A stretch of DNA of 64,000 bases. It comes from Lachnospiraceae bacterium (GTDB taxonomy: Bacteria; Bacillota; Clostridia; Lachnospirales; Lachnospiraceae). The notes under the pieces were generated by a model. It had not been told where the DNA came from. It worked only from the letters and a program-made list of their open reading frames with translations, and ran no database searches. This document shows positions 1 to 64,000 of this stretch, piece by piece (position 1 is the stretch's first letter; each line of letters begins with the position of its first letter). The DNA lies in the NCBI GenBank assembly GCA_017938315.1, contig JAGBBV010000032.1:1-64000 (forward strand), in the 5' to 3' direction. The translations under genes and the position numbers were made by a program.

Positions 1-78
1 AAAATTATTGAGATTTCACAGTATACTGGTGATGATGGGCATATAGAAGAAAAGAGAGTGCCGCTGCCCACACTTTAG
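1..78 (+). CDS. 3' end of an unidentified gene (cut by window edge)
   Basis: The first 25 codons of frame 1 are open and end at a TAG at 76-78. The visible residues run KIIEISQYTGDDG and then a charged stretch ending PLPTL. No start codon or ribosome binding site is present, so if this is coding it is the C-terminal tail of a gene that starts left of the window. The tail is too short to assign a family. The stop codon lies inside the first of a series of hairpins that begin at 65, which may serve as its transcription end. Confidence 0.35.
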   Translation, partial: KIIEISQYTGDDGHIEEKRVPLPTL

Positions 79-203
79 TGGATTCTGTGGGCACTAGACG
101 AGAAAAATTTTACTATTGCCCATGACGTTTCATTATTTAGCATTTGGGGTAGATGAAACATGACTTTATGGGCAGTAGAAGAGAAAAAATCTACCTATGC
201 CCA
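65..203. repeat. Cluster of four adjacent short inverted repeats, two of them similar 35-bp units
   Basis: Four hairpins follow each other. TGCCCACA (65-72) pairs with TGTGGGCA (86-93). TGGGCA (88-93) pairs with TGCCCA (117-122). GTTTCAT (127-133) pairs with ATGAAAC (153-159). TGGGCA (169-174) pairs with TGCCCA (198-203). The second and fourth units are both exactly 35 bp, share the same ends and most of the interior (a GAGAAAAA core), and start 81 bp apart. This is not a CRISPR array, since there are only two similar units and they are palindromic. It could be a repeat family, a recombination site or RNA hairpins after the upstream gene. Confidence 0.6.
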
Positions 204-327
204 CTTTATGTGAAAAAAGCATTCGTATTCTGCCAGATGTGATGTGTGGCAGGGTAAAGTAAAATTTATAGAGAACGTAAACTTTCAGCTTTCCTTATAG
301 TTAAACAGAAATAATTTTTTATTCCGC

Positions 328-357
328 TTGCAAATTTATGCCGCCACATGTTACTAT
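328..357 (+). promoter_or_regulatory. Promoter of the ZTP-riboswitch purine operon
   Basis: TTGCAA (328-333) and TACTAT (352-357) are separated by 18 bp. Transcription would begin a few bases upstream of the conserved riboswitch core, which is where a riboswitch promoter should be. Confidence 0.5.
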
Positions 358-369
358 GATTGCAGAAAG

Positions 370-489
370 CACCACGCAACTGGCGGAAGACGGGAAACCG
401 TTGTGAGAGAACTCACAGGGAGCGTGGTTATGATAAGAATGCCGACCGCCTGGGCGAACACTTTTTGGTGTACCGCTCAGGCGGTTTTT
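370..489 (+). promoter_or_regulatory. ZTP (pfl) riboswitch with intrinsic terminator
   Basis: The leader carries the landmarks of the pfl/ZTP class: an ACTGGCGGAA segment near 380, a GGGAGC segment near 418, and the conserved GCCGACCGCCTGGGC at 441-455. The CCGCCTG at 446-452 can alternatively pair with CAGGCGG (478-484), which is followed by TTTTT at 485-489, forming a terminator. Use of the conserved CCGCC segment by both aptamer and terminator is the established mechanism: ZTP or ZMP binding keeps it in the aptamer and lets transcription continue. The downstream genes perform the AICAR (ZMP)-consuming step and the following step of purine synthesis, which fits the ligand exactly. Confidence 0.93.
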
Positions 490-529
490 GTAACTATAAT
501 TGACATGTCAGAACAATGGAGGTTGACAA

Positions 530-1243
530 ATGAAAATGTTATCACTCAAAGAAGAACTTGCAAACAACGCTTATCCCGGACGTGGAATCGTTATCGGAAA
601 AACCCCCAACGGAAAGTATGCGGTAACTGCTTACTTTATCATGGGAAGAAGCACAAACAGCCGCAACCGTGTCTTTGTGGAAGAAGGACAGGGAATCCGC
701 ACACAGGCTTTTGACCCTTCCAAGTTAGAAGATCCCAGCCTGATTATTTATGCGCCGGTAAGAGTACTTGGAAATAAAACAATTGTGACAAACGGTGACC
801 AGACAGATACGATTTACGAAGGAATGGACAAGCAGCTTACTTTTGAACAGTCCCTTAGAAGCCGTGAATTTGAACCCGACGGTCCTAACTATACACCCCG
901 TATTTCCGGTATTATGCATATTGAAAACGGAAGTTACAATTATGCAATGTCTATTTTAAAGAGCAACAACGGAAATCCCGATAGCTGCAACAGATATACT
1001 TTTGCCTATGAAAATCCAGTAGCAGGTGAGGGACACTTCATTCATACTTATATGCATGACGGAAATCCCCTTCCCAGCTTTGAAGGAGAACCCAAGCTTG
1101 TGGATATGATGGACGATATGGAAGCATTTACCGATATGCTTTGGGAAAACTTAAATGAAGAAAATAAGGTATCTCTTTTCGTGAGATATATCAACATTGC
1201 AACAGGCCAGTACACAACAAAAATTGTAAACAAGAACAAATAA
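530..1243 (+). CDS. IMP cyclohydrolase (PurO-like family)
   Basis: This 237-residue protein matches the stand-alone IMP cyclohydrolase family found in clostridia, with an N-terminal NNAYPGRGIVIGKTPNGKY segment and a following GRSTNSRNRVF motif. The family closes FAICAR to IMP, the last step of de novo purine synthesis, in the cytoplasm. A GGAGG at 518-522 lies seven bases before the ATG at 530. It is the first gene after the ZTP riboswitch, and the transformylase that supplies its substrate begins 23 bases after its stop. The two proteins together replace bifunctional PurH. Confidence 0.9.
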   Translation: MKMLSLKEELANNAYPGRGIVIGKTPNGKYAVTAYFIMGRSTNSRNRVFVEEGQGIRTQAFDPSKLEDPSLIIYAPVRVLGNKTIVTNGDQTDTIYEGMDKQLTFEQSLRSREFEPDGPNYTPRISGIMHIENGSYNYAMSILKSNNGNPDSCNRYTFAYENPVAGEGHFIHTYMHDGNPLPSFEGEPKLVDMMDDMEAFTDMLWENLNEENKVSLFVRYINIATGQYTTKIVNKNK

Positions 1244-1266
1244 TAGAAGCGTAAGGAGAAAAAACG

Positions 1267-2445
1267 ATGAATGAAATCGAATTAAAATATGGATGTAACC
1301 CCAATCAGAAGCCTTCCCGTATTTATATGGAAGACGGCAGCGAGCTTCCTGTAACCGTATTAAACGGAAAGCCCGGTTATATTAACTTTTTGGATGCTTT
1401 TAACGGATGGCAGTTAGTAAAAGAATTAAAGAAAGCAACAGGACTTCCTGCAGCTACCTCTTTTAAGCACGTATCACCTGCAGGTGCAGCAGTAGGTCTT
1501 CCTCTTGATGAGACCCTTGCTAAGATTTATTGGGTAGATGACCTTGGTGAACTTTCTCCCCTTGCATGTGCATATGCAAGAGCGAGAGGTGCAGACAGAA
1601 TGAGTTCCTTTGGCGATTTTATTGCGCTTTCCGATATTTGTGATGCAGATACTGCCCGTCTTATTAAACGTGAAGTATCTGATGGCGTAATTGCACCCGG
1701 ATATACTGACGAAGCCCTTGCAATGTTAAAAGAAAAGAAAAAAGGTGCTTACAATGTAATTCAGATTGATGAAGCATATGTTCCTGCTCCTGTTGAGAAG
1801 AAACAGGTATACGGTATCACCTTTGAACAGGGAAGAAACGAACTGGACATTGACAATGACCTTCTTTCCAATGTAGTAACCAAGAATAAAGAAATTCCGG
1901 AAAGTGCATTAATTGATATGAAGATTGCACTGATTACATTAAAGTATACACAGTCCAACTCTGTATGCTATGTAAAGAACGGACAGGCTATCGGTATCGG
2001 TGCGGGACAGCAGTCCAGAGTTCACTGTACAAGACTTGCGGGACAGAAGGCAGATAACTGGTTCCTTCGTCAGTCTCCTCAGGTACTTGGACTTCAGTTT
2101 GTAGATACACTTGGCAGAGCAGAGAGAGACAATGCCATCGATAACTATATCGGTGATGAATATATGGACGTACTTGCAGAAGGTGCTTGGCAGAGAGTGT
2201 TTAAAGTAAAACCTGCTGTATTTACTGCAGAAGAAAAGAGAGCTTGGCTTGATAAGATGCAGGATGTGACATTAGGCTCCGATGCATTCTTCCCCTTCTC
2301 TGACAATGTAGAGCGTGCACGTAAGAGCGGTGTGAAGTACATTGCACAGCCCGGTGGCTCCGTAAGAGATGATTTGGTAATTGAATGCTGTGACAAGTAT
2401 GATATGGCAATGGCATTTACCGGAATCAGACTCTTCCACCACTAA
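1267..2445 (+). CDS. purH: AICAR transformylase (phosphoribosylaminoimidazolecarboxamide formyltransferase), monofunctional
   Basis: The 392-residue product resembles the AICAR formyltransferase half of PurH, including an N-terminal KYGCNPNQKPSRIY segment and a KHVSPAGAAVG motif in the position of the formyltransferase substrate loop. It lacks the N-terminal inosinicase domain of bifunctional PurH (about 510-530 residues), so it should only transfer the formyl group from 10-formyl-THF to AICAR. The separate cyclohydrolase gene just upstream supplies the missing activity. Both genes lie under the ZTP riboswitch, which senses the phosphorylated forms of this enzyme's substrate. The gene symbol is used here in the loose sense common for this shortened form. 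Confidence 0.9.
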   Translation: MNEIELKYGCNPNQKPSRIYMEDGSELPVTVLNGKPGYINFLDAFNGWQLVKELKKATGLPAATSFKHVSPAGAAVGLPLDETLAKIYWVDDLGELSPLACAYARARGADRMSSFGDFIALSDICDADTARLIKREVSDGVIAPGYTDEALAMLKEKKKGAYNVIQIDEAYVPAPVEKKQVYGITFEQGRNELDIDNDLLSNVVTKNKEIPESALIDMKIALITLKYTQSNSVCYVKNGQAIGIGAGQQSRVHCTRLAGQKADNWFLRQSPQVLGLQFVDTLGRAERDNAIDNYIGDEYMDVLAEGAWQRVFKVKPAVFTAEEKRAWLDKMQDVTLGSDAFFPFSDNVERARKSGVKYIAQPGGSVRDDLVIECCDKYDMAMAFTGIRLFHH

Positions 2446-2486
2446 AAAATAGGAAAAAAGAATTGTCAGAAAAATCCAATAAATGA

Positions 2487-2515
2487 TTGAGGAAAACTGA
2501 ATATTCTGTTATAAT
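2487..2515 (+). promoter_or_regulatory. Promoter of the glycerol-3-phosphate operon
   Basis: TTGAGG (2487-2492) and a perfect TATAAT (2510-2515) are separated by 17 bp. The promoter is upstream of a terminator-like hairpin and 88 bp before the first start codon, so it makes a leader transcript. Confidence 0.7.
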
Positions 2516-2526
2516 AAAAAAGGCGA

Positions 2527-2572
2527 ACCATACAAGAATTAAACGAAGAAGAGTTTTTGTATGGTCGTTTTT
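2527..2572 (+). terminator. Terminator hairpin inside the glp leader (probable attenuator)
   Basis: ACCATACAA (2527-2535) pairs with TTGTATGGT (2557-2565) and a T tract follows at 2568-2572. Because a good promoter lies immediately upstream at 2487-2515, this terminator would act on the leader of the glp operon rather than only ending the purine operon. A leader inverted repeat read through by the GlpP antiterminator controls glpFK and glpD in Bacillus subtilis; the same logic is inferred here. No glpP gene is present in the window. Confidence 0.65.
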
Positions 2573-2602
2573 GTATATTCAAAATTTTAAGAAGGTATTT
2601 TT

Positions 2603-4093
2603 ATGTGTAACAGAGTAGAACAGGATAGAGATTTTGACGTACTGATTATCGGTGCAGGGGTATGCGGAAGTTCCATTGCAAGGGAATTATCCCGAAAGGA
2701 ATTAAAGATAGCAGTACTGGAAAAAGAAACCGATATTTGTGAAGGAACCTCTAAAGCAAACAGCGGAATTGTTCATGCGGGATATGATGCAAAACCGGGC
2801 ACATTGAAAGCAAAGTTAAATGTGCAGGGGAGCCGTATGATGAAACAACTTTCAGAGGAACTGGACTTTGCTTATAGGAAAAACGGTGCCATGGTTCTTT
2901 GCATGGATGAAAAAGACAAAGAAAAGCTGGAAGAATTAAAGCAACGGGGAATTACGAATGGTGTAGAGAAGTTACAGATTCTTGACAGACAGCAGATACT
3001 TAACATGGAGCCTTCTGTTAATCCGGAGGTAGTTAGTGCCCTTTATGCGCCAAGTAGTGCTGTTGTTTGTCCTTTTGAGCTGACCATTGCACTGGCAGAA
3101 AATGCGGCGGTGAATGGGGCGGAGTTCTTTTTATCCACTGAAGTTACAGATGTCATAAAGGAAGGGAAAGGATTTTGTGTAAAGACTTCAAAAGGTGATT
3201 TTTATACAAAAGCAGTCATTAATGCCGCCGGTGTCTATGCGGATAAAATACATAATATGGTAAGTGGAAAAGCAGACCGGATTTCCATTACACCCAGAAA
3301 AGGGGAGTATCTTCTGTACGATAAAGCAGTGGGAAATATGGTGAGTTCCACATTATTTCAATTGCCAACAGCCCTTGGGAAAGGAATTTTAGTAACCCCT
3401 ACGGTGCATGGAAATCTCATTACAGGGCCCACAGCACAGGATTGCGAGGATAAAGATGTGACACCGACGTCACAAGAAGGAATTGCCCAAATACAAAAAA
3501 AGGCTTTGCAGAGCATTGCAAATGTGCCCTCCGGTCAGGTGATTACTTCCTTTGCGGGTTTACGTGCCCATGGAGAGAGTGGAGATTTTATGATCGGACA
3601 GGTAACGGGAGTGCCCGGATTTTTTGACGTGGCAGGGATTGAGTCTCCGGGGCTTAGCTGTGCACCTGCAATCGGTGTGTATGTAGCGGACTTGGTAAAT
3701 GACTATATGCCGGCAGCAGACAAGGCTGGGTTTGTAGCAAAGAGAAAAGGAATCCCTCATATGGCAAACCTGCCTACGGAAGAAAAGCAGAGACTGATTC
3801 TTAGTAATCCGGCTTACGGTAACGTGATATGCAGATGTGAGATGGTGACGGAAGGAGAAATTTTAGATGCCATTTACAGACCCTTAGGCGCCACTACCAC
3901 AGATGGTGTGAAACGCAGAACCAGAGCAGGGATGGGACGTTGCCAGTCAGGCTTTTGCCTGCCCAAGGTCATAGAAATTTTAGCGAGGGAATTAAAGGTA
4001 GAAGAAACCCATATCCGCAAAGCATCGGGAGACTCCTTCTATCTATTAGAAGAAGATTCGCAGCTTTCCTTGGAAGGAGGCGAAGAGATATGA
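2603..4093 (+). CDS. FAD-dependent glycerol-3-phosphate dehydrogenase-like oxidoreductase with C-terminal [2Fe-2S] (BFD-like) domain
   Basis: The 496-residue protein starts with an FAD-binding DVLIIGAGVCGSSIAREL motif and belongs to the GlpA/DAO family that oxidises sn-glycerol-3-phosphate to dihydroxyacetone phosphate. Residues from about 405 form a BFD-like [2Fe-2S] domain with four cysteines in CRC and GRCQSGFC motifs. An AAGAAGG sequence precedes the ATG. It is the first gene of an operon with a second flavoprotein and glycerol kinase, and its stop overlaps the next start (ATGA at 4090-4093), so the two flavoproteins are probably made as a complex. It differs from the oxygen-reducing GlpO in having the iron-sulfur domain. 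The electron acceptor cannot be read from the sequence. Confidence 0.85.
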   Translation: MCNRVEQDRDFDVLIIGAGVCGSSIARELSRKELKIAVLEKETDICEGTSKANSGIVHAGYDAKPGTLKAKLNVQGSRMMKQLSEELDFAYRKNGAMVLCMDEKDKEKLEELKQRGITNGVEKLQILDRQQILNMEPSVNPEVVSALYAPSSAVVCPFELTIALAENAAVNGAEFFLSTEVTDVIKEGKGFCVKTSKGDFYTKAVINAAGVYADKIHNMVSGKADRISITPRKGEYLLYDKAVGNMVSSTLFQLPTALGKGILVTPTVHGNLITGPTAQDCEDKDVTPTSQEGIAQIQKKALQSIANVPSGQVITSFAGLRAHGESGDFMIGQVTGVPGFFDVAGIESPGLSCAPAIGVYVADLVNDYMPAADKAGFVAKRKGIPHMANLPTEEKQRLILSNPAYGNVICRCEMVTEGEILDAIYRPLGATTTDGVKRRTRAGMGRCQSGFCLPKVIEILARELKVEETHIRKASGDSFYLLEEDSQLSLEGGEEI

Positions 4094-5505
4094 AAACAGA
4101 ACTTTTAATTATCGGTGGAGGACCTGCCGGAATGGCAGCAGCGCTTTCTGCATATGAACAGGGAATCCGTGATATTCTCATCGTGGAAAGAGATAGGGAA
4201 CTGGGTGGTATTTTAAATCAGTGTATTCATAACGGCTTCGGGCTTCATACCTTTAAGGAAGAGCTGACCGGACCGGAATATGCCGCAAGGTATGTGGCAC
4301 AAATAGAGGAAAAAGAGATTCCTTGTTTATTAAATACCATGGTAACGGACTTACAGGGAGGAAATCCTTGTAAAGTAACTGCTATGAACAAAGAAAAGGG
4401 TCTCTTTACCATAGAAGCACAGGCGGTTGTTTTGGCTATGGGCTGCCGCGAAAAACCCAGAGGAGCCATGAATATAGCAGGAAGCAGACCTGCCGGAATT
4501 TATGCCGCAGGAACCGCCCAATACTTTGTAAACAGAGAAGGCATGCTTCCGGGAAAAGAGATAGTGATTGTGGGCTCCGGCGACATCGGGCTGATTATGG
4601 CACGAAGAATGACCCTGCAAGGTGCAAAGGTCAAAATGGTGGCGGAGATTATGCCATATTCCGGAGGTCTTCGAAGAAATATCGTCCAGTGTCTGGATGA
4701 CTACGGGATACCTCTTAAATTAAATCATACTGTAGTAGAAATACACGGAAAAGATAGAGTGACGGGAGTTACTGTTGCAAGGGTGGATGAAAACTTAAAA
4801 CCCATTGCAGATAGTGAGGAATTTGTATCCTGTGATACGGTGCTTTTCTCTTGCGGACTCATTCCTGAGAACGAATTGTCCAAGGCAGCAGGGGCGGATA
4901 TGGACAGTGTCACCAAAGGTCCGGTGGTGAATGCCAGATTGCAGACCACGGCAGAAGGCATTTTTGCCTGCGGAAATGTGCTTCATGTACATGACCTGGT
5001 AGATAATGTTTCAAAAGAAGCAAAGCAAGCAGGCTACTACGCTGCAGAATATATCAGAAATAGAGAGAAGGATTTTGGAGAGGTAGTAAGGCCGAAAATT
5101 CCGGAAAAGACCAAGTGTGTATTGCCGGAGGGAAGAGATGCATCAAAGACCCTGATTTGCATTGGATGTCCGGTAGGGTGTCTGATTACAGTGGAAGAGG
5201 GAAAAGACGGGGAACTTTCCATTAAGGGTAATACCTGCAAAAAGGGAGAAAGCTACGCGAGAAGTGAAGTGACAGCACCCAAACGGATGATTACATCTTT
5301 TATAAAAGTGGAAAATGGGACTTCTAAGGTAGTTTCCGTAAAAACAGACGGAGAGATTCCAAAGGATAAAATAAACGCGTGTATGGAAGAGATTAAAAAT
5401 GCCGGCTGTGTTGCACCGGTGTCCGTAGGCGATGTGCTAGTTAAAAACGTGGCCGGAACAGGCATCAATATTGTGGCAACTGCTAATGTTGCCGGAAATA
5501 ACTAA
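4090..5505 (+). CDS. FAD/NAD(P)-binding oxidoreductase fused to a DUF1667 domain
   Basis: The true start is the ATG at 4090, preceded by a GGAGG near 4076 and overlapping the previous stop; it gives 471 residues beginning MKTELLIIGGGPAGMAAAL. Residues 1 to about 345 form a two-dinucleotide-binding flavoprotein, with a second Rossmann motif (EIVIVGSGDIGLIMARR) near residue 155. From about residue 350 the protein continues into a DUF1667 domain with CIGCPVGC and a later CKKGESYARSE cysteine motif. In many Firmicutes DUF1667 is a separate short gene after the two flavoprotein genes; here it is fused. It probably passes electrons from the glycerol-3-phosphate dehydrogenase subunit to a carrier, which is an inference. 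Confidence 0.85.
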   Translation: MKTELLIIGGGPAGMAAALSAYEQGIRDILIVERDRELGGILNQCIHNGFGLHTFKEELTGPEYAARYVAQIEEKEIPCLLNTMVTDLQGGNPCKVTAMNKEKGLFTIEAQAVVLAMGCREKPRGAMNIAGSRPAGIYAAGTAQYFVNREGMLPGKEIVIVGSGDIGLIMARRMTLQGAKVKMVAEIMPYSGGLRRNIVQCLDDYGIPLKLNHTVVEIHGKDRVTGVTVARVDENLKPIADSEEFVSCDTVLFSCGLIPENELSKAAGADMDSVTKGPVVNARLQTTAEGIFACGNVLHVHDLVDNVSKEAKQAGYYAAEYIRNREKDFGEVVRPKIPEKTKCVLPEGRDASKTLICIGCPVGCLITVEEGKDGELSIKGNTCKKGESYARSEVTAPKRMITSFIKVENGTSKVVSVKTDGEIPKDKINACMEEIKNAGCVAPVSVGDVLVKNVAGTGINIVATANVAGNN

Positions 5506-5530
5506 GGAGTAAGTGAAAGAAGGGGTTACA

Positions 5531-7027
5531 ATGAGTAAGTATATCATGGCACTTGATCAGGGAACAACCAGCTCCAGATGCATTCTTTTTGACAAACAGG
5601 GAACCATCTGCAGCATGGCGCAAAAAGAGTTTACCCAGATTTATCCAAAACCCGGTTGGGTAGAGCATAATCCCATGGAAATATGGTCTTCCCAGCTTGC
5701 GGTAGTGATAGAGGCAATGGCCAAAGTGGGAGCAGCACCTTCAGATATCAGCGGGATTGGAATAACCAATCAGAGAGAGACTGCGATTGTCTGGGACAAA
5801 AACACGGGAGAACCGGTTTACAATGCTATTGTATGGCAATGCAGAAGAACAGCAGAAAAGATAGATGAGCTGGTGGATAAGGGATATGGAGAACTGATTA
5901 AAGAGAGAACGGGACTCATTCCTGATGCCTATTTCAGCGGAACCAAAATCGCGTGGATTTTAGATAACGTGCCGGGGGCAAGAGAAAAGGCAGAAAAGGG
6001 ACAACTTCTTTTCGGAACGGTAGACAGCTGGTTAATTTATCATTTGACAAAGGGCAAAGTACATGTGACAGATTATACCAATGCTTCCCGTACCATGATC
6101 TTTGATATTCATAAATTATGCTGGGACAAAGAGTTCCTTGGGATTCTAAATATTCCGGAAAATATGCTTCCTGCTGTAAAGCCATCCAGTTGCATTTACG
6201 GTTACACGGATGCATCTGTATTAGGCGGTGAAATTGCTATTGCAGGAATTGCAGGTGACCAGCAGGCAGCGCTGTTTGGACAATGCTGCTTTGAAAAAGG
6301 GCAGGTAAAGAATACATATGGAACAGGTTGCTTTTTATTGATGAATACAGGAAAAGAAGCAATTACATCCAAAAACGGGCTGCTTACAACCATAGCGGCG
6401 AGTGCCGGTGATACAGTGGAATATGCACTGGAGGGAAGCGTTTTTGTTGCCGGGGCGGCAGTGCAGTGGCTCCGCGATGGGATGCGGATGGTAAAGAGTG
6501 CTTCCCAGACAAGTGAGTATGCCGGAAAGGTATCAGATACCACAGGGGTGTATGTTGTTCCTGCGTTTGCCGGCATGGGAGCGCCTTATTGGGACCCTTA
6601 CGCAAGAGGCACTATAGTAGGCATTACTAGAGGGTGTGAAAAGGAACATTTTATCCGTGCCACGCTGGAATCTATTGCGTATCAGACTTATGATGTATTA
6701 AAAGCCATGGAAGAAGATGTAGGAGTTTCCATTGAAGCGCTGAAGGTGGACGGTGGTGCCAGCGCCAATAATTTTCTGATGCAATTCCAGGCGGATATTT
6801 TAGAGGCTAAAGTGGACAGGCCAAAGTGTATTGAAACAACGGCACTGGGAGCGGCTTACCTTGCGGGACTTGCTACGGGATATTATGATAATAAAGAGGA
6901 TATTTGTATCAATTGGCAGCTTGATAAACAATTCAATTCTAGCATGGATAAAGCTGCAAGGGGAAATTTGTTGAAGGGATGGAAAAAGGCTGTGCAGTGT
7001 GCACTTTTATGGGCACAGTCCGAATAA
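5531..7027 (+). CDS. glpK: Glycerol kinase
   Basis: The 498-residue product is a canonical FGGY-family glycerol kinase: [12 protein letters not shown] phosphate-binding segment at the N-terminus, [21 protein letters not shown] and a C-terminal [17 protein letters not shown] segment. It phosphorylates glycerol to sn-glycerol-3-phosphate in the cytoplasm, feeding the two flavoproteins encoded just upstream. An in-frame GTG at 5513 would add six residues, but the ATG at 5531 has a GAAGGGG at proper distance and gives the normal family length. No glycerol facilitator gene is present nearby, so uptake must be encoded elsewhere. Confidence 0.96.
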
Positions 7028-7031
7028 GAGT

Positions 7032-9311
7032 ATGAAAGAGATTAGAGAGGGAACCGTTTTACTTACAGAGGGAGAAATAATCAGAGAGAGATGTCTGATT
7101 ATGAAAGGAACGGTAAAAGCGAGTTGTACAGGAATTAAATATCAGCTTAGAGGCGGTGACATTGTAGGTCTGTGCGAGGCAAACAGGGATGTAGCAGACA
7201 TGAGATATGTAGCCCTTGAGGATTTGACGGTGATCGCATTACCGGGCAGTAAAAACCAGCTAAAGGAGCTGATGGCAAAGAACAGCGAGACCATACGGTA
7301 TTTTGTGTCATCGCTGTTCAGACAGCTGAGTGAAATAAACGGACGATGCCGTAGCCTGCAATATGAATCCGACAGCTTGTGGGAGTATCTGCAACGCAGC
7401 TACAGTGATTATAAGCAACTATGTAAAGAGGGGGACAGGCTACCGGAAACACTTGCAGGATATGAAGAATTGCAAAGGCTTGAAATGGAAGATTACCCGC
7501 CGTCCTTCATTTCCGGGTATTATGCAACCCTGGAACAGATGCTCTCCATATGGGATTATAATAAAACGGACTTGGATTTTATATATGGATTTATTATAAA
7601 AGCATCAGATGATATGCACAAAATGATATCTTATTGCAAAGAAGCACAAGCATATAAAGAGGAACTCTGCAGATACTTTTTCAGTGACAGTGGTCCCGGA
7701 TTATTTGATTTTTATACGGAACTGTATCTGGAAAAACTGGGACAGGGAATTTCTCTTCAGGAGAAAATGCTTATGCTGAAAATAAAGATCCGTGAGATGG
7801 TTTCAACCATACAAAAACAGGTGGAAACGGATGATACATACTACAAGATGAGATACGAAGAATTTGAAAGCAACATCATTGATGTGGAAAGGCAGAAGAG
7901 CGAGAAGATTATGGAAACAAATGATATTAAAGAATTGATTGCTACAGTTGCAGGCTCTTTGGATAAGATACTTGGATATGCGGAATGTGATGAAGAATTG
8001 GAGACATCTTTCCGAAAGAGAATAGAACAATACAAAAGAATCGAAAATAAAACCAGCAGTGATGATGATATCAGACTGCTGCGCCGGGAACTGACATCTG
8101 CGTTTTATAAAGTGTATGCTAAGGTGTTTAGGAAGACAGTGGAGGAGAGCGATGTTCCGGCACCGTGGATCGTGCATATGTTTCTTAATTTCGGCTATGT
8201 TGATGAGGAGCTTGCAGGAATTAATAATGCAGTGTACCTGTATCAGCTTGTTCAGCGTATGCCCACCGCACCGGAGAAAGGAACTTATTCCATATATCAA
8301 TGGTTTAAAGCAATTTACGAAGGAAAAAAGGAACCCGGACGCAATGAATTTGACTTGGACTATCCGGCTTATTTGCGGGAGCAAAAGAGGCTGGGAAACC
8401 TTACTGCTACTCAGGAAGCAGACTTGCTGGAAGATAAGATGTCTAAAGTAATGTTTGAACTTGAGAATGTATTTCCGCCGGTTAATAAAATTTCTTATGG
8501 CCGTCCCAGCACATTTTGCCCGCTGTTCTCAAAGCATAACATTATTAAACAGCTGAATACAATGCTGGTAACCCATCAGAAGATAAGTGAAACACTTACA
8601 AAGATAAGAAGCCTTGATTTTGGTGCATTTTATAGGGAGACTCTCTTCTCGGCACCGGATAAAGGAATCCCCAAGGAAGAGGTTCAAGTAGAAGTAATGC
8701 CGGATGTAATATTGACGCCCAATGTGGGCAGCAGAGGTGTTATGTGGCAGGAGATAGAAGGCAAAAAGAGAACCACCCCCGCAAGACTATATTGCTCTAT
8801 TTTCCAGGCGGAGGATATAACCCTTATATTTATGCGTCTGATTGCAGAATTCAGATGGGAAATGTGCAAGCGTATCCAAGGGGCAAGATGGAATGATGCA
8901 ACAGAACGTTCCCTGACCAGCGAATACTGTGATTATGCACAATTTTACCGTAAAAATAAAGACTTATCAGCTGAGGCAAAGGAGAGAATTAAAGTACAGC
9001 AGGTAAAAGCAAAGAACAATTTTAAAGAAATGTTTATTTCAGATTATATTACATGGCTCAGATATGAGAGTGTGGGTGCACCCAGGTTAAATAAAATCGT
9101 GAGAAGCATTATGTTTACCTATTGTTCTTTCCCTAAAGAGATTACAGCAAAACTGATGGTAAACCCTCTTTACAAAGAAGTCATTGAGCGAAGAAATGTA
9201 CAAATAGGACAAAAACTCCATCATGTGGATAACGTTTGTAAAAAATTAATGAACATGGGAAAACCCATACCGGAAGAAATTGAGATACATAGAAATTACT
9301 TACAGTCTTAA
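7032..9311 (+). CDS. Large cytoplasmic protein with N-terminal cyclic-nucleotide-binding-like domain, function unknown
   Basis: The start at 7032 is four bases after the glycerol kinase stop, giving 759 residues. Residues 1 to about 85 look like a cNMP-binding beta-barrel: EGTVLLTEGEI, IMKGTVKASC and GGDIVGLCE follow the usual order of Crp-type domains. The phosphate-binding RxA signature is not present (DMRYVALEDL stands in its place), so binding of a cyclic nucleotide is doubtful. No helix-turn-helix or membrane segment is visible; the remaining 670 residues are charged and apparently helical and match no family I recognise. Position at the end of the glp operon suggests a role tied to glycerol metabolism or sensing, which is inference only. 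Confidence 0.8.
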   Translation: MKEIREGTVLLTEGEIIRERCLIMKGTVKASCTGIKYQLRGGDIVGLCEANRDVADMRYVALEDLTVIALPGSKNQLKELMAKNSETIRYFVSSLFRQLSEINGRCRSLQYESDSLWEYLQRSYSDYKQLCKEGDRLPETLAGYEELQRLEMEDYPPSFISGYYATLEQMLSIWDYNKTDLDFIYGFIIKASDDMHKMISYCKEAQAYKEELCRYFFSDSGPGLFDFYTELYLEKLGQGISLQEKMLMLKIKIREMVSTIQKQVETDDTYYKMRYEEFESNIIDVERQKSEKIMETNDIKELIATVAGSLDKILGYAECDEELETSFRKRIEQYKRIENKTSSDDDIRLLRRELTSAFYKVYAKVFRKTVEESDVPAPWIVHMFLNFGYVDEELAGINNAVYLYQLVQRMPTAPEKGTYSIYQWFKAIYEGKKEPGRNEFDLDYPAYLREQKRLGNLTATQEADLLEDKMSKVMFELENVFPPVNKISYGRPSTFCPLFSKHNIIKQLNTMLVTHQKISETLTKIRSLDFGAFYRETLFSAPDKGIPKEEVQVEVMPDVILTPNVGSRGVMWQEIEGKKRTTPARLYCSIFQAEDITLIFMRLIAEFRWEMCKRIQGARWNDATERSLTSEYCDYAQFYRKNKDLSAEAKERIKVQQVKAKNNFKEMFISDYITWLRYESVGAPRLNKIVRSIMFTYCSFPKEITAKLMVNPLYKEVIERRNVQIGQKLHHVDNVCKKLMNMGKPIPEEIEIHRNYLQS

Positions 9312-9369
9312 CGTGTGGGAAAATTTGCAAAAAAATACGTAATTTTCTGAAAACAATTGATGGATTGTC

Positions 9370-9398
9370 TTGTAAAAAATTCTAAAATAAGGTATATT
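9370..9398 (+). promoter_or_regulatory. Promoter of the chemoreceptor gene
   Basis: TTGTAA (9370-9375) and TATATT (9393-9398) are spaced by 17 bp, about 90 bp before the start codon. This is a sigmaA-type arrangement; no sigmaD-type flagellar promoter was seen. Confidence 0.55.
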
Positions 9399-9490
9399 TA
9401 AAGTGGTAACTTTTCTAATGGATGTTGTTGCAATCGGAAGTGTTTTTACAACTGATGAAGCAAATATAATATACAACAGGGGGTTAAAGC

Positions 9491-11869
9491 ATGGACAACT
9501 TAAACAAAATCCTGAGTAAGGAAGAAAAGCAGAAGCTGAAAGAAGCCCAGAAAGAATTGAAAAAACAGGAAAAAGAGAAGAAGAAAGCAGAGAAAGCCGA
9601 AAAGAAGCAGGCAGGAGAAGAGAAAAAAGAACCAAAAGAGAAGAAAGTAAAACTGAAAGCTCCGGCAGCTGCCAAAGGCGAAAAGAAAGAGAAAAAGGAA
9701 AAGAAAGCAAAGGCAGAGAAACCTGAAAAACAGAAAAAGGAAATCAAACTGCCGCCTTTTCTCGAGAAGCTGCTTAGAGGCAGAAAAAAGAGTATTCTCG
9801 TAACACTCCTGGGAGCCTTTTTGCTTCCCGTACTTTTAATGATTGCACTTGGTGTTGTATCTTATCAGACCGCATCTTCTGCAGTTCTTGAAAAGTATGA
9901 GGAGTCTGCAGTTTCCACTGTATCAGCAGTAGGAGACTATTTTGACTTGGTATGTAGCGGAATTTCTACGAAAGCCTTGGAGATGGTAACCAATAGTGAT
10001 GTGGGTGACTATTATGATCAGCATTACAAAGATACCGACACAGAATCCTTGAAGATGTTCAAAGAAGCAAAGTCTATCTTAAGTAATGCACAGGCTACCA
10101 ACAAAAATATTTTAAGCTGTACGGTTATTCCGGAGAGCAGTGGATATATTTCTACTATTTCCGGTGGTATGAAGACAGAGACACCTCTTGCAGATTTTTA
10201 CACCACAGATGAAGGTAAATTCTTTGTGGAAAATCCCAAAACCAGAACAAAGTGGTTTGGTTACAATGACTTTTCCAAGGACTTCATGGAACAAAAAGAA
10301 GAAAAGCATGCAATGACCTATATCCAGAGATTTGCAATGTCAGAAACCTATCTGGCCATTGAAATGGATATGAAGGTTGCAGAAGATATGCTGACAGGAA
10401 TGGACTTTGGTGAAGGCAGTGTGAAGGCCCTTGTTGCAGAGGACGGCAGAGAAGTTGTGTTTATCCAGGAAACTGAAGCGGCTGAAGGGGAAGAAGCAAA
10501 AGAGGAAACTGCGGAAACCGAAGAAGCAGTAGAAGAAGCAAAGGTTTGGTTTGTAGGAAATGAATTCTATGAAACCAGTAAGCAGTCCGAAGAAGCAGGA
10601 AGCTGCAATGTTAAGATTGATGGCGATACTTATGTATACATCTATACACCTGTAGGAAAAACAGGCTCCATGATATGTGCTTTGATTCCTCAGAGCAACC
10701 TCCTTGGTGCAGTAGGAAATATCCGTACCATTACAGTTATCATGGTACTTTTGGCGGCAGTAGCGGCACTTGGTATCGGTCTGTTTATTTCTACCGGAAT
10801 CAGTAAGACAGTAAAGGATATGAGCAAAGGCCTCTCTGCAGTGGCAGAAGGCGATTTGTCAAAAGACTTTAAGACCAAGAGACAGGATGAATTTAAGACC
10901 CTTACAGCAAGCTTAAATGACATGCTTAAGAGCATGAGAGTCCTGATGCTTGATATGAAGGAATTCGGTGCGAAGGTTAATGATATGTCAGGTGATGTAT
11001 CTGATAAGACTGTAGCGATTAACAGCTCCATGCAGGATGTTGCACGTGCCATGGACGAAGTGGCAAGAGGCGTGCAAAGCCAGGCAGAGGACACCGAAAA
11101 GAGTAACGAAAACATGATTACCTTCTCAGAGGCAATCAATGCAGTTTCCCAGCAGACAAAAGATATGGGTGGAGCTGCAGACAAGGCAATTGATGCTGTT
11201 GATAAAGGTAAAGTAATCGTTCAGGAATTAAGCGAAAAATCAGATACAACCGTTTCCTTAACAAAAGTATTGGTAGAAGATATTGATGCCGTACAGAAGA
11301 GCTCGGAGGAAATTAAAGGATTCGTAGATGTTATTAACAGTATTGCAGAACAGACCAACCTGTTATCCTTAAATGCATCTATTGAAGCAGCAAGAGCCGG
11401 TGAAGCCGGAAGAGGTTTTGCAGTAGTTGCTGAAGAAATCCGTAAGTTGGCAGACCAGTCCAAACAGTCCGGTAACAGAATCCGTGAAATCGTTGAAAAT
11501 ATCGGTTCTACTACTGATAAGACTACCGTTTCCGCTAAGAAAGCAGAAGACATGGTAAATGAGCAGGCAAAGGCACTGGAAGAGACTGTAGATGTGTTCA
11601 GCATGATTCACAGCTGCGTAGGCGAGTTGGTTGACGGTATCCGTATTGTAACAGAAAAGCTTGAAGAGAGCATGAGTGAAAAAGAAAATGTACAGAACTC
11701 ACTGCAGAATATTTCTTCCGTATCCGAAGAGGTAGCAGCTTCCACACAGGAAGTAACAGCAACCTTAGGAGAACAGGTATCTGTTATTGAGAACCTGAAG
11801 GAAGAAGTGGAACAGCTTCGTGAAGGTGCACGTAACCTTGACAAATCGATTGAAAGGTTTAAAATTTAA
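9491..11869 (+). CDS. Methyl-accepting chemotaxis protein with long charged cytoplasmic N-terminus
   Basis: The 792-residue protein has the order: Lys/Glu/Ala-rich segment (residues 1-90), transmembrane helix 1 (about 98-120), extracellular sensor of roughly 280 residues, transmembrane helix 2 (about 410-432), HAMP domain, and a cytoplasmic MCP signalling domain with the hairpin tip around [20 protein letters not shown]. It should signal to CheA/CheW and control swimming. The sensor contains an acidic Glu/Ala-rich insertion around residues 325-350. An AGGGGG lies before the ATG. Chemoreceptors normally begin within a few residues of helix 1, so the 90-residue lysine-rich tail is unusual; it may interact with membrane lipids or nucleic acid. 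Confidence 0.93.
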
Positions 11870-11915
11870 ACCACAAAAGGAGAAAGACGGAAAGGTATAA
11901 AATTACAGTAACAGA

Positions 11916-12854
11916 ATGAGAACTATTTTATTTTTAAATCCGGTGTTTAAACAGATGGTTTGGGGAGGTAATCAGCTGGGGGACAAATTCGGATATGCTA
12001 TTCCGGGAGATGACACAGGAGAATGTTGGGGCGTAAGTGCCCATCCCAACGGAAAAAGCATAGTCAGAGAAGGATTATTTAAGGACAAAACCCTATCCCG
12101 GTTATGGAGAGAAAACCCTGAATTATTCGGAAACATTGATTTACAATTCTTTCCGTTATTAACCAAGATTATTGATGCAAAAGGTGACTGCAGCGTGCAG
12201 GTTCACCCCGGTGATGAGTATGCAAGGGAGCATGAAAACGGCTCCCTTGGTAAAACAGAATGTTGGTACATTATAGATTGTGAAGAAGATGCCGCCATTG
12301 TGCTGGGACATAATGCCCGGTCAAAGGAAGAACTTACTTCTATGATAGAGCAGAAAAAATGGAATGACTTAATCAGGGAAGTAATTGTTAAGCCCGGAGA
12401 CTTCATTCAAGTCGACAGCGGAATGGTACATGCTATCAGAGGCGGTATGATGGTTCTGGAGACACAGCAGAACAGCGACATTACCTATCGCGTATATGAT
12501 TACGGCAGAAAAATTGATGGAAAGGAAAGAGAACTTCACATTAAGCAGAGCATTGATGTGATTACCGTGCCGGCACCATCTGTAGAAGAAAGCGTAAAAT
12601 CTACGGTTCACATGCCGAAGAATCGGATGAATGAACTGATTTCCTGCCATAGTTATGTCGTATGGAAGCTTGACATCACAGAAAAACTTACCTTTGAACA
12701 GTCTCATCCGTTCATGATTATGAGTGTGATAGAGGGTGAAGGTGAAATAGATGGTCATAAGATAAAGAAAGGAGATCACTTTATTTTACCGGATGGGTAT
12801 GGACATGTAGATTTGCAAGGAGATATGGTGATTATAGCATCTTCTGTTAAATAA
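11916..12854 (+). CDS. manA: Mannose-6-phosphate isomerase, class I
   Basis: The 312-residue protein has the short firmicute ManA form: LNPVFKQMVWGG at the N-terminus, the zinc-binding VQVHPGDEYAREHE region, KTECWYI, and FIQVDSGMVHAIRGGMMVLETQQNSD. It interconverts mannose-6-phosphate and fructose-6-phosphate. The ATG at 11916 is the only start that gives the conserved N-terminus, but no close ribosome binding site is present; the nearest AAGGAG is about 35 bases upstream, so translation may be weak or coupled. A strong terminator follows. Confidence 0.93.
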   Translation: MRTILFLNPVFKQMVWGGNQLGDKFGYAIPGDDTGECWGVSAHPNGKSIVREGLFKDKTLSRLWRENPELFGNIDLQFFPLLTKIIDAKGDCSVQVHPGDEYAREHENGSLGKTECWYIIDCEEDAAIVLGHNARSKEELTSMIEQKKWNDLIREVIVKPGDFIQVDSGMVHAIRGGMMVLETQQNSDITYRVYDYGRKIDGKERELHIKQSIDVITVPAPSVEESVKSTVHMPKNRMNELISCHSYVVWKLDITEKLTFEQSHPFMIMSVIEGEGEIDGHKIKKGDHFILPDGYGHVDLQGDMVIIASSVK

Positions 12855-12866
12855 TGAATAGGATAA

Positions 12867-12903
12867 TAAAAAGTATCATTCTTAGGGAGTGATACTTTTT
12901 TTA
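12867..12903 (+). terminator. Intrinsic terminator after manA
   Basis: AAAAAGTATCA pairs with TGATACTTTTT across a short loop, and a T run follows into 12902. The A-rich left arm makes it potentially bidirectional. Confidence 0.85.
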
Positions 12904-12932
12904 TTGCTAATCATCTGTGAAATTGATATACT
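12904..12932 (+). promoter_or_regulatory. Promoter of the aminotransferase-patatin-uppP operon
   Basis: TTGCTA (12904-12909) and TATACT (12927-12932) are separated by 17 bp, directly after the manA terminator and 56 bp before the next start codon. Confidence 0.6.
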
Positions 12933-12988
12933 TTATTATTGTAAATGACTAAACTTTTTAAATGACAAGTAAAGAGAGGAAATAAGTT

Positions 12989-14173
12989 ATGATTAACGAA
13001 CAATATAAAAAAATGTTAGAAGGAAAATCCGTAATAAGACAGTTATCTGAGTTTGCGACAGCCAGAGGCAAAGAAATCGGATATGAAAATGTATTTGATT
13101 ACAGCCTTGGAAATCCTTCTGTTCCCGTTCCGGAAAAATTCACTGAGGTGATGATAGACCTTTTGAAAAATAAAACATCTATGGAGCTTCACGGATATAG
13201 CCCCAGTGTGGGAATACCTTCCGTAAAAGAAAAAATTGCAAAGTCTTTAAATGAAAGATTTGGAATGGATTATACGGCTAACCATATCTTTCCAACCACA
13301 GGTGCAGCAGGCGCGGTAGCCCATGCAGTAAGATGCGTAACCAAGCCGGGTGATGAAGTGCTTACTTTTGCACCGTATTTCCCGGAATATGGCCCCTATA
13401 TTAATATGTCCGGTGCACAGCTTAAGGTGGTACCTGCCAATACAGAGAATTTCCAAATTAATTTCGAGAAATTGGAAGAAATGATAAATGAAAAAACAAT
13501 GGCACTGTTAATTAACACACCGAACAATCCTTCCGGTGCAGTATATAGCAGTGAAACATTGACACAGCTTGCACAGCTTCTTAAGAGAAAACAGGATGAA
13601 TATGGTCATGATATCTTTATTATCTCTGATGAACCTTATAGGGAAATTGTATTTGCGGGAGTAGATGCACCTTATGTATCCAAATTCTACGACAATACAT
13701 TATCCTGTTACTCTTATTCAAAGTCCTTATCATTACCGGGTGAAAGAATCGGATATGTTGCAGCAAACCCCAGATGTACAGATGCGGAGTTAATCAGTGC
13801 AATGTGCAGCCAGATTTCCAGAGGAATCGGACATAACTGTCCTCCCTCTATTATTCAGCTTGCAGTGGCAGAAGTGCTGGATATGACTTCCGATATGAGT
13901 GTTTATGAAACCAACATGAATATTTTATACAAAGAATTGACAGACCTTGGCTTTTCCTGTGTAAAACCGGGGGGAACATTTTACATATTCCCGAAAGCAT
14001 TGGAAGAGGATGCAGTGGCATTTTGCCAGAAAGCATTGAAATATGACTTGGTGCTGGTGCCTTCTGACAGCTTCGGTGTTCCGGGATATTTCCGTATGGC
14101 ATACTGTATCGATACGGAAAAGGTTGAGCGTTCTGTGGAAGCATTACGCAAATTTGTAAAAGAAAATTATTAA
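12989..14173 (+). CDS. PLP-dependent aminotransferase, class I/II (fold type I)
   Basis: The 394-residue protein has the fold-type I layout: LGNPSVPVPE near the N-terminus, a HGYSPSVGIPSVKEKIA segment, the NTPNNPSGAVYS motif, the ISDEPYREI motif with the aspartate that contacts the pyridine nitrogen, and the PLP lysine in YSKSLSLPGERIGY. It should transfer an amino group between an amino acid and a 2-oxo acid; the substrate cannot be fixed from sequence. AGAGAGG precedes the ATG. It is the first gene of a three-gene operon with a patatin-like lipase and UppP. Confidence 0.9.
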   Translation: MINEQYKKMLEGKSVIRQLSEFATARGKEIGYENVFDYSLGNPSVPVPEKFTEVMIDLLKNKTSMELHGYSPSVGIPSVKEKIAKSLNERFGMDYTANHIFPTTGAAGAVAHAVRCVTKPGDEVLTFAPYFPEYGPYINMSGAQLKVVPANTENFQINFEKLEEMINEKTMALLINTPNNPSGAVYSSETLTQLAQLLKRKQDEYGHDIFIISDEPYREIVFAGVDAPYVSKFYDNTLSCYSYSKSLSLPGERIGYVAANPRCTDAELISAMCSQISRGIGHNCPPSIIQLAVAEVLDMTSDMSVYETNMNILYKELTDLGFSCVKPGGTFYIFPKALEEDAVAFCQKALKYDLVLVPSDSFGVPGYFRMAYCIDTEKVERSVEALRKFVKENY

Positions 14174-14188
14174 GAAAGAAGTGTTTTC

Positions 14189-15058
14189 ATGTATCAGGCA
14201 GGATTAGTACTTGAAGGCGGAGGAATGAAGGGGGTCTATTCTTCCGGCGTGTTAGAATTTTTTCTGGAAAAGGGATTAGAGTTTTCCTCTTGCTACGGAG
14301 TGTCGGCAGGTGCATGCAGTCTTTGCAGTTTTTTGTCAAAGCAAAAGGGCAGGGCATATAACGTCAGTGTAGATTATTTAGATGACAAAGAATATTGCAG
14401 CCTATACAGCTTGCTGACCACAGGAGATCTTTTTGGGGCAGATATGTGCTATCGGAAAATACCGGATGAGCTTTCCCCATATGACCACGACACATTTATG
14501 AAATATTCCGGTGATTTTTATAGTGTTGTTACAAACATAGAAACGGGAGAGCCTGAATATATTCCTATAAAGGATTTACGAAAAGATATAGTAGCCATCC
14601 GTGCGTCAGCATCACTTCCTTTGGTATCCAGAAATGTAGAGATAAATGGAAAACTATATTTAGATGGTGGAATATCGGATGGGATTCCCCTTCGCAGGTC
14701 TATGGAGGATGGTAACCGTAAAAATGTGGTAGTTATGACCAAGGAAGTGGGATACAGGAGAAAACCTTCTTCCATGCTCGGTCTTACGAAAATGTATTAC
14801 CGGAAATATCCTAAGGTATATGAACTGATGAAAGACAGACATATTGTTTATAATGATACCTTAGACTTGATTGAGGAGCAGGTAAAAGCAGGAAACACCT
14901 TTTTAATTCAGCCAAAACGGAAAAGTGAAGTGGGCAGAATCGAAAAAGATAAGGATAAGTTAAAAGCCCTTTATGAAGAAGGATATCGTGATGCAAAGGA
15001 CTACTATGAGGACTTGTTGAAATTTTTAAATGATGATGCAGTAAAAGGAGAAAATTAA
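14189..15058 (+). CDS. Patatin-like phospholipase family protein
   Basis: The 289-residue protein has the patatin signatures: the GGGMKGVYSSG oxyanion loop near residue 10, the nucleophile elbow GVSAGA near residue 37 (serine), and the DGGISDG motif that supplies the catalytic aspartate near residue 157. The family hydrolyses acyl esters of lipids; this short bacterial type lacks a signal peptide and is probably cytoplasmic or peripheral to the membrane. It begins 15 bases after the aminotransferase and its TAA overlaps the uppP start (TAATG), so it is cotranslated with an enzyme of lipid-carrier recycling. Confidence 0.9.
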   Translation: MYQAGLVLEGGGMKGVYSSGVLEFFLEKGLEFSSCYGVSAGACSLCSFLSKQKGRAYNVSVDYLDDKEYCSLYSLLTTGDLFGADMCYRKIPDELSPYDHDTFMKYSGDFYSVVTNIETGEPEYIPIKDLRKDIVAIRASASLPLVSRNVEINGKLYLDGGISDGIPLRRSMEDGNRKNVVVMTKEVGYRRKPSSMLGLTKMYYRKYPKVYELMKDRHIVYNDTLDLIEEQVKAGNTFLIQPKRKSEVGRIEKDKDKLKALYEEGYRDAKDYYEDLLKFLNDDAVKGEN

Positions 15059-15909
15059 TGGCAGAATTTTTAAAGGCGGTACTTTTTGGAATTGTGGAAG
15101 GAATTACGGAATGGCTTCCTATTAGCAGTACCGGTCATATGATACTTTTGGATGAATTTGTAAAACTGGATGTGTCTCCTGAGTTTTGGGAAATGTTTTT
15201 GGTAGTCATTCAATTAGGAGCAATATTAGCGGTAGTGCTTTTGTTCTTTGGACAGATATGGCCTTTCGGGAGAAAGGGAAATTCTAATCCGGTGGCTGAA
15301 AAAGGAGTTTTTTCTTATTGCAAAAAGGACATCTGGATATTATGGTTTAAAATATTGGTAGCATGTGTTCCGGCTGCTGTGGTAGGACTTTTATTTGATG
15401 AGTTCTTTGAAAGTCTGTTTTATAATGGGGTTTGCGTATCAATTGCATTAATTGTTTTTGGTATTGGATTCATTTTCATAGAAAATAGAAATAAAAATGC
15501 AAATACCAAAATTAATTCCTTGGCAGAAATTACCTATCAGACAGCGGCGGTTATAGGATTGTTCCAGCTGATAGCAGCAATCTTTCCCGGAACTTCCCGC
15601 TCCGGGGCAACAATTCTTGGAGCACTTTTAATAGGAGTTTCCAGAACCGTAGCGGCAGAGTTTACCTTCTTTTTAGCAATTCCTGTTATGCTTGGGGCCA
15701 GTCTCTTAAAGATTTTGAAATTTGGCTTTTCTTTCTCGGGAAATGAATTAATGATATTATTAACAGGTATGATTACAGCCTTTATTGTTTCTGTAATTGT
15801 TATCAAATTTTTGATGGGATATATCAAGAAGCATGACTTTAAAGTCTTTGGTTGGTATCGCATTATTCTAGGCATTGTGGTGCTGGTATATTTTGTAATT
15901 ACGGCATAA
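15058..15909 (+). CDS. uppP: Undecaprenyl-diphosphatase
   Basis: The 283-residue polytopic membrane protein carries both BacA/UppP signatures: EGITEWLPISSTGHM at residues 15-29 and PGTSRSGATI near residue 178. It dephosphorylates undecaprenyl pyrophosphate to recycle the lipid carrier for cell-wall synthesis and is associated with bacitracin tolerance. The start overlaps the stop of the patatin gene by one base. No terminator hairpin is obvious directly after it, but a new promoter begins 14 bp downstream. Confidence 0.96.
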   Translation: MAEFLKAVLFGIVEGITEWLPISSTGHMILLDEFVKLDVSPEFWEMFLVVIQLGAILAVVLLFFGQIWPFGRKGNSNPVAEKGVFSYCKKDIWILWFKILVACVPAAVVGLLFDEFFESLFYNGVCVSIALIVFGIGFIFIENRNKNANTKINSLAEITYQTAAVIGLFQLIAAIFPGTSRSGATILGALLIGVSRTVAAEFTFFLAIPVMLGASLLKILKFGFSFSGNELMILLTGMITAFIVSVIVIKFLMGYIKKHDFKVFGWYRIILGIVVLVYFVITA

Positions 15910-15923
15910 TTGAAGGGCGTCCG

Positions 15924-15952
15924 TTGACAATTTATGCGGAATAGGGTACACT
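15924..15952 (+). promoter_or_regulatory. Promoter of the DUF6465 gene
   Basis: A perfect TTGACA (15924-15929) and TACACT (15947-15952) are spaced by 17 bp. The resulting leader of about 110 bases includes a weak AT-rich hairpin followed by TTTTT near 16018-16043. Confidence 0.7.
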
Positions 15953-16067
15953 GTTTCACATAAAAGAAGTATTTGGGGACGTAATTTTGTTACATGGTAC
16001 TGATGGATAAAAGAAAAATATTCATGATAAATATGAATGTTTTTCGCCATACGAAAGGAGCATTATT

Positions 16068-16496
16068 ATGGCAGAAGAGAAGAAAGTGACAGCTAAAGTA
16101 ATTGCGAAAAAAGCACCTGTTAAGGCAGCTAAAGTAGAAGAAGTAAAGACAGAAGTTAAGGAAACCGTAAAGGAAACTGCAAAGAAAGCACCTGCAAAGA
16201 AGGCAGCACCTAAAAAGGAAGTTGCAAAGAAAGCAGCAAAGCCTGCAGCAGAAAAGAAAGCACCTGCAAAGAAAACAGCAACTAAAAAAGCAGCTGTGAA
16301 GGAAGCAGTTAATTTCCAGTTCAGCGGAAAGTCCTATACACCTGAAGACTTGTTAAAGATTTGCAAGGATGTATGGAAATATGACTTGAACGGTAAGGAA
16401 GAAGAATTTAAGTCTGTGGAATTATATGTTAAGCCTGAAGAGAACACAACATACTATGTAATCAACGGCGACATTACAGGAAGCTTCTTTATTTAA
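16068..16496 (+). CDS. DUF6465 family protein with histone-H1-like N-terminus
   Basis: The 142-residue protein has two parts. Residues 1 to about 83 consist almost only of Lys, Ala, Glu, Pro and Val in AAKKAPAKK-like repeats, resembling the tails of histone H1 and bacterial histone-like proteins. Residues 84-142 form a compact domain (FQFSGKSYTPEDLLKICKDV and later YVINGDITGSFFI) that matches the DUF6465 family of Lachnospiraceae. The tail suggests binding to DNA, RNA or acidic surfaces; the function of the domain is unknown. The gene has its own strong promoter, an AAAGGAG ribosome binding site and a terminator, so it is a single-gene unit. Confidence 0.85.
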   Translation: MAEEKKVTAKVIAKKAPVKAAKVEEVKTEVKETVKETAKKAPAKKAAPKKEVAKKAAKPAAEKKAPAKKTATKKAAVKEAVNFQFSGKSYTPEDLLKICKDVWKYDLNGKEEEFKSVELYVKPEENTTYYVINGDITGSFFI

Positions 16497-16512
16497 AACT
16501 TAACACACAAAG

Positions 16513-16539
16513 CGGATACCTTCGGGTGTCCGTTTTTTT
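16513..16539 (+). terminator. Intrinsic terminator after the DUF6465 gene
   Basis: CGGATACC (16513-16520) pairs with GGTGTCCG (16525-16532) across a TTCG tetraloop and is followed by seven T residues. Confidence 0.93.
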
Positions 16540-16548
16540 ATGTAAGCA

Positions 16549-16995
16549 TATAACTTCCCTCACACCCCTTCATAATTATTATTTTCTCGATAAAAGCTTT
16601 TTGAAATCTTTTGTAAGATTTTTTAGAAACACTCTTTTCATAAATGCCCTGCACTGCACAAATGTCTGAATAGCCGCCGTTGCAACAGTGCCCAAGCCGA
16701 TAAAACTTTTAAGAAAAATGTGGTCGACACACTTTAAAAATGTAATAAACAAGCCATTCCAGAACTCGCTGATGCTCAGACATGTTGGAATGGCTTGTAC
16801 ATTTTTTAAAGTGTGCCGACTCATTTTTTACAAAAGTTTTAAAAGGCTTTGTGGCACAAGTTGCAATCGGTCGGCTATGAGTTCTTGTGCAGGGCAGAGA
16901 ATAGGCATATGAAAAGAGTGGGTTCAAAAAATCAAAAAAGATTTCATAAGTTTTGAGAGAAAAAATAATTATGATGGGTGGTGAGGGATGTTATA
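16549..16995. repeat. 447-bp imperfect palindrome without genes (MITE-like)
   Basis: Nearly the whole gap between the DUF6465 terminator and the hrcA promoter is one inverted repeat centred near 16773. The outer ends match (TATAAC at 16549-16554 with GTTATA at 16990-16995, followed inward by CCCTCAC and GTGAGGG). The inner arms match best: CAAGCCATTCCA (16750-16761) with TGGAATGGCTTG (16786-16797), and a GTCG(A/G)CACACTTTAAAAA block in both arms. The loop is about 24 bases. Open frames within it are mirror images of each other and are not credible genes. It may be a MITE, a remnant of an insertion element, or a large RNA hairpin. Confidence 0.85.
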
Positions 16996-17048
16996 GGATT
17001 ATGGCGGGATTTTTAGAATTTTTTAATAATTAATTTAGGGGATATGTG

Positions 17049-17077
17049 TTGACAATAAATATGGTAAGTGATATTTT
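17049..17077 (+). promoter_or_regulatory. SigmaA-type promoter of the heat-shock operon
   Basis: A perfect TTGACA (17049-17054) and TATTTT (17072-17077) are spaced by 17 bp, and the CIRCE operator begins 13 bp after the -10 box, overlapping the transcription start region. Confidence 0.8.
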
Positions 17078-17090
17078 ATGTATGAAGGTG

Positions 17091-17117
17091 TTAGCACTCT
17101 TTTGAATCGAGTGCTAA
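17091..17117 (+). promoter_or_regulatory. CIRCE operator (HrcA binding site)
   Basis: TTAGCACTC (17091-17099), nine bases, GAGTGCTAA (17109-17117) is the exact CIRCE consensus. HrcA, encoded 36 bp downstream, binds it and represses the operon until heat stress diverts the chaperonin that keeps HrcA active. Confidence 0.98.
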
Positions 17118-17152
17118 TAAACGAGGTAAACAAAGGAAAGGGGACGACGGTT

Positions 17153-18187
17153 ATGCAGTTAGATGAGAGAAAAGTAAAAATTTTACAAGCTATCATCCGT
17201 AATTATTTAGAGACCGGAGAACCGGTAGGCAGCCGTACCATTTCCAAGTATACGGACCTTAATTTAAGTTCTGCCACTATCCGAAATGAGATGGCGGATT
17301 TAGAGGAAATGGGATATATCGTTCAGCCTCATACTTCAGCAGGGAGAATTCCCTCCGATAAGGGATACCGGTTCTATGTAGATACCATGCTTCAGGAGAA
17401 GGATAAGGAACTGGAAGAACTTAAGGAGATGATGATTGACAGAGAAGACAAGATGGATCATCTCTTAAAGCAGGTAGCAAAACTTCTGGCGGTGAATACT
17501 AACTATGCAAGTATGATTTCCGCTCCGGCAGTGCACAGGAATAAATTGAAATTTATCCAGTTATCCAGGATGAATGAAAATCAACTTTTAGCTGTTATTG
17601 TTATGGAAGGAAATATTATTAAGAATAATATACTTCCCGTATCGGAAAACTTAGATGATGAAACCATATTAAAGCTTAACATCTTATTGAATACACATTT
17701 AAACGGTCTGGCTTTAGAGGAAATTAATTTAGGAACCATTTCCGTACTGAAGCAGCAGGCGGGTATTTACAGTGATATTATCGGCGAGGTAATGGATGCC
17801 ATCGCAGAGGGTATTAAAGCAGAAGAAGATTTGCAGATTTATACCAGTGGAGCAAATAATATATTCAAGTACCCGGAGCTTGCAGATAATCAGAAAGCCA
17901 GCGAAATTATCAATGCGTTTGAAGAAAAGCAGATGCTTACAGAACTGGTACATGATAGACTTTCCGATGAAGAAAATACCGGAATCCAGGTATATATCGG
18001 TAATGAATCTCCCATTCAGACTATGAAGGATTGCAGTGTGGTAACGGCAACCTATGAGCTTGGTGAGGGGATGAGGGGAACCATCGGTATTATTGGTCCG
18101 AAACGTATGGATTATGATAAGGTAATCGGGACACTTAAGACCATCACTCATCAATTAGATGATTTATATAGAAAAGACAAGACGTAG
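17153..18187 (+). CDS. hrcA: Heat-inducible transcription repressor HrcA
   Basis: The 344-residue protein begins MQLDERKVKILQAIIRNYLE, with the winged-helix DNA-binding domain in the first 100 residues (TGEPVGSRTISKY, LSSATIRNEMADLEEMGY and QPHTSAGRIPSDKGYRFYVD) and the effector domain behind it. An earlier in-frame ATG at 17078 is rejected because it would lie in the -10 box and read through CIRCE. An AAAGGGG precedes the ATG at 17153. The gene is the first of hrcA-grpE-dnaK-dnaJ and autoregulates through the CIRCE site. Confidence 0.97.
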   Translation: MQLDERKVKILQAIIRNYLETGEPVGSRTISKYTDLNLSSATIRNEMADLEEMGYIVQPHTSAGRIPSDKGYRFYVDTMLQEKDKELEELKEMMIDREDKMDHLLKQVAKLLAVNTNYASMISAPAVHRNKLKFIQLSRMNENQLLAVIVMEGNIIKNNILPVSENLDDETILKLNILLNTHLNGLALEEINLGTISVLKQQAGIYSDIIGEVMDAIAEGIKAEEDLQIYTSGANNIFKYPELADNQKASEIINAFEEKQMLTELVHDRLSDEENTGIQVYIGNESPIQTMKDCSVVTATYELGEGMRGTIGIIGPKRMDYDKVIGTLKTITHQLDDLYRKDKT

Positions 18188-18201
18188 GAAGGATGAGAGA
18201 C

Positions 18202-18840
18202 ATGGAAGAAAGAAAAAAAGACTTACAGGACGATGTGATAAAAGAAGAAGCTCAGGATGCAGAAGAGCAGACAGAAACAGATGCCAAGGAAAATGAAGTG
18301 ACAGAAGAAAAAACAGCGGAAGCAGAATCTGAGCAGTCACAGGGACCGGGAGATAAAGCAGAAAAAAAAGCTTTTAAGAAAAAAACAAAAGATAAAAAGC
18401 AGGATGCCTTGAAAGAAAAGGTAGATGAACTGGAAGATAAAGTAAAACGTCAGATGGCAGAGTTCGACAACTTCCGCAAACGTACCGAAAAAGAAAAGGC
18501 AGCCATGTTTGAAACCGGAGCAAAGAGTGTGATTGAAAAGATCCTTCCGGTTGTAGACAATTTTGAAAGAGGTTTGGCAACAATTCCTGAGGAAGACAAA
18601 GGAAGTGCTTTTACAAACGGCATGGAAATGATTTACAGACAGCTCATGACAGAGCTTGAAAAGATGGAAGTAAAGCCTATAGCAGCTGTGGGAGAAGAAT
18701 TTAATCCTGAGTTTCACAATGCGGTTATGCAGGTGGAAAGTGAGGAGTATGAATCCGGCGTAGTAGCACAGGAACTTCTGAAGGGATACACGTACAGAGA
18801 CACAGTGGTAAGACACAGCATGGTAGCTGTAGTCAGCTAG
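18202..18840 (+). CDS. grpE: Nucleotide exchange factor GrpE
   Basis: The 212-residue protein has an acidic, low-complexity N-terminus (residues 1-70), a long coiled coil, and the conserved GrpE region with EFDNFRKRTEKEK, VIEKILPVVDNFERGL and the C-terminal KGYTYRDTVVRHSMVAV beta domain. It releases ADP from DnaK. The ATG at 18202 is preferred over the one at 18193, because the AGGAAGG ribosome binding site directly abuts the latter. It follows hrcA by 14 bases in the CIRCE operon. Confidence 0.95.
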   Translation: MEERKKDLQDDVIKEEAQDAEEQTETDAKENEVTEEKTAEAESEQSQGPGDKAEKKAFKKKTKDKKQDALKEKVDELEDKVKRQMAEFDNFRKRTEKEKAAMFETGAKSVIEKILPVVDNFERGLATIPEEDKGSAFTNGMEMIYRQLMTELEKMEVKPIAAVGEEFNPEFHNAVMQVESEEYESGVVAQELLKGYTYRDTVVRHSMVAVVS

Positions 18841-18888
18841 AAACAACAGGTAACCATAAAAGCTAATCACTTTTATTATTATAAATAA

Positions 18889-20787
<1,899 letters not shown>

Positions 20788-20810
20788 GAAAAGCACAATC
20801 AGTAATAAAA

Positions 20811-20836
20811 GAGAATGACTCCAAAGAGTCATTCTC
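20811..20836 (+). other. Perfect intergenic hairpin between dnaK and dnaJ
   Basis: GAGAATGACTC (20811-20821) and GAGTCATTCTC (20826-20836) form an 11-bp perfect stem with a CAAA loop. Only CTTGTG follows rather than a T tract, so it is unlikely to stop transcription fully. It may protect the 3' end of dnaK mRNA or lower dnaJ expression. Confidence 0.75.
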
Positions 20837-20869
20837 CTTGTGCGTATATCAGCGTGGAGGATAATTTAA

Positions 20870-22039
20870 ATGGCAGAACAAAAACGTGATTATTATGAAG
20901 TCCTTGGTGTAGAAAAGGGCGCAGATGACGCAGCCATTAAAAAAGCATACAGAGTACTTGCCAAAAAATATCATCCTGATATGAATCCGGGTGATGCTGA
21001 AGCAGAGAAGAAGTTTAAAGAAGCCTCGGAAGCTTATGCAATATTAAGTGATCCTGAGAAGCGGAGACAATATGACCAATTTGGTCATGCTGCTTTTGAA
21101 GGAGGCGCCGGTGGTGGCGGCTTCGGTGGTTTTGATTTCAGCGGTGCAGATTTTAGTGATATCTTCGGAGACATTTTCGGTGATTTCTTTGGCGGCGGAA
21201 GAAGCAGAAGAAGTAATAATGGTCCTATGAAAGGTGCCAATATCCGCACCAGTGTCCGCATTTCTTTTGAAGAAGCAGTATTTGGCGTGGATAAAGAAAT
21301 CGAACTCACCTTAAAAGATGAGTGTAGCCACTGCCATGGCAGTGGAGCAAAACCGGGAACCAGTCCGGAAACCTGTCAGAAGTGCGGAGGCAAGGGTCAG
21401 GTAGTATTTACACAGCAGTCTTTCTTTGGAACCGTAAGAAATGTGCAGACATGTCCGGAATGTAGCGGTACCGGTAAGGTTGTGAAAGAAAAATGCGATG
21501 ATTGTCACGGAACCGGATATATTGCAAGCCGCAAGAAGATTCAGGTAACAATTCCGGCAGGTATTGACAATGGTCAAAGTGTACGTATCAGAGACAAAGG
21601 TGAACCGGGTGTAAATGGAGGTCCCAGAGGAGACCTGCTGGTAGAAGTAATTGTAGCCCGTCACCCTATTTTCCAAAGGCAGGATTACAACATCTATTCT
21701 ACAGTACCTGTTTCATTTGCTGTAGCCGCACTGGGTGGTGACGTAGTAGTAGATACGGTTGACGGTAAAGTTCTTTACGAAGTAAAGGCCGGTACACAAA
21801 CAGATACAAAAGTCCGCTTGAAGGGAAAAGGTGTACCGTCACTGAGAAATAAGGAGGTCCGTGGAGATCATTACGTTACATTAGTGGTTCAGACACCGGA
21901 TAAATTGTCCGGCGAGGCAAAGGATTTGCTGAAACAGTTTGATGCCCTTACAGGGGATAGCTTAAATGCAGCAAAAAATGTAAAAGACAGTGACACGGAA
22001 CCTGTTAAGGATACTAAGAAAAAGAAATTCTGGAAATAA
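20870..22039 (+). CDS. dnaJ: Chaperone DnaJ (Hsp40, type I)
   Basis: The 389-residue protein has an N-terminal J domain with the HPD triad (YHPDMNPG), a Gly/Phe-rich linker, four zinc-binding repeats ([32 protein letters not shown]) and the C-terminal substrate-binding region. It stimulates the ATPase of DnaK. A GGAGG precedes the ATG. It ends the heat-shock operon and is followed by a strong terminator. Confidence 0.97.
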
Positions 22040-22043
22040 AAAG

Positions 22044-22077
22044 ACGTATCGGCAGGGAAAACTGCCGGTACGTTTTT
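22044..22077 (+). terminator. Intrinsic terminator of the heat-shock operon
   Basis: ACGTATCGGCAG (22044-22055) pairs with CTGCCGGTACGT (22062-22073) with one G-T pair, and a T tract follows. Confidence 0.92.
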
Positions 22078-22105
22078 GCCATTAAGTAAAAGTAAAGGAA
22101 AAAGT

Positions 22106-22807
22106 ATGATTAATGATTTTACGGCTCTTGATGTAGAGACAACGGGTTTGAATCCAAAAACAGATAAGCTAATAGAAATAGGCGCCGTAAAGATAAGAGA
22201 TGGAAGGATCACTGAGCGGTTTCACAGCTATGTGTATCCGGGGAGACGGCTGGAAGAAAGAATCACAGATTTGACCGGTATTACTGATGAAATGTTAAAG
22301 GATGCACCACAGATAGAAGAAGTTTTGCCGAAGCTTTTTGATTTTGTGGGAGAAGATGTGTTACTCGGTCACCGTATTTTGTTTGATTATTCTTTTATCA
22401 AAAAGGCGGCAGTAAATTGTAAAATGATCTTTGAAAAAAAAGGAATTGATACACTGAAAATTGCAAGGAGATATCTGCCGCAGCTGGAGAGCAAAAAGCT
22501 TACCTTTTTGTGTGAATATTTCCGCATTCCCATAGAGGCCCATAGAGCTGAGAGTGATGCAGAGGCGGCGGCAAGATTGTATTTTATATTGGCAGAACAG
22601 TTTGGAGGAGAAGAGGGATTTGCACCCATGCCTCTTGTTTATAAGGTAAAAAAAGAAAGCCCTATTACAAAGCAGCAGAAAGAACGGTTATATAAACTTA
22701 TAGAAATGCATAAGATAGTAGTAGATTATGATATAGACAAGCTGACCCGCAATGAGGCCAGCCGCATGACAGATAAAATATTGGCAACCTACGGAAGAGG
22801 CCTATAG
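22106..22807 (+). CDS. DEDDh 3'-5' exonuclease (DnaQ/PolC-exo type)
   Basis: The 233-residue protein carries the exonuclease motifs: Exo I DVETTG near residue 9, Exo II GHRILFDYSFIKKA near residue 90, and Exo III HRAESDAEAAA near residue 149, giving the DEDDh metal-binding set. It resembles the proofreading exonuclease fused into PolC but stands alone, so a role in proofreading, repair or RNA/DNA trimming is possible. The C-terminal 60 residues are basic and unassigned. The ATG at 22106 has an AAAGGAAAAAG site; an upstream frame extension runs into the dnaJ terminator and is not used. The 3' end overlaps the convergent neighbour by six bases. Confidence 0.88.
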   Translation: MINDFTALDVETTGLNPKTDKLIEIGAVKIRDGRITERFHSYVYPGRRLEERITDLTGITDEMLKDAPQIEEVLPKLFDFVGEDVLLGHRILFDYSFIKKAAVNCKMIFEKKGIDTLKIARRYLPQLESKKLTFLCEYFRIPIEAHRAESDAEAAARLYFILAEQFGGEEGFAPMPLVYKVKKESPITKQQKERLYKLIEMHKIVVDYDIDKLTRNEASRMTDKILATYGRGL

Positions 22808-23410
22808 GCATTCTTCCATAAGCATTTGAACAATGCTGTTTTTAAGTCCGGAGTTTAATTCCTTTGCAATAGGCAAAAGCTCATTGATTTTTTGAGGCTG
22901 ATTTTGCTCCTTATAAATTTTGCAAAGCAGTTTGTAAGTGGAACTGATATCGGTGTGGGTGGAAACAGCAAATTCAAGCACAGTGCGTGCTTCGTTAGTA
23001 TAACCGTTTTCATAAAGCTCGTTACCAAAAGTTTGTAGTGTCCTCGCCAAAGTGGTATAACGTTGGTCATAAGCGGATAAGATTTTGATATTAGGTGCGC
23101 CATACTGAAGCTTTAGATCGGTGTTACTGATACCGGTTAAATTGACAATTTTTTCCGTGGAAAGTTCTGTCAGAATTTCATGGCATTCTAAAATGACAGG
23201 ATTGTCACTTAAAACTGACATGGGAAAGGTGTCAAGGGGTATTTGAATGTAATTTAGATCATCTAAGGGTTTTCGTTTGGTACGGTTAGCTGCAAGTTCT
23301 TTTTCCCAAAAGTCATCCATGGTTTTCTGCTCCATATTCCTATGTTTATGAATCTCGTAGGTAAGCCAGAGGCAGAAGACAATAAAACTTGCAAAAAAGG
23401 GGAACTTCAT
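22802..23410 (-). CDS. Membrane-anchored hypothetical protein with a TPR-like C-terminal half
   Basis: The 202-residue protein starts with one transmembrane helix (residues 1-17, FPFFASFIVFCLWLTYEI), so the rest is probably outside or is a cytoplasmic domain held at the membrane. The C-terminal half (FGNELYENGYTNEARTVLEFAVS, then TYKLLCKIYKEQNQPQKINEL) has the size and spacing of tetratricopeptide helices. I do not recognise a family with known function. An AAAGGAT-like site precedes its start. It is convergent with the exonuclease gene and divergent from the small peptide gene at 23467. Confidence 0.75.
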   Translation of the reverse strand: MKFPFFASFIVFCLWLTYEIHKHRNMEQKTMDDFWEKELAANRTKRKPLDDLNYIQIPLDTFPMSVLSDNPVILECHEILTELSTEKIVNLTGISNTDLKLQYGAPNIKILSAYDQRYTTLARTLQTFGNELYENGYTNEARTVLEFAVSTHTDISSTYKLLCKIYKEQNQPQKINELLPIAKELNSGLKNSIVQMLMEECL

Positions 23411-23466
23411 ATATAATATCCTTTCAAAGAAAAATATTGTTTTGATGAGAAAAGAGAGGTTTCATC

Positions 23467-23574
23467 ATGTTCAACTTTAACAACAGAAAAAGTCAAAAAA
23501 TAATTTCTTCCGTAATCATAGCAGTTGTCATACTTGCCATGATAGTACCAACTTTAACATATTTTTTGTATTAA
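23467..23574 (+). CDS. 35-residue single-pass membrane peptide
   Basis: An ATG at 23467 with an AGAGAGG ribosome binding site seven bases upstream opens a 35-codon frame. The N-terminus is polar and basic (MFNFNNRKSQK), followed by one hydrophobic helix of about 20 residues (IISSVIIAVVILAMIVPTLTYFL) that reaches almost to the C-terminus. It lies 26 bases before the vanW-family gene and is probably cotranscribed with it. The peptide could be a regulator or assembly factor at the membrane. The good ribosome binding site and amphipathic layout support it as a real gene. Confidence 0.65.
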   Translation: MFNFNNRKSQKIISSVIIAVVILAMIVPTLTYFLY

Positions 23575-23600
23575 AGCAATTCATATCATAAGGGGAAAAT

Positions 23601-25148
23601 ATGAAAAAATGGAGATGTAGTTTTCTTTGTCTTGCACTTAGTTTCCTACTGTTTGGAAGCATGGAAGTGCAGACGTTCGCAAAAGAAGAAGATACCATAC
23701 TTCCGGGAATTTATGTAGAAGAGATGTCACTGGAGGGAAAAACAGCATCACAGGCAGAAGCTATGGTGAATGAATATGTAGGCACACTTAGCAGCAAAAG
23801 CATTAAGCTTGTCACTGTGAATGACAATGAAGTGACAATTACACCTTCTGACATAGGTTTTTACTGGAGCAATAAGGAAATTATTGATGAAGCTGCAGCA
23901 ATCGGCCAAAAAGGAAATGTTGTGCAGCGCTATAAGATGAAAAAGGATTTACAGTTTGAAAACAAGGTTTTTGAACTGGAATTTGACGTGGATAAAGAAC
24001 TGCTGAAACATGTTTTGGCGGATCAGTGCTCTTACTATAATGTGGAAGCAAAAAATGCAACCTTGAGTAGAGTGGATGAACAGTTTGTAATAGAAAAAGG
24101 ACAGATAGGATGTGTTGTGGATGAAGAGGCTTCCGCAAGCAAAATAGTTGATTATCTGACCGGAGACTGGGATGGACAGGATGCTGTTATTGAACTGGTA
24201 GTGGCAACCGATGAGCCGTTAGGAACGGAAGAGGAGTTAAGTAAGGTTACGGATGTGCTTGGAACTTTCTCAACCAGCTTTTCCACTTCAGGGAAAGCCA
24301 GAAGTGCAAACGTCAGAAACGGATGTGATCTGATAAATGGAGTTACCTTATATCCGGGAGAAGAATTCTCAACCTATGATTTAGTATCACCGTTTTCCGA
24401 AGAAAACGGCTATTATCTGGCAGGATCCTACTTAAATGGCCAGGTGGTTGACAGCCTTGGTGGGGGCATCTGTCAGGTATCTACCACTTTGTATAATGCG
24501 GTTTTACTGGCAGAACTTGAGATTACAGAGAGACATAATCATTCGATGATAGTAACCTATGTAGATCCTTCAGCAGACGCTGCGATTTCTGAATCAGCCG
24601 GTAAGGATTTTAGGTTTGTAAACAGTACGGATATGCCTATTTACATTGACGGTTATACAACGGATGATAAGCAGATAGTGTTTACGATATACGGCGTGGA
24701 GACAAGACCCGAAAGTCATAGAGTTTCCTATGAAAGTGAAATTATCAGTAAAACTTATCCTGATACGGAAGTAATATATACTGATGAATCTCTTCCCATA
24801 GGTTCTATCTCTGTGCAATCAGCGCACATTGGATACAAGGCAAATTTGTGGAAGATTGTTTATGAGAACGAACAGGAAGTAAGCCGTGAAATGGTAAACT
24901 CCAGTGTTTATAAAATGGTTCCCAGATATGCTACAGTAGGTACTGCGACACAGGATCCCAATGCATATAATCAACTTATGGAAGCGATTGCAACCAACAA
25001 TATTGACCATGTAAAAAATGTAGTTGCAGCCCTTACAGCAGCCCCGGTAACAGCAGTTCCGGCAGATCCAAATGCTGCGGCACCGGCACCTGCGCCTGCA
25101 GATCCAAATGCGCAGCCTCAGGCAGCACCTGCCCCACCGGTCCAATAA
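23601..25148 (+). CDS. VanW family cell-wall protein (YoaR-like)
   Basis: The 515-residue protein begins with a signal peptide (MKKWRCSFLCLALSFLLFGS to about residue 28). Residues 40-210 contain two repeats resembling peptidoglycan-binding (YoaR) domains, and residues 225-360 are the VanW domain with YPGEEFSTYDLVSPFS and GGGICQVSTTLYNAVLLAE. The C-terminus from about residue 480 is an Ala/Pro/Asp/Gln-rich tail (repeats of PADPNA) that probably spans or lies in the wall. VanW proteins occur with vancomycin-resistance and wall-modifying genes, but their enzymatic activity is uncertain. It begins a likely operon with the AIR synthase-like gene. Confidence 0.9.
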   Translation: MKKWRCSFLCLALSFLLFGSMEVQTFAKEEDTILPGIYVEEMSLEGKTASQAEAMVNEYVGTLSSKSIKLVTVNDNEVTITPSDIGFYWSNKEIIDEAAAIGQKGNVVQRYKMKKDLQFENKVFELEFDVDKELLKHVLADQCSYYNVEAKNATLSRVDEQFVIEKGQIGCVVDEEASASKIVDYLTGDWDGQDAVIELVVATDEPLGTEEELSKVTDVLGTFSTSFSTSGKARSANVRNGCDLINGVTLYPGEEFSTYDLVSPFSEENGYYLAGSYLNGQVVDSLGGGICQVSTTLYNAVLLAELEITERHNHSMIVTYVDPSADAAISESAGKDFRFVNSTDMPIYIDGYTTDDKQIVFTIYGVETRPESHRVSYESEIISKTYPDTEVIYTDESLPIGSISVQSAHIGYKANLWKIVYENEQEVSREMVNSSVYKMVPRYATVGTATQDPNAYNQLMEAIATNNIDHVKNVVAALTAAPVTAVPADPNAAAPAPAPADPNAQPQAAPAPPVQ

Positions 25149-25180
25149 ACACAAAATAATTGTTTCCCCGGAGGTTTTTT

Positions 25181-26191
25181 ATGAAAGCCGGCAAGATTTC
25201 GGAAAGTGTACTGAAACGTTCCGTTATAAAATACATTGGAAAAAGAGATAAAAAAATGATAAAAGGTGCAGGTGTAGGGGAAGACTGCGCCTTTTTACAG
25301 TGTAAGGGGACGAAACTTGCCGTATCAACCCAGACAGTTACATTGCCGGTAGACCAGACAGCTAAGTATGCGGTATATGCGGCAGTTAATAATTTGGCAA
25401 CAAAGGGAATAAAAACACAGTGGTTAACCATGGCATTGACGTTGCCTACAAGCATGGAAGAGAAAACGTTACAGGATGTGATGAAACAGGCTGACAAAGT
25501 TTGTGAGGACTTGAGGATACAAATTGCCGGCGGACATACAGAAGTTTCGGATAAAGTAAGTGTGCCTATTGTGAGTGTGACAGCCATGGGAACAGAGCTG
25601 CTTTGCGCAAATGATGAGTGTGAACAGGTAGCAGAAGCGATGAAAGAGAAAACAAATCTCGACATCGTAATGACCAAATGGATTGGTCTTGAAGGAACTG
25701 CGATGGTAGCAAGGGAAAAAGAAGAAGAACTTCTTACCAGATACCCCAATTTGCTGATAAAGACAGCACAGTCTTTTGACAGGTATTTATCTTTAATTCC
25801 GGAGGCCGCCACCGCCGGCAGGTCCGGCGTTTATACCATGCACGATATCCGTAACGGAGGAGTGTTTGGTGCTTTGTATGAACTTGCAAAGCGAATGGGC
25901 GTTGGACTATCCATTGATTTAAAGAAAATTCCCGTTAAGCAGGAAACCATAGAAGTCTGTGAGTTTTTTGATTTAAATCCCTATGAGCTTTTATCGGGAG
26001 GCAGTCTTTTAGTGGTAACCAAAGACGGTGAGAGCCTGGTAGAAAAACTTGCAGAGGAAAATATAAATGCAGCCGTAATCGGAAAGACAACTCCCGGAAA
26101 TGATAAGGTAGTTGTAAACGATGACGAGACAAGATTTTTGGAACCTGCAAAAGCGGATGAAATATTTAAAATTGATTTTATGACTACATAG
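25181..26191 (+). CDS. AIR synthase-related protein (PurM/HypE-like ATP-binding superfamily)
   Basis: Starting at the ATG at 25181 (CGGAGG upstream), the product is 336 residues. The N-terminal GAGVGEDCAFLQ segment and a later TVTLPVDQTAKYAVYAAVNNLA region match the nucleotide-binding half of the PurM/ThiL/HypE superfamily, and the C-terminal GGVFGALYELAKRMGVGLSID region matches its second domain. HypE uses a C-terminal cysteine in hydrogenase maturation; no such terminal cysteine is present here. The substrate is therefore unknown. It sits between the VanW gene and an Lrp regulator, which does not identify the pathway. Confidence 0.8.
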   Translation: MKAGKISESVLKRSVIKYIGKRDKKMIKGAGVGEDCAFLQCKGTKLAVSTQTVTLPVDQTAKYAVYAAVNNLATKGIKTQWLTMALTLPTSMEEKTLQDVMKQADKVCEDLRIQIAGGHTEVSDKVSVPIVSVTAMGTELLCANDECEQVAEAMKEKTNLDIVMTKWIGLEGTAMVAREKEEELLTRYPNLLIKTAQSFDRYLSLIPEAATAGRSGVYTMHDIRNGGVFGALYELAKRMGVGLSIDLKKIPVKQETIEVCEFFDLNPYELLSGGSLLVVTKDGESLVEKLAEENINAAVIGKTTPGNDKVVVNDDETRFLEPAKADEIFKIDFMTT

Positions 26192-26221
26192 AAATATAAT
26201 AGAAAGAAGGAAAGGAATGAG

Positions 26222-26707
26222 ATGACGATGAGAGAACAGATTTTAGCAATTATTGAAAAGAACAGCCGTATTGATATTACAGAGCTGGCTGTTATTTTAG
26301 GTGTAGAAGAAATTGATGTTGCCAATGAGTTAAAAGCTCTTGAAGAAGAGGATGTTATTTGCGGATATCATACCATGATTGATTGGGAGAAAACTTCCAT
26401 TGAAAAAGTAACTGCGTTAATTGAAGTGCGCATTACACCCCAGAGAGGACAGGGATACGATAATATTGCAGAGAGAATTTACAGATATCCTGAAGTAAAC
26501 AGTGTGTATTTGATTTCCGGAGGTTATGACCTGATGGTAACACTGGAAGGAAAATCCTTAAAAGCAATTTCCAGCTTTGTATCCGATAAACTTTCCACAT
26601 TGGATGGTGTGCTCAGCACAGCAACTCATTTTATATTAAAGAAATACAAAGATCATGGAACTATTATGCATAAAATTGAAGATACAAGGGAGAAGGTGTC
26701 ACCGTGA
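26222..26707 (+). CDS. Lrp/AsnC family transcriptional regulator
   Basis: The 161-residue protein has an N-terminal winged helix (ITELAVILGVEEIDVANELKALEEEDVICGY) and a C-terminal RAM/ligand domain (VTALIEVRITPQ, then GGYDLMVTLEGKSL). Lrp-type regulators respond to amino acids and usually control amino-acid metabolism, often of neighbours. Its stop overlaps the GTG start of the downstream aminotransferase (GTGA at 26704-26707), so the two are made together; the transaminase product or substrate is a reasonable guess for the ligand. Confidence 0.92.
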   Translation: MTMREQILAIIEKNSRIDITELAVILGVEEIDVANELKALEEEDVICGYHTMIDWEKTSIEKVTALIEVRITPQRGQGYDNIAERIYRYPEVNSVYLISGGYDLMVTLEGKSLKAISSFVSDKLSTLDGVLSTATHFILKKYKDHGTIMHKIEDTREKVSP

Positions 26708-27876
26708 GAAATCCGTTATCAGATAAAATCGTGGATATTAAACCCTCCGGTATCCGCAAGTTTTTTGACATAGTAAGTGAAATGGAGGATGCAATTTCCC
26801 TCGGTGTAGGGGAACCTGACTTTGATACGCCTTGGCGTATCAGGGATGAGGGTATCTATTCCTTGGAAAAAGGAAGAACCTTTTATACCTCTAATGCCGG
26901 TTTAAAGGAACTTAGAACAGAAATTACCAGATACATAAAAAGAACCCAGAATGTTTCTTATGATCCTATCAAGGAAGTGCTTGTAACAGTTGGCGGCTCC
27001 GAGGCTATTGATATTGCCCTCCGTGCCATGATTAATCCGGGTGAAGAGGTATTAATTCCCCAGCCCAGTTATGTGTCCTATGAGCCGTGTGCGATTTTGG
27101 CTGATGCCAAGCCGGTTGTCATTGAGCTTAAGGAAGAAAATGAATTCCGTTTGACAGCACAGGAGCTTAGGGATGCCATTACCGATAAGACTAAGGTGCT
27201 TATTCTGCCCTTTCCCAATAATCCTACAGGAGCGATTATGGAAAAAGCAGATTTGGAAGCGATTGCCGAGGTAATCAGGGAAAAAGACATTTTTGTAATT
27301 TCCGATGAAATATATTCCGAACTCAGTTATAAAGAAAAACATGTATCTATCGTAAGCCTGCCCGGCATGCAGGAAAGAACCGTGCTGATTAACGGTTTTT
27401 CCAAGGCTTATGCCATGACGGGATGGAGACTTGGTTATGCCTGCGCACCGGCACTGATTATGGAACAGATGACCAAGATTCATCAGTTTGCTATCATGTG
27501 TGCGCCGACTACCAGCCAGTATGCTGCGGTAGAGGCTCTTCGAAACGGTGATGATGATGTGGCAGAGATGAGAGAGGCATACAATCAGAGAAGAAGATTT
27601 CTGATGCATGCATTTAAGCAGATGGGACTGAAATGCTTTGAACCTTACGGAGCGTTTTATGTATTCCCCTGTATCAAGGAGTTTGGCATGACCAGTGAGG
27701 AATTTGCAGAAAGACTTCTGAGAGAAGAAAAAGTGGCAGTGGTTCCCGGAACAGCGTTTGGTAGCTGCGGCGAAGGGTTCCTTAGAATTTCTTATGCATA
27801 TTCTTTGGAGAATCTGAAAATTGCCATGGAGAAAATCGGTGCATTTATTGAGCGGCTTCGTCAGGAACAGAAGTAA
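26704..27876 (+). CDS. PLP-dependent aminotransferase, class I/II (aspartate/alanine type)
   Basis: The 390-residue protein begins at a GTG that overlaps the Lrp stop and has an AGAAGG site upstream. It shows LGVGEPDFDTPW, the YTSNAGLKELR region, the PNNPTGAIM motif, ISDEIYSELSY with the PLP-contacting aspartate and tyrosine, and the PLP lysine in NGFSKAYAMTGWRLGY. It is close to the aspartate/alanine-type aminotransferases that often pair with Lrp-type regulators in clostridia. The exact substrate is not determined. The translational coupling is the main clue to regulation. Confidence 0.92.
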   Translation: MRNPLSDKIVDIKPSGIRKFFDIVSEMEDAISLGVGEPDFDTPWRIRDEGIYSLEKGRTFYTSNAGLKELRTEITRYIKRTQNVSYDPIKEVLVTVGGSEAIDIALRAMINPGEEVLIPQPSYVSYEPCAILADAKPVVIELKEENEFRLTAQELRDAITDKTKVLILPFPNNPTGAIMEKADLEAIAEVIREKDIFVISDEIYSELSYKEKHVSIVSLPGMQERTVLINGFSKAYAMTGWRLGYACAPALIMEQMTKIHQFAIMCAPTTSQYAAVEALRNGDDDVAEMREAYNQRRRFLMHAFKQMGLKCFEPYGAFYVFPCIKEFGMTSEEFAERLLREEKVAVVPGTAFGSCGEGFLRISYAYSLENLKIAMEKIGAFIERLRQEQK

Positions 27877-27888
27877 AGAGGGTAATGT

Positions 27889-28326
27889 ATGGATGCACAA
27901 GAGAAGACAAAAAGACGCAAAAAAATTACTTTTATGGTGTTGCTGAATACAATACCTTTTTGGCTATGTTGTCTGATGTTTCCTATAGGAGCACTTACAG
28001 ATTTGATAAGTCTGATGCTGATTCTTACATTGACTTACTATAATTTTATGGAAACGAAAAAGCTGCATGCATTTTTGTTACTGAATGGAGTATTGCTTGT
28101 GGCGACGGCAACAGGGTCAATAATGATGACATGGCTCTATTATCATTTTGTCAGTTCAGATGCCGAAACGCCCATTGTAGGAATGGCATTAGCATATATT
28201 ATGAGCGTTTTCGCGCTGGGATTGACGGTGTTTGTAGCGTTTTTTAGGATAATCCGTATTATTTATGAAAAGATAAAAGGGAAAACAGAGGATAGTGAAA
28301 ATCCGGAATGTAATTTGGGAGAATAA
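27889..28326 (+). CDS. Small polytopic membrane protein, unknown function
   Basis: The 145-residue protein has a basic N-terminus (QEKTKRRKK) followed by about four hydrophobic helices: residues 14-30, 37-53, 62-80 and 95-122. It ends in a charged tail. No family is recognised. It follows the aminotransferase by 12 bases with an AGAGGG ribosome binding site, so it is the last gene of the Lrp operon, and a bidirectional terminator lies just behind it. Confidence 0.7.
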   Translation: MDAQEKTKRRKKITFMVLLNTIPFWLCCLMFPIGALTDLISLMLILTLTYYNFMETKKLHAFLLLNGVLLVATATGSIMMTWLYYHFVSSDAETPIVGMALAYIMSVFALGLTVFVAFFRIIRIIYEKIKGKTEDSENPECNLGE

Positions 28327-28330
28327 GAAG

Positions 28331-28371
28331 AAGGTCAGCACACTGCCGTTTTGGCAGGTGCTGACCTTTTT
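28331..28371. terminator. Bidirectional terminator between convergent operons
   Basis: AAGGTCAGCA pairs with TGCTGACCTT, and the stem continues through CTGCC and GGCAG around a GTTTT loop. T tracts flank it on the forward strand, and A residues on the left provide one for the reverse strand. Confidence 0.88.
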
Positions 28372-28573
28372 AACTGATGTCAAGCTCCGGTGGAACATCA
28401 AGTTCCTCAGAGACATACTTGCCGTTCTTTTTGCGTTGTTTGACGCATTCGGTAAGTAAGTATTCTATCTGTCCGTTTACAGAACGAAAATCGTCTTCTG
28501 CCCATGCCGCGATTGCATTGTACAGCTTGGGAGAGAGTCGAAGCGGCACTTGTTTCTTTTCGTTATCTGCCAT
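28370..28573 (-). CDS. Ribbon-helix-helix (Arc-like) small DNA-binding protein
   Basis: The 67-residue protein has the ribbon-helix-helix layout: a beta strand (KQVPLRLS) followed by helix A ([14 protein letters not shown]) and helix B ([19 protein letters not shown]). Such proteins bind DNA as dimers through the strand and often act as autorepressors. It lies two bases after the SPFH gene on the same strand, so the genes are translationally linked. A palindromic operator overlaps the promoter of this unit (29615-29631), and this protein is the natural candidate for its ligand. The assignment of fold is fairly certain; the target is inferred. Confidence 0.8.
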
Positions 28574-28575
28574 AT

Positions 28576-29577
28576 TTAATATAATGTGCCCGTATTGACA
28601 ATGGGCTGTGCATCGTGATTTCCACAGAGAACAACGAGGAGATTGGATACCATGGCCGCTTTTCTTTCTTCATCCAATGTAACTACGTTGTTTTCATTTA
28701 AGCGTTCAAGTGCCATTTCCACCATGCCTACAGCACCATCCACAATCATTTTACGTGCATCAATAATGGCAGATGCCTGTTGACGCTGTAACATAACAGC
28801 TGCAATTTCGGTAGCATAGGCAAGGTAAGTAATGCGGGCTTCTACAATTTCAATTCCGGCTTCGTCTACACGGTTTTGGATTTCATCCTTAATGCGCTGT
28901 GCCACTATTTCGCTTGAACCGCGCAGGCTTCCTTCATCAGCAACGCCGTCGCCTGTGGTATCCACATTGGGGGCCACATCATAAGGATAAAGACGAACAA
29001 TATTTCTAAGGGCACTATCGCACTGAAGTGATAAAAATTCCTTGTAATTGTCAACATTAAAAACTGCTTTGGCGGTATCAGTGATTCTCCATGTAACAGC
29101 AATAGCGATTTCTACAGGATTACCCAGACAATCGTTGATTTTCTGACGGCTGTTGTTTAATGTCATAATTTTTAACGATAACTTTTTATTTACAGTTTGA
29201 GTATGCGTACCGGTTGCGGCAAGCGTCAATGCGTTTACGGGAGCGGAATCCTTTACGTCACCACTCTGGCTTAACTTGGTAGTGGCAGCAGGGTTTACGC
29301 TGACACAAAATGGATTCACACAGTAGAAGCCTTCACCTTTTAAAGTTCCGATATATTTACCGAATAAAGTAAGTACCAGGGCTTCTTGAGGTTTTAGTAC
29401 TTTTAAGCCGCATAATGGAATCCATGCAATACAAAGAACAATTAAGCAGATGAAAGCGATAGGTCCGGAAAAACCGATGCCGAAAATAAGACCTACTACG
29501 GCAAGTAAATATATCAAAATAATTGTTAATAAAACTACCATTCCGTTTTTCTTTTTTGATAAAATTTTTTCTTCCAT
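28576..29577 (-). CDS. SPFH/Band 7 (stomatin/prohibitin-like) membrane protein
   Basis: The 333-residue protein has two hydrophobic segments near the N-terminus (residues 13-32 and 36-57) and then a Band 7 domain ([92 protein letters not shown]). SPFH proteins form oligomeric membrane scaffolds that affect lipid domains and protease complexes. It is cotranscribed with a ribbon-helix-helix protein and has a palindrome in its promoter. NfeD, a frequent partner of such proteins, is not present next to it. Confidence 0.93.
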
Positions 29578-29614
29578 AAATTATACACCTCTTTTTCACG
29601 ATTGATTTATATTT

Positions 29615-29651
29615 GATATCATTATGATATCATAATAATAACGTATGTCAA
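29615..29651 (-). promoter_or_regulatory. SPFH operon promoter with overlapping palindromic operator
   Basis: On the reverse strand, TTGACA (29651-29646) and TATCAT (29629-29624) are 16 bp apart. The 17-bp sequence at 29615-29631, GATATCAT-T-ATGATATC, is symmetric except for its centre and covers the -10 box. This placement indicates repression, possibly by the ribbon-helix-helix protein of the same operon. Confidence 0.65.
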
Positions 29652-29669
29652 GAGGTGAATTTAAAATAT

Positions 29670-30461
29670 TTATTTTATTTCATATTCTATCATTACAGAA
29701 GCTTCAACAGATATCTCCCCGGGCATCATGGAACCGGCAGTATCCATAAGAGCCTCTTCTTTTGCGGCAGAAAAGGAAGTGACCATATTAGTACGTGCAT
29801 AGTCCGTATAACGAGCCTGCGAATATCCGCTGGTTTCCTGAAGCATAATGACATTACCAATTTCAGAACCGCAAGCGGCTGCTAAAATTTTTGCTTTCTC
29901 ATATGCGGCAGAAACGGCTTTGGTTAACGCCTCTTGGTAGCTTGCGTCATAACCACTTGCCATATATGTAATGGATTGGACAGTGTTAATACCGTTTAGT
30001 ACAGACTCGGCGAGAATCGTATCCAGTTCGCCTATGGGAAGGTCAGATACGGTTAGGGACGTAGATGCTTCATAACCGGTGACCTTGGCAGTATTGTTAC
30101 TGTAATTATAAATAGGATGCATATAATAGTCGGAAGTTTGAATAGAAGTCTCTTCCACACCCAATGATTTCAGCAATTCAATTACCTTGGAAACATCAGT
30201 TGAGTTTTGCTGTTGACAATCGCCGGCAGTTTTGGCTTCCGTGCGTACAGAATAAACAATTTGTGCAATATCGGGGATGACGCAAACGGATTCGCTACTG
30301 TTTACAGTAATGGTGTTTAAAGAGGGTGTAACAATTTCGGTCATTGTCAGAGTGTCAGTGGGAGTGGGACTAACCGGTACGGGTTGTGAATCGTTGTTTG
30401 CACATGCCGTAAGGGAAAGTGATGAGAGAATAGTAAGTGATAATAAAATTATTTTTTTCAT
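29670..30461 (-). CDS. SIMPL (DUF541) domain lipoprotein
   Basis: The 263-residue protein begins with a lipoprotein signal (SLTILSSLSLTAC, lipobox LTAC with cysteine at residue 19) and a short Pro/Thr linker. The rest is a SIMPL domain: VSVIPDIAQIVYSVRTEA-like region, the YYMHPIYNY segment, and GYEASTSLTVSDLPIGELDTIL. SIMPL/DUF541 proteins are envelope proteins of unclear activity, related to the Brucella BP26 antigen. An AAAGGAGG lies before the start. The protein is probably attached to the outer face of the membrane. Confidence 0.92.
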   Translation of the reverse strand: MKKIILLSLTILSSLSLTACANNDSQPVPVSPTPTDTLTMTEIVTPSLNTITVNSSESVCVIPDIAQIVYSVRTEAKTAGDCQQQNSTDVSKVIELLKSLGVEETSIQTSDYYMHPIYNYSNNTAKVTGYEASTSLTVSDLPIGELDTILAESVLNGINTVQSITYMASGYDASYQEALTKAVSAAYEKAKILAAACGSEIGNVIMLQETSGYSQARYTDYARTNMVTSFSAAKEEALMDTAGSMMPGEISVEASVMIEYEIK

Positions 30462-30474
30462 GTAAAAATCCTCC

Positions 30475-30502
30475 TTTACATTAAACGCAAATCTGTTATA
30501 AT
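30475..30502 (+). promoter_or_regulatory. Promoter of the antisense (antitoxin) RNA
   Basis: TTTACA (30475-30480) and a perfect TATAAT (30497-30502) are 16 bp apart. No open reading frame follows; the transcript runs into the 3' half of the small toxin locus on the other strand. Confidence 0.65.
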
Positions 30503-30508
30503 ATTTAA

Positions 30509-30600
30509 TATAAAAGAAGCAATCGCCACATAGGTGGTTAGCCTCTATAGGGTTTTAAGTCTACCTTTTCGGCCAAGTCAAGGTAGGCTTATTTATTTTT
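30509..30600 (+). ncRNA. Antisense RNA antitoxin of a type I toxin-antitoxin locus
   Basis: A transcript from the promoter at 30475-30502 would carry a CCACATAGGTGG hairpin near 30525, a GGTTAGCCTC segment, and a terminator made from AAGTCTACC (30557-30565) and GGTAGGCTT (30582-30590), followed by a T-rich stretch. It is complementary to the 3' part of the mRNA for the 30-residue holin-like peptide on the reverse strand. This geometry, convergent promoters with a short stable RNA, is that of par/Fst and RatA/TxpA type I systems. The 5' GGTGGTTAGCCTC resembles the 5' GGTGGTAGCCTCC of the toxin mRNA. Confidence 0.7.
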
Positions 30601-30685
30601 GCTTAGTATTCCTACTTATGTAGGTAAGCAGTGCAATTAAAAATGTTCCAAATAAAATAATATCTTGAGAACTAAACATTTCCAT
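30593..30685 (-). CDS. 30-residue putative holin-like toxin (type I toxin)
   Basis: The reverse strand encodes MEMFSSQDIILFGTFLIALL and then TYISRNTKQK, a short hydrophobic helix with a basic tail. This is the pattern of the small putative holin-like toxins of Firmicutes. A strong GGGAGGTGG ribosome binding site precedes the ATG, but GGGAGG is complementary to CCTCCC about 20 bases upstream in the mRNA, so the site is hidden in a 5' hairpin. Masking of the ribosome binding site is a feature of type I toxin mRNAs. Overexpression of such peptides depolarises the membrane; that is family knowledge and not shown here. Confidence 0.78.
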   Translation of the reverse strand: MEMFSSQDIILFGTFLIALLTYISRNTKQK

Positions 30686-30771
30686 ACACACCACCTCCCT
30701 TCTTTTGCAAGTTAGGGAGGCTACCACCTTATACCAATTGCTTCAAAATAATTAGAAACAAAAAAATAATT

Positions 30772-31269
30772 TTATGATTCCTTCCACTGTAACCGATGAA
30801 GCTGCCCTTCCATCTGCATTTGCGAAAAGCTTTGCTGTCGTAGTGCTTCATAAAGAACAATGGCAACGGAGTTGGAAAGGTTTAGGGAACGGATTTCCGG
30901 TAGCATAGGAATCCGGATACAGGTTTCCTCATAATCTACCAGGATTTCTTCTGGAATACCGGCACTTTCTTTTCCAAACATAATAAAATCATCGGGACCA
31001 AAGGTTACGTCTGTATAGACATGCTTTGCTTTGGTGGTGGCCATCCAGATTTTGGCGCCCGGATGCTGTGTTTTAAACTCGTCAAAATTCATATATCTGG
31101 TTACATCTAAGTGCTCCCAGTAATCCATACCGGCACGTTTGATTTCTTTTTCATTCAGGCGAAATCCTAAGGGTTCAATTAAATGGAGACTTGTTCCTGT
31201 GGCCACACAGGTTCTTCCGATATTTCCCGTATTTGCCGGAATTTCCGGTTGGTGTAATATTATGTTCAT
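30772..31269 (-). CDS. trmL: tRNA (cytidine/uridine-2'-O-)-methyltransferase TrmL
   Basis: The 165-residue protein is a minimal SPOUT methyltransferase: the N-terminal NIILHQPEIPANTGNIGRTC, a GPDDFIMFGKESAGIPEEIL motif and the C-terminal IPMLPEIRSLNLSNSVAIVLYEALRQ knot. TrmL methylates the wobble base (C34 or U34) of tRNA-Leu isoacceptors in the cytoplasm. It follows the histidine kinase by 14 bases on the same strand and is the last gene of the mutS2-regulator-kinase-trmL series. Confidence 0.95.
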   Translation of the reverse strand: MNIILHQPEIPANTGNIGRTCVATGTSLHLIEPLGFRLNEKEIKRAGMDYWEHLDVTRYMNFDEFKTQHPGAKIWMATTKAKHVYTDVTFGPDDFIMFGKESAGIPEEILVDYEETCIRIPMLPEIRSLNLSNSVAIVLYEALRQQSFSQMQMEGQLHRLQWKES

Positions 31270-31283
31270 GTTTTAAGTCCTTT

Positions 31284-32705
31284 CTAGTCTTCATCATAAT
31301 CTGCTACAGGTAGGGAGAAGATGAACTCAGTTCCTACCCCTTCTGTACTGATGACATTAATATGTTCCCCATGGGAATGAATAATTTCCCTGGTAATGGA
31401 AAGTCCCAGACCGGTTCCTTTTTTGTCCTTACCACGGGATAAATCCGATTTATAAAAACGGTCCCAAATTAATTTTAGGTCATCCTTAGGAATTCCAATG
31501 CCACTGTCCTTTACGGAAACAAAAATTTTGTTGTGTTTTTCGGTGGTTTCGATTTTAATAATAGAATCCTGGTGACTGAATTTAATGGCATTATCAAGGA
31601 GGTTATAGAGAACCTGTTGAATTTTACCGATATCAGCATTTACCAGTAATTCGTCGCCGGTCAAAATCAGTTCAATGGCGATGGTTTTGCGCCTGCAGGT
31701 GCCCTCAAAGGAGGCAGCTGTATTGCGGATAACGCGGTTAATATCAAAACTGGTAATGTCAAGCAGCATACCTTTCGTATTTAAATTGTTTAAGGTCAAA
31801 AGGCTGTTGGTAAGTTTGGTAAGCCGATCGGTTTCATTTAAAACAATGTTCAAATATTTGGAGTGTAGTTCTTCCGGGATGGTGCCATCAATAAGTGCCT
31901 CCAAGTAACCCTTAATGGAAGTTAGGGGAGAGCGGAAGTCATGAGAGACATTGGCAACAAATTTTTTCTGGTCATCTTCTGCGCGGGCAATTTCACTTGC
32001 CATGTAATTAAGGGAAGCAGCCAGATAACCGATTTCGTCATCACTTTCCACCTGAAATTCATAGTGCATATTTCCGGCGGCATATTGTTCAGTAGCTTCT
32101 GTAATTCTGCGAAGAGGCATATAAACCATTTCCGTAAAAAAGATTAAAATAATCAGTGAAAGTAAAAATAAAATAACAAGCATCAAATAGGAAATGTTCA
32201 AAAGTCCGTTACAGGAAGCCTCAAGATTGCTCATTGGATAATGGATTACTACATAACCCCGTACCTTATAATCTGAGGTAATGGGTGCAAAAACACTAAG
32301 CTGATCTTCGCTGAAACTGCCGAAGAAATTTCCGATGGTATAGTGGGAACTGCCGGTAACCGTGGGATCAAAATCGGTGATGACGGTTTCATTTTCCACA
32401 TCGATGGGAGCTTGGGAGTCTAAAACCATTCGCCCTGAAGGATTGATAATCCACAGTCGGGAAGAAAGGTAGGTATCCAAAGCATCCAATTGCTTTTTTA
32501 CGGTATCAAGGGATGTTTCGTTATCATACAAGTCAGCGGCATAGGTATTGGCAATTAAGGTTGCTTCCTTGTAAAGAGCATCTGCACGTTCTCTTTTTAA
32601 GTGCTCCATGGTCATGTTATCCACAAAAGTAGCAACAACTAAAAAGCCAAAAAATCCAAATATAAAATATGCCAGAAGAAATTTTAAATAGAGAGTTTTT
32701 CTCAT
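31284..32705 (-). CDS. Membrane sensor histidine kinase (two-component system)
   Basis: The 473-residue protein has transmembrane helix 1 (residues 8-28), an extracytoplasmic domain of about 130 residues, helix 2 (about 168-190), a HAMP domain, a dimerisation/phosphoacceptor domain with the histidine in VSHDFRSPLTSIKGY, and an ATPase domain with NLLDNAIKFS, DSGIGIPKDDL and GTGLGLSI. It should phosphorylate the response regulator encoded one base overlap upstream. The signal is not known; the sensor domain is of the general extracellular four-helix or PAS-like size. Confidence 0.95.
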   Translation of the reverse strand: MRKTLYLKFLLAYFIFGFFGFLVVATFVDNMTMEHLKRERADALYKEATLIANTYAADLYDNETSLDTVKKQLDALDTYLSSRLWIINPSGRMVLDSQAPIDVENETVITDFDPTVTGSSHYTIGNFFGSFSEDQLSVFAPITSDYKVRGYVVIHYPMSNLEASCNGLLNISYLMLVILFLLSLIILIFFTEMVYMPLRRITEATEQYAAGNMHYEFQVESDDEIGYLAASLNYMASEIARAEDDQKKFVANVSHDFRSPLTSIKGYLEALIDGTIPEELHSKYLNIVLNETDRLTKLTNSLLTLNNLNTKGMLLDITSFDINRVIRNTAASFEGTCRRKTIAIELILTGDELLVNADIGKIQQVLYNLLDNAIKFSHQDSIIKIETTEKHNKIFVSVKDSGIGIPKDDLKLIWDRFYKSDLSRGKDKKGTGLGLSITREIIHSHGEHINVISTEGVGTEFIFSLPVADYDED

Positions 32706-33403
32706 TAGCGTACCTCAAATTTGTAACCAATCCCCCAAATGGTAGCAATGCGCCAGTTGGTATGGTCATTGATTTTTTCACGCAGACGTTTGATATGTAC
32801 ATCTACGGTTCTTGTATCTCCAATATATTCATAGCCCCAAATCTGGTCAAGAAGCTGTTCTCTGGTAAATACATGGTTGGGAGATGCAGCAAGGAAGTAA
32901 AGAAGTTCTAACTCCTTGGGAGGCATTTCTACGGTATTGCCCATATAAACAACAGAATAGTTTGTCTGGTTGATAATCAGGTCCGGATATTCTACACGTT
33001 TTACATCCGGCGCATCGGCAACTGCCGTAACCGGTTTATACCGCCTGAGAACGGCTTTTACGCGGGCTACCAGCTCTTTGGTATCAAAGGGTTTTTCCAT
33101 ATAATCGTCGGCACCAAGTTCCAGTCCCAAAACTTTATCAAAAATTTCGCCCTTAGCTGAAAGCATAATAATGGGAGTGGAGGATTTTGCACGGATTTCG
33201 CGGCAAACCTGATAACCGTCAATGCCCGGAAGCATCAAATCAAGCAAGATTAAATTGGGAGCAAAGGAGTCTGCCATAACAAGAGCAGTTTCGCCATCCT
33301 CTGCAATCATGGTATCAAAGCATTCTTTGGTAAGATAAAGAGATATCAACTCTGCAATGTTGGCATCGTCGTCTACGATTAATATTTTTTGTCTGTTTCC
33401 CAT
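32705..33403 (-). CDS. OmpR/PhoB-family response regulator
   Basis: The 232-residue protein has a receiver domain (ILIVDDDANIAELI with the acidic pocket, phosphoacceptor aspartate in LILLDLMLPGIDGYQV, lysine in YMEKPFD) and a C-terminal winged helix (ELLYFLAASPNHVFTREQLLDQIWGY, TVDVHIKRLREKI). It acts as a DNA-binding transcription factor when phosphorylated by the kinase whose gene overlaps its stop. Its gene begins 17 bases after mutS2 ends. Confidence 0.96.
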   Translation of the reverse strand: MGNRQKILIVDDDANIAELISLYLTKECFDTMIAEDGETALVMADSFAPNLILLDLMLPGIDGYQVCREIRAKSSTPIIMLSAKGEIFDKVLGLELGADDYMEKPFDTKELVARVKAVLRRYKPVTAVADAPDVKRVEYPDLIINQTNYSVVYMGNTVEMPPKELELLYFLAASPNHVFTREQLLDQIWGYEYIGDTRTVDVHIKRLREKINDHTNWRIATIWGIGYKFEVR

Positions 33404-33420
33404 AAAATACCTATCCCTTT

Positions 33421-35802
33421 CTATTCTTTAAAAGTTACAATTGTGACACCTGCGTCACCCTCGCCGTATTCGCCTAGGCGGTAATTCTTAACATACTTGA
33501 TGCGTTTTAAATGATTATGAACGGCGCTTCGAAGGGCACCGGTGCCCTTTCCGTGTACAACCCGCACAGTAGATAAATGTGCAAGATAAGCATCATCAAG
33601 ATATTTATCAAGCTCAGAGAGCGCTTCGTCCACAGTTTTTCCCAGCAGATTAATTTCGGAAGAAATATGCATGGACTTGGACATTTTCATGCTGCCGGTT
33701 TGTGTGCGTTGCAAAGGAGACTTACTTTGCACAGTGTCCTCATTTACCAGAATAAGATCTTTAATATTTACCTGGGAACGGATAATACCGCACTGTACGA
33801 AGAGATTGCCCTTCTGGTCAGGAAGAGAGCTTACTGTTCCAGTAAGTCCCATGGAGAGGATTTTGACACTGTCTCCTTTTTTTAACTGATCCGGTTTTAA
33901 TTCCTTCCGGGTGTTATTTTCTTTTTGCTTAATGGCAAGTTTGTCATTTTTGTCATTAATTTTGCCGCGAATTTTTTCACGGGATTTTTCTAAGTCTTTC
34001 AGGGAAGCACCGGGGCCTGCTTTTTGGAAAATGCGGATGGTTTCATCGGCTACATCCTTTGCTTCCTGCAAAATCTCACGGGCCTTTTCATTTGCTTCGC
34101 GCAAAATCCGTTCTTTGGCATTATCAATTTTTTCATTTTTCGTTTGGAGCCGTTCTTTTAAAGTTTTAATTTCCTCTTTGTAGGAAGCGATTTCCAAACG
34201 TTCTTTTTCGATTGTCACACGGCTTTCTTCCAAGTCAGAAAGAAGTTCTTCAAAACTTTTATCTTCCGTGCCGATTTGTTCATTGGCAGCTGCAATAATA
34301 TAATCAGGAAGTCCCAGTTTGGAAGAGATGGCAAAGGCATTACTCTTTCCGGGAACTCCAATTAAAAGCCTATAGGTAGGTGAAAGTGTTTCTACATTAA
34401 ATTCACAGCAGGCATTTTCCACGAAGTCTGTGGAAAGGGCATAAACCTTAAGCTCGCTGTAGTGGGTGGTTGCCATAGTCCGTATGCCGCGTGTGTGCAA
34501 ATGGTCCAATATGGCAATGGCAAGAGCCGCACCTTCTGTAGGATCTGTACCGGCGCCCAATTCATCAAAGAGGCAAAGTGAATTTTCATCTGCCTGCTTC
34601 AAAATAGAAACAATACTGGTCATATGAGAGGAGAAGGTACTGAGACTTTGCTCAATACTCTGTTCATCCCCGATATCCGCAAAGACTTCTGTAAAAACAG
34701 AAAGCTCGGAGCGGTCCAGCGCAGGGATGTGAAGGCCGGCCTGCCCCATGAGGGTAAAGAGACCTACGGTTTTTAAGGAAACGGTTTTACCGCCTGTGTT
34801 GGGACCGGTAATCACCAGCAAATCAAAATCTTTCCCCAAATGAATGTCAATGGGAACTACTTTTTTTGCGGGCAAAAGAGGATGTCTTCCTTTGCGGATA
34901 TTAATATACCGGGTGGTGTTAAAAACCGGTTTGGTGGCATTTTGGTCCATGGCAAGAGAAGCCTTGGCAAAAGTAAAATCAAGGAAAGTCATAATTTTTT
35001 GGTTTTCCTGAATTTCAATGGTATGCTCACCGGTTTGTGCACTTAGGTCAGCAAGTATTTTTTCAATTTCTTCCTTTTCCTGAATGGAAAGTTCTTTCAA
35101 TTTATTATTCAGTTCCACAATAGCGGCAGGCTCAATAAAGAAAGTAGAACCTGTGGAAGACTGGTCATGAACCATTCCGGGAACCTGACTTTTGTATTCG
35201 GATTTTACAGGAATACAATAGCGGTTATCGCGCATGGTAATGACGGCGTCTTGTAAGTAAGTACGGTAGGAGCCGTTTACCATGGAAGTAAGCTGGGAAT
35301 GAATTTTGTCATTGGTAAGAGCCATACTTCTTCTGATATGTTTCAGTCCTGAGCTGGCATCATCTGCAATTTCTTCTTCTGACAAAATACATCTGCGGAT
35401 TTCTCCCGCAAGAAGAGTCAAAGGTTCTAAACGTTCAAAATACTCTGTCAAAGAGGTTTCTTTTTCATCATCCTTTGCTTTACGTCCATATGCCTTGATG
35501 CGGTTAACATTATCTAAAAGCCCTGCTATTTTTAAAAGTTCAGAGGCAGATAAGGTACTGCCGATTTCCAAAGAGCGCAGTGCCATGGAAACATTTCTAT
35601 TTCCGCCAAAGGAGGTAGAGCCTTTTTGAAAAAGCATGGTAAGGGCATCACCGGTCTGTTTTTGTGCGAGCTCAATTGCATCCAAATCCGTCATGGGAAT
35701 CAGTGTGCGGCAAAGCTCCTTGCCCGGTTCAGAGCCTGCTTTTTCGGTTAAGGTATCTATGATTTTATGATATTCTAATGTGCGTAATACTTTTTCGTTC
35801 AT
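33421..35802 (-). CDS. mutS2: Endonuclease MutS2
   Basis: The 793-residue protein has the MutS-type core and clamp, the Walker A VITGPNTGGKTVSLKT near residue 333 and Walker B LCLFDELGAGTDPTEGAAL, a long coiled coil (ERLEIASYKEEIKTLKERLQTKNEKIDNAKER), and a C-terminal Smr nuclease domain (LLGKTVDEALSELDKYLDDAY, VVHGKGTGALR) in the last 80 residues. MutS2 suppresses recombination or rescues collided ribosomes, depending on species. It is the first gene of the reverse-strand unit. Confidence 0.97.
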   Translation of the reverse strand: MNEKVLRTLEYHKIIDTLTEKAGSEPGKELCRTLIPMTDLDAIELAQKQTGDALTMLFQKGSTSFGGNRNVSMALRSLEIGSTLSASELLKIAGLLDNVNRIKAYGRKAKDDEKETSLTEYFERLEPLTLLAGEIRRCILSEEEIADDASSGLKHIRRSMALTNDKIHSQLTSMVNGSYRTYLQDAVITMRDNRYCIPVKSEYKSQVPGMVHDQSSTGSTFFIEPAAIVELNNKLKELSIQEKEEIEKILADLSAQTGEHTIEIQENQKIMTFLDFTFAKASLAMDQNATKPVFNTTRYINIRKGRHPLLPAKKVVPIDIHLGKDFDLLVITGPNTGGKTVSLKTVGLFTLMGQAGLHIPALDRSELSVFTEVFADIGDEQSIEQSLSTFSSHMTSIVSILKQADENSLCLFDELGAGTDPTEGAALAIAILDHLHTRGIRTMATTHYSELKVYALSTDFVENACCEFNVETLSPTYRLLIGVPGKSNAFAISSKLGLPDYIIAAANEQIGTEDKSFEELLSDLEESRVTIEKERLEIASYKEEIKTLKERLQTKNEKIDNAKERILREANEKAREILQEAKDVADETIRIFQKAGPGASLKDLEKSREKIRGKINDKNDKLAIKQKENNTRKELKPDQLKKGDSVKILSMGLTGTVSSLPDQKGNLFVQCGIIRSQVNIKDLILVNEDTVQSKSPLQRTQTGSMKMSKSMHISSEINLLGKTVDEALSELDKYLDDAYLAHLSTVRVVHGKGTGALRSAVHNHLKRIKYVKNYRLGEYGEGDAGVTIVTFKE

Positions 35803-35877
35803 GATATTTATACTCTTTTCAAGTCAGTTGCTAATCAATAAAATTGACACCCTAAAGTATACCATAAATATCGTCGG

Positions 35878-35906
35878 TTGCATAATAAAAATGCATTTGG
35901 TAAAAT
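35878..35906 (+). promoter_or_regulatory. Promoter of the DUF6056 gene
   Basis: TTGCAT (35878-35883) and TAAAAT (35901-35906) are 17 bp apart. The start codon lies 33 bp downstream. The divergent mutS2 promoter probably uses a TATACT on the reverse strand near 35860. Confidence 0.5.
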
Positions 35907-35939
35907 ATAATGGATTATAATAATTACAAAGAGGATAAG

Positions 35940-37346
35940 ATGGTGGAAAATTTTTGGGAAAAACATAGAAAACAAATATTTTTTCTGATATTTGTGGTAG
36001 CAGTGATAGCCATTTATGCATACAATCTGCTGACACCGTATCTCTCAGATGATTATGCTTATGCTTATCAGGTAAGGCAGGCAGATTCCCTGTGGGATTT
36101 AGTAAAACAGCAGTACGGAGAATATTTATCCAATAGCGGCCGCGTAATCGGACAGTTTAATATCAGGCTTTCCCTTGCTGTGGACAAGCATGTTTTTAAT
36201 GTGATAAACAGTCTGATGTTTGGTGCGCTTGTTCTTTTGATGTATCACAATGTAAGTAATAGGAAAAAGCATGATATAGGCCTGCTGCTTTTGATAGTAG
36301 TATTTTTGTGGAGATATGCGGTGGATTTCGGACAAACCATGCTTTGGATATGTGGTGCCTGCAATTATTTGTGGGGAAGTGTGTTTATTCTTGGTTTTGT
36401 TACTTTCTACAGACACTTTTTAAAGAAAGCAGATGACATGAAACACCCCGTTTTGCTTGCAGTGGGAACACTGTTTTTTGGCATACTTGCAGGCTGGTGT
36501 AATGAAAACACTTCCGGCGGCGGTTTGCTTTTGGTACTACTATTTGCAGCAAACTTTGTGTGTGACAGAAAAAAAGCCGGTCAGAAGAAACTTTATCCTT
36601 TTATGATTACAGGAATAGCAGGTATGCTTCTGGGAATTCTGGGTATGATTTCTGCACCGGGCGTAAGAAGCCGCAGTGACGTGATGGCAGAAGGCAGCTA
36701 TACCGGCCTGGTTGGACTTTTATCCAGAATCTATAAAACTTCCGTGACGGTTAGGGAATTATTCTTTGAATTGCTTGTGATTATGATTGTGGTACTTGTA
36801 TTTTTAGTATTGCAGAAGAAACTGAAGGAATGGAAGCAGATCAGAACAAACACAAGCGTATTATTTTTGGTGGCAGCTGTGGCAACTGCCTATGTGCTTG
36901 CCATTATTCCTACCACCACAGACCGGGCATTTTTCGGGGCAGGCATTTTCTTAATGATAGCGGTGCTTTCCGGAATAATGGAAATTGATGTAGATAAGGA
37001 ACTAATTTTAAAAGGAGCAAAATACAGCCTGGTGGGAATTCTTTGCTTATGGTTTGCATTTACCTATCTGGAAAATCTGGTAAATGTGGCAAGAATCTAT
37101 CGGGAAGAAACTGAGAGGATTGAACTTATTAAAGCAGATAAGGCAGACCCTAACGGAGATGGTATTGTGGTAGTTCCGCAGTTTAGGGAAGCTTTTGCCA
37201 ATCCCTACAGTTGTGCCCATCTTTCTGACATGACGGATGACAAAGAATATTGGATTAATCTTTTCTATGAAACATACTATGATGTAGGGAATATCACTGC
37301 AATTCCCAGAGATGAGTGGGATGAATTATATGGAGATAACGAATAG
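35940..37346 (+). CDS. DUF6056 family polytopic membrane protein
   Basis: Using the ATG at 35940 (GAGG at 35931-35934), the protein is 468 residues with about ten hydrophobic helices. Conserved family features are the LTPYLSDDYAYAYQV region after helix 1, a GRVIGQ motif, and the AGWCNENTSGG segment. The arrangement (short acidic motif in the first outer loop, many helices) is that of GT-C-type glycosyltransferases of cell envelope polymers, but no substrate can be named. The 3' end overlaps the radical SAM gene. An earlier ATG at 35910 has no ribosome binding site. Confidence 0.85.
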   Translation: MVENFWEKHRKQIFFLIFVVAVIAIYAYNLLTPYLSDDYAYAYQVRQADSLWDLVKQQYGEYLSNSGRVIGQFNIRLSLAVDKHVFNVINSLMFGALVLLMYHNVSNRKKHDIGLLLLIVVFLWRYAVDFGQTMLWICGACNYLWGSVFILGFVTFYRHFLKKADDMKHPVLLAVGTLFFGILAGWCNENTSGGGLLLVLLFAANFVCDRKKAGQKKLYPFMITGIAGMLLGILGMISAPGVRSRSDVMAEGSYTGLVGLLSRIYKTSVTVRELFFELLVIMIVVLVFLVLQKKLKEWKQIRTNTSVLFLVAAVATAYVLAIIPTTTDRAFFGAGIFLMIAVLSGIMEIDVDKELILKGAKYSLVGILCLWFAFTYLENLVNVARIYREETERIELIKADKADPNGDGIVVVPQFREAFANPYSCAHLSDMTDDKEYWINLFYETYYDVGNITAIPRDEWDELYGDNE

Positions 37347-38247
37347 CCCTTGCAATCTCTGTCCCAGAAATTGTATGGCAGAAAGGGATAAGGGACAAAA
37401 GGGATATTGTCTTTCCGACAACAAAATCATTGTGGCAAGAGCCGCGCTTCACATGTGGGAGGAGCCATGTATTTCCGGAGAGACCGGTTCGGGAACGGTA
37501 TTTTTCTCGGGCTGTAATCTTAGGTGTATTTATTGTCAAAATTATGAAATTGCTGCAGCGGTAAAAGGGAGAGAAGTTTCTGTATCAGAGCTATCGGAAA
37601 TATTTCTCGCACTTGAAAAACAGGGAGCATCTAACATTAATCTGGTGACACCGGATCATTATGTACCGGAAATCATAGAGGCTGTTTTAAGTGCCCGGAA
37701 AAAGGGCTTAACCCTTCCCATCGTTTATAACGGAAGCGGATATGAAAAGCCGGAGGTAATTCGAAGACTTAAAGGAATTGTAGATATTTTTCTTACAGAT
37801 TTTAAATATATGGAAGCAGATTTGGCAGAGAGGTTTTCCCATGCACCGGATTATCCACAGGTGGCAAAAAGTGCACTTGAAGCCATGGTAGAAATTGCCG
37901 GAGAACCTGTTTTTGATAAGGACGGGATGATGCAAAAAGGCGTCATCGTAAGGCATCTGCTTTTGCCGGGACATAAGAAAAATGCAAAGGACGTCATTCG
38001 TTATGTTTACGAAAATTATGGGGATAGGGTGTATATCAGTTTGATGAACCAATATACTCCCTTTGAACGATTGAAGGAGCGGGAAGACTGCAAAGAACTT
38101 TGCCGCAGGGTGACAAAGCGGGAATATGAAAACGTTCTTGATTATATGATTGGTCTTGGGGTGAAAAATGCCTTTATTCAGGAAGGTGATACTGCAAAGG
38201 AAAGTTTTATTCCGGATTTTGAAGAAGGAAATATTGCAAATTGTTGA
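37330..38247 (+). CDS. Radical SAM protein, PflX/COG1313-type (putative pyruvate formate-lyase activating-like)
   Basis: The protein of about 305 residues has an N-terminal cysteine cluster (SPCNLCPRNC and GYCLS) and the radical SAM motif CNLRCIYCQNYE near residue 62, with an NLVTPDHYVPEI segment. It belongs to the family often annotated PflX. It makes a 5'-deoxyadenosyl radical and probably installs a radical or modifies a protein, but the substrate is not known. Starts at 37312, 37321 or 37330 are possible; none has a good ribosome binding site, and all overlap the DUF6056 gene, which suggests coupling. Confidence 0.88.
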   Translation: MEITNSPCNLCPRNCMAERDKGQKGYCLSDNKIIVARAALHMWEEPCISGETGSGTVFFSGCNLRCIYCQNYEIAAAVKGREVSVSELSEIFLALEKQGASNINLVTPDHYVPEIIEAVLSARKKGLTLPIVYNGSGYEKPEVIRRLKGIVDIFLTDFKYMEADLAERFSHAPDYPQVAKSALEAMVEIAGEPVFDKDGMMQKGVIVRHLLLPGHKKNAKDVIRYVYENYGDRVYISLMNQYTPFERLKEREDCKELCRRVTKREYENVLDYMIGLGVKNAFIQEGDTAKESFIPDFEEGNIANC

Positions 38248-38257
38248 TTCAGTAATG

Positions 38258-38286
38258 AAAACGCACAGCCGAGCTGTGCGTTTTGT
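38258..38286 (+). terminator. Intrinsic terminator after the radical SAM gene
   Basis: AAAACGCACAG (38258-38268) pairs with CTGTGCGTTTT (38274-38284) across a CCGAG loop; the right arm supplies the T run. Confidence 0.9.
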
Positions 38287-38327
38287 GTTTGGTTACAATA
38301 CCATAACATATGCGAATGCGGGTTGCT

Positions 38328-38355
38328 TTCAAAATAATTAGAAATGAATTATAAT
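38328..38355 (+). promoter_or_regulatory. Promoter of the HTH-GpsA fusion gene
   Basis: TTCAAA (38328-38333) and TATAAT (38350-38355) are 16 bp apart and lie directly before the GGAGG of the gene, giving a very short leader. Confidence 0.5.
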
Positions 38356-38373
38356 AGGTACGGAGGTAATGAT

Positions 38374-39591
38374 ATGAACAGCATAGAAATCGGTGAATAC
38401 TTATCCGGCCTTAGGAAATATTATAAAATTACACAAGGTGAATTAGCGAGTAGATTAGGTGTTACCAGGCAGTCTGTTTCGAAGTGGGAAACCGGAGCTG
38501 CAATTCCGGATATAGAGATATTGATGAAACTGTCAGAAATTTATGGAATTTCTATTAATGATATTTTAAAGGCAGACATATCTAAAATTAAGTATCAAAA
38601 GGAGATTGTGTTTCCTGATGAAAAGAAAAAAACAAAAAATATTTTTGTAATCGGTTGTGGCCGTTGGGGTAGTTTTATTGCATGGTATTTAAATAGAATA
38701 GGGCATAATGTGGTTTTGTATGGCAGGGAAGAATCTGCCAATATGAAACGTTTGCTTACAAAAAGAGAAAATGAATATTTGAAATTACCGGATAGTATTT
38801 GCTTGGTTACAGATTATCAAAAAGTAGAAGAAGCAGATTATATTATAGTTTCTGTGGCAGCACAGCATTTGCAGGATGTGATGAATGTACTGGCAGTGAT
38901 GGGCATTAAGAATAAAAGTATAATCCTTTGTATGAAAGGGATTGAGATAGAAACAGGAAGACGGTTATCACAAGTAGCTTCCGACAGCTTGGAACATAGT
39001 AATCATGTGGCGGTATGGTTAGGACCGGGACATGTAAAGGAATTCTATAGAGGTATTCCCAACTGCATGGTGATAGATAGCAATGACGAATTGGTGAAGG
39101 ATGAATTAATCCGCAGTTTTTCCAGTGATTTAATAAGGTTTTATTATGGAACGGATTTAATCGGAAATGAAATCGGTGCAGCAGCGAAAAACGTAATCGG
39201 CATAGCAGCAGGTATGCTGGATGGACTTGATTTATCTTCTTTAAAAGGTGCACTTATGGCAAGAGGTACCAGTGAAATTGCAAGATTGATTGTCGCAATG
39301 GGAGGAAAAGGAAGCTCTGTTTATGGATTGTGCCATTTGGGAGATTATGAAGCAACATTATTTTCAGAGCATAGCCATAATCTGGCATACGGAAAATGTG
39401 TGGTACAAGGGAAAGCATTTGATAAACTGGCGGAAGGCTATTATACAGTAAAGGCGATAAGAAATCTGGGGAAAGCTTATGGAGTAGAACTGCCTATTTG
39501 CGAAGCAGTTTACCAGATTTTATATGAAGATGCAAAGCCAAAAGACAGGTTGAAGAAACTTTTTGAAAGAAGTTTGAGAAATGAATATTAG
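38374..39591 (+). CDS. Fusion of an XRE-type helix-turn-helix domain and NAD(P)H-dependent glycerol-3-phosphate dehydrogenase (GpsA)
   Basis: From the ATG at 38374 (GGAGG seven bases upstream) the protein is 405 residues. Residues 5-62 are a Cro/C1-type HTH (LRKYYKITQGELASRLGV, TRQSVSKWETGAAIPDIEIL). After a linker, residues 92 onward form a complete GpsA: the Rossmann motif VIGCGRWGSFIAWYLNRIGH, a substrate region CMKGIEIETG, the catalytic lysine in AAAKNVIGIAAGMLDGLDL near residue 272, and KGALMARGTSEIARLI. Normal GpsA proteins (about 330 residues) lack a DNA-binding domain. The enzyme makes glycerol-3-phosphate for phospholipids, so the fusion may be a metabolite- or redox-responsive regulator. 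Confidence 0.9.
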   Translation: MNSIEIGEYLSGLRKYYKITQGELASRLGVTRQSVSKWETGAAIPDIEILMKLSEIYGISINDILKADISKIKYQKEIVFPDEKKKTKNIFVIGCGRWGSFIAWYLNRIGHNVVLYGREESANMKRLLTKRENEYLKLPDSICLVTDYQKVEEADYIIVSVAAQHLQDVMNVLAVMGIKNKSIILCMKGIEIETGRRLSQVASDSLEHSNHVAVWLGPGHVKEFYRGIPNCMVIDSNDELVKDELIRSFSSDLIRFYYGTDLIGNEIGAAAKNVIGIAAGMLDGLDLSSLKGALMARGTSEIARLIVAMGGKGSSVYGLCHLGDYEATLFSEHSHNLAYGKCVVQGKAFDKLAEGYYTVKAIRNLGKAYGVELPICEAVYQILYEDAKPKDRLKKLFERSLRNEY

Positions 39592-39642
39592 GTTGGTGTT
39601 ATGATGTTGTGAAAAATTAGCGCCAACATATTACTTAAAAAC

Positions 39643-39662
39643 TATTTGACGCGCGTCAAATA
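39643..39662. promoter_or_regulatory. Perfect 20-bp palindrome with CG-rich core
   Basis: TATTTGACGCGCGTCAAATA is fully self-complementary. It lies 51 bp after the HTH-GpsA stop and about 50 bp upstream of the spoVT promoter. It has no T tract, so it is not a normal terminator. It is probably a protein binding site; the half-site TGACGCG resembles but does not equal the RacA consensus half-site TGACGCC. Confidence 0.7.
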
Positions 39663-39714
39663 AAGAAACTGTTAACATGGGTAGAAGGGACGTTATTGAA
39701 TTTTCGTATGCTTT

Positions 39715-39744
39715 AGTATAATTCCAAAATTTTTCCACATACTA
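39715..39744 (+). promoter_or_regulatory. SigmaG-like promoter of spoVT
   Basis: AGTATA (39715-39720), 17 bp, CATACTA (39738-39744). CATACTA is the exact sigmaG -10 consensus, and spoVT of Bacillus subtilis is a sigmaG gene. An inverted repeat AAAGATTTGA/TCAAATCTTT follows at 39756-39780 in the leader. Confidence 0.7.
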
Positions 39745-39821
39745 ACTCCAAATCCAAAGATTTGAACTTATCAAATCTTTATAAAAAAGAAAATTATGGA
39801 CATGGAGGAAGTCAAAGATAT

Positions 39822-40367
39822 ATGAAGGCAACAGGAATTGTGCGTAGGATAGATGATTTGGGGCGAATTGTTATACCGAAGGAAATAAGACGTACCCTTC
39901 GTATCAGGGAGAGTGACCCCATTGAAATATTTACGGGAAGAGAAGGAGAAATTATCCTTAAGAAATATTCCCCCATCGGGGAGATGAACACTTTTGCAAA
40001 GCAGTATGCGGAAAGCTTATGTCAGGTATCCGGTCATATTGCGGTAATTGCAGACAGAGATCAGGTCATTGCGGTATCCGGCGGAATGAAAGGAATGCTG
40101 GGAAAGGAACTAAGCAAGGAGCTGGAAGATAAAATGAACAACAGGGAAATGGTTATGGCCACAAAGGGGGAAAAAGCATTCATCCCTATTGTGAGGGGCA
40201 CAGCTGATGAATTTTCTCAGGAAGCCATCTGTCCTATTATCTGTGAAGGGGATGTGATTGGTGCGGTAGTACTTATCAGCACATCCGACAAAGGGAAAAT
40301 GGGAGAAGTGGAACAAAAGCTGATGCAGTCAGCAGCAGGATTTCTGGGAAGGCAGATGGAACAATAA
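39822..40367 (+). CDS. spoVT: Stage V sporulation protein T
   Basis: Starting at the ATG at 39822, which gives the conserved MKATGIVRRIDDLGRIVIPK, the protein is 181 residues. Residues 1-50 form the AbrB-like swapped-hairpin DNA-binding domain and residues 55-181 the GAF-like domain that ends in CPIICEGDVIGAVVLIS. SpoVT modulates forespore gene expression after engulfment. The ribosome binding site GGAGG is 13 bases from the start, somewhat far. The sigmaG-like promoter upstream matches the family's timing. An in-frame upstream extension from a TTG is not credible. Confidence 0.95.
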   Translation: MKATGIVRRIDDLGRIVIPKEIRRTLRIRESDPIEIFTGREGEIILKKYSPIGEMNTFAKQYAESLCQVSGHIAVIADRDQVIAVSGGMKGMLGKELSKELEDKMNNREMVMATKGEKAFIPIVRGTADEFSQEAICPIICEGDVIGAVVLISTSDKGKMGEVEQKLMQSAAGFLGRQMEQ

Positions 40368-40406
40368 AAAAAAGGTGCAAATTACAATTCGTAATTGCAC
40401 CTTTTT
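40368..40406. terminator. Bidirectional terminator between spoVT and the C39-like gene
   Basis: AAAAAGGTGCAAATTAC pairs with GTAATTGCACCTTTTT; the ends provide U runs on both strands. The stem has one bulged base. Confidence 0.9.
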
Positions 40407-40413
40407 GATATAC

Positions 40414-41025
40414 TTAAGAGTTCTTCTTAGCATTAAACATAATCAAAGCTTCGCGACATGCATATTCGCCCATTTCATAATAGTCCTTGGAAAGACGGTT
40501 CATACGCTCTATGCTGACGGAGCGGTTTGCTTTTTTGGGACAATCATTGATGAAAATGATTTCGTCAGTAAGATATTCTTCATCAAAGTCGGGGTCATCC
40601 TGTTCTTCATAGTAAGGGTCAAACAGGAGAATCCGATCTCCTTCGATTTCTGTTAAAAGCACATAATGGGGCACTTCCAAGAAGAGACGAAGAATCACAA
40701 CGCCGCCCTGTCTCAGTGCATTTACAATAGGTCCGTTTTCGCAAATGGAAACCTCTTCCCCGGAAAAATATTCACAACGAATAGGAAACTTTTTGGCACA
40801 GGAAAAATGATTAAGCCAGCTTGCAATGTAATTCATGGCAGCAGGGGAAGTACCGTGTTTGCACAGTTCGCCTTCTTCATTATAGGTATCCATGCTATAG
40901 AGCATAATAAATTTGATGGCATCCGGACAAACCTCTTCCCGGTCAAATAAATAGCGGATACCGTTAATTAAAGAAACCGGTCCGCAATCATATTCAGAAG
41001 TCTGGTAATTTAATAAATTTTTCAT
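40414..41025 (-). CDS. Peptidase C39-like papain-fold protein
   Basis: The 203-residue protein begins MKNLLNYQTSEYDCGPVSLI, with glutamine 8 and cysteine 14 in the oxyanion and nucleophile positions of C39 peptidases, and a VPHYVLLTEIEG segment followed by ILLFDPYYEE that supplies the histidine and aspartate. C39 domains normally cleave leader peptides within ABC exporters; here the domain is alone, without a transporter or a bacteriocin gene beside it, and has no signal peptide, so it may be a cytoplasmic protease or a relative with other activity. It is divergent from the peptide transporter operon. Confidence 0.8.
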   Translation of the reverse strand: MKNLLNYQTSEYDCGPVSLINGIRYLFDREEVCPDAIKFIMLYSMDTYNEEGELCKHGTSPAAMNYIASWLNHFSCAKKFPIRCEYFSGEEVSICENGPIVNALRQGGVVILRLFLEVPHYVLLTEIEGDRILLFDPYYEEQDDPDFDEEYLTDEIIFINDCPKKANRSVSIERMNRLSKDYYEMGEYACREALIMFNAKKNS

Positions 41026-41138
41026 GTAAAGTTCCTATATACCTTTTTCAAAAAGTGTAGTAAAATAATTACTTGCAAAGTGATTGTAATATAACTCCGA
41101 TTGATGTGTTTGTCAAGAAGAGAAGGAGGAGATGTGTT

Positions 41139-42776
41139 ATGAAAAAATTAGGACAAAAGATTTTATGCATGGTGCTTATCACATCTATGCTTGCCGTGAT
41201 GACAGGCTGTGGAGCTTCTACAAAAAAAACAGAGGGAACTTCCCCGGCAGGAAACACTACATCAAACAATGAAAAGATTGTAAATATTGGTATCACAGAT
41301 TCTTTGGGAGGAATGAATCCTCTGACCATTGACCAGTCATGGATTAATGTCTATGCGGTAGGGTTAGAATTTCTTCCTCTTGTACAGCTTGATGCGAAGA
41401 TGAATTTCCAGCCTATGCTGGCAGATTCCATTACCACAGAAGATAATGTGAACTTTACGGTACACATAAACGAGAAAGCTACATGGTCTGACGGCACACC
41501 TGTGACGGCAGCAGACGTGGAATACACGGTACTTAAGCTGGCAAGCCCTACCATTGCCAATGCTACCATGATGTATTATGTATTTGAAGGTGTTGGCGAT
41601 GACGGATTTACGCAGCCGGGAGCTACTTCTATATCCGGCGTAAAAGTAATTGATGAAAAGACCATTCAATTTACTACCAAGTATCCCATTTCCATGGTTA
41701 CTTTCCAGAATTCATATGCTTGCTATTTACGTACTTTACCCAAGCATGTACTTGAGCAGTATAGTGACGAGGAATTAATGACGCTGGATTGGTTCAATCA
41801 TCCCGATGTGGTGAGCGGTCCTTTTATGGTGACAGACTATGATGCAAACCATTACATTTCCTATAAGGCAAACGAAAATTATTTTATGGGTGCGCCCAAG
41901 ATAGAAAAATTAAATTTCAAGATTGTGGACGGAAGTCAGGTATATGCAGGACTTAAATCAGGTGAAATTGATGTGACACATCATACCATGACAGCCATTC
42001 CGCAAGAGGATTATGAAAGTATTGCGGCTCTTGAAAATGTAAATGTAATATACGGTTCTCCCGTAACCAACCAGTCTGTATTTGTACAGACTGCCAATAT
42101 TACAGATGCAAGAGTGCGCCAGGCACTTGTATATGCCATAGACAGAGAGCAGATATTGCAGCAGCTTATGAAGGGACATGGCGAGATTGTAGATGGATTT
42201 TTATCTTCGGCAAGTCCGTATTATGATGAGAACATTACCCCCCTTCCCTATGATCCCGAGAAAGCAAAACAGCTCTTGGCGGAGGCAGGCTGGGATGGAA
42301 CAAAAACCCTTAAGTTCTATGTAAACTCAGGTGACAGCACCTTTGTCAATGCGGCACAGGTGATGGTGGCACAGTGGGCAAATGTAGGAATTAAAGTAGA
42401 AGTACAGACAGTTGATTTGGCTACGCTTATGACCATAGCCGGAACAACAGATTATGATTTCTTCGCAGTGCAGTATACTTACGCACCGGTAGATCCTTAT
42501 CCGGATGTGACATGGCTTCTTAGTGGAGAAGGAAGCTGGACAGGTTATAACAACGCAGATATTGATGCGGCAATGGCAGCATCCCAGGAAACGGATGACA
42601 TGGCAAAGATTAAAGAACAATATACCATTGTAGATAAAAAAATGCAGGAAGACGTAGCTATGTTTTCGGCTTATGTAATCAGTGCACAGGGTGCCGTAAG
42701 CAAGAGAGTGTCCGGGGTAAAAGCCGACGTGTACGGCATGTTTAACGATATTCACAACTGGGAAATCGTGCAGTAA
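41139..42776 (+). CDS. Oligopeptide/dipeptide ABC transporter substrate-binding lipoprotein
   Basis: From the ATG at 41139 (AAGGAGGAG upstream) the protein has 545 residues. It has a lipoprotein signal (LITSMLAVMTGC, cysteine near residue 25) and the family-5 extracellular solute-binding fold (NFTVHINEKATWSDGTPVTAADVEYT, the DARVRQALVYAIDREQI signature). It captures peptides outside the membrane for the permease encoded downstream. The gene is first in a five-gene transporter operon and is followed by a hairpin that may raise its mRNA level over the others. Confidence 0.94.
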   Translation: MKKLGQKILCMVLITSMLAVMTGCGASTKKTEGTSPAGNTTSNNEKIVNIGITDSLGGMNPLTIDQSWINVYAVGLEFLPLVQLDAKMNFQPMLADSITTEDNVNFTVHINEKATWSDGTPVTAADVEYTVLKLASPTIANATMMYYVFEGVGDDGFTQPGATSISGVKVIDEKTIQFTTKYPISMVTFQNSYACYLRTLPKHVLEQYSDEELMTLDWFNHPDVVSGPFMVTDYDANHYISYKANENYFMGAPKIEKLNFKIVDGSQVYAGLKSGEIDVTHHTMTAIPQEDYESIAALENVNVIYGSPVTNQSVFVQTANITDARVRQALVYAIDREQILQQLMKGHGEIVDGFLSSASPYYDENITPLPYDPEKAKQLLAEAGWDGTKTLKFYVNSGDSTFVNAAQVMVAQWANVGIKVEVQTVDLATLMTIAGTTDYDFFAVQYTYAPVDPYPDVTWLLSGEGSWTGYNNADIDAAMAASQETDDMAKIKEQYTIVDKKMQEDVAMFSAYVISAQGAVSKRVSGVKADVYGMFNDIHNWEIVQ

Positions 42777-42800
42777 CAGTAATAGATATAAGGATAAATG

Positions 42801-42839
42801 AAATACCGCAGGGTGACGTAAGGCATCCTGTGGTATTTG
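42801..42839 (+). other. Intercistronic hairpin after the binding-protein gene
   Basis: AAATACCGCAGG pairs with CCTGTGGTATTT around a 15-base loop. There is no T tract. Such hairpins after binding-protein genes commonly stabilise the upstream mRNA segment and so yield more binding protein than ATPase. Confidence 0.65.
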
Positions 42840-42861
42840 TGCAGACAAGTGAGGAAGAGAA

Positions 42862-43842
42862 ATGTCGCATTTGCTTGAGGTTCGTGGACTTACCACTACC
42901 TTTAAAGGAGATTACGGAAAAAATATCAGTGTTGATCATATTGACTTTTCGATAGATAAGGGTGAAATTGTCTGCGTGGTAGGTGAATCCGGCTGCGGGA
43001 AAAGTGTTACTTTTTTATCCGTTATGGGGCTTCTTGGAAGAGGCGGAAGGGTAACAGAAGGGGAGGTTCTTTTTGAAGGAAAGAATCTTCTTGCCATGAC
43101 AGAAAAGGAAATGGATGCGGTCAGAGGCGACCATATGACCATGATTTTCCAGGATCCCCTTACCTCCTTAAATCCTGTATTTACCGTAGGAAACCAGATT
43201 ACGGAAAGTATCCGTACACATATGCATTTATCAAAAGAGGAAGCAAAAAAAAGAGCAATTACACTTCTTGAAAAGGTAGGAATGACGGATCCGGAAAATG
43301 TGATGAAAAAGTATCCCCATACCCTTTCAGGAGGTATGCGACAAAGAGTTATGATTGCTATGGCATTATCCTGCGATCCAAAGCTTTTGATTGCGGACGA
43401 GCCTACTACGGCTCTGGATGTAACGATTCAGGCGCAGATTATGAAATTACTCAAAGAACTGCAGAAAGAAAACGGAATGTCTATGGTGTTAATCACTCAT
43501 GATATGGGTGTGGTTGCCAATATGGCAGACCGCGTTCTGGTGATGTATGCAGGGCAGATTATAGAAGAAGGTCCTGTAAAAGAGATTTTTAAGAATCCAA
43601 GACATCCTTATACGCGTGCACTTCTTGATACCATACCGACTATCCGTGATGATGAAAACAGGAGACTTGTATCCATACCCGGTATGGTACCGGAAAATTA
43701 TGATGACATGAAAGGTTGCCGGTTTGCACCCCGTTGTGCTTACCGCAGGAAAGAATGTGATAATCCGCAGGCTGATTATGAATTTTCAGAAGATCATACG
43801 GCTAAATGTATTGTGATGAAGGAAGGAGGAATTCCTTCATGA
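42862..43842 (+). CDS. Peptide ABC transporter ATP-binding protein (DppD/OppD)
   Basis: The 326-residue protein has Walker [12 protein letters not shown] near residue 40, an ABC signature LSGGMRQRVMIAMALS, Walker B LLIADEPTTALD, and the C-terminal oligopeptide-transporter extension with MKGCRFAPRCAYRRKEC. It powers peptide uptake in a complex with the partner ATPase and two permeases. The start follows a GAGGAAGAG site. Its stop overlaps the next start (ATGA). Confidence 0.95.
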   Translation: MSHLLEVRGLTTTFKGDYGKNISVDHIDFSIDKGEIVCVVGESGCGKSVTFLSVMGLLGRGGRVTEGEVLFEGKNLLAMTEKEMDAVRGDHMTMIFQDPLTSLNPVFTVGNQITESIRTHMHLSKEEAKKRAITLLEKVGMTDPENVMKKYPHTLSGGMRQRVMIAMALSCDPKLLIADEPTTALDVTIQAQIMKLLKELQKENGMSMVLITHDMGVVANMADRVLVMYAGQIIEEGPVKEIFKNPRHPYTRALLDTIPTIRDDENRRLVSIPGMVPENYDDMKGCRFAPRCAYRRKECDNPQADYEFSEDHTAKCIVMKEGGIPS

Positions 43843-44693
43843 GTAGAGAAAATAAAACACCGCTAATTCAGGTAGAAGGCTTAAAGAAATATTATCCTGT
43901 GAAAGGTGGGATTATTCCTCATATCACAGAACATGTCAAAGCAGTGGACGGAGTGAGCTTTTCCATCATGCCAGGTGAGACATTAGGTCTTGTGGGCGAG
44001 TCCGGTTGCGGAAAATCCACCACCGGGAGAGTGCTCATAGGACTTGAAAAGCCTACAGAAGGTACCATTTATTATAAAGGACAGGATATCTCAGGGCTTC
44101 CTAAAAAGCAAATGCAGGAAATACGCACCAATTTGCAGATGGTATTTCAGGATCCGTACTCATCACTAAATCCCAGAAAGCATGTATTTGAGATTTTGGC
44201 ACAGCCTATGCTTTATCATAAAATTGCAAGTAAGGCGGATGTGGAAAAGAAAATTCTTGAGATTTTGGATATGGTGGGATTGTCTAAAAATGTGTTGGGC
44301 AGATATCCCCATGAATTTTCCGGGGGACAGAGACAGCGAATCGGAATAGCCAAGGCTCTTTCCTTAAATCCGGAATTTATTGTGTGCGATGAGCCGGTAA
44401 GTGCCTTGGATGTTTCGGTGCAGGCCCAGATTTTAAACTTGCTAAAAGAATTACAAAAAGAACTGGACCTTACCCTTCTTTTTATAGGACACGGGCTGGG
44501 TGCAGTGAATTATGTCAGTGACAGAATCGCTGTGATGTATATGGGAAAAATCGTGGAGATAGGAAAAGCAAAGGAAATATTTGCACATCCCACTCACCCC
44601 TATACGAGAACTTTGCTTGATGCAGTCCTGGTTCCGGATCCTTCTGAAAGGGAACCTAAATTACAGCAAGAGAAGGAGGGCACTCATGGGTAA
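43839..44693 (+). CDS. Peptide ABC transporter ATP-binding protein (DppF/OppF)
   Basis: The 284-residue protein begins at the ATG overlapping the previous stop, with a GGAAGGAGG upstream. It has Walker [15 protein letters not shown], signature [16 protein letters not shown] and Walker [13 protein letters not shown]. It lacks the cysteine-rich C-terminal extension typical of full-length OppF (about 310-330 residues) and is thus a shortened form. It forms a heterodimer with the upstream ATPase. Its 3' end overlaps the permease gene by eight bases. Confidence 0.94.
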
Positions 44694-45633
44694 ATATATT
44701 TTAAAACGTATCTTGATTGCCATTCCCGTGCTGATAGGCATTACCATTATCGACTATGTCATTATGTGCATTGCAGGCAGTCCTCTGGAAATGTTACAAG
44801 GGCCCAGAGTGTCTGAGGCAGCAGTTGAGGCAAAAGCAATTGCTATGGGACTGGACCAGCCCATTTACGTGCAGTATTTTGTGTGGTTATCCCAGCTGCT
44901 TCAAGGAAATATGGGATATTCCATCCGGTCGTATCAGCCTGTAAGCAGTATGATAGCAGAGCATTTAGGACCTACATTACTCCTTATGGGTGTTTCTTTG
45001 GTGGTGAGTTTGCTAATTGCAATTCCGGCAGGAATTTACAGTGCTGTTCATCAGTATTCTAAAGGAGATTATGCAGTGGTAACTTTTTCCTTTTTGGGAA
45101 GTAGTATCCCCAGCTTTTTTTTGGCACTTTTATTAATCTATATTTTTACGGTAAAGTTAGGAGTTCTTCCATCAAGCGGTATGACAACCCTGGGATCAGA
45201 GGGAGGATTTATGGATGTGGCAAGGCATATGATTATGCCTGTACTGGTCCTTGCCTTCTCTTTGGCAGGCAGCAACATCAGATATATTAGAAGTGCGGTG
45301 CTTGAAATTTTGCAGCAGGATTATCTGCGTACTGCAAAAGCAAAGGGAATTGGCAGATTCAAAGTGATTTACAAGCATGCACTGAGAAATGCACTTGTCC
45401 CTATTGTGACGGTTATCGGTATGCAGATTCCTATGTTATTCGGCGGAGCAGTGATTATTGAGCAGGTGTTTTCCTGGCCGGGACTAGGCCTTATGACCAT
45501 GAGTGCCATCACAGCAAGAGATTATCCGGTGATTATGGGAGTATGCCTGCTTTCGGCAGTGGTTGTACTTTTAGCTAATCTGGTAACGGATATTGTGTAT
45601 GCAGTGGTGGATCCAACGATTTCGCTGGATTAG
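44686..45633 (+). CDS. Peptide ABC transporter permease (DppB/OppB)
   Basis: From the ATG at 44686 (AAGGAGG upstream), the protein has 315 residues and six transmembrane helices, starting with [20 protein letters not shown]. The LRTAKAKGIGRFKVIYKHALRNALVPIV EAA loop is typical for contact with the ATPases. Upstream in-frame codons lie within the preceding ATPase gene and are not used. It pairs with the permease that begins nine bases after its stop. Confidence 0.95.
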   Translation: MGKYILKRILIAIPVLIGITIIDYVIMCIAGSPLEMLQGPRVSEAAVEAKAIAMGLDQPIYVQYFVWLSQLLQGNMGYSIRSYQPVSSMIAEHLGPTLLLMGVSLVVSLLIAIPAGIYSAVHQYSKGDYAVVTFSFLGSSIPSFFLALLLIYIFTVKLGVLPSSGMTTLGSEGGFMDVARHMIMPVLVLAFSLAGSNIRYIRSAVLEILQQDYLRTAKAKGIGRFKVIYKHALRNALVPIVTVIGMQIPMLFGGAVIIEQVFSWPGLGLMTMSAITARDYPVIMGVCLLSAVVVLLANLVTDIVYAVVDPTISLD

Positions 45634-45642
45634 GAGAGGCAT

Positions 45643-46518
45643 ATGAAGAAAAGAAATAAAGCAGACATTACAAGTGAAAGTTATTTGCAAACGGTATTTC
45701 GCCGTTTTAAACGTCATAAACTTGCTATGGGTAGCCTGATTGTAGTTATTTTATTGGGAGGAGCTGCACTGTTTGCGCCGGTGATAGCACCGTATCATCC
45801 TGATGAAATTGTAGGTACATTCAGCGGTGCACCGAGTATGGAACACCTCCTTGGTACGGACCAAATAGGAAGGGATGTGCTCAGCAGATTATTATACGCA
45901 ACACGGATTTCCCTTTTGGTTGGTATTATGGCTACATTAATATCTACTGTAGTGGGAGTCATTCTCGGACTGATTGCAGGATATTTTGGTGGCGTGGCAG
46001 ATATGATTATTATGCGTTTTACGGATATGGTTATGTCATTTCCCTATATATTACTTGTACTTGTGGCGGCGGCTATTTTTAAACCGGGGCTTTGGAGTAT
46101 CATTTTGATTTTGGGATTTGTGGATTGGCCGGGAATAGCCAGACTGGTCCGTGGAAATGTTTTAAACTTAAGGGAAACCAATTTTATTAAAGGAAATATC
46201 GTGGCGGGTATGCCACTTAGACATATTTTGTTTTCGGAGATTTTACCGAATACGGTAGCCCCCATTTTGGTATATGCTACGTCTGTGCTGGCACTTTCCA
46301 TGCTGGATGAAGCAGCACTAAGCTTTCTCGGTATGGGTGTGCAACCACCTACCGCGAGTCTTGGAAATATGTTAAACGGGGCGGAGTCCTTAACGGTGCT
46401 TACGAAACAGCCGTGGCTCTGGATTCCCGCAGGTGTGGTGATTGTGGTGCTGGTGATGGCGATTAACTTTATCGGGGATGCGCTTAGGGATGCGCTGGAT
46501 CCCAACAGTAAGAGTTAA
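45643..46518 (+). CDS. Peptide ABC transporter permease (DppC/OppC)
   Basis: The 291-residue protein has an N-terminal helix after a basic start (FRRFKRHKLAMGSLIVVI), a conserved HLLGTDQIGRDVLSRLLYATRISL region, and the permease loop around RETNFIKGNIVAGMPLRHI. It completes the transporter. A GGAG sits before the ATG. A long inverted repeat follows the stop codon and may end or process the transcript. Confidence 0.95.
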   Translation: MKKRNKADITSESYLQTVFRRFKRHKLAMGSLIVVILLGGAALFAPVIAPYHPDEIVGTFSGAPSMEHLLGTDQIGRDVLSRLLYATRISLLVGIMATLISTVVGVILGLIAGYFGGVADMIIMRFTDMVMSFPYILLVLVAAAIFKPGLWSIILILGFVDWPGIARLVRGNVLNLRETNFIKGNIVAGMPLRHILFSEILPNTVAPILVYATSVLALSMLDEAALSFLGMGVQPPTASLGNMLNGAESLTVLTKQPWLWIPAGVVIVVLVMAINFIGDALRDALDPNSKS

Positions 46519-46521
46519 TTG

Positions 46522-46668
46522 ACGGACGCAACAGGCAAATAAAATCTCTTTGGACGCGCTCTCGCTCGGTCCAAAACGCAGCGGTACATAATGTGCTAAA
46601 GGACAGCACATAAGTACCGGCGTTTTGCAGGGTCCTACAGAGAATTTATTTTGCCTGTTGCCGGCCGT
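46522..46668. repeat. 147-bp GC-richer inverted repeat (hairpin element)
   Basis: The two arms match almost throughout: GCAACAGGCAAATAAA near 46528 with TTTATTTTGCCTGTTGC ending at 46661, CTCT with AGAG, AAAACGC with GCGTTTT, and CGGTAC..TGTGCT with AGCACA..GTACCG around an AAAGGAC loop. The left arm contains its own small hairpin (TGGAC with GTCCA). No coding capacity is seen and the sequence is more GC-rich than its surroundings. It may be a mobile repeat or an RNA processing or termination element at the end of the transporter operon. Confidence 0.8.
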
Positions 46669-46727
46669 GGGGAGGATAAGGCTAAAGTGAAGGCGGAAAG
46701 CATTGGCTAAAGGGAAAGGTGTGGATA

Positions 46728-47852
46728 ATGGAAAGTAATAAAGAATTAGATATAAGGTTGCGGGAGTATTTTGAGTGGTTTCATGCCCATCCGGAGCTTT
46801 CCTATGAGGAGTATGAGACCACAAAAAAGATAAAAGACATTCTGGATAAAGAGGGAATAGAGATAATTTCTTATGAACTCGAAACCGGTTTGGTGGCAAT
46901 TGTAAGAGGAAAAAAACAAGGACCGGTTCGGGCACTTAGATGCGATATTGATGCTTTGCCCGTTTTGGAAGAGACAGGTCTTTCTTATGCGTCTAAGAAA
47001 GAAGGGAAAATGCATGCCTGCGGGCATGATTTTCATATCGTGGCGGGAATTGGATGCGCTATTTTGTTAAATGAGAGAAAAGATGAGTTAAAAGGAACGG
47101 TAAAAATTATTTTCCAGCCGGGAGAGGAAAGTGCAAGAGGGGCACTGAAGATATTAGAGGCTGATGCTATGGAGGACGTGGAAAGAATCTGGGGATTTCA
47201 TGCAGACCCAACCAATGAGGTCGGAGTGATTGGCATCAGGGAAGGATATGTGGCGGCTGCGGCAGACAAATTTGTTGTCAGGATAAGCGGTGTGGGATGC
47301 CATGGTGCCCATCCTGATGACGGAGTGGATCCAATGCCTATAGCAGCAGGAATCATACAGGCACTTCAAACTGTTGTATCCCGGAACATCAATGCTTTTC
47401 ATCCGGCATTAATCAGCGTGACAAGGCTGGAAGCAGGACATACATGGAATGTGATTCCGGAAACGGCTTATTTAGAAGGAACTGTCCGTACAATGGATAA
47501 AGAAGACAGGGTGCTGGCTGAAAAGAGAATGCGTGAAATTGTGGAAAACACAGCAAAAGCGTACGGAGGAAAAGCAATATTTGAGTGGCATCCGGGATCC
47601 CCTGCAGTTTATAATGATGCAAAGATGGTAGAACTTGCAAAAAAGATTGCAACCTGCCGGAAGTTACAGGTGGTGCCGCAGGAACAATCCATGGGGGGTG
47701 ACGACTTTTCGTTTTATGAGGAGAGCATTCCGGGATGTTATATAAAAATAGGTACGGGGGTCGGACAGACCATTCACCAGCCCGGATTTAAGGTGGATGA
47801 AAGGGTAATATTACCTGCTTCATTATATATAGCAGAACTCATAAATAGTTAA
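46728..47852 (+). CDS. M20 family amidohydrolase
   Basis: The 374-residue protein (ATG at 46728, AAAGG upstream) belongs to the M20D/amidohydrolase group: FEWFHAHPELSYEEYETT, the metal-binding CDIDALPVLEE and MHACGHDFH motifs, FQPGEESARGA and the C-terminal MGGDDFSFY. It hydrolyses amide bonds of N-acyl amino acids or short peptides in the cytoplasm. Its location behind a peptide transporter suggests processing of the imported compounds. No signal peptide is present. Confidence 0.93.
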   Translation: MESNKELDIRLREYFEWFHAHPELSYEEYETTKKIKDILDKEGIEIISYELETGLVAIVRGKKQGPVRALRCDIDALPVLEETGLSYASKKEGKMHACGHDFHIVAGIGCAILLNERKDELKGTVKIIFQPGEESARGALKILEADAMEDVERIWGFHADPTNEVGVIGIREGYVAAAADKFVVRISGVGCHGAHPDDGVDPMPIAAGIIQALQTVVSRNINAFHPALISVTRLEAGHTWNVIPETAYLEGTVRTMDKEDRVLAEKRMREIVENTAKAYGGKAIFEWHPGSPAVYNDAKMVELAKKIATCRKLQVVPQEQSMGGDDFSFYEESIPGCYIKIGTGVGQTIHQPGFKVDERVILPASLYIAELINS

Positions 47853-47861
47853 CCGTGCACC

Positions 47862-47898
47862 TTGAGTTTCTGCCGGGAAAATGATACCATAGGTATCA
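47862..47898 (+). promoter_or_regulatory. Xylanase promoter with overlapping palindromic operator
   Basis: TTGAGT (47862-47867), 17 bp, TACCAT (47885-47890). A perfect palindrome TGATACC-ATA-GGTATCA at 47882-47898 covers the -10 box and likely transcription start, as expected for a repressor site. The start codon follows 33 bp later with a GGGAGG site. Confidence 0.55.
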
Positions 47899-47930
47899 AA
47901 GTATTTTATAATTTTTGGGAGGAAAATTAT

Positions 47931-50900
47931 ATGTTAAAAAGAACAACAGCGTTTTTTCTGGCATTGCTTTTATTCATTGGAAGCTTTTCAGTTTCATCCA
48001 TAGAAGCACATGCAGAAGGCGTAGACAAAACTTACACGTTTAACGATGTTGCAGTGGCAACAGGCTGGGGTGTGACATCCAGTGTTTCTTCAGACGGAGA
48101 ACTTGATATTACCTTTGAGGGACAATATCAGTCACAGTTTTATAATATTCCCAGTGAAATTGATGTGACGACAATCAGTAAAGTAACCTTCGATGTATCT
48201 GAAGGAAATGCAGCTGACTTGGCATTTAAGCTGCACACACAGGCTGATTTTGATTCTACTAATAAAGAGGGAACACCGGTTTCCTATGGTAATCCGGAAA
48301 TTATTCCCACCGCCGGTGCGGAAGTGAAGTATTTTTCCATTATGTCATTAAACAGTGGCACTACAAAGGCAAAGGTTAAGAGCGTTACTTTTTCTTTGAC
48401 AGCTGATATCAGTGATGAACCGGTTACCTTTACTTCTGAAGTAAATGATTCTTATGGCGAAAATATCATTATCAACGGAAACTTTGATACGGATGATTTC
48501 TCCGCATGGGATGTAGAACAGGGTGAAGCAACTTTTTCCACAGCGGTAAGCGATACACCGATTGTAAATGATGTTACTACTTATGCAGTTATTAATAACA
48601 GAACAAAGCCTTCTGACTGTTTTGCACAGGACATTACAGCTGTAGTAGAAAATGGTCATACATATGCATATGAATTTTATGCAATGCTTTCCGATGACTA
48701 TGAAGGTGCACCTGCAAACCAGAGACAGGTAGACTTTGCACCTTATGTAGTAAGTGACGGCAATACCACTTACCTTGGTTCTTATTCTGCAGAACTTACA
48801 GGTTCTTGTAGTCAGCAGCTTACACCCGGTAAATGGACAAAGTTTGAAGGAAAGTTTAAAGTGGCAGCTGCAGGAAGCATGGATAAAGTAGTAATCCGTC
48901 TTCTTGAGCAGGGAACAGACTATGGCTCAGGCGTATGCGTTTTAGGTGAATACTATGTAACCGGTGTGTCTTTGAGAGATATGAACCTGGCAACTGCATC
49001 TATTGAAAAAGGCGTTCCCAACTTAAAAGATACTTTTACGGCAGATTTTGGTGATGATGTCATTGCCGGTGTATCCATTGTTGGTTCCGAAATTAATGAT
49101 AAGCCTTTGATGGATTTGGTAACCAAGCATTTTAACAGTGTAACACTTGGTAACGAATTAAAGCCGGATGCACTGTTTGGATACAGTAACGGTACCTGTC
49201 CCGGAACAACAACAGATACTTTAAACGGAGAAACCATTGAAGTTCCTGTACTTGATTATTCCCGTGCAGAGGCAATTTTAGATTACATTGTAAAATGGAA
49301 TGAAGAAAATCCGGATGATCAGATTTCTGTCCGCGGTCATGTGCTTGTATGGCATTCCCAGACACCGGAATGGTTCTTCCATGAAGATTATGATAAGACA
49401 AAAGACTATGTTTCTCCGGAAGAAATGAATAAGCGTCTTGAATGGTATATTAAGACAGTGCTTACTCATTTTACAGGTGAAGGCAGCAAATATGAAGGTC
49501 TGTTCTATGGTTGGGATGTTGTAAATGAAGCTGTCAGCGACAGTACAGGAACCTACCGTAGTGATGTAGAAGGAGGAAGTGACAGCCTTACAGATGATAC
49601 TCATGGCTCCAAATCAAGCTGGTGGAAAGTATATCAGAGCAATGAATTCATTATCAATGCATTCCGCTATGCAAACAAATATGCTCCTGCTGATGTAGAA
49701 CTTTATTATAATGATTACAACGACAGTACACCCTCCAAGGTGGGTCCTATCGTAGAATTATTGAAGGCGGTTAAGGAAGCGGAAGGAACCAGAATTGATG
49801 CTATGGGTATGCAGGCCCATCACAATATTGATTCACCTACCATGGAACAGATGGAAGATGCAGCAAGACAATATGCGGCAGTGGTAGGCAAAATTCAGTT
49901 GACAGAGCTTGATATTAAGGCAAGCAACACCTTTGACGGAACAGAAGCAACCTTAAAGGATGAATATAATAAGCAGGCATACCGTTATAAAGAAATCTAT
50001 GAATCCTTGAAAAAATTACAGAGTGAAGGCGTAGAAGTAGGCGGCATGATTGTTTGGGGTGCTATCGATGGCAACTCCTGGCTGCAGTCTAATGCAAGCG
50101 TAGGAGGAGGCGCAGACGGAACCCAGACACAGTGTCCTTTATTGTTTGATGACAACTATAAAGTAAAACCTGCTTTCTGGGGCATTGTGGATCCCAGCAA
50201 GCTGGAACCTGCAACACAGAAGATTTCTATGAGCATGGCAGAAAAAGATGCTTATGAAGGAAATCCTTCTTATAGCTTTGGCAATGATACAACAGAAGTA
50301 ACCTTTACACCGATCTGGAACAGTGCAGAACTTCAAATCCGGGCTGATGTTAAGGATGCTACAAATGATGCAGAAGATGCCGTAACCTTCTATGTAGATA
50401 TTAATAACAGTAAGACTGCAGGCATCACAGCGAAGATTGTGACAGTAGCCCGCAGTGAAGGAACGGAAACAGATGGCGGATATCAGGTGACAGCCACAAT
50501 TCCCAGAGATGGACTTGTAATCGGTAAAGTAATCGGTTTTGATATGATTGTTACTGACGGTGCAAATAAACTGGCATTTAATGATACTACTTTAAGTGCT
50601 GATAACAGTACAAAATATTATGCAGAAGCAATTTTAAAACCTTTCGTGTCAATTCCAAAAGGAACCGTTACAGTTGACGGTGAACTCGATGAGGCATGGA
50701 GCAAGGCGGCGAATGTTCCCCTTACCATTAATTTGGGTTCAGAAGTATCTTCCGAATTTAAATTGCTTTGGGATGAAGAAAACCTTTATGTTTATGCAAC
50801 AGTAGAGGATGCTGTACTTAATAAACAAAATGAAGAAGTTCATCAGCAGGATTCCATAGAAGTATTTATCGACGAGTTAAATACGAAGAATTCCGCATAC

Positions 50901-51440
50901 GGACCTGAAAATAAACAGTACAGAATCAACTTCGATAATGAGCACTCCTTTAATGGTGAGAAGTGCCTGGAAGAAAATGAGGTAACCTTTGCTAAGACAA
51001 CGGACACCGGATATGTGGTAGAAGCGGCATTTAAGTGGACAGAGCTTACGCCAGCAGCAGATACATTAATTGGTTTGGAACTTCAAGTAAATGACGCATC
51101 CGCAGCAGGAACTCGTAGCGGTACTTTGAGCTGGTATGATGAAAGCGGAAGCGGATGGAGCAATCCTTCTGTACTTGGTGTGGCAAGATTAGTAAACGAA
51201 CTGCCTGCGGCAGCAGCAACAGATGATGTGGCTAAAGCACCTGCAGAGGATACACCTGCATCCGGAGAGGCAGAGGAGAGTGACAGCAATGCAGCAGGAC
51301 CTGTTGCGGCGGTTCTGTTATGTAGTTTGGGTGCAGCAGCAATTGTAGCGCAGAGAAAGAAAAAAGGAAATTCTGATGAAACAGAGGAAAACGATGAAAA
51401 GTCAGAAGAAATAAAAGAAGAAACAAAGTCTGAAGAATAA
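47931..51440 (+). CDS. Multidomain, membrane-anchored GH10 endo-1,4-beta-xylanase
   Basis: From the ATG at 47931 the protein has 1169 residues. In order: signal peptide (1-28), a carbohydrate-binding-like beta domain (about 35-165), a CBM22-like domain (about 175-345), the GH10 barrel (about 355-760), two CBM9-like domains (about 770-905 and 910-1080), an Ala/Glu/Asp linker, one transmembrane helix (about 1115-1132) followed by RKKK, and an acidic tail. The GH10 acid/base is glutamate 533 in DVVNEAVSD and the nucleophile glutamate 659 in QLTELDIKAS; VLVWHSQTPEWF is present. There is no LPXTG, so the helix anchors it. It cleaves xylan outside the cell. Confidence 0.95.
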   Translation: MLKRTTAFFLALLLFIGSFSVSSIEAHAEGVDKTYTFNDVAVATGWGVTSSVSSDGELDITFEGQYQSQFYNIPSEIDVTTISKVTFDVSEGNAADLAFKLHTQADFDSTNKEGTPVSYGNPEIIPTAGAEVKYFSIMSLNSGTTKAKVKSVTFSLTADISDEPVTFTSEVNDSYGENIIINGNFDTDDFSAWDVEQGEATFSTAVSDTPIVNDVTTYAVINNRTKPSDCFAQDITAVVENGHTYAYEFYAMLSDDYEGAPANQRQVDFAPYVVSDGNTTYLGSYSAELTGSCSQQLTPGKWTKFEGKFKVAAAGSMDKVVIRLLEQGTDYGSGVCVLGEYYVTGVSLRDMNLATASIEKGVPNLKDTFTADFGDDVIAGVSIVGSEINDKPLMDLVTKHFNSVTLGNELKPDALFGYSNGTCPGTTTDTLNGETIEVPVLDYSRAEAILDYIVKWNEENPDDQISVRGHVLVWHSQTPEWFFHEDYDKTKDYVSPEEMNKRLEWYIKTVLTHFTGEGSKYEGLFYGWDVVNEAVSDSTGTYRSDVEGGSDSLTDDTHGSKSSWWKVYQSNEFIINAFRYANKYAPADVELYYNDYNDSTPSKVGPIVELLKAVKEAEGTRIDAMGMQAHHNIDSPTMEQMEDAARQYAAVVGKIQLTELDIKASNTFDGTEATLKDEYNKQAYRYKEIYESLKKLQSEGVEVGGMIVWGAIDGNSWLQSNASVGGGADGTQTQCPLLFDDNYKVKPAFWGIVDPSKLEPATQKISMSMAEKDAYEGNPSYSFGNDTTEVTFTPIWNSAELQIRADVKDATNDAEDAVTFYVDINNSKTAGITAKIVTVARSEGTETDGGYQVTATIPRDGLVIGKVIGFDMIVTDGANKLAFNDTTLSADNSTKYYAEAILKPFVSIPKGTVTVDGELDEAWSKAANVPLTINLGSEVSSEFKLLWDEENLYVYATVEDAVLNKQNEEVHQQDSIEVFIDELNTKNSAYGPENKQYRINFDNEHSFNGEKCLEENEVTFAKTTDTGYVVEAAFKWTELTPAADTLIGLELQVNDASAAGTRSGTLSWYDESGSGWSNPSVLGVARLVNELPAAAATDDVAKAPAEDTPASGEAEESDSNAAGPVAAVLLCSLGAAAIVAQRKKKGNSDETEENDEKSEEIKEETKSEE

Positions 51441-51450
51441 CTAAAAAATA

Positions 51451-51480
51451 GGAGTGTCGCATTGCGGCACTCCGTTTTTA
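51451..51480 (+). terminator. Intrinsic terminator after the xylanase gene
   Basis: GGAGTGTCGC pairs with GCGGCACTCC around an ATT loop and is followed by GTTTTTA. Confidence 0.9.
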
Positions 51481-51481
51481 T

Positions 51482-52936
51482 TTATTTCTCACTCATTTGA
51501 TCCAACAAATCAATTTTAATATCATACAGTTTCTTGGATAAATCGACATACACCTTATGAGGATTTACAAAACGTTTTGTTTCATCCCAAAGGGTATCTT
51601 TTTCTTTTATGCAATATTTCCTGATATCCATTACCTTAGGAGATTCATAGACGCACTTTCCTTTTTGGAAAATAGGAACAAGCAATTCCCTAAGTGCATA
51701 AGAACCGGCAGGGAGCTTTGTCTTTTTCCAAGGTTCAATGGGGTCAAAAAGAAGAAGCGGTTCGCTCTCATCAAAGGACTCTCCTACCAGGCAAATTAAA
51801 TCGGCTTTAATCTTGCCGGTTTCTTTGTCATAAACACGATAAATGGTTTTGTTTCCCGGGTTAGTAACTTTTTCAGAGTTTTCAGAAAGTTTAATTTTGG
51901 GAATAAAGTTTCCATTTTCATCCATAATCGCGGCAAGCTTATAAACACCGCCGAAAGCAGGATTATCTTTGGCAGTAATCAGGTTAGTGCCCACGCCCCA
52001 AGATGTAATGGCAGCTCCTTGTGCCTTCAATGTTTCAATTAAGTATTCATCAAGGTCATTGGATGCAGAGATAACAGCGTCAGTAAAGCCTGCCTCGTCA
52101 AGCATTTTACGTGCTTTTTTGGACAGATAAGCAAGGTCACCGCTGTCTAAGCGGATTCCGTAGAAGGTAAGAGGAATGCCCGCTTCTCTCATTTCGGTAA
52201 ATACCTTAATGGCATTTGGGACACCGGATTTTAGCGTATCGTAAGTATCTACCAGCAAAATGCAGGCAGAAGGATACATTTCAGCATAAGTTTTAAAGGC
52301 AGTATATTCATCCGGAAAACTCATAATCCAGCTGTGTGCATGGGTTCCTTTTACAGGAACATCGAAAAGCTGACCGCAGAGAACATTGGAAGTTCCAATA
52401 CATCCACCAATCATAGCAGCTCTGGCACCGTAAATACCGGCGTCGGGACCTTGCGCACGGCGGAGTCCAAATTCCATAATGCCGTCGCCTTTGGCAGCAT
52501 AACAAACTCTTGCAGCTTTTGTGGCAATCAGGCTCTGATGGTTAATAATATTTAAAATTGCAGTTTCAATAAGCTGAGCCTCCATAATGGGAGCAATCAC
52601 CTTAACAAGAGGTTCTCTTGGAAAAACAACGGTTCCTTCAGGAATGGCGTAAATATCACCGGAGAATTTGAAATTGGCAAGGTAATCAAGGAAATCCGAT
52701 TCAAATATGCCTAAGCCTTTCAAATATTCAATATCCTCTTTTGAAAAATGTAATTCCTTAATATATTTAATTAACTGTTCCAACCCTGCTGTGACGGAAT
52801 AGCCTCCGTCGCAAGGATTGTTTCTATAAAATGCATCAAAAATAACCGTTTCATTGCGGTCTTTGTGTTTGAAATAACCCTGCATCATGGTAAGTTCATA
52901 CAAATCCGTAAGCAGAGTTAGATTTTGTCTGTCCAT
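51482..52936 (-). CDS. pncB: Nicotinate phosphoribosyltransferase
   Basis: The 484-residue protein is of the Firmicutes type, with LLTDLYELTMMQGYF at the N-terminus, RRAQGPDAGIYGARAAMIGG, GTHAHSWIMSFPDE, the phosphate-binding region RLDSGDLAYLSKKAR, and WGVGTNLITA. It condenses nicotinate with PRPP (stimulated by ATP) to nicotinate mononucleotide, salvaging the NAD precursor. An AAAAAGGAGAA site lies before the start. An inverted repeat overlaps its promoter and suggests repression by a niacin-responsive regulator. Confidence 0.96.
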   Translation of the reverse strand: MDRQNLTLLTDLYELTMMQGYFKHKDRNETVIFDAFYRNNPCDGGYSVTAGLEQLIKYIKELHFSKEDIEYLKGLGIFESDFLDYLANFKFSGDIYAIPEGTVVFPREPLVKVIAPIMEAQLIETAILNIINHQSLIATKAARVCYAAKGDGIMEFGLRRAQGPDAGIYGARAAMIGGCIGTSNVLCGQLFDVPVKGTHAHSWIMSFPDEYTAFKTYAEMYPSACILLVDTYDTLKSGVPNAIKVFTEMREAGIPLTFYGIRLDSGDLAYLSKKARKMLDEAGFTDAVISASNDLDEYLIETLKAQGAAITSWGVGTNLITAKDNPAFGGVYKLAAIMDENGNFIPKIKLSENSEKVTNPGNKTIYRVYDKETGKIKADLICLVGESFDESEPLLLFDPIEPWKKTKLPAGSYALRELLVPIFQKGKCVYESPKVMDIRKYCIKEKDTLWDETKRFVNPHKVYVDLSKKLYDIKIDLLDQMSEK

Positions 52937-52953
52937 GGGAATTCTCCTTTTTA

Positions 52954-52998
52954 AGGTGTTTTTCTAACTAATATACACCTAATTATTTCCACTGACAA
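52954..52998 (-). promoter_or_regulatory. pncB promoter with inverted repeat
   Basis: On the reverse strand TTGTCA (52998-52993) and TATATT (52975-52970) are spaced by 17 bp. An inverted repeat AGGTGT (52954-52959) and ACACCT (52975-52980) with 15 bases between flanks the start region and touches the -10 box. The half-site is like that of niacin-dependent NiaR repressors as I recall it; that identification is tentative. Confidence 0.55.
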
Positions 52999-53018
52999 GA
53001 CAAGGAAATCAAAGTATT

Positions 53019-53138
53019 TTATTTTTGCCCTGCTTTACTGAGAATATAGATCACCAGCATAATCAGTAAAATAGAAACGAAAATACCCAGCATCCCCTGG
53101 CCCATAATTTTTAACGCGATCAAAAAATTTTCTGTCAT
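53019..53138 (-). CDS. 39-residue membrane peptide downstream of the decarboxylase beta subunit (OadG-like)
   Basis: The frame starts at an ATG at 53138 with GGGAGGG eight bases upstream and encodes MTENFLIALKIMGQGMLGIF and VSILLIMLVIYILSKAGQK. It is a single hydrophobic helix with short ends, resembling only the N-terminal helix of OadG/MmdD-type subunits, which hold the carboxyltransferase on the beta subunit. It begins 19 bases after the beta-subunit stop. The C-terminal part of normal gamma subunits (the hydrophilic, alpha-binding part) is missing. Confidence 0.75.
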   Translation of the reverse strand: MTENFLIALKIMGQGMLGIFVSILLIMLVIYILSKAGQK

Positions 53139-53157
53139 GGCACATACCCTCCCTGCT

Positions 53158-54294
53158 TTATAAATAAGAACTTACAAGATTAATAATCAGCCCGCCCGCA
53201 ATAACCGAAGCAATCTGTCCGGATACATTGGCTCCCGCAGCGTGCATAATCAGAATATTCTGGGAATCTTCCTGCAGTGCCATTTTTTGTACCACGCGGG
53301 AAGACATGGGAAAAGCTGAAATTCCGGCGGCTCCAATCATGGGGTTTATTTTTTCTTTTAAGAAAAGATTCATGAGTTTTGCAAATAATACACCGCCTAT
53401 GGTATCAAATATAAAAGCAAGAAGACCAATTCCCATAATCAGTATCGTGTCAATCTGAACAAAAGATTCTGCCTGCATACTGAAAGCGATGGTAATACCA
53501 AGGAGTAATGTAATAAGGTTTGAAAGAATATTCTGTGCAGCATCGGAGAGCGTACCTAAGACACCACATTCACGAATCAGGTTACCGAACATTAAAAAAC
53601 CAACCAGTGCAACCGAAGAGGGGGCAATCAGTCCCACGATAAATGTAACTACAATGGGAAAGGCAATCCGCATTTGTTTAGAAACCGTACCCGGCTGATA
53701 ATTCATACGGATACACCGTTCTTTTTTTGTGGTAACGAGTCTGATAGCGAAAGGCTGTACAATAGGAACCAGTGCCATATAAGAGTAAGCAGCCACGGCA
53801 ATTGCACCTATGTAGTTAGATTTCAGCATTTGCGAAACTAAAATTGAGGTAGGTCCGTCAGCGGCACCGATAATACCGATGGAAGCTGCATCTTTTAAAT
53901 CAAATCCGAGAAGTACCGCAATGCAGATGGCAACAAAGATGCCGAACTGTGCTGCCGCACCGAATAAGAACATAACCGGGTTAGAGAGAAGCGGTCCGAA
54001 ATCAATCATGGCACCGATGCCGATAAACAGAAGAATCGGTAAAGCTTCCGAAGCTTCAATGCCTACATGGAAAAGCCATTCGATAATGCCGTTTGTTTCA
54101 CCGATACCGGCAATATTCTGATTCAAAACACCGGTAGCGGGAAGGTTTACCAGTAGGGCACCGAATCCCATGGGGAGAAGCAGTGCAGGCTCATACTGCT
54201 TTTTGACAGCAAGATAAATAAGCAATAATCCAATGAAATACATAACAATTTGTTGCCAGGTAACAGATAATAAACCATTTACCAGAAAATCCAT
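53158..54294 (-). CDS. Sodium ion-translocating decarboxylase, beta subunit (OadB/GcdB/MmdB family)
   Basis: The 378-residue protein has about ten hydrophobic segments and the family motifs GIGAMIDFGPLLSNPVMFLFGAAAQ, IIGAADGPTSI (with the aspartate tied to Na+ translocation) and the C-terminal NVSGQIASVIAGG. Such subunits couple decarboxylation of a biotin-bound carboxyl group to sodium export. The alpha (carboxyltransferase) and biotin subunits are not encoded in the window, so the partners must lie elsewhere. A structured leader with a terminator precedes the gene. Confidence 0.94.
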   Translation of the reverse strand: MDFLVNGLLSVTWQQIVMYFIGLLLIYLAVKKQYEPALLLPMGFGALLVNLPATGVLNQNIAGIGETNGIIEWLFHVGIEASEALPILLFIGIGAMIDFGPLLSNPVMFLFGAAAQFGIFVAICIAVLLGFDLKDAASIGIIGAADGPTSILVSQMLKSNYIGAIAVAAYSYMALVPIVQPFAIRLVTTKKERCIRMNYQPGTVSKQMRIAFPIVVTFIVGLIAPSSVALVGFLMFGNLIRECGVLGTLSDAAQNILSNLITLLLGITIAFSMQAESFVQIDTILIMGIGLLAFIFDTIGGVLFAKLMNLFLKEKINPMIGAAGISAFPMSSRVVQKMALQEDSQNILIMHAAGANVSGQIASVIAGGLIINLVSSYL

Positions 54295-54333
54295 AATTAT
54301 TCCTCCTAAAAAAAGATATTGTCGGTTTCCGAC

Positions 54334-54457
54334 AAAAAAAGACTTTTACTGCAGAATTGTTTCTGCAATAAAAGTCTTGCCATTTCAACTTTAAGCGGGG
54401 CTTATAACCCGTAGTGACGCCTAAAATACATCGGTGGATTGCCGGCTACTCCCTTTT
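54334..54457 (-). promoter_or_regulatory. Structured leader with terminator before the decarboxylase gene (candidate riboswitch, class unassigned)
   Basis: On the reverse strand the RNA begins AAAAGGGAGTAGCCGGC and ends GGCAAGACTTTT. AAAAG (54457-54453) can pair with CTTTT (54374-54370) to close the domain; inside are stems GTAGCC/GGC..CTAC and CGGG/CCCG. The CTTTT strand also forms the base of a terminator (CTGCAATAAAAGTCTT with AAGACTTTTACTGCAG and a seven-T run). The two structures exclude each other, which is riboswitch logic with ligand turning expression on. The AAGGGAGTAG opening and CAAGAC closing resemble the Mn2+-sensing yybP-ykoY class, but the core does not match what I recall. 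Confidence 0.65.
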
Positions 54458-54601
54458 ACACTGAAATCTATGTAAGATTACATTTTGATTATAGTTAATT
54501 TATATGCAAAAATCCCGTAAAAAATGCGTTAAGAAAGAAAAGATAGCAGATTACCCGGAAGAGGAAGAAGATGATTTGTGATTTCGGGATATCAAATTAA
54601 G

Positions 54602-54630
54602 TTGACATAGGAAAAGAATAAGTTTATGCT
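54602..54630 (+). promoter_or_regulatory. Promoter of the MFS transporter gene
   Basis: TTGACA (54602-54607) and TATGCT (54625-54630) are 17 bp apart. The transcript has a leader of about 180 bases that includes a short open frame. Confidence 0.6.
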
Positions 54631-54661
54631 GATAATATAATCAATAAAAAAGGAAAAGATT

Positions 54662-54718
54662 ATGTATTGGACAATGAGAAATCTTCAACTGAAAAAAGGT
54701 TACATTTATCTCCCTTAG
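54662..54718 (+). CDS. Possible 18-residue leader peptide before the MFS gene
   Basis: An ATG at 54662 follows AAAGGAAAAG and encodes MYWTMRNLQLKKGYIYLP, ending at TAG 54716-54718. Its last codons run into a small inverted repeat (TCTCCC with GGGGGA) and a GGG...CCC-ATTTTT segment, which could work as an attenuator. Such leader peptides precede several drug-inducible transporters and methylases. Only the position and ribosome binding site support it. Confidence 0.3.
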   Translation: MYWTMRNLQLKKGYIYLP

Positions 54719-54815
54719 GGGGATAGTGCGCCCATTTTTAGGAAGGTTTGCATTATCTCCTTATCATTTTGAAACAGATAACTTCTGTAAGAAATTAGAT
54801 AAAGGAGATTTTTTT

Positions 54816-55946
54816 ATGTTTAAAATTAAGAAACAAATAAACTTATTATATATTACTTCCATGCTGGGAAACCTGTCGGTTACAGGTGCATGGGTAGCGA
54901 TTTTGGCGGTTAGAGGTTTTTCCCTTGTAGAAATTGGTATAGCGGAAACCGTATTTCATATTACCAGTCTGATATTTGAGATTCCTTCCGGCATATTAGC
55001 AGATAGGTATGGTAGAAAAAGAATGCTGATGGTAAGTCACATTATGGCAGTTATTGGCAATCTGATTATGGTGTTTTCCAAAGGACTTGGTTTGGTGTGT
55101 TTGTCTTTTGTTTTCCATGCGCTGAATTACAATTTTGCATCCGGTTCCGGTGATGCACTTGCATATGATTCATTAAAAAGTGTAAACGAAGAAGATAAGT
55201 ATGAAGCTTATTTTTCCAATCAGATGATTATTTATCGAATCGGAAGCGGGATTTCTACCTTGTGTGCAGGAATGGCTTTTTGGATGGGATATCAGATGGC
55301 ATATTTTGTTAGTGCACTTACCCATGTGGTTACAATGGTTGTTACGAGCGGATTGGTAGAAATCAAAATAGATGAGAAAACGCAGGAAAAGAATTCTGAA
55401 GGTAATCCGACAAATGCTATCGGTATTATCTGTCAGATGATAAGCGGTATGGCAAAGCATTTTATAGAAAGTATCCGCTTTTTAAAAAGAAACGGCAGAG
55501 CAACAAGGCTGATGTTTGCCAACTCTTTTGTTGGAGCCATAGACGTTTTACTTCTTTTCTTTTTACAGGCAAAACTTACCTCTGTTGGACTGGCCGATTG
55601 GAGATTGGGAATTGCACTGCTTATCATGGAACTGGGTGGAATTGTTGGCTCACGGATTATCTTAAAGGCCAAAGCTGTAAGATACATAAAGATATATATG
55701 ATGTGTGGATTAGGCGTTGGGGCGGGTGTGTTGTTGGAACACTCCGGACTGATAGTAATTATGGTTTTGGGAGGGGTTTTATCTGCCATGGCAGATGATG
55801 CCCTGCAGGTGAGAACAGATGCACTTTTGCAGGACATGTTTCCCTCTGAGCAGAGAGCGACTTTGATTTCCATGTCATCCTTTACCTTTTCGGTTATTAT
55901 GATTGTATTGTCACCACTTGCGGGATATTTCTTTTCAATTTGGTAA
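54816..55946 (+). CDS. MFS transporter (multidrug/tetracycline-exporter-like)
   Basis: From the ATG at 54816 (AAAGGAG upstream) the protein has 376 residues and about twelve hydrophobic segments. The MFS loop motif ADRYGRKRMLM is after helix 2, and a DALAYDSLKSV segment typical of this family of small exporters follows helix 4. The substrate is not known. The upstream in-frame extension to 54726 is unlikely, as it overlaps the leader and has no ribosome binding site. Confidence 0.88.
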   Translation: MFKIKKQINLLYITSMLGNLSVTGAWVAILAVRGFSLVEIGIAETVFHITSLIFEIPSGILADRYGRKRMLMVSHIMAVIGNLIMVFSKGLGLVCLSFVFHALNYNFASGSGDALAYDSLKSVNEEDKYEAYFSNQMIIYRIGSGISTLCAGMAFWMGYQMAYFVSALTHVVTMVVTSGLVEIKIDEKTQEKNSEGNPTNAIGIICQMISGMAKHFIESIRFLKRNGRATRLMFANSFVGAIDVLLLFFLQAKLTSVGLADWRLGIALLIMELGGIVGSRIILKAKAVRYIKIYMMCGLGVGAGVLLEHSGLIVIMVLGGVLSAMADDALQVRTDALLQDMFPSEQRATLISMSSFTFSVIMIVLSPLAGYFFSIW

Positions 55947-55994
55947 ATGTGTGATAAATAAAGAAACAATCTGAAAGTTACCCCTTGACAAATA

Positions 55995-56023
55995 TTGCTT
56001 GAATGGTGTAATTTTGGTATAGT
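55995..56023 (+). promoter_or_regulatory. Promoter of the ileS T-box transcript
   Basis: TTGCTT (55995-56000) and TATAGT (56018-56023) are 17 bp apart, about 20 bp before the T-box stem I. Confidence 0.6.
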
Positions 56024-56040
56024 ATGAAGAAACTACATAA

Positions 56041-56305
56041 AAGCATTGACGAAGACAGTAACTGATTTTCCAAACGTCACAGCGAGCCGGAGATGGTGCA
56101 AGTCCGGTATTAGTAAGAAATCAGCGAATATCACTTCTGAGCTGCGAGCCGAACACTATTTTGCAAGTAGGTCACGCCGGTATTCCCCCGTTAAAGGAAG
56201 CCATATTCAACCGTATCTCACAGATAATAGATTCGGCGCGTATGATGTAACAGGTGGTAGCGAGTATATTTTAGCCTCGTCCTTTTACAGGACGGGGCTT
56301 TTTAT
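56041..56305 (+). promoter_or_regulatory. T-box riboswitch (isoleucine-specific) with terminator
   Basis: The leader has a long stem I with the specifier loop GAATATCAC, in which ATC (56130-56132) is an isoleucine codon. The T-box motif AGGTGGTAGCG is at 56252-56262; its TGGT pairs with the ACCA end of uncharged tRNA-Ile, whose discriminator base is A. The terminator is AGCCTCGTCC (56273-56282) and GGACGGGGCT (56290-56299), with a T run. Uncharged tRNA-Ile should favour the antiterminator and raise IleRS synthesis. Confidence 0.95.
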
Positions 56306-56328
56306 TTTGAAAGAAAGGACGAACAAAA

Positions 56329-59300
56329 ATGTATCAAAAAGTATCCACTAACCTGAATTTTGTAGATCGTGAAAAAGACATCGAAAAATTCTGGCGCGAC
56401 AATGACATTTTCAAAAAGAGTATGGAAAACCGTAAAGAAGGCCCTACTTATACCTTCTATGACGGACCTCCTACGGCAAACGGTAAGCCTCACATCGGAC
56501 ACGTGCTTACCCGTGTAATTAAAGATATGATTCCCAGATACCGTACCATGAAAGGTTACATGGTTCCCCGTAAGGCAGGCTGGGATACACACGGACTTCC
56601 TGTTGAGTTGGAAGTAGAAAAGTTACTCGGACTTGACGGTAAGGAACAGATTGAAGAATATGGACTTGATCCCTTTATCGATAAGTGTAAGGAAAGTGTT
56701 TGGAAATACAAAGGTATGTGGGAGGATTTCTCCGGCACTGTTGGTTTCTGGGCAGACATGGATGACCCTTATGTAACTTATCATGATGACTTCATCGAGT
56801 CCGAATGGTGGGCTTTAAAGCAGATTTGGGATAAGAAGCTTTTGTACAAAGGCTTTAAGATTGTACCTTACTGCCCCCGCTGTGGTACTCCCTTATCTTC
56901 CCACGAAGTAGCACAAGGATATAAGGCTGTTAAGGAACGTTCTGCAGTTGTTCGTTTCAAGGTAGTAGGTGAAGATGCTTATTTCCTTGCATGGACAACA
57001 ACCCCTTGGACACTTCCTTCCAACGTGGCACTTTGTGTAAACCCGGAAGAAACCTATGTAAAAGTAAAAGCAGCTGATGGATTTACTTACTACATGGCAC
57101 AGGCGCTTCTTGACAACGTACTGGGCAGTCTCGCGCAGGAAGGTGAAAAAGCTTATGAAGTGCTTGAAACTTATGTAGGTAAAGATTTAGAATACAAAGA
57201 ATATGAACCTCTCTTTGCATGTGCAGGAGAAGCTGCTGCAAAGCAGCACAAGAAAGGTCACTATGTAACCTGTGACGGTTATGTAACCATGTCAGACGGT
57301 ACCGGTATCGTTCATATTGCACCTGCATTCGGTGAAGACGATGCCCAGGTAGGACGTAAATATGACCTGCCCTTTGTACAGTTTGTTGACGGCGCAGGTA
57401 ATATGACAGAGGAAACTGCTTATGCAGGCAAGTTTGTAAAGGATGCCGACAAGGATATCCTTGTTGATTTGGATAAAGAAGGCAAATTGTTCTCAGCGCC
57501 TAAATTCGAGCATGATTATCCATTCTGTTGGAGATGTGATACTCCCCTTATTTACTACGCAAGAGAATCCTGGTTCATCAAGATGACAGCAGTTCGTGAT
57601 GATTTGGTTCGTAATAATAAAACCGTAAACTGGATTCCTGAATCTATTGGTGAAGGACGTTTCGGTAACTGGCTTGAAAATATTCAGGATTGGGGACTTT
57701 CTCGTGACCGTTACTGGGGTACCCCTCTTAATATCTGGGAATGTGAGGATTGCGGACATCAGGAAGCAATCGGTTCCCGCGCACAGTTAGAAGAGATGAG
57801 CGGCAACCCTGAAGCGAAGACAGTAGAACTACACAGACCCTACATTGATGCTATTACCTGTACTTGCCCGAAGTGCGGTAAAACCATGAAGAGAGTGCCG
57901 GAAGTAATTGACTGTTGGTTTGACTCCGGGGCAATGCCTTTTGCACAGCATCATTATCCCTTTGAAAATAAAGACCTGTTCGAGGCACAGTTCCCCGCAC
58001 AGTTTATTTCCGAAGCTGTTGACCAGACAAGAGGTTGGTTCTACTCACTTATGGCAGAATCCACATTATTATTTAATAAGGCTCCTTACGAAAACGTAAT
58101 TGTATTGGGACATGTGCAGGATGAAAACGGACAGAAGATGAGTAAGAGTAAGGGAAATGCAGTAGATCCCTTTGATGCACTTTCCACTTACGGTGCAGAT
58201 GCAATCAGATGGTATTTCTACATCAACTCCGCACCTTGGCTTCCTAACCGTTTCCACGGCAAGGCAGTGCAGGAGGGACAGCGTAAGTTCTTAGGAACCC
58301 TTTGGAATACCTATGCATTCTTTGTACTCTATGCTAACATTGATAATTTCGATGCAACCAAGTATGCACTTGAATATGATAAACTTCCTGTAATGGATAA
58401 GTGGTTACTTTCCAAGTTAAATACCGCTATCAAGGAAGTGGACGATAACTTAAACAACTACAGAATTCCCGAAGCGGCAAGAGTTCTCGATAACTTTGTG
58501 GACGAAATGAGTAACTGGTATGTCCGCCGTTGCCGTGAACGTTTCTGGGCAAAGGGCATGGAGCAGGATAAGATTAATGCTTACATGACACTGTATACTG
58601 CACTTGTGGAAATCAGTAAGGCAGCAGCACCTATGGTGCCTTTCATGACAGAAGAAATTTATTTGAATCTCGTAAAGAGTGTCAATGCAGAGGCTCCGGA
58701 AAGTATTCATTTGTGTGACTTTCCCGCTGTCAACGAAAACATGATTGACAAGAAGTTAGAAGAGAGCATGGACGCGGTACTTAAGATGGTTGTTATGGGA
58801 CGTGCGGCACGTAACGCGGCAAATATCAAGAATCGTCAGCCTATCGGAACCATGTTTGTTAAAGCGGACACTACACTTGATGAGTTCTTTAAAGAGATTA
58901 TTGAAGATGAACTTAACGTGAAGGCAGTAACATTTACTGATGATGTCAGAGACTTTACAAGCTACAGCTTTAAGCCTCAGCTTAAGACAGTAGGTCCCAA
59001 GTATGGCAAGCAGCTTGGTGGTATCAAGGAATATTTGGGAAGCCTTGACGGCAATGCTGCCATGGATGAACTGAAGGCAAAGGGTGCACTGGTATTTGAC
59101 GTAAACGGCACAGAAGTTTCTCTTGCGGAAGAAGATTTACTCATTGAAATGAGCCAGAAGGAAGGTTATGTATCTGAAGCAGATAATTATGTAACGGTTG
59201 TACTGGATACCAACCTGACAGAAGAACTTATTGAAGAAGGATTTGTTTACGAAGTTATCAGTAAAATCCAGACCATGCGTAAGGATGCAGACTTTGAAGT

Positions 59301-59484
59301 AATGGATCATATCAAAGTAAGCATCAGCGGTAATCAGAAGCTTTCTGACATTGTGATGGCAAATGAAAAAGCTATCTCCGAAAAAGTATTAGCAGACGCG
59401 ATACTTAAGGATGAAACCTTATCTGTCAGCAAGGAATGGAATGTAAACGGAGAAACCGTAACAATCGGTGTGGAAAAAGTGTAA
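56329..59484 (+). CDS. ileS: Isoleucine--tRNA ligase (type 2-like)
   Basis: The 1051-residue class I synthetase has PPTANGKPHIGHVLTR (HIGH motif), WTTTPWTLPSNVAL in the editing domain, two CxxC-type metal sites in the insertion (CPRCGTPL and later CPKCGKTM), and NGQKMSKSKGNAVDPFD (KMSKS motif). The length and motif forms fit the eukaryote-like IleRS2 group rather than the roughly 930-residue bacterial IleRS1. IleRS2 enzymes are generally less sensitive to mupirocin. The start follows AGAAAGGA and the T-box terminator. Confidence 0.97.
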   Translation: MYQKVSTNLNFVDREKDIEKFWRDNDIFKKSMENRKEGPTYTFYDGPPTANGKPHIGHVLTRVIKDMIPRYRTMKGYMVPRKAGWDTHGLPVELEVEKLLGLDGKEQIEEYGLDPFIDKCKESVWKYKGMWEDFSGTVGFWADMDDPYVTYHDDFIESEWWALKQIWDKKLLYKGFKIVPYCPRCGTPLSSHEVAQGYKAVKERSAVVRFKVVGEDAYFLAWTTTPWTLPSNVALCVNPEETYVKVKAADGFTYYMAQALLDNVLGSLAQEGEKAYEVLETYVGKDLEYKEYEPLFACAGEAAAKQHKKGHYVTCDGYVTMSDGTGIVHIAPAFGEDDAQVGRKYDLPFVQFVDGAGNMTEETAYAGKFVKDADKDILVDLDKEGKLFSAPKFEHDYPFCWRCDTPLIYYARESWFIKMTAVRDDLVRNNKTVNWIPESIGEGRFGNWLENIQDWGLSRDRYWGTPLNIWECEDCGHQEAIGSRAQLEEMSGNPEAKTVELHRPYIDAITCTCPKCGKTMKRVPEVIDCWFDSGAMPFAQHHYPFENKDLFEAQFPAQFISEAVDQTRGWFYSLMAESTLLFNKAPYENVIVLGHVQDENGQKMSKSKGNAVDPFDALSTYGADAIRWYFYINSAPWLPNRFHGKAVQEGQRKFLGTLWNTYAFFVLYANIDNFDATKYALEYDKLPVMDKWLLSKLNTAIKEVDDNLNNYRIPEAARVLDNFVDEMSNWYVRRCRERFWAKGMEQDKINAYMTLYTALVEISKAAAPMVPFMTEEIYLNLVKSVNAEAPESIHLCDFPAVNENMIDKKLEESMDAVLKMVVMGRAARNAANIKNRQPIGTMFVKADTTLDEFFKEIIEDELNVKAVTFTDDVRDFTSYSFKPQLKTVGPKYGKQLGGIKEYLGSLDGNAAMDELKAKGALVFDVNGTEVSLAEEDLLIEMSQKEGYVSEADNYVTVVLDTNLTEELIEEGFVYEVISKIQTMRKDADFEVMDHIKVSISGNQKLSDIVMANEKAISEKVLADAILKDETLSVSKEWNVNGETVTIGVEKV

Positions 59485-59495
59485 AAAATAATAGC

Positions 59496-59528
59496 GGGGT
59501 GCAGATGTTTTGAAAGACAGCTGCACCC
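59496..59528 (+). other. Hairpin after ileS (weak terminator)
   Basis: GGGGTGCAG (59496-59504) pairs with CTGCACCC (59521-59528); only TTGTGATTTG follows. It probably marks the 3' end of ileS mRNA but is not a strong intrinsic terminator. Confidence 0.6.
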
Positions 59529-59557
59529 TTGTGATTTGTGGTTTCATATAGTATAAT
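59529..59557 (+). promoter_or_regulatory. Promoter of the glycogen phosphorylase gene
   Basis: TTGTGA (59529-59534) and a perfect TATAAT (59552-59557) are 17 bp apart, directly after the ileS hairpin. Confidence 0.65.
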
Positions 59558-59601
59558 AGTACTTAAGCCTTATAAAAATACTATAATTTCGGAGGTAGAA
59601 T

Positions 59602-62085
59602 ATGGCTAAAAAAACTACACCGGCACTTACTTCCTTTGACAAAGAGTTATTCAAAAGAAGCGTGCTCTATAACGTAAAAACTTTATACAGAAAAACTTTG
59701 GAAGAAGCAACACCTCAGCAGATTTTCCAGGCGGTTGCTTATGCGATTAAGGATGCGGTTGTTGACAACTGGATGACAACACAGCAGGAATATGAAAAAC
59801 AGGACCCTAAAACAGTGTACTATTTGTCCATGGAATTCTTAATGGGACGTGCACTTGGAAATAATATTATCAATTTGCAGGCATATAAGCCGGTAAAGGA
59901 AGCCCTTGATGAATTGGGCGTTGATTTGAACATAGTGGAAGACCAGGAGCCTGATGCGGCCCTTGGTAACGGTGGTCTGGGAAGACTTGCAGCATGCTTT
60001 CTTGACTCTCTTGCAACCTTAGGTTATGCAGCTTACGGATGTGGTATCAGATACCGTTATGGTATGTTCAAGCAGGAAATTAAAGACGGTTATCAGGTAG
60101 AGGTGCCGGATAACTGGCTTGTTGACGGTAATCCCTTTGAACTGAGAAGACCGGAATATGCCAAAGAGGTTAAGTTTGGCGGTTATGTAGGTGTCCGCAC
60201 CGATGAAAACGGAAGAAACCATTATAGCCAGGAAGGCTATCAGAGTGTCAGAGCCATCCCTTATGATCTTCCTATTGTTGGTTATGGTAACGGTATTGTA
60301 AATACTCTTCGTATCTGGGATGCGGAAGCAGTGGAATGCTTCCAGCTTGATTCCTTTGATAAAGGAGATTATCAGAAGGCTGTAGAACAGGCGAACCTTG
60401 CCAGAAATATTGTGGAAGTTCTTTATCCCAATGACAATCACTATGCGGGAAAGGAACTTCGTTTAAAACAACAGTATTTCTTTATTTCCGCATCTGTGCA
60501 GGAAGCAATTGCAAAGTATATGCGTAGGCATGATGATATCCGTAAGTTCCATGAGAAGGTAACCTTCCAGTTAAATGATACCCATCCTACGGTTGCGGTT
60601 GCGGAGCTGATGAGAATCTTAATGGATGAATATTTCCTTACATGGGATGAGGCGTGGGAAGTAACTACTAAGACCTGTGCTTATACCAACCATACCATTA
60701 TGTCAGAAGCTTTGGAAAAATGGCCGATTGAGTTGTTCTCAAGACTGCTTCCCAGAGTATATCAGATTATTGAAGAGATTAACCGCAGATTCATTGAGAA
60801 GATACAGCAGATGTATCCCGGTAATCAGGAAAAGGTCCGCAAGATGGCAATTATTTATGATGGTCAGGTAAAAATGGCACATCTTGCCATTGCAGCCGGC
60901 TATTCCGTAAATGGTGTTGCGAGACTTCATACCGAAATTTTAAAGAATCAGGAACTGAAAGATTTCTATGAAATGATGCCTGAGAAGTTTAATAACAAAA
61001 CAAATGGTATCACGCAGAGACGTTTCCTGCTTCACGGAAATCCCCTTCTTGCAGATTGGGTGACAGCTCATGTGGGAGATGACTGGATTACAGACCTTCC
61101 TAAGATTAATAAATTAAAAGTATATGCAGATGATGAAAAGTCACAGCAGGAATTCATGAATATCAAATATCAGAATAAGGTCCGTCTTGCACAGTATATC
61201 AAAGAACATAACGGCATTGATGTAGATCCCCGTTCGATCTTTGACGTACAGGTTAAGAGACTTCATGAATATAAGCGTCAGCTCCTTAACATCTTACATG
61301 TAATGTACTTATATAATCAGTTAAAAGATCATCCGGAGATGGAATTCTATCCCAGAACCTTTATCTTTGGTGCAAAAGCAGCAGCAGGTTATTATAATGC
61401 CAAGATGACCATTAAGCTGATTAATTCCGTAGCGGATGTGGTAAATAATGACCCTGCCATTAACGGAAAGATTAAAGTGGTATTTATTGAAAATTACAGA
61501 GTATCCAACGCAGAAATGATTTTTGCGGCAGCAGATGTTTCCGAACAGATTTCCACAGCAAGTAAGGAAGCTTCCGGTACGGGAAACATGAAGTTCATGT
61601 TAAACGGTGCCCTTACTATCGGAACCATGGACGGTGCCAACGTAGAAATCGTAGAAGAAGTAGGAACAGAAAATGCATTCATTTTCGGTCTTTCCTCAGA
61701 TGAGGTTATCCATTTTGAAAACTATGGTGGATATGACCCTAATGAAATTTTCAATAATGACCCGGATGTGAGAAGAGTGCTCATGCAGCTCATTAACGGA
61801 ACCTATTCCCCGAATGATCCTGACAGATTCAGAACTCTTTATAACTCATTATTAAATACCATCAGCACATCCAAGGCGGATACTTACTTTATCCTGAAAG
61901 ATTTCAAGGCGTATGCAGCAGCCCAGAAGAGAGTGGAAGAAGCATACCGCAATGAAAGCGGCTGGGCAAAGAGTGCTATCTTAAATGTAGCATGTTGCGG
62001 TAAGTTTACATCTGACAGAACCATTCAGGAATATGTGGATGATATCTGGCACTTGGATAAGGTAGTTTTACCTAAGAAAAAATAA
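59602..62085 (+). CDS. glgP: Glycogen/starch/alpha-glucan phosphorylase
   Basis: The 827-residue protein has the GT35 features: YYLSMEFLMGRALGNNI, EPDAALGNGGLGRLAACFLDSLAT, the RLHEYKRQLLN segment, and PLP-binding lysine 664 in EASGTGNMKFMLNGALTIGTMDGANVEI. It phosphorolyses alpha-1,4-glucans to glucose-1-phosphate. The GGAGG ribosome binding site is good. It is a single-gene unit with its own promoter and terminator, apart from any glg biosynthesis genes. Confidence 0.97.
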   Translation: MAKKTTPALTSFDKELFKRSVLYNVKTLYRKTLEEATPQQIFQAVAYAIKDAVVDNWMTTQQEYEKQDPKTVYYLSMEFLMGRALGNNIINLQAYKPVKEALDELGVDLNIVEDQEPDAALGNGGLGRLAACFLDSLATLGYAAYGCGIRYRYGMFKQEIKDGYQVEVPDNWLVDGNPFELRRPEYAKEVKFGGYVGVRTDENGRNHYSQEGYQSVRAIPYDLPIVGYGNGIVNTLRIWDAEAVECFQLDSFDKGDYQKAVEQANLARNIVEVLYPNDNHYAGKELRLKQQYFFISASVQEAIAKYMRRHDDIRKFHEKVTFQLNDTHPTVAVAELMRILMDEYFLTWDEAWEVTTKTCAYTNHTIMSEALEKWPIELFSRLLPRVYQIIEEINRRFIEKIQQMYPGNQEKVRKMAIIYDGQVKMAHLAIAAGYSVNGVARLHTEILKNQELKDFYEMMPEKFNNKTNGITQRRFLLHGNPLLADWVTAHVGDDWITDLPKINKLKVYADDEKSQQEFMNIKYQNKVRLAQYIKEHNGIDVDPRSIFDVQVKRLHEYKRQLLNILHVMYLYNQLKDHPEMEFYPRTFIFGAKAAAGYYNAKMTIKLINSVADVVNNDPAINGKIKVVFIENYRVSNAEMIFAAADVSEQISTASKEASGTGNMKFMLNGALTIGTMDGANVEIVEEVGTENAFIFGLSSDEVIHFENYGGYDPNEIFNNDPDVRRVLMQLINGTYSPNDPDRFRTLYNSLLNTISTSKADTYFILKDFKAYAAAQKRVEEAYRNESGWAKSAILNVACCGKFTSDRTIQEYVDDIWHLDKVVLPKKK

Positions 62086-62123
62086 TTTTACATTCAAAGA
62101 AGAATGGAAATGTAAAAAAGAAG

Positions 62124-62159
62124 GGGAGTATGCATGTTCAAAATGCATACTCCCTTTTT
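62124..62159 (+). terminator. Intrinsic terminator after glgP
   Basis: GGGAGTATGCAT (62124-62135) pairs perfectly with ATGCATACTCCC (62143-62154), followed by TTTTT. It also may serve the convergent DUF3021 gene. Confidence 0.93.
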
Positions 62160-62174
62160 AGGTGCTATAAATGA

Positions 62175-62600
62175 TTACCGGCTAAGTTTTTTAATTTGTT
62201 CATTTAACCTTTCGGCTTCCCTTTTGTAGTAAAGGCTGAATCCAAACCAGATGAGAAATGCAAAAAGCAGCTCAATGATTACGAAAATAATAATTCCGGA
62301 TATTCCGTATTCTGTAGGAATCCAACCCACAATGGAGGCGGTAATCAGCATAAGCGTACATCCGATTCCCATGTGAATCAATATCTGTAATCCACGTGAT
62401 AATTTTTCATTCTCATAAATGAGAGAGGGAACGGAAAAGCCCAGACTGACGATGACAGTACTCATTGCCATTTTGGTCAGAGACCAGTTTTCCAAAAGAA
62501 AAGTGCCGCCACCAATTGCATCAAATAATACACTACATATTGTAAAAATAGTACATCCGAGAGAAAGTCCCGTTAAAATGGTCTTAAATAATTTGTTCAT
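62175..62600 (-). CDS. DUF3021 family membrane protein
   Basis: The 141-residue protein has four hydrophobic segments (about residues 8-28, 42-62, 72-92 and 100-122) and a basic C-terminal tail (YYKREAERLNEQIKKLSR). DUF3021 genes regularly accompany LytTR-type regulators, as here, and are thought to be membrane partners that control the regulator. The gene follows the LytTR gene by 14 bases. Confidence 0.9.
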   Translation of the reverse strand: MNKLFKTILTGLSLGCTIFTICSVLFDAIGGGTFLLENWSLTKMAMSTVIVSLGFSVPSLIYENEKLSRGLQILIHMGIGCTLMLITASIVGWIPTEYGISGIIIFVIIELLFAFLIWFGFSLYYKREAERLNEQIKKLSR

Positions 62601-62614
62601 ATGAAAATTCCTTT

Positions 62615-63046
62615 CTAAAGTCCTAATCGTTTTTTGAAAAGAGGAAGATATTTACGGGAAATATAATCCCCCTTTCCATTGTCCAATATTGCCAGCATAC
62701 CGCTAAAAGACGGTTCGATTTTCTTTAGCTTTGCTATGCTGATTAAAGTAGTTTTGGATATCCGCACAAAACTGTCAGCCAAAAGCTCTTCAAATTCATA
62801 CAGACATTTAGAGGATGTGTACTCTTTATCTTTGCAAAGAACTTTAACGCCTCTTCCTAAAGAACATACCATATAGATTTCTTCCGGCTTCAAGATGACA
62901 ATGCTGTCATCTTCGTTTGCAGAAATGATTTTTTCCGTGTTCTGGATATAGGCCACCAGCTTATGAATATCGTCAGTAGCTTCCGGTGCATAAATGTTCA
63001 CCAAAGGCTCCGTATAATCTTTGGATATCGTCAATGTAACATTCAA
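62615..63046 (-). CDS. LytTR-type DNA-binding transcriptional regulator
   Basis: The 143-residue protein has a short N-terminal part and a LytTR domain (about residues 48-143) with IYMVCSLGRGVKVLCKDKEYTSS, SFVRISKTTLISIAKLKKIEPSFSG and GDYISRKYLPLFKKRLGL. It has no receiver domain, so its activity is probably controlled by the DUF3021 partner. The start is a TTG at 63046, with AAGGAGG 10 bases upstream; an ATG four bases on is in another frame and closes at once. LytTR proteins bind 9-bp direct repeats spaced by about 12 bp, and a matching repeat lies at 63585. Confidence 0.9.
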   Translation of the reverse strand: MNVTLTISKDYTEPLVNIYAPEATDDIHKLVAYIQNTEKIISANEDDSIVILKPEEIYMVCSLGRGVKVLCKDKEYTSSKCLYEFEELLADSFVRISKTTLISIAKLKKIEPSFSGMLAILDNGKGDYISRKYLPLFKKRLGL

Positions 63047-63177
63047 AAGAAGTATTCCTCCTTACATGAGTTTTAAATGTAATTACAATTTTTCCTGTGC
63101 ACACTGTGAATATAACATACAAACCGTATTTTGTCTTGGGATTTTACATAAGAGGTAAAAAGACGTGCATGAAAAAC

Positions 63178-63208
63178 AAAAGGCAACACCAAATGGTGCC
63201 GCCTTTTT
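63178..63208. terminator. Bidirectional terminator-like hairpin
   Basis: AAAGGCAACACCA pairs with TGGTGCCGCCTTT around a two-base loop; the reverse strand continues with TTTTG and the forward strand with TTG. It directly follows the stop codon of the reverse-strand remnant at 63211. Confidence 0.75.
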
Positions 63209-63210
63209 GC

Positions 63211-63462
63211 CTAGTACTGATATTCTCTGGTCTGATAAAGAAAAGTCCGTATTCTGCAATCATTTCCGTAGGTTACAGTGCGGCAGCTTGTAGGTGCCTT
63301 CTGCTCCTTAATCTCTTCGGCCAATATTTTGGAAAAAGGGTTTGCCTTGCGATTACCGGAATAACCGCCGGAGGAACCACCCGCGTCGCGGGAAGTCTTC
63401 TTTACGGTGCTGACTGCGGATACAGTATGAACTTTGAAAATGCCATTAAATCCGTTTTCTGC
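63211..63462 (-). pseudogene. Remnant of a small unknown gene without a usable start codon
   Basis: The reverse strand has an open frame of 84 codons running from AENGFNGIFKVHTVSAV and ending SCRTVTYGNDCRIRTFLYQT-REYQY, then a TAG. The composition looks like real protein and a terminator follows the stop. No ATG, GTG or TTG gives a sensible start; a strong AAGGAGGG (63476-63469) sits just upstream with no start codon at the right distance, and the preceding open segment (VTVEISSKEG) is in another frame. A frameshift near 63470 would join them. The family is not recognised. Confidence 0.4.
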
Positions 63463-63584
63463 GACTATCCCTCCTTGGATGATATTTCAACAGTTACATT
63501 TCTTTCTAATATATATATCGGTAAAAAAACGGGACACTTTAGTACCAAAGTCCTACGTTTGCAATTTATTTTTATTTTGAATTA

Positions 63585-63618
63585 ACAATTAGGAAGAAAA
63601 GTCGACAATTAGGAAGAA
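63585..63618 (+). promoter_or_regulatory. Direct repeat resembling a LytTR binding site
   Basis: ACAATTAGGAAGAA occurs twice without mismatch at 63585-63598 and 63605-63618, with a period of 20 bp (two helical turns). The first nine bases, ACAATTAGG, resemble known LytTR-family repeats such as the AgrA half-site ACAGTTAAG, and 11 bases separate the two nonamers. The right copy ends at the -35 box of the next promoter, where an activator would bind. Confidence 0.7.
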
Positions 63619-63648
63619 TTGCTTGTTTTTTTTTTCGCAAAGTGTAAA
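63619..63648 (+). promoter_or_regulatory. Promoter of the secreted protein gene at the right edge
   Basis: TTGCTT (63619-63624) and TGTAAA (63643-63648) are 18 bp apart, with a run of eleven T residues in the spacer. Both boxes are weak, which suits a promoter that depends on an activator at the direct repeat. Confidence 0.5.
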
Positions 63649-63696
63649 GTGAAGATAACAAAAGAAAAAAGTGAAAAAAGAAAGGGTAATAAATAA

Positions 63697-64000
63697 ATGA
63701 AAAGAGGACGTGTAAGCAATAAATTTAAGAAAATGCTCGGAGTAGCAATGGCAATGGTGATGCTGTTTGGAAACAGCCTGTCGGTGCTGGCAGTAAATTT
63801 TTCGGATATTAATGTAAACGATGAATTGCATAGCGGAGAGATCATAACGAATAATCAAGGGGAAACGATTACGATTTATGTGGGAAATTCTCCAGAAGCA
63901 GTGGTAAATGATGGCAATTCTTATACCCTGACAGGAAATTATAAAGTAACGGAAAAGGATGCTCCTGTCACTAGTCCGGGAAAACTTTACCTTGATCCGA
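63697..64000 (+). CDS. Secreted or surface protein, N-terminal part only (cut by window edge)
   Basis: An ATG at 63697 with AAAGGG upstream opens a frame that continues past 64000; 101 codons are visible. The start is basic (MKRGRVSNKFKK) and then hydrophobic (MLGVAMAMVMLFGNSLSVLA), a typical signal peptide with cleavage near residue 33. The mature part (NFSDINVNDELHSGEIITNN and following) is rich in Asn, Thr, Gly and Glu and looks like a beta-rich surface domain. The function is not known from this part. Confidence 0.85.
   Translation, partial: MKRGRVSNKFKKMLGVAMAMVMLFGNSLSVLAVNFSDINVNDELHSGEIITNNQGETITIYVGNSPEAVVNDGNSYTLTGNYKVTEKDAPVTSPGKLYLDP

Follow-up and report, generated by a model that had tools for sequence, protein, structure and literature searches.

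A conserved HTH-GpsA fusion gene with an operator-like element in its own promoter

Glycerol-3-phosphate dehydrogenase links glycolysis, NADH balance and the synthesis of membrane lipids. Metabolic enzymes that also act on transcription, the trigger enzymes, are few; the available text of PMC8249747 lists five for Escherichia coli, describes PutA as binding only the putA/putP spacer, and includes as trigger enzymes BirA and NadR, which are multi-target regulators. The glycerophosphodiesterase GlpQ of Mycoplasma pneumoniae was proposed, in the accessible part of PMC3178575, to be a trigger enzyme reporting on glycerol-3-phosphate (G3P). Our literature search, with most subscription papers outside its scope, returned no report of an HTH-GpsA fusion or of a glycerol-3-phosphate dehydrogenase acting as a trigger enzyme, and PMC7641849 concerns, as far as its available text goes, an alpha-proteobacterial operon and not such a fusion. 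Trigger enzymes being already known as a class, what is new here is an element, WWTGC-N8-RTTGCT, in the promoters of genes that encode HTH-GpsA fusions.

The fusion gene and its occurrence

The gene lies in bases 1-64000 of contig C28 (the window) in a genome of 2.63 Mb, and its features are collected in Table 1. A reading of the letters alone (the sequence-only reading) had placed an XRE-type HTH before GpsA in a single frame, and this was borne out by the open reading frame and by three Pfam domains over cut-off, namely HTH_3 (PF01381, residues 17-63, E 1.4e-13, 51.1 bits vs a cut-off of 23), NAD_Gly3P_dh_N (PF01210, residues 90-239, E 2e-26, 93.3 bits vs 23.1) and NAD_Gly3P_dh_C (PF07479, residues 261-392, E 1.2e-37, 129.7 bits vs 25). 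An alternative longer start, ATG 38344, is located upstream of the likely transcription start, which is predicted at about 38362.

Table 1. Positions of the fusion gene, its domains and its putative expression signals in the window
Feature	Position	Strand	Source
Terminator-like stem-loop, 12 pairs, 3' of the upstream radical-SAM gene	38258..38284	+	terminator scan
Operator-like element TATGCGAATGCGGGTTGCT, consensus WWTGC-N8-RTTGCT	38309..38327	+	comparison of fusion upstreams
Promoter-like TTCAAA-16-TATAAT; -10 box 38350-38355	38328..38355	+	promoter scan
Ribosome-binding site GGAGG, 7 bases 5' of ATG 38374	38362..38366	+	sequence
HTH-GpsA fusion gene, 405 aa (P0001)	38374..39591	+	ORF list, Pfam
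XRE/HTH_3 domain, residues 1-66	38374..38571	+	Pfam
Linker, residues 67-87	38572..38634	+	alignment of fusions
NAD_Gly3P_dh_N, Rossmann domain with GCGRWG, K188	38641..39090	+	Pfam, alignment
NAD_Gly3P_dh_C: K272, N273, D324, T328, N336 kept; H335, H321, Y325	39154..39549	+	Pfam, alignment

A survey of HTH-GpsA fusions found 10 others besides P0001 at 60-76% identity, one in the genus (G412) and nine in GTDB contigs (L084-L091, L093), giving 11 in all. As HTH, linker and GpsA recur together in 10 other genomes, the fusion is no sequencing join, and a frame error uniting two genes was ruled out; the HTH-GpsA fusion is real and evolutionarily conserved. Nine of the 11 fusions have a QKE(I/L)VFP stretch within the linker; L090 and L091 do not. 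Most carrier genomes are MAGs assigned to Lachnospiraceae and derive from gut samples of deer and other ruminants.

Two of the 10 further fusions are incomplete. The one of the sister species G412 (L035) is cut near the contig end and has upstream an integrase-like ORF, named by reading, which gave no Pfam match. In L093 (3001-4014, G1130) the frame breaks near residue 309, in the C-terminal domain, leaving two PF07479 fragments, so that this copy is either a pseudogene or an assembly error. The neighbourhoods of the nine GTDB fusion loci differ, except that a gene read as SpoVAC-like lies upstream in each of L086-L088 and that L086 and L087 share further genes.

The genome samples used to trace relatives overlap. 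Among the matches listed for 397 family genomes (own included), close relatives of the GpsA part were present in 13 others at 57-72% identity, their alignments beginning at about residue 77-89 without an HTH, and the remaining matches were canonical-like (32-39% identity). The genus sample (37 genomes, own included) held one other fusion, that of G412, 67% identical over residues 1-235, together with 12 HTH-only matches to the fusion HTH at 48-57% identity. In the order sample (392 genomes) a match at E 1e-55 was obtained in 11 others, two of which were already among the known relatives, and in the class sample (391 genomes) 40 others matched; the same enzyme group is scattered through both, and no HTH was found there. 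Five class matches with long open frames (including G763 and G1083) were fetched and proved to be neither fusions nor carriers of the element described below, and a weak HTH match in L259 (E 0.013) is located inside the GpsA gene itself. The GTDB contig collection yielded its nine fusions, all matching from residue 1, among the best 80 of 255 relatives. An origin from mobile elements was rejected, the plasmid and phage matches being 30-48% identical among the 15 listed of 77 plasmid records and of 24 phage records; these lack the HTH, since their alignments begin at residue 60 or later.

Among 10 fusions, mean pairwise identity was 74% in the HTH, 65% in the Rossmann part and 59% in the linker. 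The corresponding median dN/dS values were 0.09, 0.13 and 0.20, obtained with L091 left out from 25, 20 and 18 usable pairs of 45, respectively, codon counts being rough at such distances. Judged by these ratios, the HTH is evidently under strong purifying selection and in use. One property of a trigger enzyme, an enzyme and a DNA-binding domain kept in one protein through evolution, is thus found in the 11 fusions with their low HTH dN/dS.

The enzyme part and the second gpsA

Residues of the enzyme part were placed by alignment to 1z82 and 1evy, and human numbering was mapped by motif, not by structure. The Rossmann glycine motif and catalytic lysine, which the sequence-only reading had held to be retained, are indeed present: alongside GCGRWG, the residues K188, K272, N273, D324, T328 and N336, equivalent to human K120, K204, N205, D260, T264 and N270, are invariant in 47 of 47 aligned rows, the roles of the human residues being taken from the available text of PMC12874384. 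According to the same text, R269 of human GPDH pairs with the substrate phosphodianion, and the R269A exchange lowers kcat 41,000-fold (PMC12874384). The fusion has no arginine equivalent to R269 and carries H335 in its place, a change of the DHAP-phosphate arginine that had escaped the earlier reading. When 113 group loci were scanned, duplicates of one locus not being removed, all but L093 were readable, and the SRN-motif Arg position (335) held His in 98, Gln in 10 and Asn in 4 of the 112, versus Arg in 38/38 canonical proteins. The GLxHxGDY stretch showed a new His (H321) in 112/112, with Tyr at position 325 in 111 and Phe in one. Of the NCBIfam equivalog models, none was over cut-off among the 25 families listed, the closest, NF000941, giving 205-217 bits in six group proteins against a cut-off of 423; the window protein passed two GpsA subfamily models, NF000942 (258.3 bits, cut-off 257) and NF000940 (211.9, cut-off 202). 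By its residues, then, the group is to be placed as a separate GpsA subfamily in which the catalytic lysines are kept and the DHAP-phosphate arginine is lost. Because of this loss, kinetics and substrate of the fusion are not to be taken for granted.

It is conceivable that the enzyme acts on another ketone or aldehyde phosphate, H321 and H335 reshaping the pocket and the HTH reporting on that substrate. The group-specific H321 and Y325, the His, Gln or Asn found at 335 where canonical proteins have only Arg, and the NF000941 scores far below cut-off would agree with this, but the window protein passes both subfamily models and a source of G3P is needed wherever the group stands alone (see below), and we consider such a change of substrate quite unlikely. 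Instead, the enzyme part, its phosphate-binding site remodelled, would reduce a ketone phosphate resembling DHAP, most probably DHAP itself, which would yield glycerol-3-phosphate.

The genome does have a second, normal gpsA, the presence of which the sequence-only reading had raised as a question. It is on contig C15, immediately behind a gene whose translation reads as plsY-like, scores 195.3 bits for PF07479 against 132.4 for the fusion, and is 33% identical to the latter. Taking more than 185 bits as canonical, and with many genomes being MAGs of unknown completeness, a canonical gpsA accompanies the fusion in 8 of 11 genomes, as compared with 12 of 63 genomes of HTH-less members (Fisher p 0.0008, related genomes not being independent). 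It is absent in G1127, G1128 and G1129. No other PF07479 match was found in G1127 and G1129, and G1128 has two other, divergent PF07479 paralogues; one of them adjoins the fusion (L090), its product of 71.4 bits being encoded at about 2341-2796, directly upstream and on the same strand.

In 50 of 63 genomes (9/13 and 41/50) no PF07479 protein other than the HTH-less member is present, and therefore this branch probably makes glycerol-3-phosphate, as judged from gene content; the nine remaining genomes of the 50-genome set comprise eight with a canonical gpsA and one with a divergent paralogue. G3P could also come from glycerol in genomes that have GpsA2 only, since glycerol kinase was over cut-off in 8 of 9 of these, G360 (86% complete) being without it. 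The same data bear on the idea that the GpsA domain of the fusion is a sensor without useful DHAP turnover, serving a local transcription factor as its redox- or DHAP/G3P-binding domain. Replacement of the phosphate arginine in the whole group and the normal gpsA in most fusion genomes are in its favour; the six invariant catalytic residues, the HTH-less members standing as sole PF07479 protein and the fusion genomes G1127 and G1129 with no other match all speak against it, and we hold it to be unlikely. With the enzyme part taken as catalytic, the fusion would be a conditional isozyme beside the housekeeping gpsA.

In the tree, the enzyme part forms a separate GpsA branch with support of 100/100 versus four canonical rows. 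Among the fusions sit, with starred support, the HTH-less L092 and L006/L095; close by, though less well supported, branch L004/L094, L005/L096 and L097-L100, likewise HTH-less. A single fusion clade was held together in 0% of 200 bootstrap trees, the starred branches forcing at least three changes, and the AU test did not reject one clade of fusions (p 0.095), with the root not fixed; for this reason, loss of the HTH in the nested lineages is only suggested by the tree. The genomes of these nested or near HTH-less loci (G066, G281, G290; G1131-G1136) have no other PF07479 match, which suggests that the HTH is dropped once the enzyme becomes the sole copy. A search for HTH remnants at 11 near HTH-less loci found none in 10, and in L095 two weak matches, with E 0.018 and 0.57, at positions far removed from the gene.

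The fusion promoter and its putative operator

The stem-loop that follows the upstream radical-SAM gene and the promoter-like sequence behind it (Table 1) indicate that the fusion is probably its own transcription unit with its own promoter. Upstream of the fusions we spotted by eye, before counting it, the motif WWTGC-N8-RTTGCT, which occurs in 10 of 11 fusion upstreams as compared with 0.044 expected from dinucleotide shuffles. It was found upstream of 0 of 91 HTH-less relatives, each with at least 200 bases of upstream sequence, 13 of 104 loci having been left out as duplicates, partial or short. In all 10 element-bearing promoters 23 bases lie between the TTGC of the element and the -10 box (TANANT), a distance that stays fixed even in L084, where the leader is longer. 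T9, T19 and A45 are invariant in these promoters, though outside the search pattern. The fusion promoters have a common ancestry, and L086-L088 have an upstream gene in common as well, but conservation of the element is not mere recent ancestry, as mean identity is 71% in the element and 76% in the -10 box versus 35% in the spacer and 31% in the 60 bp further upstream. Element and HTH covary: all 10 fusions with a conserved HTH have the element, and the one without it, L091, has a diverged HTH (22/66 identical to P0001) on a GpsA part with 222/318 identities. A target that travels with the DNA-binding domain, as a trigger enzyme should have, is accordingly seen for this putative operator (10/11 vs 0/91).

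The half-sites read GCNN-N7-TTGC; five of the 10 promoters have them as a perfect GCAA/TTGC inverted repeat. Half-site spacing of this kind is known for XRE dimers. The best -35 match at a spacing of 16-18 bases reaches at most 4/6 in all 10 promoters, and in L003 a fair -35 hexamer directly adjoins the element. Placed in this way, the element would be compatible with either activation or repression.

In order to assess specificity, 10 genomes were searched with fixed-spacing patterns, which sites with other spacing would escape. The full pattern with the -10 box matched the fusion promoter in each genome and 10 other sites in all, compared with one for the backwards-pattern control; eight of these others overlap ORFs of at least 226 aa, a ninth overlaps a doubtful ORF of 77 aa, and the tenth (G1124) is intergenic. 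Without the -10 box, 71 sites were obtained, 10 of them the fusion promoters, and the backwards control gave 9 as against the 61 others. The excess over the control may come from base and codon composition (TGC/TTGC vs CGT/CGTT), and some real further targets could be hidden in it. Of the 61 non-fusion sites, the surroundings of 35 were read; 32 of these sites overlap ORFs, as called by a mechanical caller that took one true fusion promoter (G1122) for coding, and three look intergenic (G1126, G1123, G1128) with no downstream gene in common. The site in G1128 (L251, 784-802) lies shortly upstream of a murD-like gene and has no -10 box at the usual distance. A broader regulon was rejected on the 35 of 61 sites read, most of which are in ORFs.

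In the own genome, the looser pattern found 13 sites, of which 38309 is the only one found to be intergenic and also to have a -10 box coupled to it. Since the 12 others overlap ORFs (11 of at least 244 aa and one doubtful 66-aa ORF) and none has a -10 box in place, the best-supported target is the fusion gene itself. The least probable of the alternatives we weighed, itself quite unlikely, is that some other regulator binds the element, or that the element is a promoter feature of an unusual sort, the fusion HTH acting elsewhere or not on DNA. XRE paralogues could share the site because the fusion HTH is presumably of a common clostridial XRE type, given its 12 HTH-only matches in the genus, and non-fusion matches do exceed the backwards control; against this stand the occurrence of the element with the conserved HTH and its absence with the diverged one and from the HTH-less genes, and the fixed distance to the -10 box even where the leader is longer.

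The sequence-only reading had also seen a glycerol-3-phosphate oxidation operon in the window. It is indeed present at 2603-7027, with a glycerol kinase gene (735.8 bits, over cut-off) and two genes for GlpA/GlpB-like flavoproteins (DAO with Fer2_BFD, and Pyr_redox_2 with DUF1667), but the link drawn from it to the fusion gained no support, as the window contains the element once only, at 38309, and not near the operon. Nor did the perfect 20-bp palindrome TATTTGACGCGCGTCAAATA at 39643-39662, put forward there as a binding site, behave as an operator: it was found in no compared locus of another genome and is unlike the element. The palindrome lies between the fusion and the next gene, a SpoVT-type regulator (39822-40367, SpoVT_C and MazE-like domains), and no terminator-like site was found on the + strand between the two genes. 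Further downstream, at 41073-46518, follows a dipeptide/oligopeptide-type ABC transporter (binding protein, two ATPases and two permeases, by reading).

Proposed function and comparison with known systems

We think it probable that the fusion is a second, self-regulating enzyme of the GpsA family acting via its own promoter, PutA-like in logic. The XRE domain would bind, probably as a dimer, the element at 38309-38327 just upstream of its own -35 region, so that expression of the gene would follow the state of the dehydrogenase fused to it. Presumably the linker relays this ligand state, be it NAD(P)H, DHAP or G3P. Of the trigger-enzyme idea in the sequence-only reading it is the logic that is supported, because the gene's promoter contains an operator-like element and the genome search turned up no second site comparable to it in being coupled to a promoter. 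What the sequences show is the conserved fusion, the selection acting on its HTH, the operator-like element with its rarity, the separate gpsA and the altered active site; that this HTH binds the element, how control runs, what is sensed and that the enzyme part is catalytic is what we infer. A wider proposal, to which we give somewhat less than an even chance, is that a GpsA lineage with a rebuilt phosphate site (Arg to His, Gln or Asn, plus the new His) took over G3P synthesis in many Clostridia, that one branch became a one-gene feedback circuit, at once enzyme, sensor and repressor or activator, on a single promoter, its own, and that loss of HTH and operator goes with promotion to the only housekeeping copy.

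The explicit operator prediction makes the idea of self-regulation quickly testable, and a widespread clostridial GpsA subfamily without the arginine held central to catalysis would be a natural test of alternative chemistry.

Among described systems, PutA, a trigger enzyme of E. coli, resembles the fusion in uniting proline dehydrogenase and a DNA-binding domain in one chain, and its single target is what the one promoter-coupled site would predict for the fusion. It differs in its enzyme and in its DNA-binding fold, which is ribbon-helix-helix, and unlike the situation at putA/putP no transporter gene lies directly beside the fusion, for which binding is putative. BirA and NadR have an N-terminal HTH joined to a metabolic enzyme, as in the fusion, and their enzyme families are unrelated to GpsA. 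GlpQ, too, acts in G3P metabolism and has been proposed to control transcription, but belongs to another enzyme family and has several targets, and no fused DNA-binding domain is described for it in the accessible part of PMC3178575. Canonical GpsA (PF01210 and PF07479; solved as 1z82, 1evy and 3k96) shares with the fusion the Rossmann motif and the catalytic Lys, Asn, Asp and Thr, whereas in the fusion the phosphate-gripping Arg is replaced by His and an HTH has been added.
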